Source of the DNA: a virus | Direction: 5' to 3' (one strand) | DNA: 41,093 bases | IMG/VR virus record: IMGVR_UViG_3300048582_000062 | Coordinates: 1 to 41,093 of that record | Shown: positions 1 through 41,093 of the stretch, in pieces | Numbering within the stretch: the first letter of the stretch is position 1 | Layout: every line of letters starts with the position of its first letter | Notes under the pieces: model-generated | Databases searched by the model: none | What the model was told of the DNA's origin: nothing | The model's input: only the letters and a program-made list of their open reading frames with translations | Translations under genes and position numbers: made by a program

Positions 1-127
1 GCGATCACCGAAGTCTCCCGCCAGATCGCCGACGACATGAAGGTCGAACTGTGGGGCGAGATGCAGGCCACGTTCGAGCGCATGGGTCTGTCGTTCATCG
101 ACCCTGACGGCAAGACGTACGACTGGT
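1..127. repeat. Terminal direct repeat, left copy
   Basis: These 127 bases are identical to bases 40967-41093. The reading frame of the large virion gene continues without a break when the two copies are merged. The length of 127 equals a common maximum assembly k-mer, so this is most simply the overlap of a circular assembly and not a biological terminal repeat. The unique genome length is then 40,966 bp. Confidence 0.95.
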
Positions 128-3100
128 ATGACCGGCTCACCACGAACGAGAAGAAGCGCCTCACCAACGACGGCTTTCTCATCAGCCGCTACGACAAGCT
201 CACCTCCCCCGACCAGCTCCAGCAGACCGCCGCCAACTCGGGGCAGGTCAACCCGAGCCTGTCGATCGACGACGCCGTGGAGATGTACCTCGATCTCTCC
301 AAGCGGATTCAGGATGTCCGCATCAAGCGCACCGCTCGCAACCGGCGAGAGAAGCGCGGTGCGGCAGGACTCGTCGAAACCGACATGGTCACCGGGGAAC
401 GCATCGTCGCCTACGGGCCGACCCGGTACACGCAAGGCCCGCCCGTCAACGACGTGCAGATCACCCGCATCGCTCAGCAGATGGGCATGTCACCGAGGAT
501 CATCGACGCCGCACTCAACGGCAACGCCCAACGTCTCCGTGAAGTCCTGCAAGACGAAGCGCAGGCAGGCTACGAACAGGTGCGCCGAGCGTTCGACGCG
601 CTCGACCCCGCCGACCGGCCGTTCATCATCGACAGTGCACGGGCAGCAGCAGCCCGCGGCGGTGACGTGCTCGGCGACCTGATCGACACACTCGAGCTGG
701 ACTACGAGACGGCGAACCTGATCGACGGCACCATCAAAGGTGACGTGCTCGTCGACTGGCTGGAAGGCGCAGACCCGGCCGTACCTGAGACGTTCGTTCG
801 GGCCGTCACCGAGACTGCCGGTCCCGCTCAGAAGCGGCTCATCGCCCGGTTGCAGCAGACGCTCCGTGCATCTCGGGCAGCGCTCCGCAACAACTACACC
901 CGTCAGCGTGAGACACGGGCGCTGCTCGACCGTTCCCGCGAGATGGACCTTGACCGGGCCGACGATCTCGCCGGTCGTGTCGACGTCGCCGAACTCCAAG
1001 TGGATGCTGCGGCGGCACGCATCGACGACGTGGAAACGAACCGGCCCCGGCTCGACGAGACGATCGCGGTCACCGACAAGATCGGCGACGTGTGGAAGCG
1101 GTATCGGCGCACCGTCGACACCGAGTCCGGTCAGCGGGTACGCAAGGCGGCAGCGGACCCGGCCAAGACCGAAGTGAAGATCACGATGTCGCGGGCCGAG
1201 CGTGCCCGTGTCACCGAGGGTCGTCTCATCAACACCCGTCAGAGTGTGCAGCGTGAACGGCAGGCGTTGTCCCGGCGTGTCCACAACAAGACGAAGCAGA
1301 TCGCCACCCTTGAAACCGAGTTGGGTCGGTCGTTCCAGTTGCGGCTCGTGGAGGACATCAACACGCCGGCCGTCAAGAGCATGACGAGCATCATCCGGCG
1401 CGAGGGCAAGCCGATGGGTTCGGTGGTGCCACCGTTCCAGGGTCGTCCGGCCACGTTGACCGGGCTCATGGATTCGATCATCCGGCACTCGAAGGATGCG
1501 TCGGGCAACGCTCGTGGCACCGCAGGTGTGCAGGCGGTGGCGTCGCGCATGATGCAGAGCGAATGGAAGTTCGACTCGGTGGACGAGATGTACCACGCGT
1601 TCATCGACGCAGCCGAGGCCGAGGGCATCGACGTGTTCGCGTCGGGTGACAACGCCCGCAACCTGTCGAACTCGCTGATGGCCGAGAAGGCGTTGGAGGT
1701 TGCCAACGAGGTGCAGATGCAGGCGGGCAGCACCAACCTGAGTCTGCCGCACATGGTGTACGAGGCGATCAGCAAGCACATCAAGGGTGAGGCGTTCCCG
1801 CAGGAGGCACTCAACGCGCTCGACGCCCGCTACGAGAAGTACCTGCGCTCCCGCACCCGGCATCTGCGCGACATGGACAGCGCCTACCTCCAGGCGCAAC
1901 CGAAGGCGTGGCGCGAGATCGCACGCGAGTCGATGGGCACGATCGAGAACGCACTCGACTACGCCGAACGGGCACTGGACCGTGGCGACCTGTACGAAGC
2001 GAGCATCTACCATCGCATCGCCGCCGAAGCACCGACCACGCTCGAAGCGATGAAAGCGGAAGGGCTCAACCCGAAGCATCTGATCGGCGGCAAGAAGCTG
2101 ACCGACGCAGCCAGCACCCGCAACTTGAGTGGCGGCGGCTCAACCTTCGCGGCCAAGTCGATCCGTGGCACGAAGCAGTCCAAGACCGGTGGCCGAGTCG
2201 TCGGCCTGTCCGACTATGTGCGCCTGGAGATGGATCAGCAGGTCGCCGAAATCAACCGCATGGGCCTCAACGCCATGCGGAACAACCCGGCAGTCACCAC
2301 CCCGCTCGCCAACATCCCCGGCCCCGACGGCGTCACCATCGGCGCACGGATGAAGGAGTACAGCGACCTCAACGGGGACAACCCGATGCCGCAAGACATG
2401 ATCGCCGAACTGCTCGACGAAGCAGGATGGGGATTCCTCCCCGGCGAAAAGACGTTCACCCATTCCACGCCGGTCGCGCCGAAGCTCGCGCTCAAGCAGA
2501 TCGAAGCGCAGAACATGAGCACCCGGCCCATCCCGATCAAGATGCTGTCCGCAGCCAACCGGGTATTCAAGTACGCGGTGCTCGCCGCATCACCGCTCTG
2601 GCAGATCGGCAACCTGATCGGCAACCTGTTCATGACGACGCTCGGCATGGGCAAGGTGTCGATCTTCGACGTGCCCCGCCTCGTCCAGCAGGCCGCGAAG
2701 GACACGGGCGGGTACAAGGCGTTCTGGGATCGTGGTGGCATCGCACCGTGGGCACCGGACCGGCTCGCCTCGCACGGCGTCTCCTACGGCGAACACCAGC
2801 TCATCCGTGAAGGGTGGGACGCGACGAAGAAGGAGAACCTCGGCAAGCGGTTCGTCAACTCGATGTATTCGCTCAACGAGTTCATGGACAACGCCTTCCG
2901 GTCCGTCACGTTCGCCGACCAGATGCAGAAGATGGCCGCGGACCCGACGTCGGCGCAGCGGCTCAAGGACGCCGACATGACCATGACCGAGGCCGCAGTG
3001 CAACACACGCTGCGAGCACTCGGCGACTTCACCAAGATGACATCGTTCGAGAAACGGTATCTGCGCGAGGTGTTCCCGTTCTGGGCATGGATTCGCCACC

Positions 3101-3738
3101 AGACCGTCATGACGATGCGTATGCCGATCTACTCGCCGGCACGCACCGCCTACCTGATCGCCCTCACCGACCTGCTCGAGGACGAGGACATGGCCGACGA
3201 GTGGTACGACATGATGGGTTCCCGTATCCCGCTGCCCGGTGGTGTCACCCTGAACTTGGGTGGCATCTCGCCGTTCGTTGCGCCGTGGGATGTGCCGATC
3301 AACCCGTTCAACCTGGACACGATGGTCGGCAACGCCTCACCGATGCTCAAGCTGCCGGTGCAGGTCGGCACGGGTTTCAACCCCGACAGTCTCGCCCCGA
3401 CGTCACGGCCATACGACGAACGCGCGACCGACATGTTCGGCCGTCCGAAATCGTCGTCTCCGCTGCTCGGACTCGCGAAAGACCCGGCGAACGCGCTCGG
3501 CGAGATCGGCTACATCACGTCGGGTATCCTCCCGCAGACCCGTGCCGCCCGCAACATTGTGCTCGGGCCGGGTGAGGCACGCTTCGGGTCCGGTGATCGG
3601 GTGGGTGACGGCAAGTACGATGATCCGAACAAGACGGCGATCGACGAACTGCTTGCCGGGCTCAGGATGCCACGTCCTGAGAACATGGAGAAGCGGCTCG
3701 ACGATCTCACTCAGCGCATTCTCGAAGGACGGTCCTGA
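1..3738 (+). CDS. Giant virion protein, C-terminal part (residues 692-1936)
   Basis: The frame is open from base 1, and the real start is at 38894 across the circular junction, giving 1936 residues. The ATG at base 37 is internal. This part has long Arg/Asp/Glu-rich helical, probably coiled-coil stretches (about 790-1150), then a more hydrophobic segment near residue 1546 (ASPLWQIGNLIGNLF) and an aromatic stretch near 1710 (REVFPFWAWIRHQT) that could meet or cross a membrane. Size, position after two coiled-coil structural genes and before the fibre genes, and absence of a tape measure suggest an internal or ejection protein of a short-tailed phage, or a polyvalent-type virion protein. No catalytic motif was recognised. 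The next gene overlaps its stop (TGATG). Confidence 0.85.
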   Translation, partial: AITEVSRQIADDMKVELWGEMQATFERMGLSFIDPDGKTYDWYDRLTTNEKKRLTNDGFLISRYDKLTSPDQLQQTAANSGQVNPSLSIDDAVEMYLDLSKRIQDVRIKRTARNRREKRGAAGLVETDMVTGERIVAYGPTRYTQGPPVNDVQITRIAQQMGMSPRIIDAALNGNAQRLREVLQDEAQAGYEQVRRAFDALDPADRPFIIDSARAAAARGGDVLGDLIDTLELDYETANLIDGTIKGDVLVDWLEGADPAVPETFVRAVTETAGPAQKRLIARLQQTLRASRAALRNNYTRQRETRALLDRSREMDLDRADDLAGRVDVAELQVDAAAARIDDVETNRPRLDETIAVTDKIGDVWKRYRRTVDTESGQRVRKAAADPAKTEVKITMSRAERARVTEGRLINTRQSVQRERQALSRRVHNKTKQIATLETELGRSFQLRLVEDINTPAVKSMTSIIRREGKPMGSVVPPFQGRPATLTGLMDSIIRHSKDASGNARGTAGVQAVASRMMQSEWKFDSVDEMYHAFIDAAEAEGIDVFASGDNARNLSNSLMAEKALEVANEVQMQAGSTNLSLPHMVYEAISKHIKGEAFPQEALNALDARYEKYLRSRTRHLRDMDSAYLQAQPKAWREIARESMGTIENALDYAERALDRGDLYEASIYHRIAAEAPTTLEAMKAEGLNPKHLIGGKKLTDAASTRNLSGGGSTFAAKSIRGTKQSKTGGRVVGLSDYVRLEMDQQVAEINRMGLNAMRNNPAVTTPLANIPGPDGVTIGARMKEYSDLNGDNPMPQDMIAELLDEAGWGFLPGEKTFTHSTPVAPKLALKQIEAQNMSTRPIPIKMLSAANRVFKYAVLAASPLWQIGNLIGNLFMTTLGMGKVSIFDVPRLVQQAAKDTGGYKAFWDRGGIAPWAPDRLASHGVSYGEHQLIREGWDATKKENLGKRFVNSMYSLNEFMDNAFRSVTFADQMQKMAADPTSAQRLKDADMTMTEAAVQHTLRALGDFTKMTSFEKRYLREVFPFWAWIRHQTVMTMRMPIYSPARTAYLIALTDLLEDEDMADEWYDMMGSRIPLPGGVTLNLGGISPFVAPWDVPINPFNLDTMVGNASPMLKLPVQVGTGFNPDSLAPTSRPYDERATDMFGRPKSSSPLLGLAKDPANALGEIGYITSGILPQTRAARNIVLGPGEARFGSGDRVGDGKYDDPNKTAIDELLAGLRMPRPENMEKRLDDLTQRILEGRS

Positions 3739-4268
3739 TGAGTTACCCACCGACAACGCCGGTCAACAACCGGGCCAACTCGACACCGTTGCCGACGAAC
3801 CATCCGAACGACCACAACGCCATCTCGAACGCGCTCACCGACATCATCAACGTGCTCGGCGCAACCCCTGATGGGGACGAGGCGAGCGTGACGGCACGGT
3901 TCGAGGATGCGGAGACACGCATCACCGCAGCCGAAGGTGACATCACCACCGCCGAGGCCGACATCGACGCTCTCCAGGCGCTCACGGCTGCGTTGCCGAG
4001 GATCGGGTTCGGCACCTACTCGGGCACCACGAACGGGACGACGTCGGCGCTTGTCGTCACGCACGGGCTCGCGTTCACCCCGACGCAGGTGATCGTGCAG
4101 CCGTCGACCCCGAACGGTGTGACCGGCTCCGACCGATATGTGACATCGAACGTCACCGCGATCACCGACACGACGTTCACGATCGGACGCTGCGTCGCGC
4201 AGGACGGCACTCTGCTGACCGGCGTTGCCGTCACCGGCTACTTCATCGCGATCGCGGCTGCTGCCTGA
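3738..4268 (+). CDS. Tail fibre-like protein with short coiled coil
   Basis: 176 aa. The ATG overlaps the stop of the giant protein (TGATG). A heptad-like run near residues 55-85 (TAAEGDITTAEADIDALQA) is typical of trimeric fibre shafts. The C-terminal 95 residues are rich in Thr, Val and Gly and look like an all-beta fibre tip, with alternation such as FTPTQVIVQPS. The next gene overlaps again by one base, so 3738-8625 reads as one translationally coupled tail cluster. The exact role, adsorption or structural, is inferred. Confidence 0.7.
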   Translation: MSYPPTTPVNNRANSTPLPTNHPNDHNAISNALTDIINVLGATPDGDEASVTARFEDAETRITAAEGDITTAEADIDALQALTAALPRIGFGTYSGTTNGTTSALVVTHGLAFTPTQVIVQPSTPNGVTGSDRYVTSNVTAITDTTFTIGRCVAQDGTLLTGVAVTGYFIAIAAAA

Positions 4269-4792
4269 TGGTGACCCAGCGTGCGCTCCGTCTGCTGTTC
4301 AGGACCGGCACCCCCGCGCCCGACGGCAACTACGGCTCGAGCGGACGCACCTACGGTGAAGCGGGCTGGACGTACGGGCAATCCGCGACCGAAGGCACCG
4401 AGACACGCTACGAGTTGACGGCGTTCCCCGGCTGGGGGGCACGGTCCAACGACTGGGAGTACCGGCAGTGGGACACGTCACCCGACATGGAGGTGGCGCT
4501 GCTCGCACCCGGTGGCGTCCCGATCGACTACTCGCTGCTCGTCGACGCCGAACTCGTGTTGACCATGTCCGGCTACAGCGGTCTGACCGGTGAGGGCACA
4601 TCCCGGTATTCGCCGACGTTCCCGCTGACGATCGAAACGGATCGGTTGCGACGGGTGTGGGAGAAGCATGATCTCGTCGCGGTCGGCACGTATCGGGTGG
4701 CGGCGATCGTCACGTACGTTTCGGGCCGGACGTTGACGGTGCCGGCGTCGGATGAGGCGGCGCTCGTGGTTCGGGACGGGGCTCGGCCATGA
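4268..4792 (+). CDS. Putative baseplate or fibre-associated protein
   Basis: 174 aa, with its start overlapping the previous stop (TGATG). The N-terminal third is Gly, Tyr and Trp rich (GRTYGEAGWTYGQ); the rest looks like an Ig-like or beta-sandwich fold ending in GTYRVAAIVTYVSG and DEAALVV, the pattern seen in phage domains that describe strains along a fibre. It lies just before a BppU-like gene, which suggests that both belong to the host-binding apparatus. No specific family was recognised. Confidence 0.6.
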   Translation: MVTQRALRLLFRTGTPAPDGNYGSSGRTYGEAGWTYGQSATEGTETRYELTAFPGWGARSNDWEYRQWDTSPDMEVALLAPGGVPIDYSLLVDAELVLTMSGYSGLTGEGTSRYSPTFPLTIETDRLRRVWEKHDLVAVGTYRVAAIVTYVSGRTLTVPASDEAALVVRDGARP

Positions 4793-5196
4793 TCGAGCAG
4801 GTCATCAGGATGCGTGTCGGTGACCGGTTGCCGCAGTTCTCGGCGCAACTTGCTGACGAGTACGACCGGCCGATCAATCTGACTGATCGGCGGGCGTGGC
4901 TGAGTGTGCCGTGGGTGGATGGTGACGCGCCGTACATCGTTGAGTGTTCGGTGGTGGACGCCGTCGATGGTGTGGTGCGGTACGACTGGTCGCAGGACGA
5001 GGTCGACGCCATGATCCCCGGCGTGTACGAGGTGACGGTCCGTGTGACTGATCTGGCTGGCGACCCGGTGTTGGAAGCACCGACGCGCAGAGACGCGACC
5101 CTGATCGTCACGTCGGATATCGTCGGGTTCAACTACCTGCAAGCAACCGACGGGAATCTGATCCTGACCACTGCTTCGCAACCGATCGAGGTGTGA
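4789..5196 (+). CDS. BppU N-terminal-like baseplate protein
   Basis: 135 aa, overlapping the previous gene by ATGA. It follows the pattern of the BppU N-terminal domain of phage receptor-binding assemblies: G(D)-LPQFSAQLADEYDRPINLT near residues 11-31, a middle strand leading to VVDAVDGVVRYDWSQDE, then PGVYEVTVRVTDLAGDP. In that family the domain anchors receptor-binding or fibre proteins to the tail. The long fibre genes that follow at 5198 and 6592 fit an anchoring role. Family assignment is by motif pattern. Confidence 0.65.
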   Translation: MIEQVIRMRVGDRLPQFSAQLADEYDRPINLTDRRAWLSVPWVDGDAPYIVECSVVDAVDGVVRYDWSQDEVDAMIPGVYEVTVRVTDLAGDPVLEAPTRRDATLIVTSDIVGFNYLQATDGNLILTTASQPIEV

Positions 5197-5197
5197 T

Positions 5198-6595
5198 GTG
5201 AGAACAGACTGGGGTGACCTTCCTGGCGGGATGTTGAACGCTGTCGCCGACGATGACATCCTGCTGATTCAGGATGTGTCGGACACCACGGACGGGCCGA
5301 ACGGGACGACGAAGGGTGTGCTCGCGTCGAAGATCGGGACCGGTGGGACCGGTGGTGGCGGCGGGGGTGGTGCGAGTGACGCTGTCGACGTGGCGATCAC
5401 CGACACGGGCGGGCTGTACACGGCCACGAACGTCGAGGCGGCGCTCGCCGAGGTCAAGACCATCGCGGACTCGGCGCTCGGCGGCGGTCTGGTCGGCATC
5501 GTCGATGACACATCACCGCAGCTCGGCGGGAACTTGGACACCAACGGCTTCGACATCGTGCTCGACGCAGGAGACGAAGTCCAGTTCACGAACAGCACGG
5601 TCGCCATCAGCCGCGAGGTCAACAACCTTGTGCTCGAGTCGGGGGCGTCAACGATCATCCGTGACAGTTTCGGCTCGGTCGAGATCGCGTCGGGTGGGCT
5701 GACGGCTGAGACGGTCACCACACAAATCCTGAACGCCGACGAAGTGGTCCTCACCGAAGGCGCAACCGTCGACGGGCGTGACCTGTCGGTGGACGGCACG
5801 AAGCTCGACGGGATTCAGGAAGGCGCAACTGCGGGGCCGGTCGACTCGGTCAACGGGGATCAAGGCGCGGTGCTGGTCACGGTCGAGTCGATCAACGCAT
5901 TGTCGGCACGCGACGGCGGCGGCGGGATCATCAACGTGATGACCGGTGTGACCGGTGCTCGGGCGCTCAACTTGTCGGACGGCAACGTGCAGCACATCGC
6001 GTCGACCGCAGGCAACTACACGCTCGGGTCACCGAGCGGTGGGTTGACCGGCCGGGACCGCATGTTCATGCTGGTCATCGACACGACCACGACCGGGCAC
6101 ACGCCGACGTGGTTCGGGAGCCTGACGTGGGTGAACGGTGCTGCTCCGACGATTACGTGGACCGGTGGCACGCGGCAATACTTCCAGTTCTGGTCGGGTG
6201 ACGGGACGAACTGGACGGGCTGGCATCTGACGCCGGCCGCACCCGTCGATCAGGTCGCCTACAGCGTGTCGGGAACTCTGGTCGCCGGGGCCGGGGGCTT
6301 CCGTCTCTACAACGATTCGGGTTTCGCTCGCACGATCACCACGGTTCGGGCGTCGGTCGGCACGGCACCGACCGGCGCTTCGATTCTCGTCGACGTCCAC
6401 AAGAACGGGACGACGATCTTCACGACGCAAGGAGATCGGCCGACCATCGCAGTGTCGACGAACACTGACACGGCCACACCGAACGTGACGTCGTGGGCCA
6501 ACGGTGACTACCTGACTGTCGACGTGGATCAGATCGGTTCGACCATCGCCGGGGCCGACCTCACGGTCACGGTCAACTACACGCAGGCAGCATGA
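5198..6595 (+). CDS. Tail fibre protein
   Basis: 465 aa. The start is GTG 5198, because the ATG at 5196 is followed at once by a stop. A Gly-rich linker (residues 48-63) precedes fibre-type motifs: NVEAALAEVKTIAD near 84, SPQLGGNLDTNGF near 108, KLDGIQEGAT near 203 and GPVDSVNGDQGAVLVT near 213, all commonplace in phage fibres. The C-terminal 150 residues are a Thr/Val-rich beta domain. It sits in a coupled cluster with 4789 and 6592. Likely an adsorption fibre; receptor unknown. Confidence 0.8.
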   Translation: MRTDWGDLPGGMLNAVADDDILLIQDVSDTTDGPNGTTKGVLASKIGTGGTGGGGGGGASDAVDVAITDTGGLYTATNVEAALAEVKTIADSALGGGLVGIVDDTSPQLGGNLDTNGFDIVLDAGDEVQFTNSTVAISREVNNLVLESGASTIIRDSFGSVEIASGGLTAETVTTQILNADEVVLTEGATVDGRDLSVDGTKLDGIQEGATAGPVDSVNGDQGAVLVTVESINALSARDGGGGIINVMTGVTGARALNLSDGNVQHIASTAGNYTLGSPSGGLTGRDRMFMLVIDTTTTGHTPTWFGSLTWVNGAAPTITWTGGTRQYFQFWSGDGTNWTGWHLTPAAPVDQVAYSVSGTLVAGAGGFRLYNDSGFARTITTVRASVGTAPTGASILVDVHKNGTTIFTTQGDRPTIAVSTNTDTATPNVTSWANGDYLTVDVDQIGSTIAGADLTVTVNYTQAA

Positions 6596-8625
6596 CCGGG
6601 CGCATCATCCCGATCGGTCGCCGCCGAGGTGCCGGTGGTGGCATCGACACACCAGCCGATGTCAACCATCCCACCGCGGTCATCCAGTTCTCCGACCTGC
6701 CGGACCGCAGCGACATGGTCAACTGGTCTGGCGCTGTCGTGTCGGGCAACGTGTACGTCGGGATCACGAACACGAACCCTGAGATCAGTCTGGTGTCGTG
6801 GTATCTGAACCCCGCCAACGTCGGCGCGCTCGGCGAGCTGGTCGATCCGTCTGCCGATCCGTCGTTCGTGCGCAGTGACGCCACCGTCCCGTACGACTTC
6901 CAGGGTGGCACGACCGCAGCCAACCCGTTCAACACGACAGCCCAGGCGAACGGTGCGTCCCTCATCGCGATCAGGGTCGTGTACGTCGACGGGTTCGTGT
7001 CAGTGTTCTCGGCGACCGCGACGATCAGCAACGTGGCTCCCGGCGATCCTCCCGGCGCTCCGGTCCTCACGTCGATCACTGCGCCAGCGAACGGGCAGGC
7101 CCGCATGGCGTGGCAGGTGGCGACGAACACTCCGACGTCGTACGACGTGCAACGATCGGCGTCTGGTGCGTTCACGTCACCGACCACGGTGAACACGGGT
7201 GGCACCAGTCTGACCTACTTGTGGACAGGGCTTGCGGCCGGCACCTATCACATGCGGACTCGCGGGGTCAACGCGTTCGGTGACGGGGCATGGTCGAACT
7301 CGTTGACTGTCGTGGTGACTGCCGGTGGCGGCTACGGCGTCGGGAACGCTGACGGGGAACTCTCTGGGGCGTGGCTCAAGCGAGTGTCATGCCAAGGGCA
7401 GAACATCAACAACTCCGACGTGGTGCATCCGTTGTCGTTCAAGACGATCAACGCTGACCGCAAGGTTCCGCTCGCCAACAAGATCAGTGTGTTGACCGGC
7501 GCACCGGCCCAGTGTGTCGCGACATGGAACGCAGGACGAAGGCCGAGCGCGACAACATTCGACGGTCCACAATGCCAGCTCTACGTGACGCTCGGGTGGG
7601 GTGTCAGCGCCAAGAAGTTCGGCAAGAACGGCAACGTCATCAACTGGCACACCCAGTCGTTGCACAACCTGGCAGCGACATGGAACGGCGTGCAGGACGC
7701 AGCATGGCGAACCGTGGTTGATTCGTGGATCGCGAACCGTTCAGGCGGATACTCCGATTGGACGCATCGCATGTGGATCAGGCTCGGGCTCGAGTTGGGT
7801 CCGTGGTTCCCTGACTTTCCCGGTGTTGACTCCAACTTGGTTGGCGATCTCGGCACGACGTCGCTGTACTCCGCCGAGATCAACGCAGCCATGAATCAGG
7901 TGAACGTCGACGGCGATCGGTTCCCGATCTTCAAGGGTGCATGGGATCACGTCGTCGGTCTGATTCGCGGGCGGTGTGCTGCGGCCGGTGTCGTAGCGCC
8001 GATCATCATGCCGAACTTCGTTGACGGTGCCGCCGATCCTGGTGACTCTGGCACATCCGGCCCATCATCGCAGTTCGTTCCTGGGGTCGCCACCGATGTT
8101 GAGGAAACGCCTGACGTGAACGGGCTCGACATCTACGGGCGGGGGGCTGACGTTCGACCGTCTCGTCTGCCTGGCCGTCCCGCAGACGGGAACCCCGTCA
8201 ACTACGATTTCACCGATCTTCGTACCGTGCTCGACCGGATCGCTGATCTGTGCTTGGAAGTGAACCGGCCGATCTCGTTCCCTGAGTGGTGGTCGAACCG
8301 CAAACGCGATCCAGATGGTGGTGGCGAAGCATGGAACGACCATGAGCGCGCTGCGTTCACAAGATACATGGCCGACTACATCGACACAGGGTGTGGCGGC
8401 AAGGGTGTCGCGGTGCATTCTCATTCGCCGTTCATCCAGCAGGACAATGTCGCAGGCACCGACACCGGCAACCGGCAGATCAGCAACAACACGTCCTACA
8501 CGTACATGCCTGCAAACGACGAACTCTCATCGCCGCACCCACCGGGCACGCCAACCTCCCCAGCCCCACTGATGCGCGCCGCCTTGTACGACCTGTGGTC
8601 GCCGACGGAAGTGGACCCGATCTGA
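6592..8625 (+). CDS. Tail protein with FN3 and GH26-like glycosidase domains
   Basis: 677 aa, overlapping the previous stop by ATGA. Residues about 150-243 form a fibronectin type III domain (PPGAPVLTSI...GLAAGTYHMRTRGVNAFGDGAWS). Residues about 260-650 resemble a TIM-barrel glycoside hydrolase of GH26 type: MWIRLGLELGPWF around Glu401 matches the acid/base strand, and PISFPEWW around Glu565 matches the nucleophile strand. If active, it would cut a polysaccharide at the cell surface, as a depolymerase. Both putative catalytic Glu residues are present, but the family assignment rests on motifs only. Confidence 0.7.
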   Translation: MTGRIIPIGRRRGAGGGIDTPADVNHPTAVIQFSDLPDRSDMVNWSGAVVSGNVYVGITNTNPEISLVSWYLNPANVGALGELVDPSADPSFVRSDATVPYDFQGGTTAANPFNTTAQANGASLIAIRVVYVDGFVSVFSATATISNVAPGDPPGAPVLTSITAPANGQARMAWQVATNTPTSYDVQRSASGAFTSPTTVNTGGTSLTYLWTGLAAGTYHMRTRGVNAFGDGAWSNSLTVVVTAGGGYGVGNADGELSGAWLKRVSCQGQNINNSDVVHPLSFKTINADRKVPLANKISVLTGAPAQCVATWNAGRRPSATTFDGPQCQLYVTLGWGVSAKKFGKNGNVINWHTQSLHNLAATWNGVQDAAWRTVVDSWIANRSGGYSDWTHRMWIRLGLELGPWFPDFPGVDSNLVGDLGTTSLYSAEINAAMNQVNVDGDRFPIFKGAWDHVVGLIRGRCAAAGVVAPIIMPNFVDGAADPGDSGTSGPSSQFVPGVATDVEETPDVNGLDIYGRGADVRPSRLPGRPADGNPVNYDFTDLRTVLDRIADLCLEVNRPISFPEWWSNRKRDPDGGGEAWNDHERAAFTRYMADYIDTGCGGKGVAVHSHSPFIQQDNVAGTDTGNRQISNNTSYTYMPANDELSSPHPPGTPTSPAPLMRAALYDLWSPTEVDPI

Positions 8626-9329
8626 TGGGCAAGGGATGGGGAGTCGTCAAGGCTGCGGAAGTGGCTCCACCGCCAGCGGCGGCATCGTTCTGTGGAACCA
8701 ACACGTTTGAGATCAAGGTCAACCAGACGTCGACGTTCAACCACACCTTGGCGGCGGGCAGTGACCGGCTCGTGATCGTCCAGTTCTCGTGGGTGACGGT
8801 GGGTCGGACGTTGGATTCTTGCACGTACGGTGGCGTGACGATGACCGAGGTGACGGGGTCGCTGCATGGTTCGGGTTCCCCCGGCACCAAGGTCAAAGCG
8901 TTCTATCTGCCTGAGGCGTCACTGCCTGCGAACGGGGCGCACGTCATCGACCCGGCGTTCTCGTCGACGGAGACGGCCATGCGGATCGGGTGTTCGGTGA
9001 AGTGCTTGCAGGATGTTCCGTCGCCGACGATCTCGTGTGCTGGTGATGCTGGCACGGCGACGGCGTTCTTCCCTCGGACGGTCACGTCGACGTCGGTTCC
9101 TGCTGGCAGTGTGATCCTGTTGCACGGCGCACACAACGACGTGTCGACGGGTGCGCTGTCGGTTGACATCGGGACAAACACGACTTTGCAGGAGGCGGGA
9201 GAAATCTACGCTCTCCAGGGCTATGTGCTCGACTCGGGTGCGACGGGCGACAGGGCCTCGGTGTGGTCGGTGGCGTCGGAGAGTTCGAACACGAAAGCGG
9301 CTGTGCATCAGGTCATCGTGGCCTACTGA
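8625..9329 (+). CDS. Putative tail or host-recognition protein
   Basis: 234 aa. I chose ATG 8625, overlapping the previous stop (TGATG), over upstream in-frame starts that lie inside the hydrolase gene. It is rich in Ser, Thr, Gly and Val and looks like one beta-sandwich domain: NHTLAAGSDRLVIVQFSW, CTYGGVTMTEVTG, AGSVILLHGAHND. Similar domains occur as accessory receptor-binding modules in phages. It is the last gene of the coupled tail cluster; the next gene has its own promoter. Confidence 0.65.
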   Translation: MGKGWGVVKAAEVAPPPAAASFCGTNTFEIKVNQTSTFNHTLAAGSDRLVIVQFSWVTVGRTLDSCTYGGVTMTEVTGSLHGSGSPGTKVKAFYLPEASLPANGAHVIDPAFSSTETAMRIGCSVKCLQDVPSPTISCAGDAGTATAFFPRTVTSTSVPAGSVILLHGAHNDVSTGALSVDIGTNTTLQEAGEIYALQGYVLDSGATGDRASVWSVASESSNTKAAVHQVIVAY

Positions 9330-9330
9330 G

Positions 9331-9342
9331 TAAGGTGGTGGC
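9331..9342 (+). promoter_or_regulatory. Leaderless promoter of the lysin gene
   Basis: TAAGGT at 9331-9336 lies exactly 6 nt before ATG 9343, which would place transcription initiation at or next to the A of ATG. No ribosome-binding site is present. No convincing -35 box is visible. The same hexamer with the same spacing occurs at 30584. Confidence 0.6.
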
Positions 9343-10194
9343 ATGACGACCGCCACCTATGCGACGCGCGTGCCGGTCCATCCTGATCGGATGGGTGCGG
9401 TCAAGACGTCCGGCCCGAACTTGTGGGCGATCCTGCACACATCGGAAGGCGGCGAAGGTGTCGACTCTGCCGAGCAGCTCGCGTCGTTCCTGTCCCGGCC
9501 GGGTGATCGACCGAACGGATCGGGCGGCAAGTACGGCTCGAGCTATCACGTCATTTTCGACACGGACCGGGTGATCCCTGCCGTGTACTACGAGATCGTG
9601 GCCTATTCGGCGGGCGGTGCGAACGCTCAAGGCATCCACGGGTGTTTCCCCGGCAAGGCCGGTCAGACCCGTGAGCAGTGGTTGGATGATGTGTCGAGGG
9701 CGATGATCCGTCAGTGCGCGGCGTGGCTGGTCGACATCCAAGCACAGTTCGGTATCCCGGTGGATCGCAAGATGTTCCCCGGTGAGATGCTGGCGGGCGA
9801 CACGGGGCTCGGCGATCACTTCACGGTGACCGAGGCGTTCGGCAAGTCGACGCACACCGATGTCGGGCCGGGGTTCCCGTGGGATGTCCTGTTCGCTGAC
9901 ATCGCTGCACTCACCGCGCCTGTCCCACCACCACCACCACCACCACCGCAATCCGAAGGAGATTCCGTGCTCGTCAACCTGATCCGACTCGAAGGGACGC
10001 CCGCTGTGTACGCCCAGTATTCGGGCGGCTACAAGTGCTGGGTGCCGGACGAGGCGACTCTCGGAGCGCACGTCATGATCTCTGGTCTGACGGTCACCGT
10101 CATCGCCAAGAAGCATCTCGGGCTCTGGAAGTCCAGTGGCCCCATCCTCGGTCCAGTGCCGGCCGGCGTCGACGCCTGGGGTGTGCCGAAGTGA
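9343..10194 (+). CDS. Endolysin, N-acetylmuramoyl-L-alanine amidase
   Basis: 283 aa. An amidase_2/PGRP-type catalytic domain covers residues about 20-190: His32 in ILHTSEG, GKYGSSYHVIFD around His69, and the C-terminal motif His171-Thr-Asp173-Val-Gly-Pro-Gly-Phe-Pro-Trp, giving the Zn ligands His32, His171 and Asp173. A run of eight prolines (about 195-202) links to a C-terminal domain of about 75 residues, possibly for cell-wall binding. It would cleave the bond between peptidoglycan sugar and stem peptide for lysis. Holin-type genes follow directly. Confidence 0.9.
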   Translation: MTTATYATRVPVHPDRMGAVKTSGPNLWAILHTSEGGEGVDSAEQLASFLSRPGDRPNGSGGKYGSSYHVIFDTDRVIPAVYYEIVAYSAGGANAQGIHGCFPGKAGQTREQWLDDVSRAMIRQCAAWLVDIQAQFGIPVDRKMFPGEMLAGDTGLGDHFTVTEAFGKSTHTDVGPGFPWDVLFADIAALTAPVPPPPPPPPQSEGDSVLVNLIRLEGTPAVYAQYSGGYKCWVPDEATLGAHVMISGLTVTVIAKKHLGLWKSSGPILGPVPAGVDAWGVPK

Positions 10195-10529
10195 TGTTCG
10201 CTGCGATCTCCGAAGGCACATGGGCGTTCCTCGGTGTGCTCATCACCAACGCCGTGCTCCTGGTCGGCCTGTTCTACCGGCAGGGGAGAATCGCAGCAGG
10301 TGTCCGTGACGTCAACCGTGCCGTCAACCATCAGCCCAACGATCATCCGACCCTGATCCAGCGGGTGGCGTCGTTGGAAGTCTCAGCGGACAACGCCGAC
10401 CGTCACCGCGAATGGCAGCACGGTGCGTTGCACGCGATCAGCGTCGAGATCGGCTGCGAGTTGCCGCCGTATCCGAAGGACTTGCCGTTGGATGTCCCGA
10501 CCGCCTACCCGACAGGAGATGAATCATGA
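10194..10529 (+). CDS. DUF2746-like membrane protein of the lysis cassette
   Basis: 111 aa, with its start overlapping the lysin stop (TGATG). One N-terminal transmembrane helix (about residues 9-27, FLGVLITNAVLLVGLFY) is followed by a charged soluble part with a short coiled-coil segment (about 40-75). Length, single helix and place beside the lysin match the DUF2746 proteins of actinophages, whose function is unproven but often assumed to help lysis. Topology and role are inferred. Confidence 0.65.
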   Translation: MFAAISEGTWAFLGVLITNAVLLVGLFYRQGRIAAGVRDVNRAVNHQPNDHPTLIQRVASLEVSADNADRHREWQHGALHAISVEIGCELPPYPKDLPLDVPTAYPTGDES

Positions 10530-10708
10530 GGAACCTTGCGCAAGCGATCCCGGCCAAGTGGCGCACCGCCATCTACTCCATCCTCGGTACTGCCGTTGGA
10601 CTCGAAGCGATCTTCGATGTGATCGAGGCTGGCTGGGAGAACAAGATCATGGCGGCGCTGGTGGTGCTCGGCTTCGGGGTGGCCGTCGGCAACGTTCAGT
10701 CGTCGTGA
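10526..10708 (+). CDS. Candidate holin, small two-helix membrane protein
   Basis: 60 aa with ribosome-binding site AGGAGATG just upstream, overlapping the previous gene by ATGA. Hydrophobic segments at about residues 14-31 (TAIYSILGTAVGLEAIFDV) and 38-56 (NKIMAALVVLGFGVAVGN) give two predicted helices, and a basic residue cluster sits at the N-terminus. Size, topology and position after the amidase fit a holin that forms membrane lesions to release the lysin. Assigned from context. Confidence 0.65.
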   Translation: MRNLAQAIPAKWRTAIYSILGTAVGLEAIFDVIEAGWENKIMAALVVLGFGVAVGNVQSS

Positions 10709-10732
10709 TGTAGTTGGGGGGTTGCTCTGATG

Positions 10733-10758
10733 TAGCGACATGGTGTACCATGTTGCTA
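10733..10758 (+). promoter_or_regulatory. Palindromic operator overlapping a leaderless promoter
   Basis: The arms 10733-10744 and 10747-10758 form an inverted repeat with 11 of 12 pairs around a 2-nt centre. It contains a -10-like TACCAT (10746-10751) placed exactly 6 nt before ATG 10758, so a protein bound here would block the promoter and start codon. A direct repeat TGATGTAG occurs at 10706 and 10728. The downstream gene encodes a DNA-binding protein, which suggests autoregulation. Confidence 0.6.
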
Positions 10759-10979
10759 TGAAGAAACGAGCTACTCATTCCCCTGTCGCGTCCGTCAAGG
10801 TGTACGACCAGTCGGTTCGTGCCGCCGCCGATCGGCTCGGTGTCTCCACGGAGACGATCAAGCGGTGGGCGAGGTCGTCCCGTATCGACGCGAGGAAGAA
10901 CGTGTCGGGCAATTGGGTGTTCAACCTGGCCGACGTCGAAGCCATGCGTGATCGCAACGTCGTGATCGAGGCGCTGTGA
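10758..10979 (+). CDS. Excisionase/MerR-like helix-turn-helix protein
   Basis: 73 aa. I chose ATG 10758 over 10740 because the former lies 6 nt after a -10 hexamer, whereas the latter sits inside the palindrome. Residues about 20-65 carry a MerR/excisionase-type winged HTH: SVRAAADRLGVSTETIKRWARSS, then a wing GNWVFNLADVEAM. No integrase was found, so a regulatory role, perhaps on its own palindromic operator or the recombination genes downstream, is more likely than excision. Confidence 0.7.
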   Translation: MKKRATHSPVASVKVYDQSVRAAADRLGVSTETIKRWARSSRIDARKNVSGNWVFNLADVEAMRDRNVVIEAL

Positions 10980-11164
10980 CCGGCTGGGACTGGGTGGTCT
11001 TGGCGATCATGGTGCTGTACGCGGTGTCGGCGTTCGTGAACTGGCGGCTGGTGTACTGGCAACGCAAGTTGATCGCCGCGCAGGAGGAACAGATCAAGGC
11101 GCTGCGAGAGAGCTACGACTTGGCGACGGACCTGCTGTGGAAGCACATGCCGAGGTCGTCATGA
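10976..11164 (+). CDS. Small membrane protein
   Basis: 62 aa starting with GTG, overlapping the HTH gene stop (GTGA). One N-terminal transmembrane helix (about residues 5-25, WVVLAIMVLYAVSAFVNW) is followed by a charged helix (KLIAAQEEQIKALRESYD). It overlaps the start of the nuclease gene, so it is part of the same operon. Function unknown. Confidence 0.6.
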   Translation: MTGWDWVVLAIMVLYAVSAFVNWRLVYWQRKLIAAQEEQIKALRESYDLATDLLWKHMPRSS

Positions 11165-12072
11165 CGCCGTTCACGATCTGGAAGCCAACCGACCGGTTGG
11201 AGTGGTTGAAGGTGCGGGCACCGTACTTCAATGCGTCGTCGGCGGCAGTGCTGTTCGACCGTCACCCGTTCCAGTCCGCTGCGGACTACGCCGTCGAGAA
11301 GCTCGGTGACGTCGTCGACAACGAACCGACCGACCCGATGAACCGGGGCCGGCATCTCGAAACGGGCATCGCCGACTGGTTCGGCGAGACGATGGGGTGG
11401 ACGCTGATGGAACCGGGCGTGCTGTACGGTCGCGGCCCGCTGCTTGCCACGGTGGACCGCATCGTGGAGCAGACCGGGTCACCCGTCGAGATCAAGACGT
11501 ACAACGGGTACACGTCGGAGCCTCTGCCGTACTGGCTGGATCAATGCCAGGCGGTGCTCGCATGTACCGACACCGACACGCTGTATCTGGTGTGGATGGA
11601 TGCGTCCATGTCGTTGCAGTGGTGCGAGGTGGATCGTGACGAAGTGTTCATCGCCGATCTCGTGGACCGGGCCGAACGGTTCATGGCGGCGATCGAGTTG
11701 GGGATGATGCCGGATTGGATCACGCCCGAGGCGCATCATGTGGCGGCGTTGCATCCTGATCCGTCGGGTGAGGTGGTGCTCGACGATGACACTGCCGGGT
11801 TGCTGCGTGAGTTCGACGAGCATCGCAAGGCTGCGAAGTATCACGAGGCGGCGATGAAGGAGATCAAGGATCAGGTCGCGAACGTGCTCGGTGACGCCGA
11901 GGTCGGTGTGCATGACGGGGTGACTGTCGTGTCGTGGAAGAAGGTGAAGGGCCGGTCGTCGTTCGATCAGGCTGCGTTCAAGGCTGAGCATCCCGAGTTG
12001 GTTGGCCGATATGTCAAGGTCGGGGCACCGTCCCGGCGATTCGTTGTTGCAGGAGGAAGCGAAGATGATTGA
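11161..12072 (+). CDS. YqaJ-type viral recombinase nuclease
   Basis: 303 aa. ATG 11161 overlaps the previous stop (ATGA). It has the PD-(D/E)XK core of YqaJ/lambda-exonuclease enzymes: ASSAAVLFDRHPF (25-37), NRGRHLETGIADWF with Glu67, LATVDRI with Asp99, and VEIKTY with Glu110 and Lys112, then LDQCQAVLAC (about 127-136). These enzymes resect double-stranded ends 5' to 3' for single-strand annealing recombination. The partner annealing protein follows directly. Confidence 0.85.
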   Translation: MTPFTIWKPTDRLEWLKVRAPYFNASSAAVLFDRHPFQSAADYAVEKLGDVVDNEPTDPMNRGRHLETGIADWFGETMGWTLMEPGVLYGRGPLLATVDRIVEQTGSPVEIKTYNGYTSEPLPYWLDQCQAVLACTDTDTLYLVWMDASMSLQWCEVDRDEVFIADLVDRAERFMAAIELGMMPDWITPEAHHVAALHPDPSGEVVLDDDTAGLLREFDEHRKAAKYHEAAMKEIKDQVANVLGDAEVGVHDGVTVVSWKKVKGRSSFDQAAFKAEHPELVGRYVKVGAPSRRFVVAGGSEDD

Positions 12073-12961
12073 GTTGCCGTTGGTTGCCGAGAAGTGGGCG
12101 CAACCGCCCGCTGCGTTGATCTCCAAGCTGGATCGTGGCAAGGGGGTGAAGCTCGACTACCTCGGGCACGCCGATACCACGTTGGCGTTGATCGACGTCG
12201 ACCCAGAGTTCACGTACGACTATGCCCGCGACGAGCGTGGCCGCATGGACGTGTACGAGATGGGGTCGAACTGGGTGCTCGAGGGCACGGTCACGGTGCA
12301 TGGTGTGACGAGGCCGTGTGTCGGGACGTGCGAGAAGCGCAAGGCTGAGGTCCACAAGGAGTTGTTGGGCGATCTGTTGCGGAACGGGGCGATGCGGTTC
12401 GGGATTGCGACGGCGTTGTGGTCGAAGCTGGATGATGCGACCGACGCCCATTTCGCGAAGCCTGCCGAGCCGACGCCGTTGTCGACGGCGAACCTCGCCA
12501 AGTTCGATGCGGCGTGTACGGAGGCGGGGTTGTCGCCGGCTGCGGTGATGGGCAAGGCGTTCCCGTCTGGTCGGCCCGAGCCGTTGCTCGACATTCATCT
12601 CCCGGTGATGCGGGATGCGTTCAAGCAGATGAAGGCGGCGGTCGCTGACGTGGCAGATGTGTCGGGCGTTCATGATGTGCAGCGCGGCCAGGTGGGCGAC
12701 GAGCCCGAGCACGAGCCCGAGCCCGAGGTGACGTTGGCTTCGGACGCGCAGGTGAAGAAGATTCAGATACTCATGGGCGAGGCCGGGATCAAGGATCGTG
12801 TCGCCCGGTTGGAGTACATCCGCAAGGCGCTCGGGTTGGAGTCGCGTCCGGCTTCGACGAAGAACCTGTCACGTCAGCAGGCACACACACTGATCGAGTA
12901 CATGGAGTCTGATGCGCGACCGGCTGAGCAGGGTGAGTTCGATGGGTTGGTCGAGTCGTGA
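12065..12961 (+). CDS. Single-strand annealing protein (Erf/Sak/Rad52-like)
   Basis: 298 aa with ribosome-binding site AGGAGGA before ATG 12065, overlapping the nuclease by 8 bases. Residues about 25-140 match the phage annealing-protein pattern: YLGHADTTLALIDVDPEFTYDY, then ELLGDLLRNGAMRFGIATALWSKLDD. An acidic Pro/Glu linker (about 217-227) leads to a C-terminal module with QVKKIQILMGEAG and TKNLSRQQAHTLIEYME, also seen in other phage recombinases. It would pair complementary single strands made by the YqaJ nuclease. The exact annealing family is uncertain. Confidence 0.75.
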   Translation: MIELPLVAEKWAQPPAALISKLDRGKGVKLDYLGHADTTLALIDVDPEFTYDYARDERGRMDVYEMGSNWVLEGTVTVHGVTRPCVGTCEKRKAEVHKELLGDLLRNGAMRFGIATALWSKLDDATDAHFAKPAEPTPLSTANLAKFDAACTEAGLSPAAVMGKAFPSGRPEPLLDIHLPVMRDAFKQMKAAVADVADVSGVHDVQRGQVGDEPEHEPEPEVTLASDAQVKKIQILMGEAGIKDRVARLEYIRKALGLESRPASTKNLSRQQAHTLIEYMESDARPAEQGEFDGLVES

Positions 12962-13080
12962 GGCGTGACGATGATGGTCTGCGGCCGGCGTGCGGTGCGG
13001 TGTACGGCGTCGTGCTCGGTGCGATCGTGTGGACGGTGGCTGCGTTGGCTGTGATCTGGCTGTCGCGGTGGCTGGTGTGA
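12958..13080 (+). CDS. 40-aa single-helix membrane protein
   Basis: GTG 12958 overlaps the previous stop (GTGA), and the stop at 13078-13080 overlaps the next GTG. The product begins MRRDDDGLRP and has one helix (about residues 14-37, YGVVLGAIVWTVAALAVIWL). Coupling on both sides and a clean hydrophobic segment support a real gene. Function unknown. Confidence 0.55.
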   Translation: MRRDDDGLRPACGAVYGVVLGAIVWTVAALAVIWLSRWLV

Positions 13081-13250
13081 GTGATCGACTGTTCGAGGTT
13101 CCCGATGTGTGTGTCGATTGCGGTGCGCCGTTCTCGTGGACGGGGCCGGGTGAGCGTGGTGTCATCCAAGGGTGGCGTCGTGCGTTTCTTCGGGTGAAGG
13201 GCGGGAAGGTGTGCCGTGACCGGCAGGCGTGCAAGGGGCGGCGGTCGTGA
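13077..13250 (+). CDS. Small Cys-rich, possibly zinc-binding protein
   Basis: 57 aa from GTG 13077, which overlaps the previous stop. CVDCGAPFSW near residues 12-21 is a zinc-ribbon-like knuckle; further Cys residues occur in KVCRDRQACKGRRS at the basic C-terminus, so four Cys could bind one metal ion. Probably a nucleic-acid or protein-binding accessory factor; no family recognised. Confidence 0.55.
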   Translation: MSDRLFEVPDVCVDCGAPFSWTGPGERGVIQGWRRAFLRVKGGKVCRDRQACKGRRS

Positions 13251-13465
13251 GTGATTTCATGCGGGTGGCTCGGTCGTTGGCGTGGCAGCAGTCGTTGGCG
13301 ATGCGTGGCTATGCGCGCATGGGGGTGGTGGTCTGCCATCCGCAGTCGTCGCGGGACGTGCTGGATGAGGCGCTCGATTTGGTGTCGTCGCATCATGGGA
13401 TGCGGTCGTGGCGGTCGATGTGGTTGCCACGCGCAGGAGCCCCAGCTGCTGACGCTGTTGCGTAG
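13247..13465 (+). CDS. Hypothetical protein at the end of the recombination operon
   Basis: 72 aa from GTG 13247, overlapping the previous stop (GTGA). It has a helical N-terminal half (VARSLAWQQSLAMRGYARM) and His/Trp residues in the second half (LVSSHHGMRSWRSMWLP). The stop codon falls within the loop of the terminator hairpin 13435-13478. No family recognised; the coupling supports expression. Confidence 0.5.
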   Translation: MSDFMRVARSLAWQQSLAMRGYARMGVVVCHPQSSRDVLDEALDLVSSHHGMRSWRSMWLPRAGAPAADAVA

Positions 13466-13478
13466 TGCCGGGGCTCCT
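13435..13478 (+). terminator. Terminator hairpin ending the rightward unit
   Basis: Arms AGGAGCCCC (13435-13443) and GGGGCTCCT (13470-13478) pair perfectly over 9 bp with a 26-nt loop. The stop codon of the last gene lies in the loop. Only two further T residues follow, but a second hairpin with a longer T run lies just downstream. Confidence 0.6.
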
Positions 13479-13484
13479 TTGGTG

Positions 13485-13508
13485 GCGCTGAGGGGGCTAG
13501 CGCTTTTT
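13485..13508 (+). terminator. Second terminator with T tract
   Basis: GCGCT (13485-13489) and AGCGC (13499-13503) form a 5-bp stem around a 9-nt loop, followed at once by TTTTT (13504-13508). It lies between convergent genes, where transcription from the plus-strand unit should stop. Confidence 0.6.
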
Positions 13509-13514
13509 GTGATG

Positions 13515-13646
13515 TTACTCGTTCTCCCGGTCCCAGTCGTCATCGGCGTGGTCGTCGCGCCAGGCTTCGGCGGCTTGTTCGGGTGTGAGTTCTTCGGCTT
13601 CGACCATGCGGTCGAGGCGGGTTGCGTAGCTGGGTCCGATGGTCAT
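13515..13646 (-). CDS. 43-aa acidic protein
   Basis: The start at 13646 overlaps the upstream stop (ATGA) and has AGGAGAT as ribosome-binding site. The product is short and acidic with a helix that includes EELTPEQAAEAWRDDH, ending DDDWDRENE. It is the last gene of the leftward cluster 16440-13515. Function unknown. Confidence 0.5.
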   Translation of the reverse strand: MTIGPSYATRLDRMVEAEELTPEQAAEAWRDDHADDDWDRENE

Positions 13647-14248
13647 GTCGTGATCTCCTGGTGGATGTCGTGCAGCTCGGTGCTGCATCGGGTGATGTTG
13701 ATGGGGTCGGTGTCGGGTGTGTGGTGGATGATGATGTGTGAGTCTCCTGCCAGGGTGCGTGCGGCTTTGGTGGCGTAGAGATGCCAGCAGAGTTCGGCTG
13801 CGACTCGGGCGGTGGTCATTGTGGGGTCGAGGGCGATGATGCTGCCGTCTACTGCGGGGAGTTGGTGTCCTTCGATGAGGATGCGCCAGTAGTAGGCGGC
13901 GGTGTCGAGGTGTAGGTGGGTGCGTTGGACGGTGAGGGTGACGTCTCCGCTGGTCATGGAGAGTTCGGGGCCGGGGTCATATCCGTAGGCTGCGGGCTCG
14001 GGCTTCCATGCTTCGGGGATGATGAGGTCGATGAGGGGTTGGGCGCAGTCCTCGCAGTACCAGTGCTCGCCGATTTTGGTCATCGGTACGTACTTGGTGG
14101 TGGCCGGGCCGGTGGGGTCGACGTCGCATCGTCCGCAGTCCTCGCAGTGATGCTCGCAGGCTTCGTGTTGCAGGCCGGCGAGTTGGTTGCGGGCGCTGTC
14201 GTCGAGGCGTGGGGGTGGTTCGTAGTTGTTCCAGGTCCAGCGGCTCAT
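13643..14248 (-). CDS. Unknown protein with zinc-binding N-terminal part
   Basis: 201 aa. I chose ATG 14248 because AGGAGAAC lies 5 nt upstream; longer versions extend into the upstream gene. A Cys/His cluster (HEACEHHCEDCGRCDVD at about 28-44, then HWYCEDC near 61-67) could bind one or two Zn ions. The rest is a mixed alpha/beta domain (SGDVTLTVQRTHLHLDTAAYYWRILIEG). Coupled on both sides. No family recognised. Confidence 0.6.
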   Translation of the reverse strand: MSRWTWNNYEPPPRLDDSARNQLAGLQHEACEHHCEDCGRCDVDPTGPATTKYVPMTKIGEHWYCEDCAQPLIDLIIPEAWKPEPAAYGYDPGPELSMTSGDVTLTVQRTHLHLDTAAYYWRILIEGHQLPAVDGSIIALDPTMTTARVAAELCWHLYATKAARTLAGDSHIIIHHTPDTDPINITRCSTELHDIHQEITT

Positions 14249-14403
14249 TTGCGTTCTCCTGTTCTGGTGGTGGGTGGTGGCGGGGGGCAGGGTTGCGGTT
14301 CCCAGGCGTGGATTGCGAGGCGAATCCGGTGGGCTTGGGTGTTGATCTGGTCGCGGGCTGCGAGGCAGTCGGCGTGGGTTCGGTCGATGGGTTCGAGGAT
14401 CAT
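14245..14403 (-). CDS. Small hypothetical protein
   Basis: 52 aa, from ATG 14403 with GAGGTG about 6 nt upstream, overlapping the gene before it by ATGA and the gene after it likewise. One helix (about 8-33, RTHADCLAARDQINTQAHRIRLAI) and a Pro-rich C-terminal tail (PPPPPTTRTGERK). Function unknown. Confidence 0.5.
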   Translation of the reverse strand: MILEPIDRTHADCLAARDQINTQAHRIRLAIHAWEPQPCPPPPPTTRTGERK

Positions 14404-14717
14404 GATGCACCTCGGGGGAATTGGTAGATGCGGTGGCTGGATGCCATGTCTGCTTCGATGGCTTGGGCCAGGTCGCGGTAGATGTTGGTGCGGGTGAGGA
14501 TGATGGTGACGCATTCGTCAGGGGTGGCGGCGAGGGTGTCGCCTCCTGGGATGCTGTCGCGGGTGAGGGTGCCTGCCCATCGGAGTGTTGCGGGTTGGCC
14601 GGGCCGGTCGGGCAGCTCCAGAGTGAGGATGCCTTGTCGGTGGGGGTGGCCGGCGCGTAGGGCTTCGGTGTGCATGGCCGGTAGGAGTCGGTCTACGTCG
14701 TTCCATGTGTGTGTCAT
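14400..14717 (-). CDS. Hypothetical protein
   Basis: 105 aa. ATG 14717 has AGGAGG 7 nt upstream. The central part (ILTLELPDRPGQPATLRWAG, ECVTIILTRTNIYRDLAQAIEADM) looks like a small alpha/beta domain. It overlaps both neighbours by 4 bases. No family recognised. Confidence 0.55.
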   Translation of the reverse strand: MTHTWNDVDRLLPAMHTEALRAGHPHRQGILTLELPDRPGQPATLRWAGTLTRDSIPGGDTLAATPDECVTIILTRTNIYRDLAQAIEADMASSHRIYQFPRGAS

Positions 14718-15085
14718 GACGTTGCCTCCTGTTCTTCGGTGACGTAGTGGACGTCGAGGATGAATCGGTAGACCTTGTGGCCTTCTTCGTTGTCGGCCCA
14801 TTCTTGGGCTTGGTTGAGGTCGCTGGTGCCTTGGATGTCGCTACCGGTGTCGCCGAATAGGTTGCACCAGGCGTCGTCGTAGTCGGTGCCGGTCATGTAG
14901 ATCGCGGCGCGGTGGGTTGTGGCTTGCTGTAGGGGGCGCTCGGTGCCGTGCGGTGGGGTGGGGTCGGGCTCGACGAGGGGTGTGAGGCCGATGGCGTCGT
15001 TGAGTTGGTCGATGAATTGCTGGTGTGTGCTCATGGTGTGCTCCATTGGGTTGTAGGGGTCGATTGGGTCGTGTCGTTGTGTCAT
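14714..15085 (-). CDS. Hypothetical protein, start uncertain
   Basis: 123 aa from ATG 15085, which overlaps the upstream stop (ATGA). An alternative start at 15034 (MSTHQQFIDQL, 106 aa) has its own GGAG about 8 nt upstream and may be the true one. The C-terminal half contains YMTGTDYDDAWCNLFGDTGSD and KVYRFILDVHYVTEEQE. No family recognised; the gene lies in a coupled series. Confidence 0.5.
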   Translation of the reverse strand: MTQRHDPIDPYNPMEHTMSTHQQFIDQLNDAIGLTPLVEPDPTPPHGTERPLQQATTHRAAIYMTGTDYDDAWCNLFGDTGSDIQGTSDLNQAQEWADNEEGHKVYRFILDVHYVTEEQEATS

Positions 15086-15480
15086 TGGTAGCGGTCCTCG
15101 TGGCGATGGACGGTCGATTGGTAGCCAGGCATGACTTCGCCGTCGGTGTCTCGTGGTGGGTTGATCAGGTTGAGCCAGGTGGTGGTGGCGTAGTCGATCT
15201 TGATGAGGTGGTCGTATGAGGCTCCGATCTGTCGCGCCCAATCGAGCAGGGCGAGGGGTACTGCGACGACGGTGCAGTTCTCGGTGTAGCGCTCCAGGTT
15301 GGGGGGTTGGGCGATCACGGTGCGGGTCATGAACGGTGTTCGGTCCGGTTCGGATTCTCGGCGGAACCAGAACGTGATTTCCCAGATGGTGGCCGCGGGT
15401 GCGGTGGGCTTCGGTGCGGGGTCGTCGCGGTGTTCGTCGGCGAGGGATTCGAGGTAGTCGGCGTGGTCGGTCCAGGTCAT
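15082..15480 (-). CDS. Hypothetical protein
   Basis: 132 aa from ATG 15480, with only a weak purine stretch upstream. An N-terminal helix (TDHADYLESLADEH) is followed by a Pro/Ala linker and an alpha/beta part (IWEITFWFRRESEPDRTPFMTRTVIA, VVAVPLALLDWARQIGASYDHLIKIDY). The 76 bp between this gene and the one upstream hold no other gene. No family recognised. Confidence 0.55.
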   Translation of the reverse strand: MTWTDHADYLESLADEHRDDPAPKPTAPAATIWEITFWFRRESEPDRTPFMTRTVIAQPPNLERYTENCTVVAVPLALLDWARQIGASYDHLIKIDYATTTWLNLINPPRDTDGEVMPGYQSTVHRHEDRYQ

Positions 15481-15556
15481 GGCGTGTCTGCTTTCTGCAC
15501 GTTGTGGATGGGGAGGGTGGCGCTCCGTGGTGCGAGCGGTTGCGAGGCGTTGGGGT

Positions 15557-15991
15557 TCAGCGGTCGGGGCCGAACTCGGCGAATACTGACGTGTCGTCGT
15601 CGTCGTCGTCGTCGTTGTCCTCCTGTTCTTCTCGTGCTTCTTCGATGAGTGCCACGGCGAGGCGTTCGGCGATGACGTAGAGGGCTGCGCCAGCGAGTGC
15701 GGTCAGGTCGGTTTCGTCGGTGCCGAAATCGCTGATGTCCTCGTTGTAGGCGCAGAGGTCCACGAATACTTGCCAGCGTTCGTGCGTGTAGATCGGGACG
15801 GCTGAGTCTGCGACCTCCTGGGCCATGTCTGATGTGTCCTCGGTGCCGTCCTCGTCGTATTCCAGGGACTCGGCGACACTCGCAGCGACTTGAAGCAGGA
15901 ACCGTGCGCCCGGTGAATCGGTGCTGTCCGGGCTCGAACATTCGGCCATCCCAGCGAGCTGGTGAGCGTTGTACGTCTCGGTGGTAGTCAT
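15557..15991 (-). CDS. Acidic hypothetical protein with poly-Asp tail
   Basis: 144 aa. Start ATG 15991 is preferred because AGGAGG lies 8 nt upstream; ATG 15997 is only 2 nt from it. The protein is strongly acidic, with a helical core (MAQEVADSAVPIYTHERWQVFVDLC, ALYVIAERLAVALIEEAREE) and a C-terminal Asp run encoded by a GAC/GTC trinucleotide repeat (about 15594-15617). A DNA-mimic or inhibitor role is conceivable but only speculative. Confidence 0.55.
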   Translation of the reverse strand: MTTTETYNAHQLAGMAECSSPDSTDSPGARFLLQVAASVAESLEYDEDGTEDTSDMAQEVADSAVPIYTHERWQVFVDLCAYNEDISDFGTDETDLTALAGAALYVIAERLAVALIEEAREEQEDNDDDDDDDTSVFAEFGPDR

Positions 15992-16022
15992 CTTCATTTC
16001 CTCCTGTGTGTGTGGTTGGTAG

Positions 16023-16048
16023 TGGCCGAGCCGGGAATCGAACCCGGC
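16023..16048 (-). other. tRNA T-arm/acceptor-like fragment
   Basis: On the minus strand this is a perfect T-arm: stem CCGGG, loop TTCGATT, stem CCCGG, followed by a 7-nt acceptor-like CTCGGCC and A. No matching 5' acceptor strand (GGCCGAG), D-arm or anticodon arm is found upstream, so a complete tRNA is not supported. It lies between two genes. It may be the captured 3' half of a host tRNA, as in attachment sites, but no integrase was recognised. Confidence 0.45.
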
Positions 16049-16080
16049 ATTATCACGCAACCCGCGCAGCCCGTAACAGT

Positions 16081-16440
16081 TCAACCGGCGTCGATCGTCT
16101 CAGGAGCCAACATTGCACGACACTCCGTTGAATCGAAATCAACGACACCGTCGGCCATCATCCGTTCCCAATCCGGCCCGCACAACTCCGGCGCCCACTC
16201 AGCGAACGCCATCATGGTTTCAAGAGCCGTCACAATGTTCGGGCGGCGATCATCGCAAACAGTCGTGAGATCATCACCTCGGGCGATCACCTCACCGTGG
16301 TCGCTGGTCCCGTCGTGACGGATCTCCCAATTCCAGCGCGCCCGATCAGACTGGAACGCATCCCAGCGAGCAAACGACACCGAGAACACGAGTCCGGTAC
16401 CGGTGGACATTGACAAGGTTGGTTCTGGTTGGTAGGTCAT
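16081..16440 (-). CDS. Hypothetical protein, first gene of the leftward cluster
   Basis: 119 aa from ATG 16440. There is no ribosome-binding site; a degenerate -10 (CACGAT on the minus strand, 16447-16452) lies 6 nt before the ATG and TTGGAC (16471-16476) lies 18 nt further up, so a leaderless start is possible. It resembles an alpha/beta domain (TGLVFSVSFARWDAF, WNWEIRHDG) with a Trp/Met-rich helix (VTALETMMAFAEWAPELCGPDW, internal). No family recognised. Confidence 0.55.
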   Translation of the reverse strand: MTYQPEPTLSMSTGTGLVFSVSFARWDAFQSDRARWNWEIRHDGTSDHGEVIARGDDLTTVCDDRRPNIVTALETMMAFAEWAPELCGPDWERMMADGVVDFDSTECRAMLAPETIDAG

Positions 16441-16536
16441 GACACCATCGTGAAGCCAACGACACGAGAAGTCCAACAGTTCCTACAGATACCCCCCATC
16501 TCCCACACAGATACCCCAGCTAGATACCCTGAACCA
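16441..16536. promoter_or_regulatory. Divergent promoter region with three AGATACCC(C/T) repeats
   Basis: Between the divergent genes at 16440 and 16537 the sequence AGATACCCC or AGATACCCT occurs three times, at 16487, 16509 and 16522. The third copy contains TACCCT (16525-16530) exactly 6 nt before ATG 16537, a leaderless promoter for the plus-strand gene. The first two lie 22 bp apart, about two helical turns, and could be operator sites. Confidence 0.5.
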
Positions 16537-16992
16537 ATGAGCAAACGCACCGACCAGCTCACCCCATTCACCCCCGAAACAGCCTCCCGCGCCGGCAAAC
16601 GATCCGCCGAAGTCCGACGCCAACGAGCCATAGCCAGACAAGTCGAACAGGCCCAAGACGCACGCACACTCGCCACACACCTCCAAACGTTCGCCGACAC
16701 CTTCCAACGAGACGACATCGGCACACACTCAGCCGCAGTCGCAGCAATGATCCTCGCTAAAATCGCAGCAGGACAAGTACCGATCCGTCACGCAGCGGAC
16801 GCAGCCGAGCTCTTGAAGGTGCTGCACGACATGACCCGACTCGAAGAAGGGCAGAGCACGTCGAACATCCTGCACGGGACGATCGACTCGGGCGCGATCA
16901 TCGCCCGCATCGAAGAACTCAGAGGCGAACTCACCACCGGACCGAACACGTCGCAAGACTCAGGCAGGGACGATCACCCACCACAGACGTGA
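16537..16992 (+). CDS. Candidate terminase small subunit / DNA-binding protein
   Basis: 151 aa. I chose ATG 16537 because it sits 6 nt after TACCCT; an upstream in-frame start at 16429 would run through the repeat region. The N-terminus is basic (TASRAGKRSAEVRRQRAIARQ), the middle helical (HSAAVAAMILAKIAAGQ, AADAAELLKVLHDMTRLEEGQ) and the C-terminus polar and disordered. Small basic helical proteins of this kind commonly act as terminase small subunits, recognising the packaging site. It lies alone on the plus strand, separated from the large subunit, so the role is inferred. Confidence 0.5.
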   Translation: MSKRTDQLTPFTPETASRAGKRSAEVRRQRAIARQVEQAQDARTLATHLQTFADTFQRDDIGTHSAAVAAMILAKIAAGQVPIRHAADAAELLKVLHDMTRLEEGQSTSNILHGTIDSGAIIARIEELRGELTTGPNTSQDSGRDDHPPQT

Positions 16993-17039
16993 GCGGCACA
17001 CCAAGACCAGGTGAGTGACAACGAAACTCGAAGCCGGCA

Positions 17040-17065
17040 CCCCCACCCCCACCCCCCCAGCCCCC
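17040..17065 (-). other. G-quadruplex motif on the minus strand
   Basis: The plus strand has C runs of 5, 5, 7 and 5 separated by single or double bases (17040-17044, 17046-17050, 17052-17058, 17061-17065). The minus strand therefore reads G5-N2-G7-N1-G5-N1-G5, an unusually strong intramolecular quadruplex motif. It lies in noncoding DNA after the candidate small terminase gene. Confidence 0.6.
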
Positions 17066-17099
17066 GCTCCGCCGTCACCACCCCTATATGGTCAGGCGT

Positions 17100-17300
17100 T
17101 CGTATAGTGCCCACCGTTTTTCGGGCACGTTGAGTTGTGTGTGTATCAGGAGAACGCTGCTCTGCTTGTAGCCGTGCTCTTGAGAAGCTTGCTGTCCCTG
17201 GCTGCTGCTAGGGCAGCACTCGGGAGGTCGGGGTACTGGTTTGCTGTTCTGGGAGAGGAGGCATCTGTGGTGCCTCTACCGCTTCGCTATTGACAGGTTG
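17100..17300. other. Noncoding region with three perfect hairpins
   Basis: Between 16993 and 17418 I see no convincing gene. Perfect inverted repeats are GTGCCC/GGGCAC (17107-17112 and 17123-17128, loop 10), TGCTGC/GCAGCA (17203-17208 and 17213-17218, loop TAGG) and GAGGCA/TGCCTC (17258-17263 and 17271-17276, loop 7). A TATAGT hexamer lies at 17103-17108. This could be a structured RNA, a packaging or replication site, or terminators; the sequence alone does not decide. Confidence 0.35.
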
Positions 17301-17400
17301 CACCCGTTCAACTTTCGTCGGGGTTACCAGCGGCGGCGGGGCCGTACTTGGTGTGTCAAGAACTTAGTGTGTGGGTTGGGTGGCGTCAAGGACGGGGGTT

Positions 17401-17414
17401 GTTGCATTTGCAAC
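17401..17414 (-). terminator. Palindrome after dpdA, possible terminator
   Basis: GTTGCA (17401-17406) and TGCAAC (17409-17414) pair around two T residues just after the stop of the minus-strand dpdA gene (17419). The loop is very short and no T run follows in the minus direction, so it may instead be a binding site. Confidence 0.3.
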
Positions 17415-17418
17415 GGGT

Positions 17419-18144
17419 TCAGAACGGGACGTGTTGGACGGGTTGTTGTTCGATTCGTTGGGTGTATCGGATGGCTTCGTTGATGTCGTTGCCGTCTCGG
17501 CCTTCGTAGCGGGCGGCGAATGACCAGGCCATTGAGTCGCTCGTGTGGAACAGTTCGCGTACTCGTTGGTTGCGGAGGGCTGTGATTTTGACGCCGAAGC
17601 CGTGGAGGCGCAGGTCGGGTCGGATGGCGTGGATGGCTTCGAGGATGCCGACGACGGAGCCGGGGTTGCGGTTGCGTTTGCAGACGGAGCCGACACCGAC
17701 CCACATGCCGGGGGTGAGCCGGTCGCCGTATTGTCGGACGTGGTCGGCGTAGTCGGCGGGTTCGTAGCCTTGGAGGACGGGCATGATGGGGACGCCGGCT
17801 GTGTCGCATTGGGTGAGGGCGTCGTACCGTTCGATGGTGAGTCGTTGGTGGTCGGCGACGGTCAGCCCGGTGCGCTCGAGCACGAACGGTTCGCACATGA
17901 AGTCCTGGGCGACTGCGGCGAGCAGGTTTCCGCAGCCGGCGAACCGTCTGATGATGGCGGCGTACTCGTCGACGCTGTCGGGGTAGCCGCCGTGTTTGTT
18001 GACCGTCGTGAACGCGCCCGAGTCCATGATCCAGACGTTCGGCTCGAAACCGGATTTGCGGTTTCGGAGTGCGTTGGCGCTGACCATTGCGTACGGCACC
18101 CGGCCCGCTTTGTTCGGGTGGTGGACGCCGACGAAGAATCTCAC
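17419..18144 (-). CDS. dpdA: DpdA-like 7-deazaguanine DNA transglycosylase
   Basis: 241 aa, starting at 18144 and overlapping the upstream stop (ATGA). It matches the short phage/actinophage DpdA type, a relative of tRNA-guanine transglycosylase that swaps guanine in DNA for a 7-deazaguanine such as preQ0. Motifs: FFVGVHHP (3-10), WIMDSGAFT with Asp41, AQDFMCEPF with Asp81, TVADHQRLT (95-103), MPVLQGYE (121-128), GVGSVCKR (150-157), HGFGVK (181-186), SDSMAWSFAAR (202-212). The Cys-rich Zn site of tRNA enzymes is not visible. No preQ0 synthesis genes are present, so the base must come from the host. It likely protects the DNA from restriction. Confidence 0.85.
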   Translation of the reverse strand: MRFFVGVHHPNKAGRVPYAMVSANALRNRKSGFEPNVWIMDSGAFTTVNKHGGYPDSVDEYAAIIRRFAGCGNLLAAVAQDFMCEPFVLERTGLTVADHQRLTIERYDALTQCDTAGVPIMPVLQGYEPADYADHVRQYGDRLTPGMWVGVGSVCKRNRNPGSVVGILEAIHAIRPDLRLHGFGVKITALRNQRVRELFHTSDSMAWSFAARYEGRDGNDINEAIRYTQRIEQQPVQHVPF

Positions 18145-18362
18145 CGTGTCCAGGTGTGGTCGGGGTAGTTGCCGCCGAGGTCGACGATGATCGCTGCGGG
18201 TCGTTCGGTGCTGGTGTTGAAGCGGCGTCGGTAGTCGTCCTGTTCGTTGCGGAGCTGTGCGCTGTTGGTGGGCTTGGAGCGGCGTCCGGTGGCGAGGGCT
18301 CGGTGGGAGAAGCGGGTGCGGGCGGCGTCTTGTGCTCGGGCGGCTCGTTCGGATTCGCGCAT
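18141..18362 (-). CDS. Small basic protein encoded with dpdA
   Basis: 73 aa. ATG 18362 lies 6 nt after TACACT (minus strand), without a ribosome-binding site, and was preferred to upstream starts. It is very basic and polar (SERAARAQDAARTRFSHRALATGRRSK; RNEQDDYRRRF) with a short hydrophobic patch AAIIVDLGG. It overlaps dpdA by ATGA, so the two form one transcription unit; it could be a nucleic-acid-binding partner of DpdA, but this is inference from context only. Confidence 0.55.
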   Translation of the reverse strand: MRESERAARAQDAARTRFSHRALATGRRSKPTNSAQLRNEQDDYRRRFNTSTERPAAIIVDLGGNYPDHTWTR

Positions 18363-18374
18363 GTGTGCAGTGTA
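18363..18374 (-). promoter_or_regulatory. Leaderless promoter of the dpdA cassette
   Basis: On the minus strand TACACT (18369-18374) lies exactly 6 nt before ATG 18362. No -35 box stands out. It separates the cassette from the upstream operon that ends at the hairpin 18453-18489. Confidence 0.55.
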
Positions 18375-18452
18375 GTTGTCAGGGTGTTGCGGCGGTGTGG
18401 CTTGTGGTGTACTGTGCGGGTTGAGCCTGGTGGTCATGCTCACTGTGTGTGT

Positions 18453-18489
18453 TGAGCCCCGATGATGTGTCAAGCATCATCGGGGCTCA
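18453..18489 (-). terminator. Strong 15-bp hairpin ending the 20-gene operon
   Basis: Arms 18453-18467 (TGAGCCCCGATGATG) and 18475-18489 pair perfectly over 15 bp around a 7-nt loop. The stop codon of the last gene (minus strand, 18470-18472) is in the loop. No T run follows, as is common in high-GC hosts. Confidence 0.7.
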
Positions 18490-18640
18490 CTCCCTTTTCG
18501 TCGACGAGCCAGTTGTCGGGGGTGTCCCATCGGTCGTCGCAGATGGGATGGCGGAATCCTCCGGTTCCGAGCAGCATGATCGTTTCGTGGTGGCCGTTGA
18601 TGGTGGGGAGGCGTCCGCAGTTCTCGCAGGTGTCGTTCAT
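18470..18640 (-). CDS. Cys-rich microprotein
   Basis: 56 aa from ATG 18640, overlapping the upstream stop (ATGA). It has TCENCGRLP (4-12) and HPICDDRWDTPDNW (31-44), giving a CxxC plus one Cys and several His residues that could bind Zn. It is the last gene of the operon, and its final codons form part of the terminator stem. Function unknown. Confidence 0.55.
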   Translation of the reverse strand: MNDTCENCGRLPTINGHHETIMLLGTGGFRHPICDDRWDTPDNWLVDEKGVSPDDA

Positions 18641-18900
18641 GGCGTCTCATCCCGTCGGGTTCGCAGGTCGGCCATGATCTCGTTGAATGATTCGCCGTCC
18701 CGGTGGCGTCGGCGAATCTCACTCAACTCGACGTGCATGTCCAGCGTGTCGATCGCTATGCGGATGCCGCGTGCAATCTCGATCAGCTTGCCGCATCGTT
18801 CGGTGTCGCCGTCAACGAATTGGGCTCGTTCAGCCCAGCGCTTGACCATCAGGTCGCGTTCGACGAGGTCGGCTCGCAGTCGGGTGAGGTCGTCGCTCAT
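18637..18900 (-). CDS. Helical hypothetical protein
   Basis: 87 aa from ATG 18900, overlapping both neighbours by 4 bases. Highly charged and helical (LTRLRADLVERDLMVKRWAE, ELSEIRRRHRDG, SFNEIMADLRTRRDE), probably coiled coil. No family recognised. Confidence 0.55.
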   Translation of the reverse strand: MSDDLTRLRADLVERDLMVKRWAERAQFVDGDTERCGKLIEIARGIRIAIDTLDMHVELSEIRRRHRDGESFNEIMADLRTRRDETP

Positions 18901-19244
18901 GGATTGATCGTCGCGTTGCACCACAGGCCGATGTAGCTGTCGTCGAACTCGCTGCGAGCCCATTCGTAGTGGCCGACCGGTTGAGATGTGAACGGTGCTT
19001 CGCCGTCAGCGAACCGGGCGACCGGTCCGACAAGATACGTGCCTTGCATGTCGACGGTGCGGCCGTGCCACGGCCCGCCGACGAGGCTCGCTTTCGGTGG
19101 CTCCTGGGCCTCGACGTCATTCGGGGTGCCGCGCATCGTCGAATAGTCGGGGTGTGTTGATCCCATCTCCCATCGGCATTGCAATTCGTCGATCAGTTCC
19201 CTGTTCGTTGCGTAGCCGAGCTGCGCTTTGTCGATGTCATTCAT
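18897..19244 (-). CDS. Hypothetical protein
   Basis: 115 aa from ATG 19244, with AGGAGAC 4 nt upstream. The middle contains SLVGGPWHGRTVDM followed by YLVGPVARF and HYEWARSEFDDSYIG, a pattern common in small actinophage proteins of unknown function with a beta fold. Coupled to the next gene by ATGA. Confidence 0.6.
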   Translation of the reverse strand: MNDIDKAQLGYATNRELIDELQCRWEMGSTHPDYSTMRGTPNDVEAQEPPKASLVGGPWHGRTVDMQGTYLVGPVARFADGEAPFTSQPVGHYEWARSEFDDSYIGLWCNATINP

Positions 19245-19411
19245 GATGTCTCCTTGGTTGGTTCTCGTAGATCAGCCGTTCGGTCGCTTGCTGTTTCGAC
19301 AAGAACGTGATCCAGTCCGCACGCGTCGTCGGTGCATTCCCCCCATGAGAGAATCAAAGCCTCTGGCTGATCCACGCTGGCACGAAGTCGAAGCAGGTGA
19401 TGTCGTCTCAT
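19241..19411 (-). CDS. Small hypothetical protein ending in the duplicated DLREPTKET tail
   Basis: 56 aa from ATG 19411, with AAGGAGAC upstream that belongs to the 26-bp repeat. The body (LRASVDQPEALILSWGECTD) gives no family match. Its last residues, DLREPTKETS, are nearly identical to the end of the upstream gene because both are encoded by the same repeated segment. Confidence 0.55.
   Translation of the reverse strand: MRRHHLLRLRASVDQPEALILSWGECTDDACGLDHVLVETASDRTADLREPTKETS
19248..19273. repeat. 26-bp direct repeat, copy 1
   Basis: Identical to 19415-19440. On the minus strand it encodes the C-terminal DLREPTKE residues of one gene and supplies the AAGGAGAC ribosome-binding site of the next. 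Confidence 0.85.
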
Positions 19412-19581
19412 GTCGTCTCCTTGGTTGGTTCTCGTAGATCGAAGCAGTCGCGTCGACCGCACGTTCCTGTCCGGCCGGCACGGACCTGTTCGACCGGGAG
19501 CCAGACGAACCCTTGCTGGCACCAGCATTCGACCATCACTGTTTCGCCGTCTCGTGGGGCACGGAAGTTGCCGTGGGTCAT
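19408..19581 (-). CDS. Cys-rich microprotein with DLREPTKET tail
   Basis: 57 aa from ATG 19581, with GGAGG 8 nt upstream. Cys at VECWCQQGF and GTCGRRDCF make a four-Cys, zinc-ribbon-like arrangement. The end, DLREPTKETT, is shared with the next gene. The start overlaps the upstream stop by one base (TGATG). Function unknown. Confidence 0.55.
   Translation of the reverse strand: MTHGNFRAPRDGETVMVECWCQQGFVWLPVEQVRAGRTGTCGRRDCFDLREPTKETT
19415..19440. repeat. 26-bp direct repeat, copy 2
   Basis: Identical to 19248-19273, 167 bp away. It covers the end of one minus-strand gene and the ribosome-binding site of the following gene. Confidence 0.85.
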
Positions 19582-19769
19582 CAGCATCGCCTCCGTCGTT
19601 TCCGTGGCTTCTGCGAGTTGTTGACCATCTTGTCCATGATGACCGGGGTGCTGTAGAACTGGTCGACGGTGTCCTGCAACGCGCAGTAGTCGTCATCGCA
19701 CGCCCGGTCGGGCAGCTTGAACATGGAGGTGACGTCGCACCCGGTGGCGCACTTCGGATGCTGCTTCAT
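19581..19769 (-). CDS. Small hypothetical protein with basic, Cys-containing tail
   Basis: 62 aa from ATG 19769, overlapping the upstream stop (ATGA); a GTG at 19775 is possible but less well placed. Cys residues in HPKCATGCDV and DDDYCALQD and a basic end KPRKRRRRC suggest a metal- or nucleic-acid-binding protein. No family recognised. Confidence 0.5.
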   Translation of the reverse strand: MKQHPKCATGCDVTSMFKLPDRACDDDYCALQDTVDQFYSTPVIMDKMVNNSQKPRKRRRRC

Positions 19770-19999
19770 CGCCACGCTGCTTCCAGTGCGGCCTCGCGCT
19801 CATCCTCGGGAATTGCGAGCAGGGCGGTCATCAGCGGGTACATGGCAACCCTGTCTCCGATCGAAGCGTTCTCGTAGCACCAGAGGATGTGATGTGTTTC
19901 GGTGTTGAAGTCGTCGACCACGATGTGTAGCGCGCCGCCGCGTTCGTTTCCTGGCAGCGCCCACCAGTCTCGGAGCAGTTGCCGAAGCTCGGTCGTCAT
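19766..19999 (-). CDS. Hypothetical protein
   Basis: 77 aa from ATG 19999, overlapping the upstream stop (ATGA) with only a weak ribosome-binding site, so probably coupled. Helical N-terminus (TTELRQLLRDWWALPGNER), a beta part (ALHIVVDDFNTE, HHILWCYENA) and a C-terminal helix (PEDEREAALEAAW). No family recognised. Confidence 0.55.
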   Translation of the reverse strand: MTTELRQLLRDWWALPGNERGGALHIVVDDFNTETHHILWCYENASIGDRVAMYPLMTALLAIPEDEREAALEAAWR

Positions 20000-20154
20000 C
20001 GCCGGTAGTCCCATCTCGGGATGTCGTTCGGGTGAATGTCCGGCCGGCGTTTCACCGGCCGTTTCTCCAACGGCAGATCGGAACGCAACCGGTCCAGTTT
20101 GTCCTCGAGCCGTTGCTTCATCCGCTGCTCGCGGGTCTGCTTGCGTTTCGTCAT
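19996..20154 (-). CDS. Small basic protein
   Basis: 52 aa from ATG 20154, coupled by ATGA on both sides. Very basic helical N-terminal part (TKRKQTREQRMKQRLEDKLDRLR) and a C-terminal tail (RRPDIHPNDIPRWDYRR). Possible nucleic-acid binding; function unknown. Confidence 0.5.
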   Translation of the reverse strand: MTKRKQTREQRMKQRLEDKLDRLRSDLPLEKRPVKRRPDIHPNDIPRWDYRR

Positions 20155-20414
20155 GCCGCTGCAAAGATCGCGCCGACGACGAACACGATGAATGCCAGCT
20201 CGATGACACCGAGCGTCAGTCCTGCGATCGCGAGGCCGGCTGGTCGGAACCCGCGGGTCTTGGCCCGGGACATGGACACGCCTGCGAAGGTGACGGCAAG
20301 GATGGGCAGGATGCCGTACATCCAGAACAGGACGACGCCGACGCAGCCGCAGACGAATCCTGCGATTGCCATTCCGTCAGCGGGGGCTCGTGGTGGTTGT
20401 TGTTCGATGGTCAT
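20151..20414 (-). CDS. DUF4190-like two-helix membrane protein
   Basis: 87 aa from ATG 20414, with AGGAGG 6 nt upstream. A Pro-rich N-terminus is followed by two transmembrane helices (about residues 14-40 and 60-85) with the typical GMAIAGFVCG and GLAIAGLTLG starts, separated by a short basic loop (SRAKTRGF). This matches the DUF4190 layout found in actinobacteria and their phages. Function unknown. Confidence 0.65.
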   Translation of the reverse strand: MTIEQQPPRAPADGMAIAGFVCGCVGVVLFWMYGILPILAVTFAGVSMSRAKTRGFRPAGLAIAGLTLGVIELAFIVFVVGAIFAAA

Positions 20415-20563
20415 GATGTTCCTCCTGTGTTGTTGTTGTTCGCGTCGATGTCGACGGCGATCTGTTGGGGCTGTTGGCGCCAACCGCACTTACTGCACGA
20501 GTACGCGGCCAGGTAGGGGCACGGCCATCCATCGCGAGGCCGAACGTGGAGGGTCCAGCTCAC
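20411..20563 (-). CDS. Small protein with CxxC motif
   Basis: 50 aa from GTG 20563, overlapping the upstream stop (GTGA), with GAGGTG upstream. CPYLAAYSCSKCGWRQ has three Cys (about residues 15-26), a possible zinc knuckle; the C-terminus ends in an Asn run (DANNNNTGG). Function unknown. Confidence 0.5.
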   Translation of the reverse strand: MSWTLHVRPRDGWPCPYLAAYSCSKCGWRQQPQQIAVDIDANNNNTGGTS

Positions 20564-21312
20564 GACGTCACCTCTTCGGCTAGGTGGCACATCAGCGAAC
20601 ACTCGAAGTCCGGCTCGTCTGCGCCCATGTCGACGGCGGTCACGTCGAGTTCATCGAGCCAGAGTTTGCGCGGGTTGGCGTGCTGGCGGGCGTCCTCACG
20701 CATGATGGACACGTTGAGTTCGCGTTCGACTGCGGCCATCCGGTCGAACGACTCAGGGAAGTCCCGGTGGATGCGCGCCCAGTACGACGGTGCGGTCGCC
20801 TTCGGGCAGGCGATGCAGTTGTTGTTGTGGTATCCGAGCTTGTACATGGCCGGGATTTCAATACCCGCCCGGTCGATCATGGCGAGGCAGTCGGCCTTCG
20901 TTAACCCGGCGTCGATCAGCGGAGTCCAGAGGTCGATCTCGGGGTTCTGGTCGCGGAATCGGTCGGCGCGCTTGCGCTCCTCGACGGTGTAGCCGAACAC
21001 CTGCACGTCGTCCGGCTGCTCGATGGCAAATCGAACCTTCTTCTTGAGTTCAACGGTGCAGCGTGCGCCGCCTGGTCCGACGAGGTATCGGGTGCGCTCC
21101 CAAACATCCCAGGTGTCGACGTAGTCCGGCGATCGGTGTAACTCGATCGCCTGGCCGAACCATCGCTCGCAGTCGGCGGCGAAGCGGTCGTTGTCGGGGT
21201 GTTCGCTACCGGTGTCGATGCGGGCGATCACCACGTTGTCGTGGCTGGCGAGCGCGAGTTTCGTGGCGACCGCAGATGCCGCACCAGCGGAGAACCATGC
21301 AAGCACCCTCAC
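20560..21312 (-). CDS. PAPS-reductase-like PP-loop enzyme
   Basis: 250 aa from GTG 21312, with GGTGGAGGTG upstream. It belongs to the PAPS reductase/ATP pyrophosphatase-like phage family: a modified PP-loop WFSAGAASAV (6-15), DTGSEHPDNDRF (33-44), GARCTVELKKKVR with Cys85 (82-94), NNNCIACPK with Cys166 and Cys169 (163-171), and DFECSLMCHL with Cys238 and Cys242. The Cys set may hold an Fe-S cluster, as in DndC-type proteins. The real substrate in phages is unknown; nucleic-acid sulfur or base modification is possible. Confidence 0.8.
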   Translation of the reverse strand: MRVLAWFSAGAASAVATKLALASHDNVVIARIDTGSEHPDNDRFAADCERWFGQAIELHRSPDYVDTWDVWERTRYLVGPGGARCTVELKKKVRFAIEQPDDVQVFGYTVEERKRADRFRDQNPEIDLWTPLIDAGLTKADCLAMIDRAGIEIPAMYKLGYHNNNCIACPKATAPSYWARIHRDFPESFDRMAAVERELNVSIMREDARQHANPRKLWLDELDVTAVDMGADEPDFECSLMCHLAEEVTS

Positions 21313-21340
21313 GCCGCCACCTCCACCAGTGACGCCGAGG

Positions 21341-21664
21341 TCACTTGAACGCTCCCTTGGCGAACTCGACGCTGCCAATCTGCACGACCGACATCGGGTC
21401 CAACTCCTTCACGTTCGGCAGACGGAACGCGATCGTCGGATCGGTCCTGATCTGCCACGGATACCGCAACGTCCACGTCGCCTCATCCACGAACCCTTCC
21501 ACCCCGAACCGCAACGTGCCCAACAGCTTCGCGGTGCCGTCGTGACGCATCTCAACGTAGGCGTCCATCTCGCCGTGCGCGGTGCCGTCAGTCCCGTCGA
21601 CCAACTCGAGCACCATCGGTTCGATGCACTTCACCGGGTCCGGCTTGTAGATGTCGGATTTCAC
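21341..21664 (-). CDS. Hypothetical protein
   Basis: 107 aa from GTG 21664, overlapping the upstream stop (GTGA). Mostly beta (MVLELVDG, AYVEMRHDGTAKLLGTLRFGVE, ATWTLRYPW, SVVQIGSVEFAKG), perhaps one compact beta domain. A 28-nt gap with a ribosome-binding site separates it from the PP-loop gene. No family recognised. Confidence 0.55.
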   Translation of the reverse strand: MKSDIYKPDPVKCIEPMVLELVDGTDGTAHGEMDAYVEMRHDGTAKLLGTLRFGVEGFVDEATWTLRYPWQIRTDPTIAFRLPNVKELDPMSVVQIGSVEFAKGAFK

Positions 21665-21912
21665 TTCGCACCTTCTTTCATCAAGAGTCCCATGCAGTAC
21701 CGGCCGACACGCGCCGGCCACAGTCCTTCCTCAATCTCGAAGCCGAGCACCCTGCAATGGCAGTTGGCGCATTCGTACACGTAGTCGTCTGCGTCGTCGC
21801 CGTCGTCGGGGAGCTGGTTGAAGTCGTGCCCGCCGAACACGTCACGGTCCAGGTCGATTGACGGATGGTTGAACAGGATGCGCCGTCGGCGACGGTCACG
21901 TTTGCGGATCAC
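21661..21912 (-). CDS. Small protein with zinc-binding motif
   Basis: 83 aa from GTG 21912, overlapping the upstream stop (GTGA). The N-terminus is basic (RKRDRRRRRI), followed by an Asp-rich stretch and YECANCHCRVLGFEIEE (46-62), then RVGRYCMG. CxxCxC plus a later Cys could bind Zn. Function unknown. Confidence 0.55.
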   Translation of the reverse strand: MIRKRDRRRRRILFNHPSIDLDRDVFGGHDFNQLPDDGDDADDYVYECANCHCRVLGFEIEEGLWPARVGRYCMGLLMKEGAK

Positions 21913-22115
21913 TGGTGGACCTGCAACTGGACGGCCCACATGCCGGGCTTGGCGTCGGGCGGGAGGGTGATGAGTTGGCTTGACACGGGGAATGACTCGT
22001 TCTGCATGAGGTAGAAGGCGGGCGACTCGACGTTGGACAGACCCTCGCGCTTGGCGACGCGGCCTGGCTTGATCGGTCGAAGCAGCACTTCGACTTGGCG
22101 TGGATCGAGACTCAT
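21909..22115 (-). CDS. Hypothetical protein
   Basis: 68 aa from ATG 22115, with AAGGAGAA 6 nt upstream. The sequence (RQVEVLLRPIKPGRVAKREG, SQLITLPPDAKPGMWAVQLQVHQ) is beta-rich, possibly one small beta barrel. Coupled to the next gene (GTGA). No family recognised. Confidence 0.55.
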   Translation of the reverse strand: MSLDPRQVEVLLRPIKPGRVAKREGLSNVESPAFYLMQNESFPVSSQLITLPPDAKPGMWAVQLQVHQ

Positions 22116-22360
22116 GTGGCTTCTCCTTCGATGGTGGTGCGAACGGCGACGATGCTGGACATTGGGCCTTCGATGCGTGACTTGGCGGTCGTGATGAACC
22201 AGAACCCAGTGCCACCGTTGAAGAGAGCGTGACCGTTGGCGTGGAACTCGTAGCTGTCGAGATCGAACTCGGCAATACCGGCCTTCTCTGCAACCTCATA
22301 CCACTGACCATCGGCAAGCAGCACAGCTCGGACATCATCAACGTCGATCCACAGACTCAT
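22112..22360 (-). CDS. Hypothetical protein
   Basis: 82 aa from ATG 22360, with AGGAAGC upstream; overlaps both neighbours by 4 bases. Contains VRAVLLADGQWYEVAE and SYEFHANGHALFNGGTGFWFITT, a small alpha/beta arrangement seen in several phage proteins of unknown function. Confidence 0.55.
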   Translation of the reverse strand: MSLWIDVDDVRAVLLADGQWYEVAEKAGIAEFDLDSYEFHANGHALFNGGTGFWFITTAKSRIEGPMSSIVAVRTTIEGEAT

Positions 22361-22476
22361 GCGTGCGCTTCCTTTGTGATGGTGTCTTTCCTCAACATGT
22401 TCTCGTGCACACGGATGGTCGGGGTGCGCACCGGCTTGCCGTCGTCGTTGAAATGGATCGCAGTGAGCGGGATCAC
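22357..22476 (-). CDS. 39-aa microprotein
   Basis: GTG 22476 overlaps the upstream stop (GTGA) and the stop overlaps the next ATG. The product (MIPLTAIHFNDDGKPVRTPT...) is too short to classify. Support comes from coupling on both sides and from filling the space between two supported genes exactly. Confidence 0.45.
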   Translation of the reverse strand: MIPLTAIHFNDDGKPVRTPTIRVHENMLRKDTITKEAHA

Positions 22477-22637
22477 GACGATGTCCCTACGTCGACGTTG
22501 TGGAAGCGGACGTGGTTGGAGCGGGCCTCGAAGGTGTTGGCGACGAGACAACCGCACTGCTTGCAGGTGACGATCGGGGCCTCCGGGTCCCCGGCGTAGG
22601 TGGAGGTCGGGAACAGGTCGTATTCGGTGAGGTTCAT
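22473..22637 (-). CDS. C2H2-like zinc-finger microprotein
   Basis: 54 aa from ATG 22637, with AAAGGAGC upstream. CKQCGCLVANTFEARSNHVRFH (22 residues, about 26-47) follows C-x2-C-x13-H-x3-H, a classical zinc-finger spacing. Probably DNA or RNA binding. It overlaps both neighbours by 4 bases. Confidence 0.6.
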   Translation of the reverse strand: MNLTEYDLFPTSTYAGDPEAPIVTCKQCGCLVANTFEARSNHVRFHNVDVGTSS

Positions 22638-22972
22638 GGGTTGCTCCTTTGTGGGCTGCTGACAAGTTGCCACACGATCGCGTTCGCACCCGAAGGAGCC
22701 GGACGCCGACGGCCACTGTCACACACCAACCCTTGGGCGACCAGTTCACCCCGCCGCTTCCCGGCGCTCGTCTGCTGACGGCCCATCAGATCAGCCAACT
22801 CGAAATCGGTGAGCCCGTCAGGATGCGCCCGATGCGCGAGCAGCGCACGTTCACGATCGGTGACACGCACCGCAGGGGTCATGTCGCCGGCTTCTCGTGA
22901 CGTGTCGGGGTCGTTGTTGCGGTAGGTGGGTGGCAGCGGGAACAGGGTCGGTTCGTGGTAGGTGGTGGTCAT
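22634..22972 (-). CDS. Winged-helix DNA-binding protein
   Basis: 112 aa from ATG 22972, with AAGGAGAC 4 nt upstream. The N-terminus includes NNDPDTSREAG, typical of a phage winged-helix group. The HTH is LTDFELADLMGRQQTSAGKRRGEL (about 54-77) followed by a wing GLVCDSGRRRPAPSGANAIVW. Likely an early regulator or replication/recombination factor. Confidence 0.65.
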   Translation of the reverse strand: MTTTYHEPTLFPLPPTYRNNDPDTSREAGDMTPAVRVTDRERALLAHRAHPDGLTDFELADLMGRQQTSAGKRRGELVAQGLVCDSGRRRPAPSGANAIVWQLVSSPQRSNP

Positions 22973-22994
22973 CGTGTCTCCTTGGGTTGTGTGT

Positions 22995-23399
22995 TCATGG
23001 TGTCCATTCGGTGACGCGCCCGAACGAGAGCAGCGTCACGATCTCGTTGCCGTCGCGCGGACGCCACATGCGGTAGAACACGCGGTCGCGTTGCTCGGGC
23101 ATGACCGGCTCGTCGAGCCAGTCGTTGATCGCAGAGGCGCAGCGCATAAACACCGTCGCCCACTCCTTCTGTTCGGCGCTCATCGTCGATCCCGTCTCGC
23201 GCTTCATCTCGGCGAAGATGATGTAGCCCTTCTCGTGGATCATCGTCAGGTCGGGGTAGCCCTTGCCGTCGTACTTGACCGGGGTGCGCCATCCCTTGCC
23301 GGTCCCGGCCGGACGGAACGATGCGACCTTCCAGCCCCAGAGGTGGGCGAGTTCGACAACCTTCTGCTCGAACACGATCTCGGTGTCAGTGTTCTTCAT
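22995..23399 (-). CDS. VRR-NUC-like nuclease
   Basis: 134 aa. ATG 23399 overlaps the stop of the small membrane gene (ATGA). PD-(D/E)XK core: Glu11 in VFEQKVVELA, GKGYPDLTMI with Asp50, IIFAEMKRE with Glu64 and Lys66, and Gln77 in SAEQKEW. Stand-alone VRR-NUC proteins in phages act on branched or flap DNA, for instance as junction resolvases. It likely serves recombination or packaging. Confidence 0.8.
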   Translation of the reverse strand: MKNTDTEIVFEQKVVELAHLWGWKVASFRPAGTGKGWRTPVKYDGKGYPDLTMIHEKGYIIFAEMKRETGSTMSAEQKEWATVFMRCASAINDWLDEPVMPEQRDRVFYRMWRPRDGNEIVTLLSFGRVTEWTP

Positions 23400-23512
23400 C
23401 GGCGCATCCATCGAATCCAGGCGTCGATCAGCAGGATCGCCAACGACACCCATCCGGCCGCAATGACAATCATGAGGGCAGTCTCGTTCGGTCTGTAGTG
23501 GTCGCTCATCAT
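23396..23512 (-). CDS. 38-aa membrane protein, first gene of the leftward operon
   Basis: Start ATG 23512 (or 23509) right after the promoter, without a ribosome-binding site. One helix (about residues 13-32, LMIVIAAGWVSLAILLIDAW) with a basic C-terminal end (IRWMRR), so the N-terminus is probably outside. The stop overlaps the nuclease start (ATGA). Function unknown. Confidence 0.6.
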   Translation of the reverse strand: MMSDHYRPNETALMIVIAAGWVSLAILLIDAWIRWMRR

Positions 23513-23569
23513 CACTACAACTCAACCACATCACGACTGCCCGGTCAAGGGAAAGTTACGCTGGCTGCG
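23513..23569. promoter_or_regulatory. Divergent promoters between early operon and terminase
   Basis: On the minus strand TTGACC (23543-23548), a 17-nt spacer and TTGAGT (23520-23525) form the best -35/-10 pair in the window, with the -10 ending 7 nt before ATG 23512. On the plus strand TACGCT (23557-23562) lies 7 nt before ATG 23570. Both transcripts would be nearly leaderless, and polymerases cannot use both sites independently in only 57 bp. Confidence 0.6.
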
Positions 23570-25168
23570 ATGGCCGACGAACTGCTCCAAGCGATCGCAT
23601 CGCTCACACCCGAGCAGGTGGCATCCATGTCACCGAAAGACCAGGCGATGATCCAAGGCGCACTCGAGCGCCAACTTCTGCTGCGATCCCCGGCCGACTT
23701 CGCAGCAGGTATGTCGCACGGACAATGGAAGCCGTACCGGCATCTCACTCACATCTCGAACCGGATCGTCAGCATGGTCGAACAGGACACATGCGACCTG
23801 CTCATCGTCGAAGCGACCGTCCGTCACGGCAAGACGCAACTCTGCTCGCACTGGACGCCCGCGTGGTACATCACCAAGTACCGTCGCCCGGTCGGCCTGT
23901 CGTCCTACGAAGCAGAGTTCGCCGCCACCCACGGCCGACGTGTCCGTGAGATCATCAAAGAGATCGGGCCACGGTTCGGACTGGAAATCGACGACACGTC
24001 ACGGGCAGCGAACCGGTGGGAACTGCTAGGCGGCGGCGGAATGTGGACGGCAGGCGCAGGCGGCTCCATCACCGGTCGTGGTGCCCCACTCCTGTTGTGC
24101 GACGACCCGATCAAGAACGGTGAGGAAGCATCATCGCCGGTCATGCGCGAGAAGCTGTGGGAGTGGTGGACGTCAACGTGGATCACCCGCCGCGAGGATT
24201 CGCTTGCGATCGCCGGTCGCACCAAGTTCGTGCTCATCATGTCGCGCTGGCACGTCGATGACATCACCGGACGACTGATCGAACGGATGGCCGAACTCGG
24301 CACCCGTGTCGAAGTGGTGCGGCTCCCGGCGATCGCAGAAGAAGATGACGTGCTCGGCCGTCGCCCCGGCGATGCGCTCTGCCCCGAAATGTACGACGCC
24401 GAAGCACTCGCCGGTATCCGCAAGGACGTCGGACCCGGCCCGTGGATGTCGCTGTACCAGCAGCGCCCGGTCGCTGTCGGCGGCGGCATGTTGAAACCGG
24501 AATGGTTGCAGCATTGGACGTCGGAGACGATGGGTGGTGAGACGTACTACAAGCTCGGCGACCACTACGTGCTCGACTCGGAACTGTGGCGGTTCTCGAC
24601 GATGGACACTGCGTACACGCGCACCAAGACGTCGGACTACACCGTCATCGCGACGTGGGGTGTCGCCCCGACCGACCCGACGTCACTCGTGCTGCTCAAC
24701 TTGCAGCGCCGCCGTGTCACGCACGTCGACCATGCGCCGATGATCTTGGACGAGTGGAACACGATGCGGCCGGCGTGGGTCGGCATCGAGAAGCAGATGG
24801 CAACCCTGTCCGTGTTCGACGATGCCGCCCGTCAGGGTGTCGTGGTGCGCTGGTTGACGCCCGACAAGAACAAGGTGGCCCGTGCTGAAACGGCGGCGGC
24901 TCTGATGGAGCAGGGCCGTATCTGGGTGCCGAGGGATGCGCCGTGGATGCCGGACTTCATCGACGAGCTGGCGTCGTTCCCGCTCGGCAAACACGATGAC
25001 CAAGTCGATGTGCTCACCTACGCCTGCAACGAGTTGTCGAAGCGGACGGTGCAACCGAAGAAGATCAAGAAGGGGCCCGAGTCGCGCGAGGAAGAAATGT
25101 GGGAGAAGCTCCAGAAGCGCAACCGGGCGGCACGGCACCGCTTCCACCCGACGCTCGGTCGCTGGTAA
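23570..25168 (+). CDS. terL: Terminase large subunit
   Basis: 532 aa. ATG 23570 follows a leaderless promoter; longer in-frame versions would run over the divergent promoter. ATPase domain: Walker A-like EATVRHGKTQ (81-90, Lys88), Walker B LLLCDDP (174-180), then coupling region FVLIMSRWHVDD. RNase H-like nuclease domain: STMDTAY with Asp346, GIEKQ with Glu407, and GKHDDQVDVL with Asp476, Asp477 and Asp480. It translocates DNA into the prohead and cuts it. An HNH gene follows. Confidence 0.9.
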   Translation: MADELLQAIASLTPEQVASMSPKDQAMIQGALERQLLLRSPADFAAGMSHGQWKPYRHLTHISNRIVSMVEQDTCDLLIVEATVRHGKTQLCSHWTPAWYITKYRRPVGLSSYEAEFAATHGRRVREIIKEIGPRFGLEIDDTSRAANRWELLGGGGMWTAGAGGSITGRGAPLLLCDDPIKNGEEASSPVMREKLWEWWTSTWITRREDSLAIAGRTKFVLIMSRWHVDDITGRLIERMAELGTRVEVVRLPAIAEEDDVLGRRPGDALCPEMYDAEALAGIRKDVGPGPWMSLYQQRPVAVGGGMLKPEWLQHWTSETMGGETYYKLGDHYVLDSELWRFSTMDTAYTRTKTSDYTVIATWGVAPTDPTSLVLLNLQRRRVTHVDHAPMILDEWNTMRPAWVGIEKQMATLSVFDDAARQGVVVRWLTPDKNKVARAETAAALMEQGRIWVPRDAPWMPDFIDELASFPLGKHDDQVDVLTYACNELSKRTVQPKKIKKGPESREEEMWEKLQKRNRAARHRFHPTLGRW

Positions 25169-25183
25169 AACATCTCGGTGTGA

Positions 25184-25195
25184 TATTCTGCCAGG
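25184..25195 (+). promoter_or_regulatory. Leaderless promoter of the HNH gene
   Basis: TATTCT (25184-25189) lies exactly 6 nt before ATG 25196, giving the endonuclease gene its own transcript. Confidence 0.55.
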
Positions 25196-25618
25196 ATGAC
25201 ACCCTGCATTGAGTACGTCACACGCAACGGACGGCACGAGAGATACCCACGCAAGATGGTGGACCGAAAACGAATTGAGATCACTCATCTGGTCTGGCTG
25301 GCGGGTCACGGGGAGAGCGTCCCGACCGACAAGCAGATCAACCATCACTGCGACAACCCGTCGTGCTTTCGTCTTGACCACCTCTACCTCGGCACCGCCA
25401 AAGAGAACACGGCGGACCTGTGGGATCGAGGGAGTCCATCACTGCCAGTGGGCGAACAGCAGTGGTCGGCCAAACTCACCGATCAGGCTGTTCGGGACAT
25501 CAGACGCGAGCACGCCAACGGTGGCGTGACGTACCGCCAACTAGCCGACAAGTACGGAGTCGGTTTGATGACTATTGGCCGCGTTGTCCGTCGCGACACA
25601 TGGACACATATCCACTGA
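25196..25618 (+). CDS. HNH endonuclease with C-terminal HTH
   Basis: 140 aa. HNH core INHHCDNPSCFRLDHLYLGT (48-67) with His51, Cys52, Asn54, Cys57 and His62, followed by KENTADLWDRG. A C-terminal HTH (TDQAVRDIRREH, TYRQLADKYGVGLMTIGRVV, about 95-133) would give DNA specificity. This layout is typical of phage HNH homing enzymes; some help terminase cut DNA. Its place between terminase and portal, with its own promoter, fits a mobile gene. Confidence 0.8.
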   Translation: MTPCIEYVTRNGRHERYPRKMVDRKRIEITHLVWLAGHGESVPTDKQINHHCDNPSCFRLDHLYLGTAKENTADLWDRGSPSLPVGEQQWSAKLTDQAVRDIRREHANGGVTYRQLADKYGVGLMTIGRVVRRDTWTHIH

Positions 25619-25630
25619 GCAAGATGTGAC

Positions 25631-25636
25631 TACACT
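25631..25636 (+). promoter_or_regulatory. Candidate -10 element with 5' leader
   Basis: TACACT lies about 30 nt before ATG 25667, whose ribosome-binding site is AGGAGG (25655-25660). Transcription would start near 25643 and give a short leader, unlike the leaderless starts elsewhere. Confidence 0.4.
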
Positions 25637-25666
25637 GATGCACACGCAAACAACAGGAGGAATGCA

Positions 25667-26017
25667 ATGAAGATCATGGACGCCTACCCGCCGTACGCGG
25701 TCGGGGGATCGTGTTTCATCACGAAGGACTACGACGTGTCCAACGGCAAGCGGGTCATCTCGCTCGATGTCGACGTCGCCAACCTGCCGGCGCGAGGGAT
25801 GTTGTGCATCTCGGAGGAAGCGGTCCGGCAGATGTGTGTCGCTCTCGGCTGGGCAACCGACGTCGAAGGGTTCGCGAAGCTCGCCGAGGCTCGCGAGCGC
25901 ATCACCTACTTGGAGAGCGAGAGCGCCGCATTGCGTAGCGCCATCGACGACGTGCTGCACGCGCAGAACGTGGCCGAGAAGGCGGTGCCCGTCAAGAAGG
26001 CTGCGGCGAAGAAGTGA
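25667..26017 (+). CDS. Hypothetical protein before the portal
   Basis: 116 aa with ribosome-binding site AGGAGG. An N-terminal beta part (GGSCFITKDYDVSNGKRVISLDVDV) is followed by a helix likely to form a coiled coil (AKLAEARERITYLESESAALRSAIDDVLHAQN) and a Lys/Ala tail (KKAAAKK). Its end overlaps the next GTG. No family recognised. Confidence 0.6.
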   Translation: MKIMDAYPPYAVGGSCFITKDYDVSNGKRVISLDVDVANLPARGMLCISEEAVRQMCVALGWATDVEGFAKLAEARERITYLESESAALRSAIDDVLHAQNVAEKAVPVKKAAAKK

Positions 26018-26247
26018 TCGTCCCGGTCATCCTGATTGCTGTCGTCGCCATCTGTGCGTTCGGTGCGCTCCTGTGGACGATGGACAAGCATGAAGCCGAA
26101 CGGGAGCTGTGGGCAGCGGAGCGCGAGCGTCTCGTGAATCGTGCCATCGCCCGTCACGCAGGCGAGGTCGTGGCACTCGACCGGGAAGGCAAGCCGAAGC
26201 CTGAGCGTGATGACAAGCCGTCGGTGTACATCGAAGGACTCAGTTGA
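26014..26247 (+). CDS. Small membrane-anchored protein
   Basis: 77 aa from GTG 26014, overlapping the previous stop (GTGA). N-terminal transmembrane helix (about residues 2-22, IVPVILIAVVAICAFGALLW) followed by a charged helix (KHEAERELWAAERERLVNRAIARH). Function unknown. Confidence 0.6.
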   Translation: MIVPVILIAVVAICAFGALLWTMDKHEAERELWAAERERLVNRAIARHAGEVVALDREGKPKPERDDKPSVYIEGLS

Positions 26248-26262
26248 CGGTGCGCGCTGTCG

Positions 26263-26274
26263 TAGGCTGATCGG
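26263..26274 (+). promoter_or_regulatory. Leaderless promoter of the portal gene
   Basis: TAGGCT (26263-26268) is exactly 6 nt before ATG 26275; no ribosome-binding site is seen. A TTGACG at 26244 is only 13 nt upstream and too close to be a normal -35 box. Confidence 0.55.
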
Positions 26275-28254
26275 ATGGACGAGGAACAGAAGCCGCTCAC
26301 CCCCGCCAAAGTGCGTGAGTGCTGGGACAAGGGTGTGAAGGCCACGAGGCCCGAACGGCAGACCGCGTCCGTCAATCACCAGTTCATCCGCAACAAGATG
26401 TGGGTGTACTGGAACGAAGGATCGAACCGTCTCGAAGAAGTGCCACGCTCCCCTGAACGTGTCCGTGCGTCGGTGGCCCGCATCGGGCCTGACACGCGGG
26501 TCATCATGTCGAAGCTGACTCGTCGCCCGTTGCAGTTTGAGGTGCCGCCCACCACACCCGACGACAAGGCGATGAAGGGGTCACGCATCGCCGAGTCGGC
26601 GCTCGCTCAGGCCGCACGCGAACAGAACTGGGAATCACGCCGCCGCGACCATGCCTACACGACATGGGAGGCCGGGGTCGGTGGGCTGTGCGTCGAATGG
26701 GACGCGACGACCGGCACGGCGATCGGAGAGAACCCGCAGACCGGCAGGCCGATCATGACCGGTGACGCGAAGGTGTCGGTCGTGTCGCTGCACGAAATGT
26801 CGTTCGAGCCTGGCACACGCGACGGTGAACACGCCCGCTACTGGACGTGGGGCCAGGCGCTCCCGCCCGAGGAAGTGCGTGACCTGTACGGGATGGGCAA
26901 GACCCCGAAGGCTGACGCCCAAGCGCTCGACGTCATCCACCGTCTCGGCGAGTCCCGCAACAACACGCCGCTCACGATGGTCTACACCTACTACTGCCGT
27001 CCGTCGGATCGGATGCCGCAAGGTGCGATCGCCACCGTCGTCGGAGACGAGTTCGTCGACCTCACACCGTGGAATTTTCCGTTCGACGATCGCCTCAACG
27101 TGTCGCTCGCCGTTGTCGAACCGATCCACGGGCACTGGTTCGGGCACACACCCGTCACCGACGCCGTCCCCATCCAGGCCGCGTACAACGCGTCATGGTC
27201 GTCGATCATCGAACACATGAAGAACGCCGGCAACGCCCGACTGTGGGTGCCGATGGGATCGGTCGAGGACATCGAGGACTTGTCGGACACGTCCGGTGAA
27301 GCCGTCGAGTACACCGCCGTCAACGGGATGCGCCCCACCTATGAGGCACCGCCGTCGATGCCGGACTGGTGGATTCGCCAACCGGCGATGCTGGAAGCCG
27401 CAATGGACGACGTCCTGTCGTTGCACGCCATCTCTCGTGGGCAGGCACCGTCAGGTGTCGAATCGGGGATCGCCATGTCGATCCTGTCGGAGAACGATGA
27501 CAGTCCTGTCGGTTCGCTCGCCCGGTCGCTCGGCGACTGTTGGGGGCGTGCAGCGTCGATGGTGCTCAAGCTGTACGAATCGAACGTCAAAGAGACACGC
27601 ACCGCCACCATCGCACACTCCGGTCAAGGCTCGATCCCTGAGGTGATCCGCTGGAACGGTGGCGACCTCGCAGGCCAGACCACCGCGGTCGTCCCCGCCG
27701 ACGCCGTCATCCCCCGCAACCGTTCGGCGCAGGCCGCGTACGCCTTCCAGTTGTACGACCGGCAGATCATCACGAACCCGGCCGAACTTGCCAAGATCGC
27801 CGACCTGCCCGACCAGTCCGACCTTCTCGAAGGCATCTCACCGGACTCTGCTCGAGCGCACCGCGAGAACTATTGGCTGGCTGCGGGCAAGGCGCGCACC
27901 GTCGACAACTTCGACGCGCACGACAACCACATCACCATCCACCGTGACTTCATGCGGTCGGAGCGTTTCGAGAATCTGCCACCCGAGATTCAGCAGATGT
28001 TCCGCGATCACATGCTGGCCCACGAAATGTATGCCGCTGGCCGTGGGGCCGAGCAGGTACAGGCTGCGTCTGTGTCGCCGCTCGCTGCCGTGCTGCCCAC
28101 CGAAGCCACCGACGTCATCCCGTTGGAGATGCTCGGCGGTGCAGGTGTGGCGGCGGGCGGCGCAGGCCCGATGCCGGTAGATGTGCCGGTCGCGGGCACC
28201 GAGATCAAAGAAGAAGAACCACAACAGGAGGAAGAAGAAGATGCTGATGAGTGA
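26275..28254 (+). CDS. Portal protein
   Basis: 659 aa. Position after terminase and before scaffold and capsid, size, and a mixed alpha/beta body with a long helical C-terminal half (LPDQSDLLEGISPDSARAHRENYWL; PPEIQQMFRDHMLAHEMYAAG) fit podovirus-type portal proteins, which form the dodecameric ring for DNA passage. The N-terminal region is basic (TRPERQTASVNHQ) and the C-terminal 15 residues are very acidic (EEEEDADE). Its last 14 bases overlap the scaffold start, and they contain that gene's ribosome-binding region. Confidence 0.8.
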   Translation: MDEEQKPLTPAKVRECWDKGVKATRPERQTASVNHQFIRNKMWVYWNEGSNRLEEVPRSPERVRASVARIGPDTRVIMSKLTRRPLQFEVPPTTPDDKAMKGSRIAESALAQAAREQNWESRRRDHAYTTWEAGVGGLCVEWDATTGTAIGENPQTGRPIMTGDAKVSVVSLHEMSFEPGTRDGEHARYWTWGQALPPEEVRDLYGMGKTPKADAQALDVIHRLGESRNNTPLTMVYTYYCRPSDRMPQGAIATVVGDEFVDLTPWNFPFDDRLNVSLAVVEPIHGHWFGHTPVTDAVPIQAAYNASWSSIIEHMKNAGNARLWVPMGSVEDIEDLSDTSGEAVEYTAVNGMRPTYEAPPSMPDWWIRQPAMLEAAMDDVLSLHAISRGQAPSGVESGIAMSILSENDDSPVGSLARSLGDCWGRAASMVLKLYESNVKETRTATIAHSGQGSIPEVIRWNGGDLAGQTTAVVPADAVIPRNRSAQAAYAFQLYDRQIITNPAELAKIADLPDQSDLLEGISPDSARAHRENYWLAAGKARTVDNFDAHDNHITIHRDFMRSERFENLPPEIQQMFRDHMLAHEMYAAGRGAEQVQAASVSPLAAVLPTEATDVIPLEMLGGAGVAAGGAGPMPVDVPVAGTEIKEEEPQQEEEEDADE

Positions 28255-29152
28255 CGAGATCGTCCGTGACGGAAACGAATGGGTGTTCCCCGACGGCAAG
28301 CGATTGCCGGTCATCTCGGGAGGCTCCGACGAAGGGCTCGTAGCGACACCGGCCGAGGCCGCACCCGCAGCAGAAGCACCCGCAGCCGCACCGGTCGAAA
28401 CGAGCGCACCGGCACCCGCCGTCGAACATGACCCGTTCGACTCCAGCGATCTCGGCAACGAAGGCATCGTCCCCCGTGGCCGCTACGACAAGATCGCCAA
28501 GGAAGGCCAGGCGTACCGCGAGCAGGCCCGTGCGTTGGAGGAACAGCTCGCCACCTACGAGCAGGTGTACGGGCAGTACGAAGCCGAGGACCGTGACGCC
28601 TGGTTCGCGATGGCGAACGAATGGGCGCGTGACCCGCGTGCCGGCGCAGAGATGATGCAGCGCATCGCCGAGGCCGTCCTCAACGAGGGCAAGACTCCTG
28701 AGGAAGCAACCGAGCAGGTCATCGCCGAGGATCAGGTCGCCGCAGCCGCCGAACAGTCCGGCCAGACACTCACCCCTCAGCAGGTCGAACAGATCGTCGC
28801 CGAACGCCTCGCCGCCGAGAAGGCCGAACGCGAACAGGAGCAGGCGATCGAGTCGATCTTCTCCGAGATTCGTGCCGCAGGGTTCGACCCGCAGACCCGT
28901 GCCGGTCACTCCATCCTGTGGACGGCCAACAACGAGACGGGCGGCGACATCGCCAAAGCCGTCGAGATCGTGCAGGCCGAACGGCAGAAGATCATCGACG
29001 AGTACGTGTCCGGCAAGGCGTCGACACCGTCACCGATGACCGCACCCGACGCAGGGATGCTTGCGACTCAAGCCCCCGAGGTGCATAATCTGGAGGACGC
29101 CTTCAAAGCGAGCCGGGAGTTCCTCAAGGGAATCGCCAGCACGCCGGGCTGA
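28241..29152 (+). CDS. Scaffold protein
   Basis: 303 aa from ATG 28241, with AGGAGG 8 nt upstream inside the portal gene. Ala/Pro-rich linker (about 33-60), then long charged helices (YDKIAKEGQAYREQARALEEQLATYEQ; PQQVEQIVAERLAAEKAEREQEQAIES) and a C-terminal basic-helical end (NLEDAFKASREFLKGIA), the usual layout of a capsid assembly scaffold, which binds capsid subunits by its C-terminus. The major capsid gene follows. Confidence 0.8.
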   Translation: MLMSDEIVRDGNEWVFPDGKRLPVISGGSDEGLVATPAEAAPAAEAPAAAPVETSAPAPAVEHDPFDSSDLGNEGIVPRGRYDKIAKEGQAYREQARALEEQLATYEQVYGQYEAEDRDAWFAMANEWARDPRAGAEMMQRIAEAVLNEGKTPEEATEQVIAEDQVAAAAEQSGQTLTPQQVEQIVAERLAAEKAEREQEQAIESIFSEIRAAGFDPQTRAGHSILWTANNETGGDIAKAVEIVQAERQKIIDEYVSGKASTPSPMTAPDAGMLATQAPEVHNLEDAFKASREFLKGIASTPG

Positions 29153-29157
29153 CATAG

Positions 29158-29242
29158 GTGCAGGGCCGGGAGCCCGACCGACCATGACAGGGTGCAGAGC
29201 CAGGTGCTCGGCCCGTCGCCAGTGCAGAGCCAGGCGCTCGAC
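29158..29242 (+). promoter_or_regulatory. Three small hairpins in the leader of the capsid gene
   Basis: Three 21-nt copies of GTGCAGRGC-CRGGN-GCYCGRC begin at 29158, 29192 and 29222. Each folds into a 4-bp stem with a 5-nt loop: GGGC/GCCC (loop CGGGA), GAGC/GCTC (loop CAGGT) and GAGC/GCTC (loop CAGGC). The second pair changes on both sides (G-C against A-T), so the structure is conserved. They lie in the 134-nt gap between scaffold and capsid genes and may bind a protein to control capsid expression. Confidence 0.5.
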
Positions 29243-29286
29243 TGGATTCCGACGATCCACCACCTTCGCTGAAAGGCAACCCCATC

Positions 29287-30525
29287 ATGACTCAGACCCG
29301 TACCACCGCAGACGCGGTGCTCAAGGACTTCTACCTCCCGGCAGTTCGCCAGGTGCTCAACTCCGAAGTGTTCCTCCTGTCGCAAGTCGAAGCGAACAGC
29401 GAGGATGTCGAGGGCCGCGCCGCTGTCCTGTCGATCAACACCGGCCGCAACCACGGTGTCGGTGCCCGCGCCGAACTCGGAACGCTCCCGGCCGCAGGCC
29501 GTCAGGGCTACAGCGAGCAGCGCGTCAACCTCAAGTACAACTACGGCTCCATCAAGATCAGCGGCCCGCTCATGCGGTCGATGGGCTCGGACCGTGGTTC
29601 GTTCACCCGTCCTCTGGAATCGGAGACGCAGGGCGTCATCCGTGACCTCAAGAACGACGTGAACCGTCAGTGCTACGGCAACGGCACGGGCGCGATCGCC
29701 ACTTGTGCGTCGGCGTCCGGTCAGGTCATCACCCTGGCAGCCTCCACTCCGTTGACGCCGCTGCGTCAGTTGGAGATCGGCATGGTCATCGACGTCGGCA
29801 CCGTCGCGAACCCGACGCTGCGTGCAAGCTCCGTCGTCATCTCGGCTGTGAACATCAGCGCCAAGACGGTCACCGTTGTCGGAACGCTCAGCGCTTCGAC
29901 CACCACGACCGACTTCATCTTCCGTGCCGGTTCCGGTGGGGCAGATGGCGGCGTCGGCCAGAAGGAGATCACGGGCCTCAACGCCATCGTCGATTCCTCG
30001 GGCGCACTGTTCAACATCGACCCGGCTTCGGTTCCGAACTGGGCGTCGTACGAGGACGGCAACTCGGGCACCAACCGGGCCGTCGCCGAGACGATGTTCA
30101 CGAAGGCGTCGATGGAAGTCAACATCCGCTCCGGTGAGCAGATCGACCTCTGGGTGACGACCGACGGCGTCCATCGCGGTGTCGCGAACCTCCTGACCAG
30201 CCTCAAGCAGTTCCCGTCGACGAACCAGCTCAAGTCCGGCTACACCGGCCTCGACATGGGTTCAGTGTCGCAGGGCAACTCGGGCTCGCAGGAAGTGACC
30301 CTCACCTACGACAAGGACTGCACCGGCAACACGGCGTACGGTCTGACGACCAAGCGTCTCCAGCAGTACCGGATGTCGGACTGGGAGTTCATGGAGGAGG
30401 ACGGCAGCGTCCTCTCTCGTGTCAGCGGCCAGGACGCCTACGAGGCGACCCTGTTCTGCTACCACGAGCTGGCGACCGACGCGCGCAACGCGCACGCGAA
30501 GATCGCTGACCTGACCGAGTCCTGA
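29287..30525 (+). CDS. Major capsid protein
   Basis: 412 aa from ATG 29287, with AAAGG further upstream. The gene order and sequence pattern fit an HK97-fold capsid protein: N-terminal helix (DAVLKDFYLPAVRQVLNSEVFL), KYNYGSIKISGPLMRSM (about 80-97), a beta-rich A-domain part in the middle and GSVLSRVSGQDAYEATLFCYHEL near the C-terminus. It has no clear delta domain; the separate scaffold gene fits that. A strong hairpin follows, so this is the end of a transcription unit. Confidence 0.85.
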   Translation: MTQTRTTADAVLKDFYLPAVRQVLNSEVFLLSQVEANSEDVEGRAAVLSINTGRNHGVGARAELGTLPAAGRQGYSEQRVNLKYNYGSIKISGPLMRSMGSDRGSFTRPLESETQGVIRDLKNDVNRQCYGNGTGAIATCASASGQVITLAASTPLTPLRQLEIGMVIDVGTVANPTLRASSVVISAVNISAKTVTVVGTLSASTTTTDFIFRAGSGGADGGVGQKEITGLNAIVDSSGALFNIDPASVPNWASYEDGNSGTNRAVAETMFTKASMEVNIRSGEQIDLWVTTDGVHRGVANLLTSLKQFPSTNQLKSGYTGLDMGSVSQGNSGSQEVTLTYDKDCTGNTAYGLTTKRLQQYRMSDWEFMEEDGSVLSRVSGQDAYEATLFCYHELATDARNAHAKIADLTES

Positions 30526-30533
30526 CCCTTTCT

Positions 30534-30569
30534 CCCCCACCCGGTCGCCCTCCTGTGGCCGGGTGGGGG
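30534..30569 (+). terminator. Strong hairpin after the capsid gene
   Basis: CCCCCACCCGG (30534-30544) pairs perfectly with CCGGGTGGGGG (30559-30569), an 11-bp GC-rich stem with a 14-nt loop. It lacks a T run and lies 15 nt before the next promoter. Confidence 0.65.
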
Positions 30570-30583
30570 GAAACCCCCTGGAG

Positions 30584-30595
30584 TAAGGTGACGTC
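30584..30595 (+). promoter_or_regulatory. Leaderless promoter after the capsid terminator
   Basis: TAAGGT (30584-30589) is exactly 6 nt before ATG 30596. The hexamer and spacing match those of the lysin promoter at 9331. Confidence 0.6.
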
Positions 30596-31006
30596 ATGCC
30601 AGCGCTCGTGTACCCCGAAGTGATGCCTGACGGCAGTGTCGCCCACGTAGAACCGGGCATCCTCCACAAGCTGCACTACGGGGACGCAACGAAAGGCTGG
30701 GAAGGCGACCCGAACCTCCACATGACGTGGAACGGGCAGACCGAACGATGGTCGCTGTGGCGGCTGGAGCAGGACTGCCAATGGCATGTCGTGTGCCGGT
30801 CACAGCCTGGCATCCCGTTCGATGAACGCCTGCTCGAGCATCTCGTCGCCCATGACCGTCGCCGGTTCAAGAAGTCGTTGCACGATCAGATCGTCGAGAA
30901 GAACGAGGCGGTCGACCGTGAGATTCGCCGCAAGAACGACGACTTCATCGAGAACGAAGTGAACCCGCGGCTCGACTGGGCGTTGAAGAAGGACGGTCTG
31001 CTGTGA
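30596..31006 (+). CDS. Conserved-looking head or connector-associated protein
   Basis: 136 aa. The N-terminal half is beta-like and Trp/His-rich (LHKLHYGDATKGWEGDPNLHMTWNG; ERWSLWRLEQDCQWHVVCRS), and the rest helical and charged (DRRRFKKSLHDQIVEKNEAVDREIRRKNDD). It overlaps the adaptor gene (GTGA). Placement between capsid and adaptor suggests a virion or assembly protein; no family recognised. Confidence 0.6.
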   Translation: MPALVYPEVMPDGSVAHVEPGILHKLHYGDATKGWEGDPNLHMTWNGQTERWSLWRLEQDCQWHVVCRSQPGIPFDERLLEHLVAHDRRRFKKSLHDQIVEKNEAVDREIRRKNDDFIENEVNPRLDWALKKDGLL

Positions 31007-31620
31007 CCCGCCTCGCTCAACTCCGACGCACCGTCCGGTCCCGTCTCGGCGTGCCGGTCACCGACCAGTTCCAAACCGACGACGTCATCGACGAACACAT
31101 CAACATCGCCATCCAGACCATCGAGCAGGAGGCACGCTGGCCGTGGCAGGAAGCGATCCAGACCGTCACCATCGACAACACTGACGGCGACTTCACCGTC
31201 CCCACCGACTGGCGGGCGACCAGGGCGATCGTGTCGGACCGTTACGAAGTGAAGGTCGTGTCACCGATCGACGTGCTCATGTACCCGACCGACGCGGCAG
31301 GCCCCCCGCAAATCTGTGCGATCGTCGACCGCACCGTCAAGATGCGTCCCGCGCCGGCCGCAGGCGTCACTCTCGCCCACGTCTACTACCGTGCCCCGGT
31401 CCTGCTCGTCACCGACGACGACGAACCGCAGATGCCCGCCGAGTACACACCCGCGATCGTCGCGAAGGCCGCGGAGCTACTGTCGTTGCGCGAAGATGAT
31501 CGGGCCGCAGCAGCGGCACACATGAGCGAATACCAGCAGTGGCTCGGGCGGATGAAGAAGGACACCCGACGCACCACCGGCCCGATCACACCCCGAACCC
31601 GACCCGGTAGCTGGGTCTAA
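31003..31620 (+). CDS. Head-tail adaptor-like protein (gp11 type of podoviruses)
   Basis: 205 aa from GTG 31003, overlapping the previous stop. The N-terminal helical part (TRLAQLRRTVRSRLGVP, VIDEHINIAIQTIEQEARWPW), the middle DFTVPTDWRATRAIVSDRYEVK and a C-terminal helix (PAIVAKAAELLSLREDDRAAAAAHMSEYQQ) fit the adaptor that sits under the portal in short-tailed phages. The next large gene fits the nozzle. Assignment by order and pattern. Confidence 0.65.
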   Translation: MTRLAQLRRTVRSRLGVPVTDQFQTDDVIDEHINIAIQTIEQEARWPWQEAIQTVTIDNTDGDFTVPTDWRATRAIVSDRYEVKVVSPIDVLMYPTDAAGPPQICAIVDRTVKMRPAPAAGVTLAHVYYRAPVLLVTDDDEPQMPAEYTPAIVAKAAELLSLREDDRAAAAAHMSEYQQWLGRMKKDTRRTTGPITPRTRPGSWV

Positions 31621-31629
31621 GGAGGAACC

Positions 31630-31920
31630 ATGTCCGTCACCAATCTGGTCAGCACCCTGTCGACCTCGGCGAAGCTGATCGTCGACTGCACGAACGTCAG
31701 CATCAACAACCCGTGCTACGTGCGTCTGCAAGAAGCGTCAGCGGCCGTCGTGATCGGCGGTGTCGGCGTCACCACAGCCAACGGCCAGACGGTCGCAGCG
31801 ACGTCAGGTGTGCGTGATCTCGTCCTCGGCCCCGGCGACGATCTGTGGGCCATCGCAGCATCCGGCACCCCGACCGTTCGTGTCCTCGCCACGGGCGGTC
31901 CTGGCAGGATCATCGCGTAA
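31630..31920 (+). CDS. Small beta-rich virion-type protein
   Basis: 96 aa from ATG 31630, with AAGGAGGA 3 nt upstream. Beta-rich (SAKLIVDCTNVSINNPCYVRL; DLVLGPGDDLWAIAASGTPTVRVLATG), like small decoration or attachment proteins. Its TAA stop is part of the -10 hexamer of the next promoter. Confidence 0.55.
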   Translation: MSVTNLVSTLSTSAKLIVDCTNVSINNPCYVRLQEASAAVVIGGVGVTTANGQTVAATSGVRDLVLGPGDDLWAIAASGTPTVRVLATGGPGRIIA

Positions 31921-31929
31921 CCTGCCGAC
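31918..31929 (+). promoter_or_regulatory. Leaderless promoter overlapping a stop codon
   Basis: TAACCT (31918-31923) lies exactly 6 nt before ATG 31930, and its TAA is the stop of the preceding gene. Confidence 0.55.
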
Positions 31930-33444
31930 ATGGCCGACTTCCCGATCAGATGGAACGACTTTTCGGGCGGCGACTACGGTGACCTCGACTCGTCGAAAGC
32001 TGAGTCGAACCAGTACCACGGCAACAACGTCATGGTCTACGACTCGGGGCTCATCGGGCCTCGGGCCGGCCTCAAGGCATTGCCGGTCACCGGTCTGCCG
32101 GACCATACGACCGCGCCCGGTCCGATGGGGTTCTCGTCGTTCGGCGGCAACCTGCTGATCGCCATTGACCGGCTCTACCAGATTCCTGTCACTGCGCCTG
32201 CCGCTGTCGCGCAGGACGCGTACCCGACGTCGACGACCACACCGGTCCGGTTCGCTCGAGCGAACGGCATCCTCTACACACTCAAGGGTGGCATCGTCTA
32301 CAAGCATGTCGGGACTGCGACCACCGCGGTCACGATGCCGACCGGGATCACGTTCTCCGAACTCGTCCAGTGGGAGCAGTGGTTGATCGGTGTCGACGCT
32401 GCGGTCCCGTACCGCATCTGGTACACGTTCCTCGATTCGGGTGGCCCCGACTTCGACGTGTGGCCCGACAACAACTTCCTGTACGTCGGCGGCAACGAAA
32501 CGATCCAATCTCTGCTCCCGATCTACAACACGCTGTACGTCGGCAAGTCGACGGGCTGGTGGGCGGTGTCCGGTGTGCTCGGCATCCAAGCGTCGGTGCG
32601 TGCCATCACGCTCGGCAACGGTCCCCGCGATGCTCGGCTCGCCGCAGCCACCACCGACAACCGGATCATCTACTGGCCGAACCAGGACTCGCCGGCCATG
32701 TTCAACGGTGAGAAGGTGCGTGTCCTCGAAAGCCAGTCGCTTCGTCAGGCGCAAACCGATTTCCCGTCCGACGGCATCGCGGTCACACCGACACATCAGA
32801 AGGTGTACATGGCGGGCGACTCGGACGCCGACAACAACGCCACCGACCTGTACGAGTACAGCCAGGGCCGTTGGTCCTATCTTTCGTTGAACACGGCGAT
32901 CGGTGGCATCCTCCCCGCCGACGTGACATGCGGAAGTTCGCTCCCGTCCGGCGTGATCTTCACGGTCAACAACCCGACCACGATCGGTGACCCGGTCGTC
33001 ATCTCGTCGTTCCATCACTCCCTCGACCGTCCCGGCCACGTCGACGACGAGTACGCCTCACCGACCGATCCCGGCGACACGGAGCTGGTGTCGGGTGAAC
33101 TCGAGCTGCGGTCGTGGTACGACGGGCAGGGCCGTCAGGTGATGGTGCGTTCCGTGATCGTGCAGTTCCGCAAATGGGAGTCGGGTCTGGCGAACTCCTT
33201 GAATCGGATCACGATGAACGTGACGGTCAACGGCCAGTACGAGTCGGGGTCGTCGACCGGTCAGACCGCCGAATGGTATGAGCCTTCGGAGCGTGCGACC
33301 GCGGACGGAGTGAACGATTCGTGGCGGGTCAACATCGGTGAGCAGGGTTTCGGCAACGGGTTGACGATCACGTTCCCGAAGCTCCAGGGTGTCGCGATCC
33401 GTGAAGTGATCGCGCTCTGTCAGGTGAGGAACTCCAAGACGTGA
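31930..33444 (+). CDS. Tail nozzle-like / stabilisation protein
   Basis: 504 aa. The start has the typical pattern of podovirus tail-tube or nozzle proteins: DFSGGDYGDLDSSKAESNQYHGNNVMVYDSGLIGPRAGLK (about 9-48, internal). The rest shows repeated beta blades (GNLLIAIDRLYQIP, NGILYTLKGGIVYKHV, NNFLYVGGNETIQSLLPIYNTLYVGKSTGWWAV), pointing to a propeller-like core. It would close the tail end below the adaptor. Assignment by pattern and order. Confidence 0.65.
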   Translation: MADFPIRWNDFSGGDYGDLDSSKAESNQYHGNNVMVYDSGLIGPRAGLKALPVTGLPDHTTAPGPMGFSSFGGNLLIAIDRLYQIPVTAPAAVAQDAYPTSTTTPVRFARANGILYTLKGGIVYKHVGTATTAVTMPTGITFSELVQWEQWLIGVDAAVPYRIWYTFLDSGGPDFDVWPDNNFLYVGGNETIQSLLPIYNTLYVGKSTGWWAVSGVLGIQASVRAITLGNGPRDARLAAATTDNRIIYWPNQDSPAMFNGEKVRVLESQSLRQAQTDFPSDGIAVTPTHQKVYMAGDSDADNNATDLYEYSQGRWSYLSLNTAIGGILPADVTCGSSLPSGVIFTVNNPTTIGDPVVISSFHHSLDRPGHVDDEYASPTDPGDTELVSGELELRSWYDGQGRQVMVRSVIVQFRKWESGLANSLNRITMNVTVNGQYESGSSTGQTAEWYEPSERATADGVNDSWRVNIGEQGFGNGLTITFPKLQGVAIREVIALCQVRNSKT

Positions 33445-33728
33445 GCGACGGGCCGTTCTTCCAGTACGCCATCCGTTCCGGCGACATGGTGCAGGAGCAG
33501 CGCGACCGGGAACTCGAGGACTACCTGTCGACGCTCGGGGCGGGCACGGTCGGTCCTGAGGGGCCTGCTGGTCCTGGCGTGCCTGCCGGTGGGGCGACAC
33601 GGGACATGCTGGTCAAGTCGTCGGGTGCGAACTACGACACCAAGTGGCGGGCGTTCGTCGAGTTGACGGTTGGGACTACGCCGCCGTCGTCGCCTGCCAT
33701 CGGTGACGTGTGGATCGACACCTCCTGA
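33441..33728 (+). CDS. Small protein with collagen-like segment
   Basis: 95 aa from GTG 33441, overlapping the previous stop (GTGA). A helical N-terminus (DMVQEQRDRELEDYLSTLG) is followed by Gly-rich triplets (GPEGPAGPGVPAGG, about 38-51) and a C-terminal PSSPAIGDVWIDTS typical of phage fibre proteins. Likely virion-associated. Confidence 0.6.
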   Translation: MSDGPFFQYAIRSGDMVQEQRDRELEDYLSTLGAGTVGPEGPAGPGVPAGGATRDMLVKSSGANYDTKWRAFVELTVGTTPPSSPAIGDVWIDTS

Positions 33729-33741
33729 TTGGCGCGATGCG

Positions 33742-33747
33742 TAGACT
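33742..33747 (+). promoter_or_regulatory. Candidate -10 element with 5' leader
   Basis: TAGACT lies about 33 nt before ATG 33781. A ribosome-binding site GAAGGAG (33768-33774) lies between them, so the transcript would have a short leader. Confidence 0.4.
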
Positions 33748-33780
33748 CGTTCCCAGCGACCGCTGATGAAGGAGTGATTC

Positions 33781-34182
33781 ATGGCAGGACAACCGAATAC
33801 CGCAGGCGCGAACAGGATGCTCGACGCCTTGACCGGACGGGCAACGCAGACCGCGTACACCTCGTATCTGGCACTTTGCACGACGGCACCGACCGACTCC
33901 GCAGGCGGAACGGAACTCACCACGGCAGGCACCAACGGGTACAGCCGCCAGTCCGTGACGTGGGGCGCACCCTCGGGCGACCCATCGAGCACGTCGAACA
34001 CGAACGCGATCACGTTCGGTCCGTTCTCGTCTGACCTCGGCAACGTCACGCATCTCCAGTTGATGGATGCGTCGACTGCCGGGAACGTGCTCGCCTACTG
34101 GTCCGCTGACGTGGCGAAAGACCCGGCCAACGGTGACTCGGTGACGGTCGCAATCGGCGCTCTTGTCATGACGGCAGACTGA
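33781..34182 (+). CDS. Phage structural protein, decoration or fibre type
   Basis: 133 aa. It has a pattern common to many actinophage structural proteins: TQTAYTSYLALCTTAPTD (about 22-40), then ELTTAGTNGYSRQSVTWG and TNAITFGPF (about 46-82), ending in a beta strand pair (SVTVAIGALVMTAD). Ribosome-binding site GAAGGAG. Role in the virion inferred from neighbours. Confidence 0.65.
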   Translation: MAGQPNTAGANRMLDALTGRATQTAYTSYLALCTTAPTDSAGGTELTTAGTNGYSRQSVTWGAPSGDPSSTSNTNAITFGPFSSDLGNVTHLQLMDASTAGNVLAYWSADVAKDPANGDSVTVAIGALVMTAD

Positions 34183-34184
34183 CG

Positions 34185-34988
34185 ATGGCTGACGGCATCA
34201 CACTCCCAGGCACCGGTCTGGTCGCTGCGACTGACGAGGTGACCGTGAACGGTGTGGCCGGTCACGTTCAGTACGTGAAGCTGGTCGACGGCACGTCGAA
34301 CGGCACGGACGCTCTGCCCGGTACGGCGGCGAACGGGCTCGATGTCGATGTGACCAGGGTGATCCCCGGTACGACTGCGACGGCGCTCGGCAAAGCGGAG
34401 GACGCTGCACATACGGACGGTGACACGGGCGTCCTGCTGCTCGGGGTGCGTGGCTACACGGGTGCCGGGACGGACGGCGACTACTCGGCGGTGGCGGTCG
34501 CGTCGGACGGTCATCTGATGACCGAGAACCACTTTGACCGGTTGCGGATCGCTGTCGATTCGGGCGGGTTGACGATCGCCACGAACGCCTACACGGCGGG
34601 CGATCAGGTTGGCACTCAGTTCACGTTGGCGAACGCTGCACGAGTCTCGGGCGGAACCGGCATGATCCGCTCGGTCATCCTCACATCGGCTGCTGACATC
34701 ATCGGTGCGTTCGATGTGGTCTTCACTCGTTCTTCGATCACCTTGGCTGCGGACAACGCCGCCTATGCGATCTCAGACACGGACGCCAAGGCCGTGATCG
34801 GGCTGGTCCCGTTGGCTGGTGCCTACGACATCGGCAACAACCGGATCGCTCAGGCCCACAACCTGGCGATCCCGTACGACTGCTCGGGTGGTACGTCGCT
34901 GTACGCCTCACTGATTACCCGTGTCGGGCACACGTTCTTTGCGGCCGTCACGGACTTGCAGTTGCAGGTGTTCGTTGAGAGGGACTGA
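34185..34988 (+). CDS. Phage structural protein with fibre-type N-terminus
   Basis: 267 aa, starting 2 nt after the previous stop. The N-terminal part (GTGLVAATDEVTVNGVAGHVQYVKLVDGTSNGTDALPG) is a pattern frequent in phage tail or capsid-associated proteins. The C-terminal 150 residues are a beta domain (RLRIAVDSGGLTIATNAYTAGDQVGTQ; MIRSVILTSAADIIGAFDVVFTRS). Likely surface exposed. Confidence 0.65.
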   Translation: MADGITLPGTGLVAATDEVTVNGVAGHVQYVKLVDGTSNGTDALPGTAANGLDVDVTRVIPGTTATALGKAEDAAHTDGDTGVLLLGVRGYTGAGTDGDYSAVAVASDGHLMTENHFDRLRIAVDSGGLTIATNAYTAGDQVGTQFTLANAARVSGGTGMIRSVILTSAADIIGAFDVVFTRSSITLAADNAAYAISDTDAKAVIGLVPLAGAYDIGNNRIAQAHNLAIPYDCSGGTSLYASLITRVGHTFFAAVTDLQLQVFVERD

Positions 34989-34990
34989 CG

Positions 34991-35806
34991 ATGCCTTACG
35001 ACTTCGTTGCGTCGGGTGCTGACGACATCACGTTCTCTACGACCACGACGGCGTTCGCTGACAACCGGACGGTGTTGGTGTGTGGCTGGTGGCGTCCGAC
35101 GACGGCTGTTGCCGGGTCGGCTCGCCTGTGGTCGTTCGGTAACGTGATGGGCGCACACTACGACACGACGGACCGGTTGAACATCATCACGCAGAACGCT
35201 ACGACGAACGGTTCGTGGCACGCCGCATCGTGCGGGTTCGTCACTGATGAATGGCTGTTCGTTGCGGTGCTGGCATCGACCGAGAACACGGGCGTCCTGA
35301 ACGCTCTCAGGGTGTGGACTGGGACGATCAGCACGGCACCAGAAGCCAGAACGGTGTCAGTGACGACCACTCCGGTCGGCAACTTCACTGGGAGCGCCTC
35401 GTTCTACATTGGCGCTCGTGGCACGGTTTCAAACTTGGCGTGGGGTGGGCAGATCGCCGACGTGTCGGTTATGGTCACCGACGCCAGCTACGGCGTCACG
35501 GCCCATCCGTTCGGGCTCGCCACTTCCGGCGTCATCACGGACGCCGAGGCGCGGCTCGTCTACGAGCGGTTGGTGTTGCCGCTGTGGCTCGGGGACACAT
35601 CAGTCCTATGGCGGTATGAGAACGGTTCCGCTCGGGCGGCATATCACATTGGACTGGATGGCGGAGCCACAGTGGTTGGCAACACTCGTGGATCAGCCAC
35701 GGTCATGCCGTCTCCTGCGGTCACGATCAACGGTGCTACATGGTCCCAGGAGGGTGCGCCACGGCCCCGGCTGACCCCGGCAATGTGGCCTGATCTGGTG
35801 ATGTAA
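34991..35806 (+). CDS. Concanavalin A-like lectin-fold structural protein
   Basis: 271 aa, 2 nt after the previous stop. Pattern of LamG/ConA-like domains: FADNRTVLVCGWWRPTTA, SARLWSFGNV, EWLFVAVLASTEN, VLNALRVWTGTI, SFYIGARGTVSNLAWGGQIADVSVM (about 25-160). It likely binds a surface carbohydrate or stabilises the head. Residues 195-240 describe an additional beta part. Confidence 0.65.
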   Translation: MPYDFVASGADDITFSTTTTAFADNRTVLVCGWWRPTTAVAGSARLWSFGNVMGAHYDTTDRLNIITQNATTNGSWHAASCGFVTDEWLFVAVLASTENTGVLNALRVWTGTISTAPEARTVSVTTTPVGNFTGSASFYIGARGTVSNLAWGGQIADVSVMVTDASYGVTAHPFGLATSGVITDAEARLVYERLVLPLWLGDTSVLWRYENGSARAAYHIGLDGGATVVGNTRGSATVMPSPAVTINGATWSQEGAPRPRLTPAMWPDLVM

Positions 35807-35809
35807 GCC

Positions 35810-36397
35810 ATGCTGCTGCTCCTGCTCACCCCGGCAGCGGGCGGGACGTCACACCCGATCACGGCGTCAGGTTCGACGACCACGACCGGCAGTGCCACCA
35901 TCAACTGCACCCGCCCGATCACCGCGTCAGGCTCGACGACCACCACCGGGTCGGCAGCGATCAACGTCACCCGGCCGATCGCAGCCTCGGGCTCGACGAC
36001 CACGACCGGCAGTGCCACCATCAACTGCACCCGCCCGATCACGGCATCCGGTTCCACCACCACGACGGGCTCCGCAGCGATCGGACGCACCCACCCGATC
36101 ACCGCATCGGGTTCCACCACCACCACCGGCAGCGCGGCGATCAACTGCACACGTCCGATCACCGCGTCCGGTTCGGTCACCATCACCGGCTCCGCAGCCA
36201 TCGACATCCCCGTAGGCATCGAACATCCGATCACCGCGTCCGGTTCGGTCACCATCACCGGCTCCGCAGCCATCGGGCGCGCCCACACGATCACCGCGTC
36301 CGGCTCGACCCGCGGACCGGCGACCGTCAGAGTGTGGAACGGGACGGCGTACGTCGACGGACAGGTGAGAGTGTGGACCGGTTCGTCATGGAGCTAA
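35810..36397 (+). CDS. Tandem-repeat protein with 20-residue units
   Basis: 195 aa. ATG 35810 has only a weak ribosome-binding site, three bases after the previous stop. After a Leu-rich start (MLLLLLTPAAGG) there are seven units of the type PITASGSTTTTGSATINCTR plus a partial one, each about 20 residues. The end (VRVWNGTAYVDGQVRVWTGSSW) is a separate beta cap found in phage fibre proteins. Repeated strands suggest a beta-solenoid or thread-like fibre. Confidence 0.65.
   Translation: MLLLLLTPAAGGTSHPITASGSTTTTGSATINCTRPITASGSTTTTGSAAINVTRPIAASGSTTTTGSATINCTRPITASGSTTTTGSAAIGRTHPITASGSTTTTGSAAINCTRPITASGSVTITGSAAIDIPVGIEHPITASGSVTITGSAAIGRAHTITASGSTRGPATVRVWNGTAYVDGQVRVWTGSSWS
35854..36303 (+). 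repeat. 60-bp tandem repeats inside the 195-aa gene
   Basis: Units repeat every 60 bp, with one 72-bp unit. Some copies are identical over 50 bp (35873-35922 and 35993-36042, 120 bp apart; 36154-36203 and 36226-36275, 72 bp apart), whereas other units differ at synonymous sites, which suggests recent recombination between units. Confidence 0.85.
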
Positions 36398-36401
36398 CTG
36401 A

Positions 36402-36407
36402 TACCGT
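36402..36407 (+). promoter_or_regulatory. Candidate -10 element before the internal-protein genes
   Basis: TACCGT lies 20 nt before ATG 36428; AAGGAG (36415-36420) between them is the ribosome-binding site. Confidence 0.35.
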
Positions 36408-36427
36408 TGCGTCCAAGGAGTAGGTGA

Positions 36428-37066
36428 ATGGCGACAGCGACAAATCCCAAGCCGGCCGTACGGGTCGCAGCGAAGAAGCCCGCGGCCAAGCCGACCGGCC
36501 AAGAGATGACCAACCTGCTCGGCAGGTTCGGCGTCGACTACAGCAACGCGCCCGCCCCCACCCCGGCGATGCTCGCATTCATGCGCGGCCTCGGCATGAC
36601 GCTCGACACGCTCACCGACGCCAAGCAGAAGCAGGTCATGCGGATCAAGGACCGCTCCACGACGGCGCTCGGCGACATCGACACCGCCAACGAACGCACC
36701 AAGACGAACATGCTCGCCGATCTCGTCCGGCGCGGTGTGCTGCGTTCCGGTGAATCGAACACCCGCTACAGCCAGCAGGCCGAGAACGTCGCCCGCCAGA
36801 AGTCCGGTGTGCTGCGCGACGAAGCAGAAGGAATCGACTCGGCCGACACGATCTACAACAGTGGCCGCGACCAGCTCCGTCAGCAGGCGCTCGAGCGCAC
36901 CTTGGACACCGAGACGAACGAGGCGACCCGCAAGGCGTCGCTCGCTGCACAGGAGCAGTCGTGGAAGCGGCAGGATCAGGCGGCTGAACTCGCCTACCGG
37001 CGTCAGCGTGAAGCCGAGGAACGGTTGCTCCAGCAGCAGATCAAGTTCGCGGGCGGCGGGCTCTGA
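36428..37066 (+). CDS. Coiled-coil internal virion protein
   Basis: 212 aa with ribosome-binding site AAGGAG. A basic Ala/Lys/Pro N-terminus (KPAVRVAAKKPAAKP) is followed by mostly helical sequence (ALGDIDTANERTKTNMLADLVRRG; NEATRKASLAAQEQSWKRQDQAAELAYRRQREAEERLLQQQI). The next gene begins at the A of its stop (TGATG). Place and composition fit small internal or tail-needle-like proteins of podoviruses. Confidence 0.6.
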   Translation: MATATNPKPAVRVAAKKPAAKPTGQEMTNLLGRFGVDYSNAPAPTPAMLAFMRGLGMTLDTLTDAKQKQVMRIKDRSTTALGDIDTANERTKTNMLADLVRRGVLRSGESNTRYSQQAENVARQKSGVLRDEAEGIDSADTIYNSGRDQLRQQALERTLDTETNEATRKASLAAQEQSWKRQDQAAELAYRRQREAEERLLQQQIKFAGGGL

Positions 37067-38901
37067 TGAGCACCAACATTCCCGCAGCCGATCCGGCACT
37101 GTTGCGCGCTCAGGCGAAGGCCGGCCCGGCAGGCGTCGAAGCGTTCGAGGAAGCGAAGAAGGAACTCGCCACACAGCAGGCGGCGGCAGCAGCGCAGGCG
37201 ATGGCCGAGGCGCAACGCCGTGGTTCCCCGACGATCGCTGCGGGTTCGGCGGCGGCGGGCCTCAACGACATGTATGCCCGTCGTCTCGCGTCGTTGACGC
37301 AGGCCGGTGCGTTGGCCGGCGCGCAGGCCGAGTCTCGTGACGCGCGCATGGCCGACTATTCGAGCGCGGTCGGTCAGGCCCGGTCGTTGATCGCCGATCA
37401 GACGGCGCAGACGGTGGCTCCGATCAACGCTGAGACGGACTATCGGATCAAGGCGTTGACTCGTGAGGGGCAGAACGCTGTTGATCGGATCGAAGCGCAG
37501 ATGCGTCTCGACGCGGCCCGTGCCGCCATGTCCGGTGGTGGCGGTGGCGGTGGTGGCGGTGGAGGCGGCGGGAAAGACCTTGGGTCGCTGAACCAGAACG
37601 AACTTCGTGCCGCCATGACCAACCGTGCGCAGGCGAAGATGGGCACGACGATCAACCGGGCGCAGACGGCGATGCGTCAGACCGCCGAGCAGGCCCGTCA
37701 GGCTGCGTCGTACGCCGGTCGTTCCGCGCAGGCGGGGTACGCACCGACTCGTGACCTGGCCGCGCAGGAGGCGGCACGTCAGGCCGGTTCGTATGCGTCG
37801 ATGTCGCAGCGCTCGTCCACCCGTGTCAGTGACGCCTTGAACCGGCAACGCCAGGAGCAGCAGCGTCTCGCCACGTCCTATCTCGGCCAGAGCCGCCCGA
37901 CCGCACCGGCCGCAGTGGCGGGGACTGCGCCGATCCCGTTCTCACGGAACCAGATTCTCCAGCAGTCCCGGCTCGCAGCACCGCGCCCGCCAATGCAACT
38001 GTCGTCGCTGTTCAATCAGGAGATGAACCGTCAGGCCGGTTCGATGATGAGCCGGTCCGGTGGCAGCAGCGCCCGCCAAGTTGTGCAGGCAGCGATGCAG
38101 GCACTCAGCCAGGGTGTGCGCGGCGATCGCATGTCGGCGCTCGCAGCAGGACGACAGAGCGCCGGTCAGGTGTCGCCGCTGTACCTCAACGACAACGCAT
38201 CCATGTTCACACCCGAGCAGGCGCTCGCGTTCACGGGCGATCCCGACGCATCGCTGTACGGCTACCTGTTCGACGAGAACAACCCGGCCCGACGCATCCG
38301 TGCCATCGACGAGATTCTCGGCGGTGCCCCACGGTACGGCGACCAGGGCTCAACCGCAGAGGACGGGTCGGTGGACGACACGGCACGGGCAGCGATGCGC
38401 GACGCGATGATGCTGTCGGCGTTCGACCTGTCCGACGAAGGCTACGACATCACCCAACCCGAGGTCGACGCAGCGCTCGACGACGACGCCAACTGGAAGC
38501 CTGGCTCTACCTACGCCGACGTGATGGGCCGCTCCGAAGCCAAGGGCGACACCCGCGATCAGCAGGAAGAAGCCAACGACTGGGCACGCCAGCAGCAGCG
38601 CGAAGCCGAGGCCGCATACGAACAGGCCGACGACGACGAGAAGGCAGAACTCGACTCGCTGCGCGAGGCGGCAACCACACAGTTCGCCACCAAGACCGGG
38701 CTGAGCGCCAGCAAGTACGGACTCCCCGAAGTGTTGCTCGCCGAGATCGTCAACGACCCGACGTTCGACGCGGCACGGGAACTCACCGCAGAAGCAGCCG
38801 ACTCCGACGAGGTCATCAAGATTCTCAAGGACAACAACTTCGACTCCACCGACCCGTACTACGCCACGATGATCCGCATTGTTGCGGACATGTATGTCTG
38901 A
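37066..38901 (+). CDS. Large helical internal virion protein with poly-Gly hinge
   Basis: 611 aa, starting on the last base of the previous gene. Ala/Gln/Arg-rich helices (residues 10-155), a run of 13 Gly (about 156-168, from GGT/GGC repeats at 37534-37572), another helical part (about 180-360) and an acidic helical C-terminus (EEANDWARQQQREAEAAYEQADDDEKAELDSLREAA, internal). Such proteins are typically carried in the head or ejected. No enzyme motif was recognised. The giant protein gene follows with an 8-base overlap. Confidence 0.65.
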   Translation: MSTNIPAADPALLRAQAKAGPAGVEAFEEAKKELATQQAAAAAQAMAEAQRRGSPTIAAGSAAAGLNDMYARRLASLTQAGALAGAQAESRDARMADYSSAVGQARSLIADQTAQTVAPINAETDYRIKALTREGQNAVDRIEAQMRLDAARAAMSGGGGGGGGGGGGGKDLGSLNQNELRAAMTNRAQAKMGTTINRAQTAMRQTAEQARQAASYAGRSAQAGYAPTRDLAAQEAARQAGSYASMSQRSSTRVSDALNRQRQEQQRLATSYLGQSRPTAPAAVAGTAPIPFSRNQILQQSRLAAPRPPMQLSSLFNQEMNRQAGSMMSRSGGSSARQVVQAAMQALSQGVRGDRMSALAAGRQSAGQVSPLYLNDNASMFTPEQALAFTGDPDASLYGYLFDENNPARRIRAIDEILGGAPRYGDQGSTAEDGSVDDTARAAMRDAMMLSAFDLSDEGYDITQPEVDAALDDDANWKPGSTYADVMGRSEAKGDTRDQQEEANDWARQQQREAEAAYEQADDDEKAELDSLREAATTQFATKTGLSASKYGLPEVLLAEIVNDPTFDAARELTAEAADSDEVIKILKDNNFDSTDPYYATMIRIVADMYV

Positions 38902-41093
38902 TGTCTACGCACCCCGACCGTCGGCACCACGCTCACTGCGGCCGACCACGACATCTCGGACGCGTGCGCCCCAGAACCCTGAGATCGCCCGCCTTCGACG
39001 GGCACTGAGCGACGGTGGCGGGCCGCGCCGCAAACCACCGCCCGGTCTGAGCCAGGCGCTCGCCAAGAAGCGCGAGCAGACATCGGCGATGTCGTCGCTC
39101 ACCGACGGATTCGAGCGCGGCAACGCTTCCATCTTCGGTCAGATCGTCAACGAGGTGAAGGCCGCGGTCACGCAAGGCCCCGCCCAGATTCTCAAGGCCG
39201 GCGCAATGACAACGCTCGGCCCGATCCGTGCCGCAGTCGATCTCGCCAAGGACGGCGAACTGCGCGGCGACGGCGGACTGTACGGCGTCTACAAGGAGTA
39301 CGCACCCCTGTCGCAGATGGTGTCCGACTCGTTGGAGAACACGTACCGGCGCAACCTTGATCCGCTCACCCCGTGGAACTGGGAAGGACCGGGCGGTGTC
39401 GTCGACAACTGGAAGGAAGCGTCCGACGAGGGCCGGACCGTCGCATCCATCTTCGAGGATGTCGGCAACGCGGCGATCGTCGCGGGTGCAGCATCCCGTG
39501 TCGTCGGTCGTGTCCCGAGGCAGGTCGGTGTCGGCAACATCGCCGAGTCGGCCGTACTCGAGGGTGCCCCGGCGAAGGTGCGGAGTGTCGGTGCTGGTGC
39601 GGCAGCGTCGACGGTGGATGACATTGCGACGGCGGCACGCACGGGTGCTCGTACGGCGAGGACTGCGGAGGGTGCGATCGCTGACGTGGCGTCCGTCCCC
39701 GCCATGTCTCGTGGCCGGGGTCTGGCGAACGCAGCGCAGCGTGCCGGCTACACGGACACGGCGATGCGGTTGGACACGGTCGGCCGCGGACTCGGTCGTG
39801 CGACTCGTGTGTTGGATGCGCCGGACAATCTGACGGTCGGCTGGCAGTTCCTCGGTGCGGGCAAGGCGATCGGTGCGGCAGGTCGTGGTGTGTCCCGTGT
39901 GGCGTCGAGGCTGGCACCGTACGCGAACGAGCATCTCGGTATCGACAACGTGCTCAACCAGCGTGTGGACCCTGACGCCCGTTCTCGTCGTGACGCGACG
40001 AAGCGGGCGGTGGAGACATCCGAGTCGCTCAAGGCGACCGTCAAGCACAACGGCGCATCCGTGCTCGCCAGGGCGAAAGAGGAAGGACTCACCCAGTCCG
40101 AAGGTGTCGCCGTGCTCAACGCCATCGACCAGCGGTTCACGCCGGTCGCGAACGCTGTCCGCATTCTGGTCAGCAAAGGCAAGGAGGCCGAGGCGCGCCG
40201 GTTCGTGGAGGACCAGTACGCAGCCACCCACCCCGCCGAACGTCCCACCTACGACGACATCGTTGCCATCATCGACTACGCCGACAACCCCGACGGTCCA
40301 CGGGTACGCCCGGTGTACGAGATCGCCAAAAAGATCGAGAACGAACTTGCCGCCGAACGCACCAAGCTGCGTCAACTCGACCCGAAGAACCCGCTCGACC
40401 CGGCACAGTTGGGTGACGAACTCCTCCCGAAAGAAGTGGACCGGCAACGAGCCAAGCTCGAATCCGAACGCAACAAGGCGGCAGGCCAGCGCGGTCGTCT
40501 CACGTCGCGTGTCGTGCGTGCCGTGTCGATGGAACGGGCACAGACCGCGATCAACGCTGCGCTCCCCGACCCGCCGAACCCGCGGGCACTGCTCGACCAG
40601 GGCAGCAGGCAGGGCCGTGCAGCCCAACAGCTTCGTCAACTGCACACCGATCATGCCGCCGCGGTCAAAGCGCTCGACGAGACGGTCAAGGACTATGTGC
40701 GTCAAGCGGACCGTCAGTCGCCGCTCACCCGCGACTTGGAGGCCCGCATCGACGAACTCACCGATGCCGCCGTCGAACTCGAAGCCCGCATCCGCAGCGA
40801 GCAGCGCCAGTACGACGCGACGGTGGCCTTGTCGCGGGCGACCGGTGACACGCAGACCGTCGACGTTGACGGCAACCCGGTCGATCCCGAAGCAGCGATC
40901 CAGTCCGAGATCGACGACATCGTTGCCCGTCCCGAGCCCGACCTGACGAACATGCCGACGGTGGCTGCGATCACCGAAGTCTCCCGCCAGATCGCCGACG
41001 ACATGAAGGTCGAACTGTGGGGCGAGATGCAGGCCACGTTCGAGCGCATGGGTCTGTCGTTCATCGACCCTGACGGCAAGACGTACGACTGGT
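38894..41093 (+). CDS. Giant virion protein, N-terminal part (residues 1-733, runs off the end)
   Basis: It starts at ATG 38894, overlapping the last 8 bases of the 611-aa gene, and stays open to the window end, continuing in frame at base 1. The start lacks a strong ribosome-binding site, so translation is probably coupled. Residues 1-60 are basic and rich in Pro, Ser and Thr (disordered). Residues 75-115 and 180-200 are Ala/Gly/Val-rich and mildly hydrophobic. Residues 480-690 are charged and probably coiled coil. Together with bases 1-3738 this makes a 1936-aa product, by far the largest in the genome. Likely carried in the virion; function inferred from position only. Confidence 0.85.
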   Translation, partial: MSDVYAPRPSAPRSLRPTTTSRTRAPQNPEIARLRRALSDGGGPRRKPPPGLSQALAKKREQTSAMSSLTDGFERGNASIFGQIVNEVKAAVTQGPAQILKAGAMTTLGPIRAAVDLAKDGELRGDGGLYGVYKEYAPLSQMVSDSLENTYRRNLDPLTPWNWEGPGGVVDNWKEASDEGRTVASIFEDVGNAAIVAGAASRVVGRVPRQVGVGNIAESAVLEGAPAKVRSVGAGAAASTVDDIATAARTGARTARTAEGAIADVASVPAMSRGRGLANAAQRAGYTDTAMRLDTVGRGLGRATRVLDAPDNLTVGWQFLGAGKAIGAAGRGVSRVASRLAPYANEHLGIDNVLNQRVDPDARSRRDATKRAVETSESLKATVKHNGASVLARAKEEGLTQSEGVAVLNAIDQRFTPVANAVRILVSKGKEAEARRFVEDQYAATHPAERPTYDDIVAIIDYADNPDGPRVRPVYEIAKKIENELAAERTKLRQLDPKNPLDPAQLGDELLPKEVDRQRAKLESERNKAAGQRGRLTSRVVRAVSMERAQTAINAALPDPPNPRALLDQGSRQGRAAQQLRQLHTDHAAAVKALDETVKDYVRQADRQSPLTRDLEARIDELTDAAVELEARIRSEQRQYDATVALSRATGDTQTVDVDGNPVDPEAAIQSEIDDIVARPEPDLTNMPTVAAITEVSRQIADDMKVELWGEMQATFERMGLSFIDPDGKTYDW
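40967..41093. repeat. Terminal direct repeat, right copy
   Basis: Exact second copy of bases 1-127. It lies inside the coding sequence that starts at 38894 and is in the same frame as the start of the window, so it marks the circular closing point. Confidence 0.95.

Follow-up and report, generated by a model that had tools for sequence, protein, structure and literature searches.

Why does this phage genome hold 426 bp free of genes directly behind the gene that probably encodes its small terminase subunit? The island lies at 16993-17418 of the window, by which we mean the whole 41,093-nucleotide stretch of viral DNA analysed here. Our answer, at a probability of roughly 0.65, is that the island is the site at which packaging of the phage DNA is initiated (pac or cos), a reading that is based on sequence comparison with related genomes.

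The contig is circular, with its first 127 bases recurring at its end, and the circle is a complete 40,966-bp genome. The 127-bp repeat is an assembly overlap of k-mer size; end overlaps of this kind in the window and in two relatives (G001 and G010) are assembly-sized and uninformative on physical ends. Rightward genes run from terL, portal and major capsid protein through the contig junction to endolysin, a RecE-like exonuclease and an annealing protein. One single rightward gene (16537-16992) sits between two leftward gene blocks, and the island follows it directly. The features that frame the locus are:

9343-10194, rightward, endolysin
11137-12072, rightward, RecE-like exonuclease
12002-12961, rightward, single-strand annealing protein
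16537-16992, plus strand, probable terS, small terminase subunit of 151 amino acids, named from synteny and a sub-threshold profile match in one homologue
16993-17418, gene-free island of 426 bp, covered by no credible gene
17419-18144, minus strand, dpdA-like tRNA-guanine-transglycosylase gene, convergent, the right border of the island (PHROG 1279, E = 1.8e-64)
23321-25168, plus strand, terL, large terminase subunit (PHROG 38, E = 2.7e-94; Pfam Terminase_6C/6N), true start possibly as late as 23570
26275-28254, rightward, portal
29287-30525, rightward, major capsid protein

The window TerL matches Pfam Terminase_6, the N-terminal family of the T4 type. A single rightward open frame of 1,943 codons spans the contig junction (38873-41093 and 1-3738) and is split in ORF lists of the linear window.

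Small terminase genes usually sit directly upstream of terL. Using TerL as bait, we collected relatives and then sought homologues of the 151-amino-acid protein among them. Six TerL relatives carry one, at 42-24% identity, and in two of them (G004 and G010) TerL follows it directly. One homologue also has a weak, sub-threshold match to PHROG 1063, terminase small subunit (E = 0.017). The window protein itself has no Pfam match above the cut-off and is named by no profile library, and two AlphaFold2 models (pLDDT 57.6 and 64.1) searched with Foldseek returned no significant match. Synteny together with the sub-threshold match indicates that 16537-16992 is very probably terS, which upholds the proposal of an earlier note, made from the letters of the window, that a small-terminase candidate precedes the island.

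That note had also described the island as a gene-free gap of exceptional length. The absence of genes is borne out: in the alignment with the nearest relative, G001, there are gaps of 1 nt and 3 nt and identity drops to 28% in the right third, so the island does not look coding. With a crude gene caller, 16993-17418 is among the longest true gaps of the genome; several longer called gaps exist, but these are gene-calling misses, such as the 1,943-residue frame across the contig junction. The features within the island are:

17034-17068, plus strand, C-tract block (C-box) CCGGCACCCCCACCCCCACCCCCCCAGCCCCCGCT, at the same place in eight genomes and 86% identical to G001
17040-17065, minus strand, quadruplex-capable runs G5-CT-G7-T-G5-T-G5, the sole motif in the genome made up of four G runs that are each 4 or longer
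17084-17116, plus strand, AT box of the window in degenerate form (CTATATGGTCAGGCGTTCGTATAGTGCCCACCG), aligning with the TATAGATAYTGTCCGCYCCTAG..ACCG box of the relatives
17110-17148, plus strand, block common to the window and G001, CCCACCGTTTTTCGGGCACGTTGAGTTGTGTGTGTATC (in G001, ACGCACCGTTTTTGCGGCACGTTCAGTTTGTGTGTGTATC)
17161-17418, no strand assigned, remaining part of the island, with the hairpins that start at 17203 and 17258, weakly conserved with G001

The C-box, at 86% identity between the window and G001, compares with 55% for the adjoining terS gene. Identity is 64% for the segment with the AT box and T5 (17069-17160), 57% for 17161-17250 and 28% for 17251-17418.

The comparison set comprises the window and seven uncultured relatives (G001, G003, G004, G006, G009, G010 and G011), whose TerL proteins are 54-84% identical to that of the window. 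A two-part element, consisting of a C-tract block and then a TATAGATAYTGTCCGCYCCTAG-type box, occurs in all seven relatives: downstream of TerS in the six with a visible terS, and also in G003, whose contig begins inside the island and whose terS lies beyond the contig end. The element is thus conserved in eight genomes and stands just 3' of the terS stop codon in 7/7 genomes with a visible terS, the window included. The C-tract blocks read ACCCCCACCCCCACCCCCCCAGCCCCC in the window, ACCCCCACCCCCACCCCCCGGCCCCCC in G001, ACCCCCACCCCCGATGAGCCCCGCCCCC in G010 and ACCCCCGGACCCCCGGTAGGCCCGCCCCCC in G004, and the spacer between C runs is GATGA or GGTGAGG-like, not A/T-rich. The box is clearest in G004, G006, G009 and G010, where it reads (A/T)ATAGATAYTGTCCGCYCCTAG, with CCCC for GTCC in G009.

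When each relative was held out in turn from a weight matrix, its own AT box was the top match in all seven cases (7-28 kb searched per relative). The degenerate window box was missed by this matrix and is linked to the relatives only through G001. There is one copy of the box per genome, and exact-pattern scans of IMG/VR found it only in these related genomes. Island similarity measured against dinucleotide shuffles was strong for pairs of one clade, reaching z = 40 for the window and G001, z = 17.9 for G009 and G011 and z = 14.7 for G004 and G010, and moderate between clades; the G001 island compared with those of five other TerS-bearing relatives gave z = 1.3 to 7.7. In the same shuffle test the window island alone had no significant similarity to the islands of G004, G006, G009 and G003, to which it connects only by way of G001. 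For TerS, the island and the AT box, the collection searched yielded no useful cultured relative and none with known ends, and the search for TerL relatives in genomes gave a single distant match, to a MAG. Distant matches of the island, all weak and one of them to positions 216-244 of a Salmonella phage record (E = 8), were judged to be chance.

The position of terL varies among these genomes. G004 and G010 are the only two in which it adjoins terS and the element. Leftward genes separate it from them by 3-6 kb in the window, G001, G006, G009 and G011, and in G003 the distance is about 4.5 kb. The element remains beside terS even where leftward genes have displaced terL, which fits a pac or cos site and argues against a TerL promoter. 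The element is a conserved non-coding locus, present once and linked to the terminase genes; it gives the best held-out match in the relatives and adjoins terS wherever that gene is visible. Linkage to terS would be expected if TerS recognizes DNA beside its own gene, as in SPP1.

A late promoter or other regulatory region would make the AT box a -10-like element that fires rightward into terL and the structural genes. Consistent with this, the box of G004 and G010 is followed by the terL start at a distance of about 65-120 bp, and TATAGATACT looks promoter-like by eye. However, six of the eight genomes have leftward genes after the island and terL 3-6 kb off, so that a promoter would run into opposing genes. 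The displaced genomes have no second box copy near terL, the single copy per genome also speaks against a promoter, and no sigma-70-type match (-35/-10 hexamers with 16-18 nt spacing) was found in 16000-18200. We consider a promoter unlikely.

The features that are most striking in the window coincide only in part with those that are conserved. The earlier note had placed a strong minus-strand quadruplex motif with runs of 5, 7, 5 and 5, three perfect hairpins and a TATAGT (17103-17108) in the island, and all of these positions are exact. On the plus strand, the C runs are C5 at 17040-17044, C5 at 17046-17050, C7 at 17052-17058 and C5 at 17061-17065. The motif is far above chance: the two strands of the 40,966-bp circle contain a single case of four G runs of length 4 or more, whereas 0.017 would be expected from a first-order Markov model. 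The strict quadruplex pattern is found at the C-box of the window, G001, G004 and G010 but is missing there in G003, G006, G009 and G011, whereas the pair of C-tract and AT box is what recurs. We rejected the quadruplex as a common conserved function on the grounds that it is kept in 4/8 genomes, and its potential is probably a by-product of the C-tract, because half of the relatives are without it.

The perfect 6-bp hairpins start at 17107, 17203 and 17258. They are real, but their number is not significant: the genome has 117 of them, or 1.2 expected per 426 bp against the three in the island. With their number near expectation, the hairpins were rejected as a function. Three perfect hairpins in 426 bp are also what would point to a structured non-coding RNA, the third of the functions that the earlier note had put forward beside a cos/pac site and an origin. 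This reading now appears extremely improbable, given the near-chance hairpin count, folding z-scores of 0.24 and 0.10 for the two strands (no better than shuffles) and the lack of any Rfam match overlapping the island even at E<=1; the cos/pac proposal gains from an element that is present in eight genomes and stays with terS.

A hairpin followed by T5 at 17095-17118, reported within the shared block at 17110-17148, raises the further option of a transcription terminator between convergent genes, acting through this structure or through a Rho site in a C-rich transcript. The region does lie between the convergent terS and dpdA genes, the terS transcript is C-rich and there is a terminator-like match at 17095-17111. 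Such matches are nevertheless at shuffle level (2 found against 1.7 expected), and the T5 occurs only in the window and G001. Termination would also make a sequence-specific 20-bp box unnecessary, yet the box is kept even between the co-directional terS and terL genes of G004 and G010, and we regard a terminator as very unlikely.

C-rich repeats beside an AT-rich unwinding element would also fit a replication origin, and G009 and G011 have tandem TCTCCCG repeats and palindromes further downstream. However, it is terS rather than a replication gene to which the element is linked; 4-5 kb separate it from the recombination genes at 11137-12961 (RecE-like exonuclease and single-strand annealing protein), no initiator gene was identified and no positive evidence for an origin emerged, which makes this function quite unlikely.

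If the island is the packaging-initiation site, a ring-shaped TerS would bind the element on concatemeric phage DNA, either recognizing the AT box through its shape and contacts to a few bases or docking at the C repeats as a series of contact points. TerS would then recruit TerL, which would cut in or beside the element and start to load the procapsid. The cut would either make cohesive ends at a fixed position (cos) or open a series of headful packaging rounds (pac). Modelled on HK97, recognition could fall to the AT box and cutting to the C block, or these roles could be swapped.

In SPP1, TerS binds a pac site that overlaps its own gene (PMC6316719). Like headful sites of the SPP1/SF6 type (PMC6316719, PMC4737164), the element is a single non-repeated locus at terS with repeated elements, and the binding by TerS and cutting by TerL that occur at SPP1 pac are predicted here. 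Unlike SPP1 pac, which overlaps the promoters and the start of terS, the element is 3' of the terS stop codon, and overlap with the terS promoter and start was found in none of the seven genomes with a visible terS. Its sequence, a C-tract and an AT box, also differs from the SPP1 boxes. The element, a likely packaging-initiation site that is probably read by TerS, would thus be new both for its sequence and for lying 3' of terS.

In HK97, TerS reads 15 bp through one G and A-tract shape, 15 bp from the cos cut, and HNH proteins act with terminases at cos (PMC11331095). A likeness to HK97-type cos would lie in a short element, recognized by TerS through a base contact and the shape of an A-tract, with a second functional element a few tens of bp away. 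It extends to an unrelated phage, L025: outside the related genomes, GCCGGCACCCCCACCCCC occurs in this one viral contig alone. There the 18-mer is flanked by an HNH gene on one side and a TerL of another type on the other, the gene neighbourhood in which cos is found in HK97-type phages. Unlike in HK97, no HNH gene was identified beside the window element, and TerL is of the Terminase_6 type. The L025 match is one C-rich 18-mer, a hint only that may be coincidence, and the L025 TerL has no relatives among cultured phages at E<=1e-30. At 1634-1681 of L025, a C/G-tract cluster between the HNH endonuclease gene and TerL has 24 bp in common with the G001 C-box.

Literature searches on G-rich packaging sites in phages gave nothing under the terms used, and the topic of terminases and quadruplexes led to work on herpesviruses. 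Herpesvirus pac1 consists of poly-C bundles around an A/T stretch (PMC10763189), and one pac1 forms a quadruplex in vitro, without a shown packaging role (PMC13386867). Our element is similar in joining C-tracts to an A/T-rich element at a predicted terminase-dependent packaging signal, with quadruplex potential in some members. It differs in that the A/T-rich box comes after the C-tracts rather than between two, with no flanking poly-C on both sides, and in that the quadruplex at the C-box is present in 4/8 genomes rather than conserved. The resemblance is a lead only, as likeness between low-complexity DNAs may be convergent or accidental. By this analogy, a tailed-phage lineage might have a pac1-like signal in which C-tracts (quadruplex-capable in some members) and an A/T-rich element are read together by the terminase; we hold this to be highly doubtful, but if true it would link packaging-signal design across tailed phages and the herpesvirus lineage. 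Quadruplexes depend on N7, which G runs with 7-deazaguanine would lack, and an extra twist would then be that 7-deazaguanine, the predicted product of the window's dpdA-like gene, would block the quadruplex at the same site. For phages with DpdA alone, modification status is uncertain (PMC6884629). The dpdA-like gene was not found in the four TerL relatives searched and is therefore probably a recent swap at the island border.

Packaging signals have been mapped in few phages and are rarely recognizable from sequence alone. A definable consensus in an uncultured family would provide a concrete target for TerS, at a site that stays with terS rather than with terL, and a comparison point for herpesvirus pac1.

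Several smaller observations concern the surroundings of the element. The G003 contig ends about 35 bp before its own C-box; we rejected this as a physical genome end, since it is a single contig end and C-tracts can break assemblies. Just 5' of the terS start codon in the window are three AGATACCC repeats (16484-16531), one of which has the second-best AT-box score in the window; they are not obviously retained in G001 and are possibly a terS operator or the second half of a packaging site. A further non-coding block is conserved in G009 and G011, some 150-250 bp past the AT box (L033 2230-2330 and L035 770-880); it consists of the tandem TCTCCCG repeats and then AGTCACGCGTGACT-like palindromes. 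The non-coding region after terS in G006 (L030 970-1858) is nearly 0.9 kb, twice that of the window. In the window, a leftward gene at 15557-15997 matches PHROG 4239 (E = 8.4e-34) and, more weakly, an ocr-like anti-restriction family (E = 5.3e-05).
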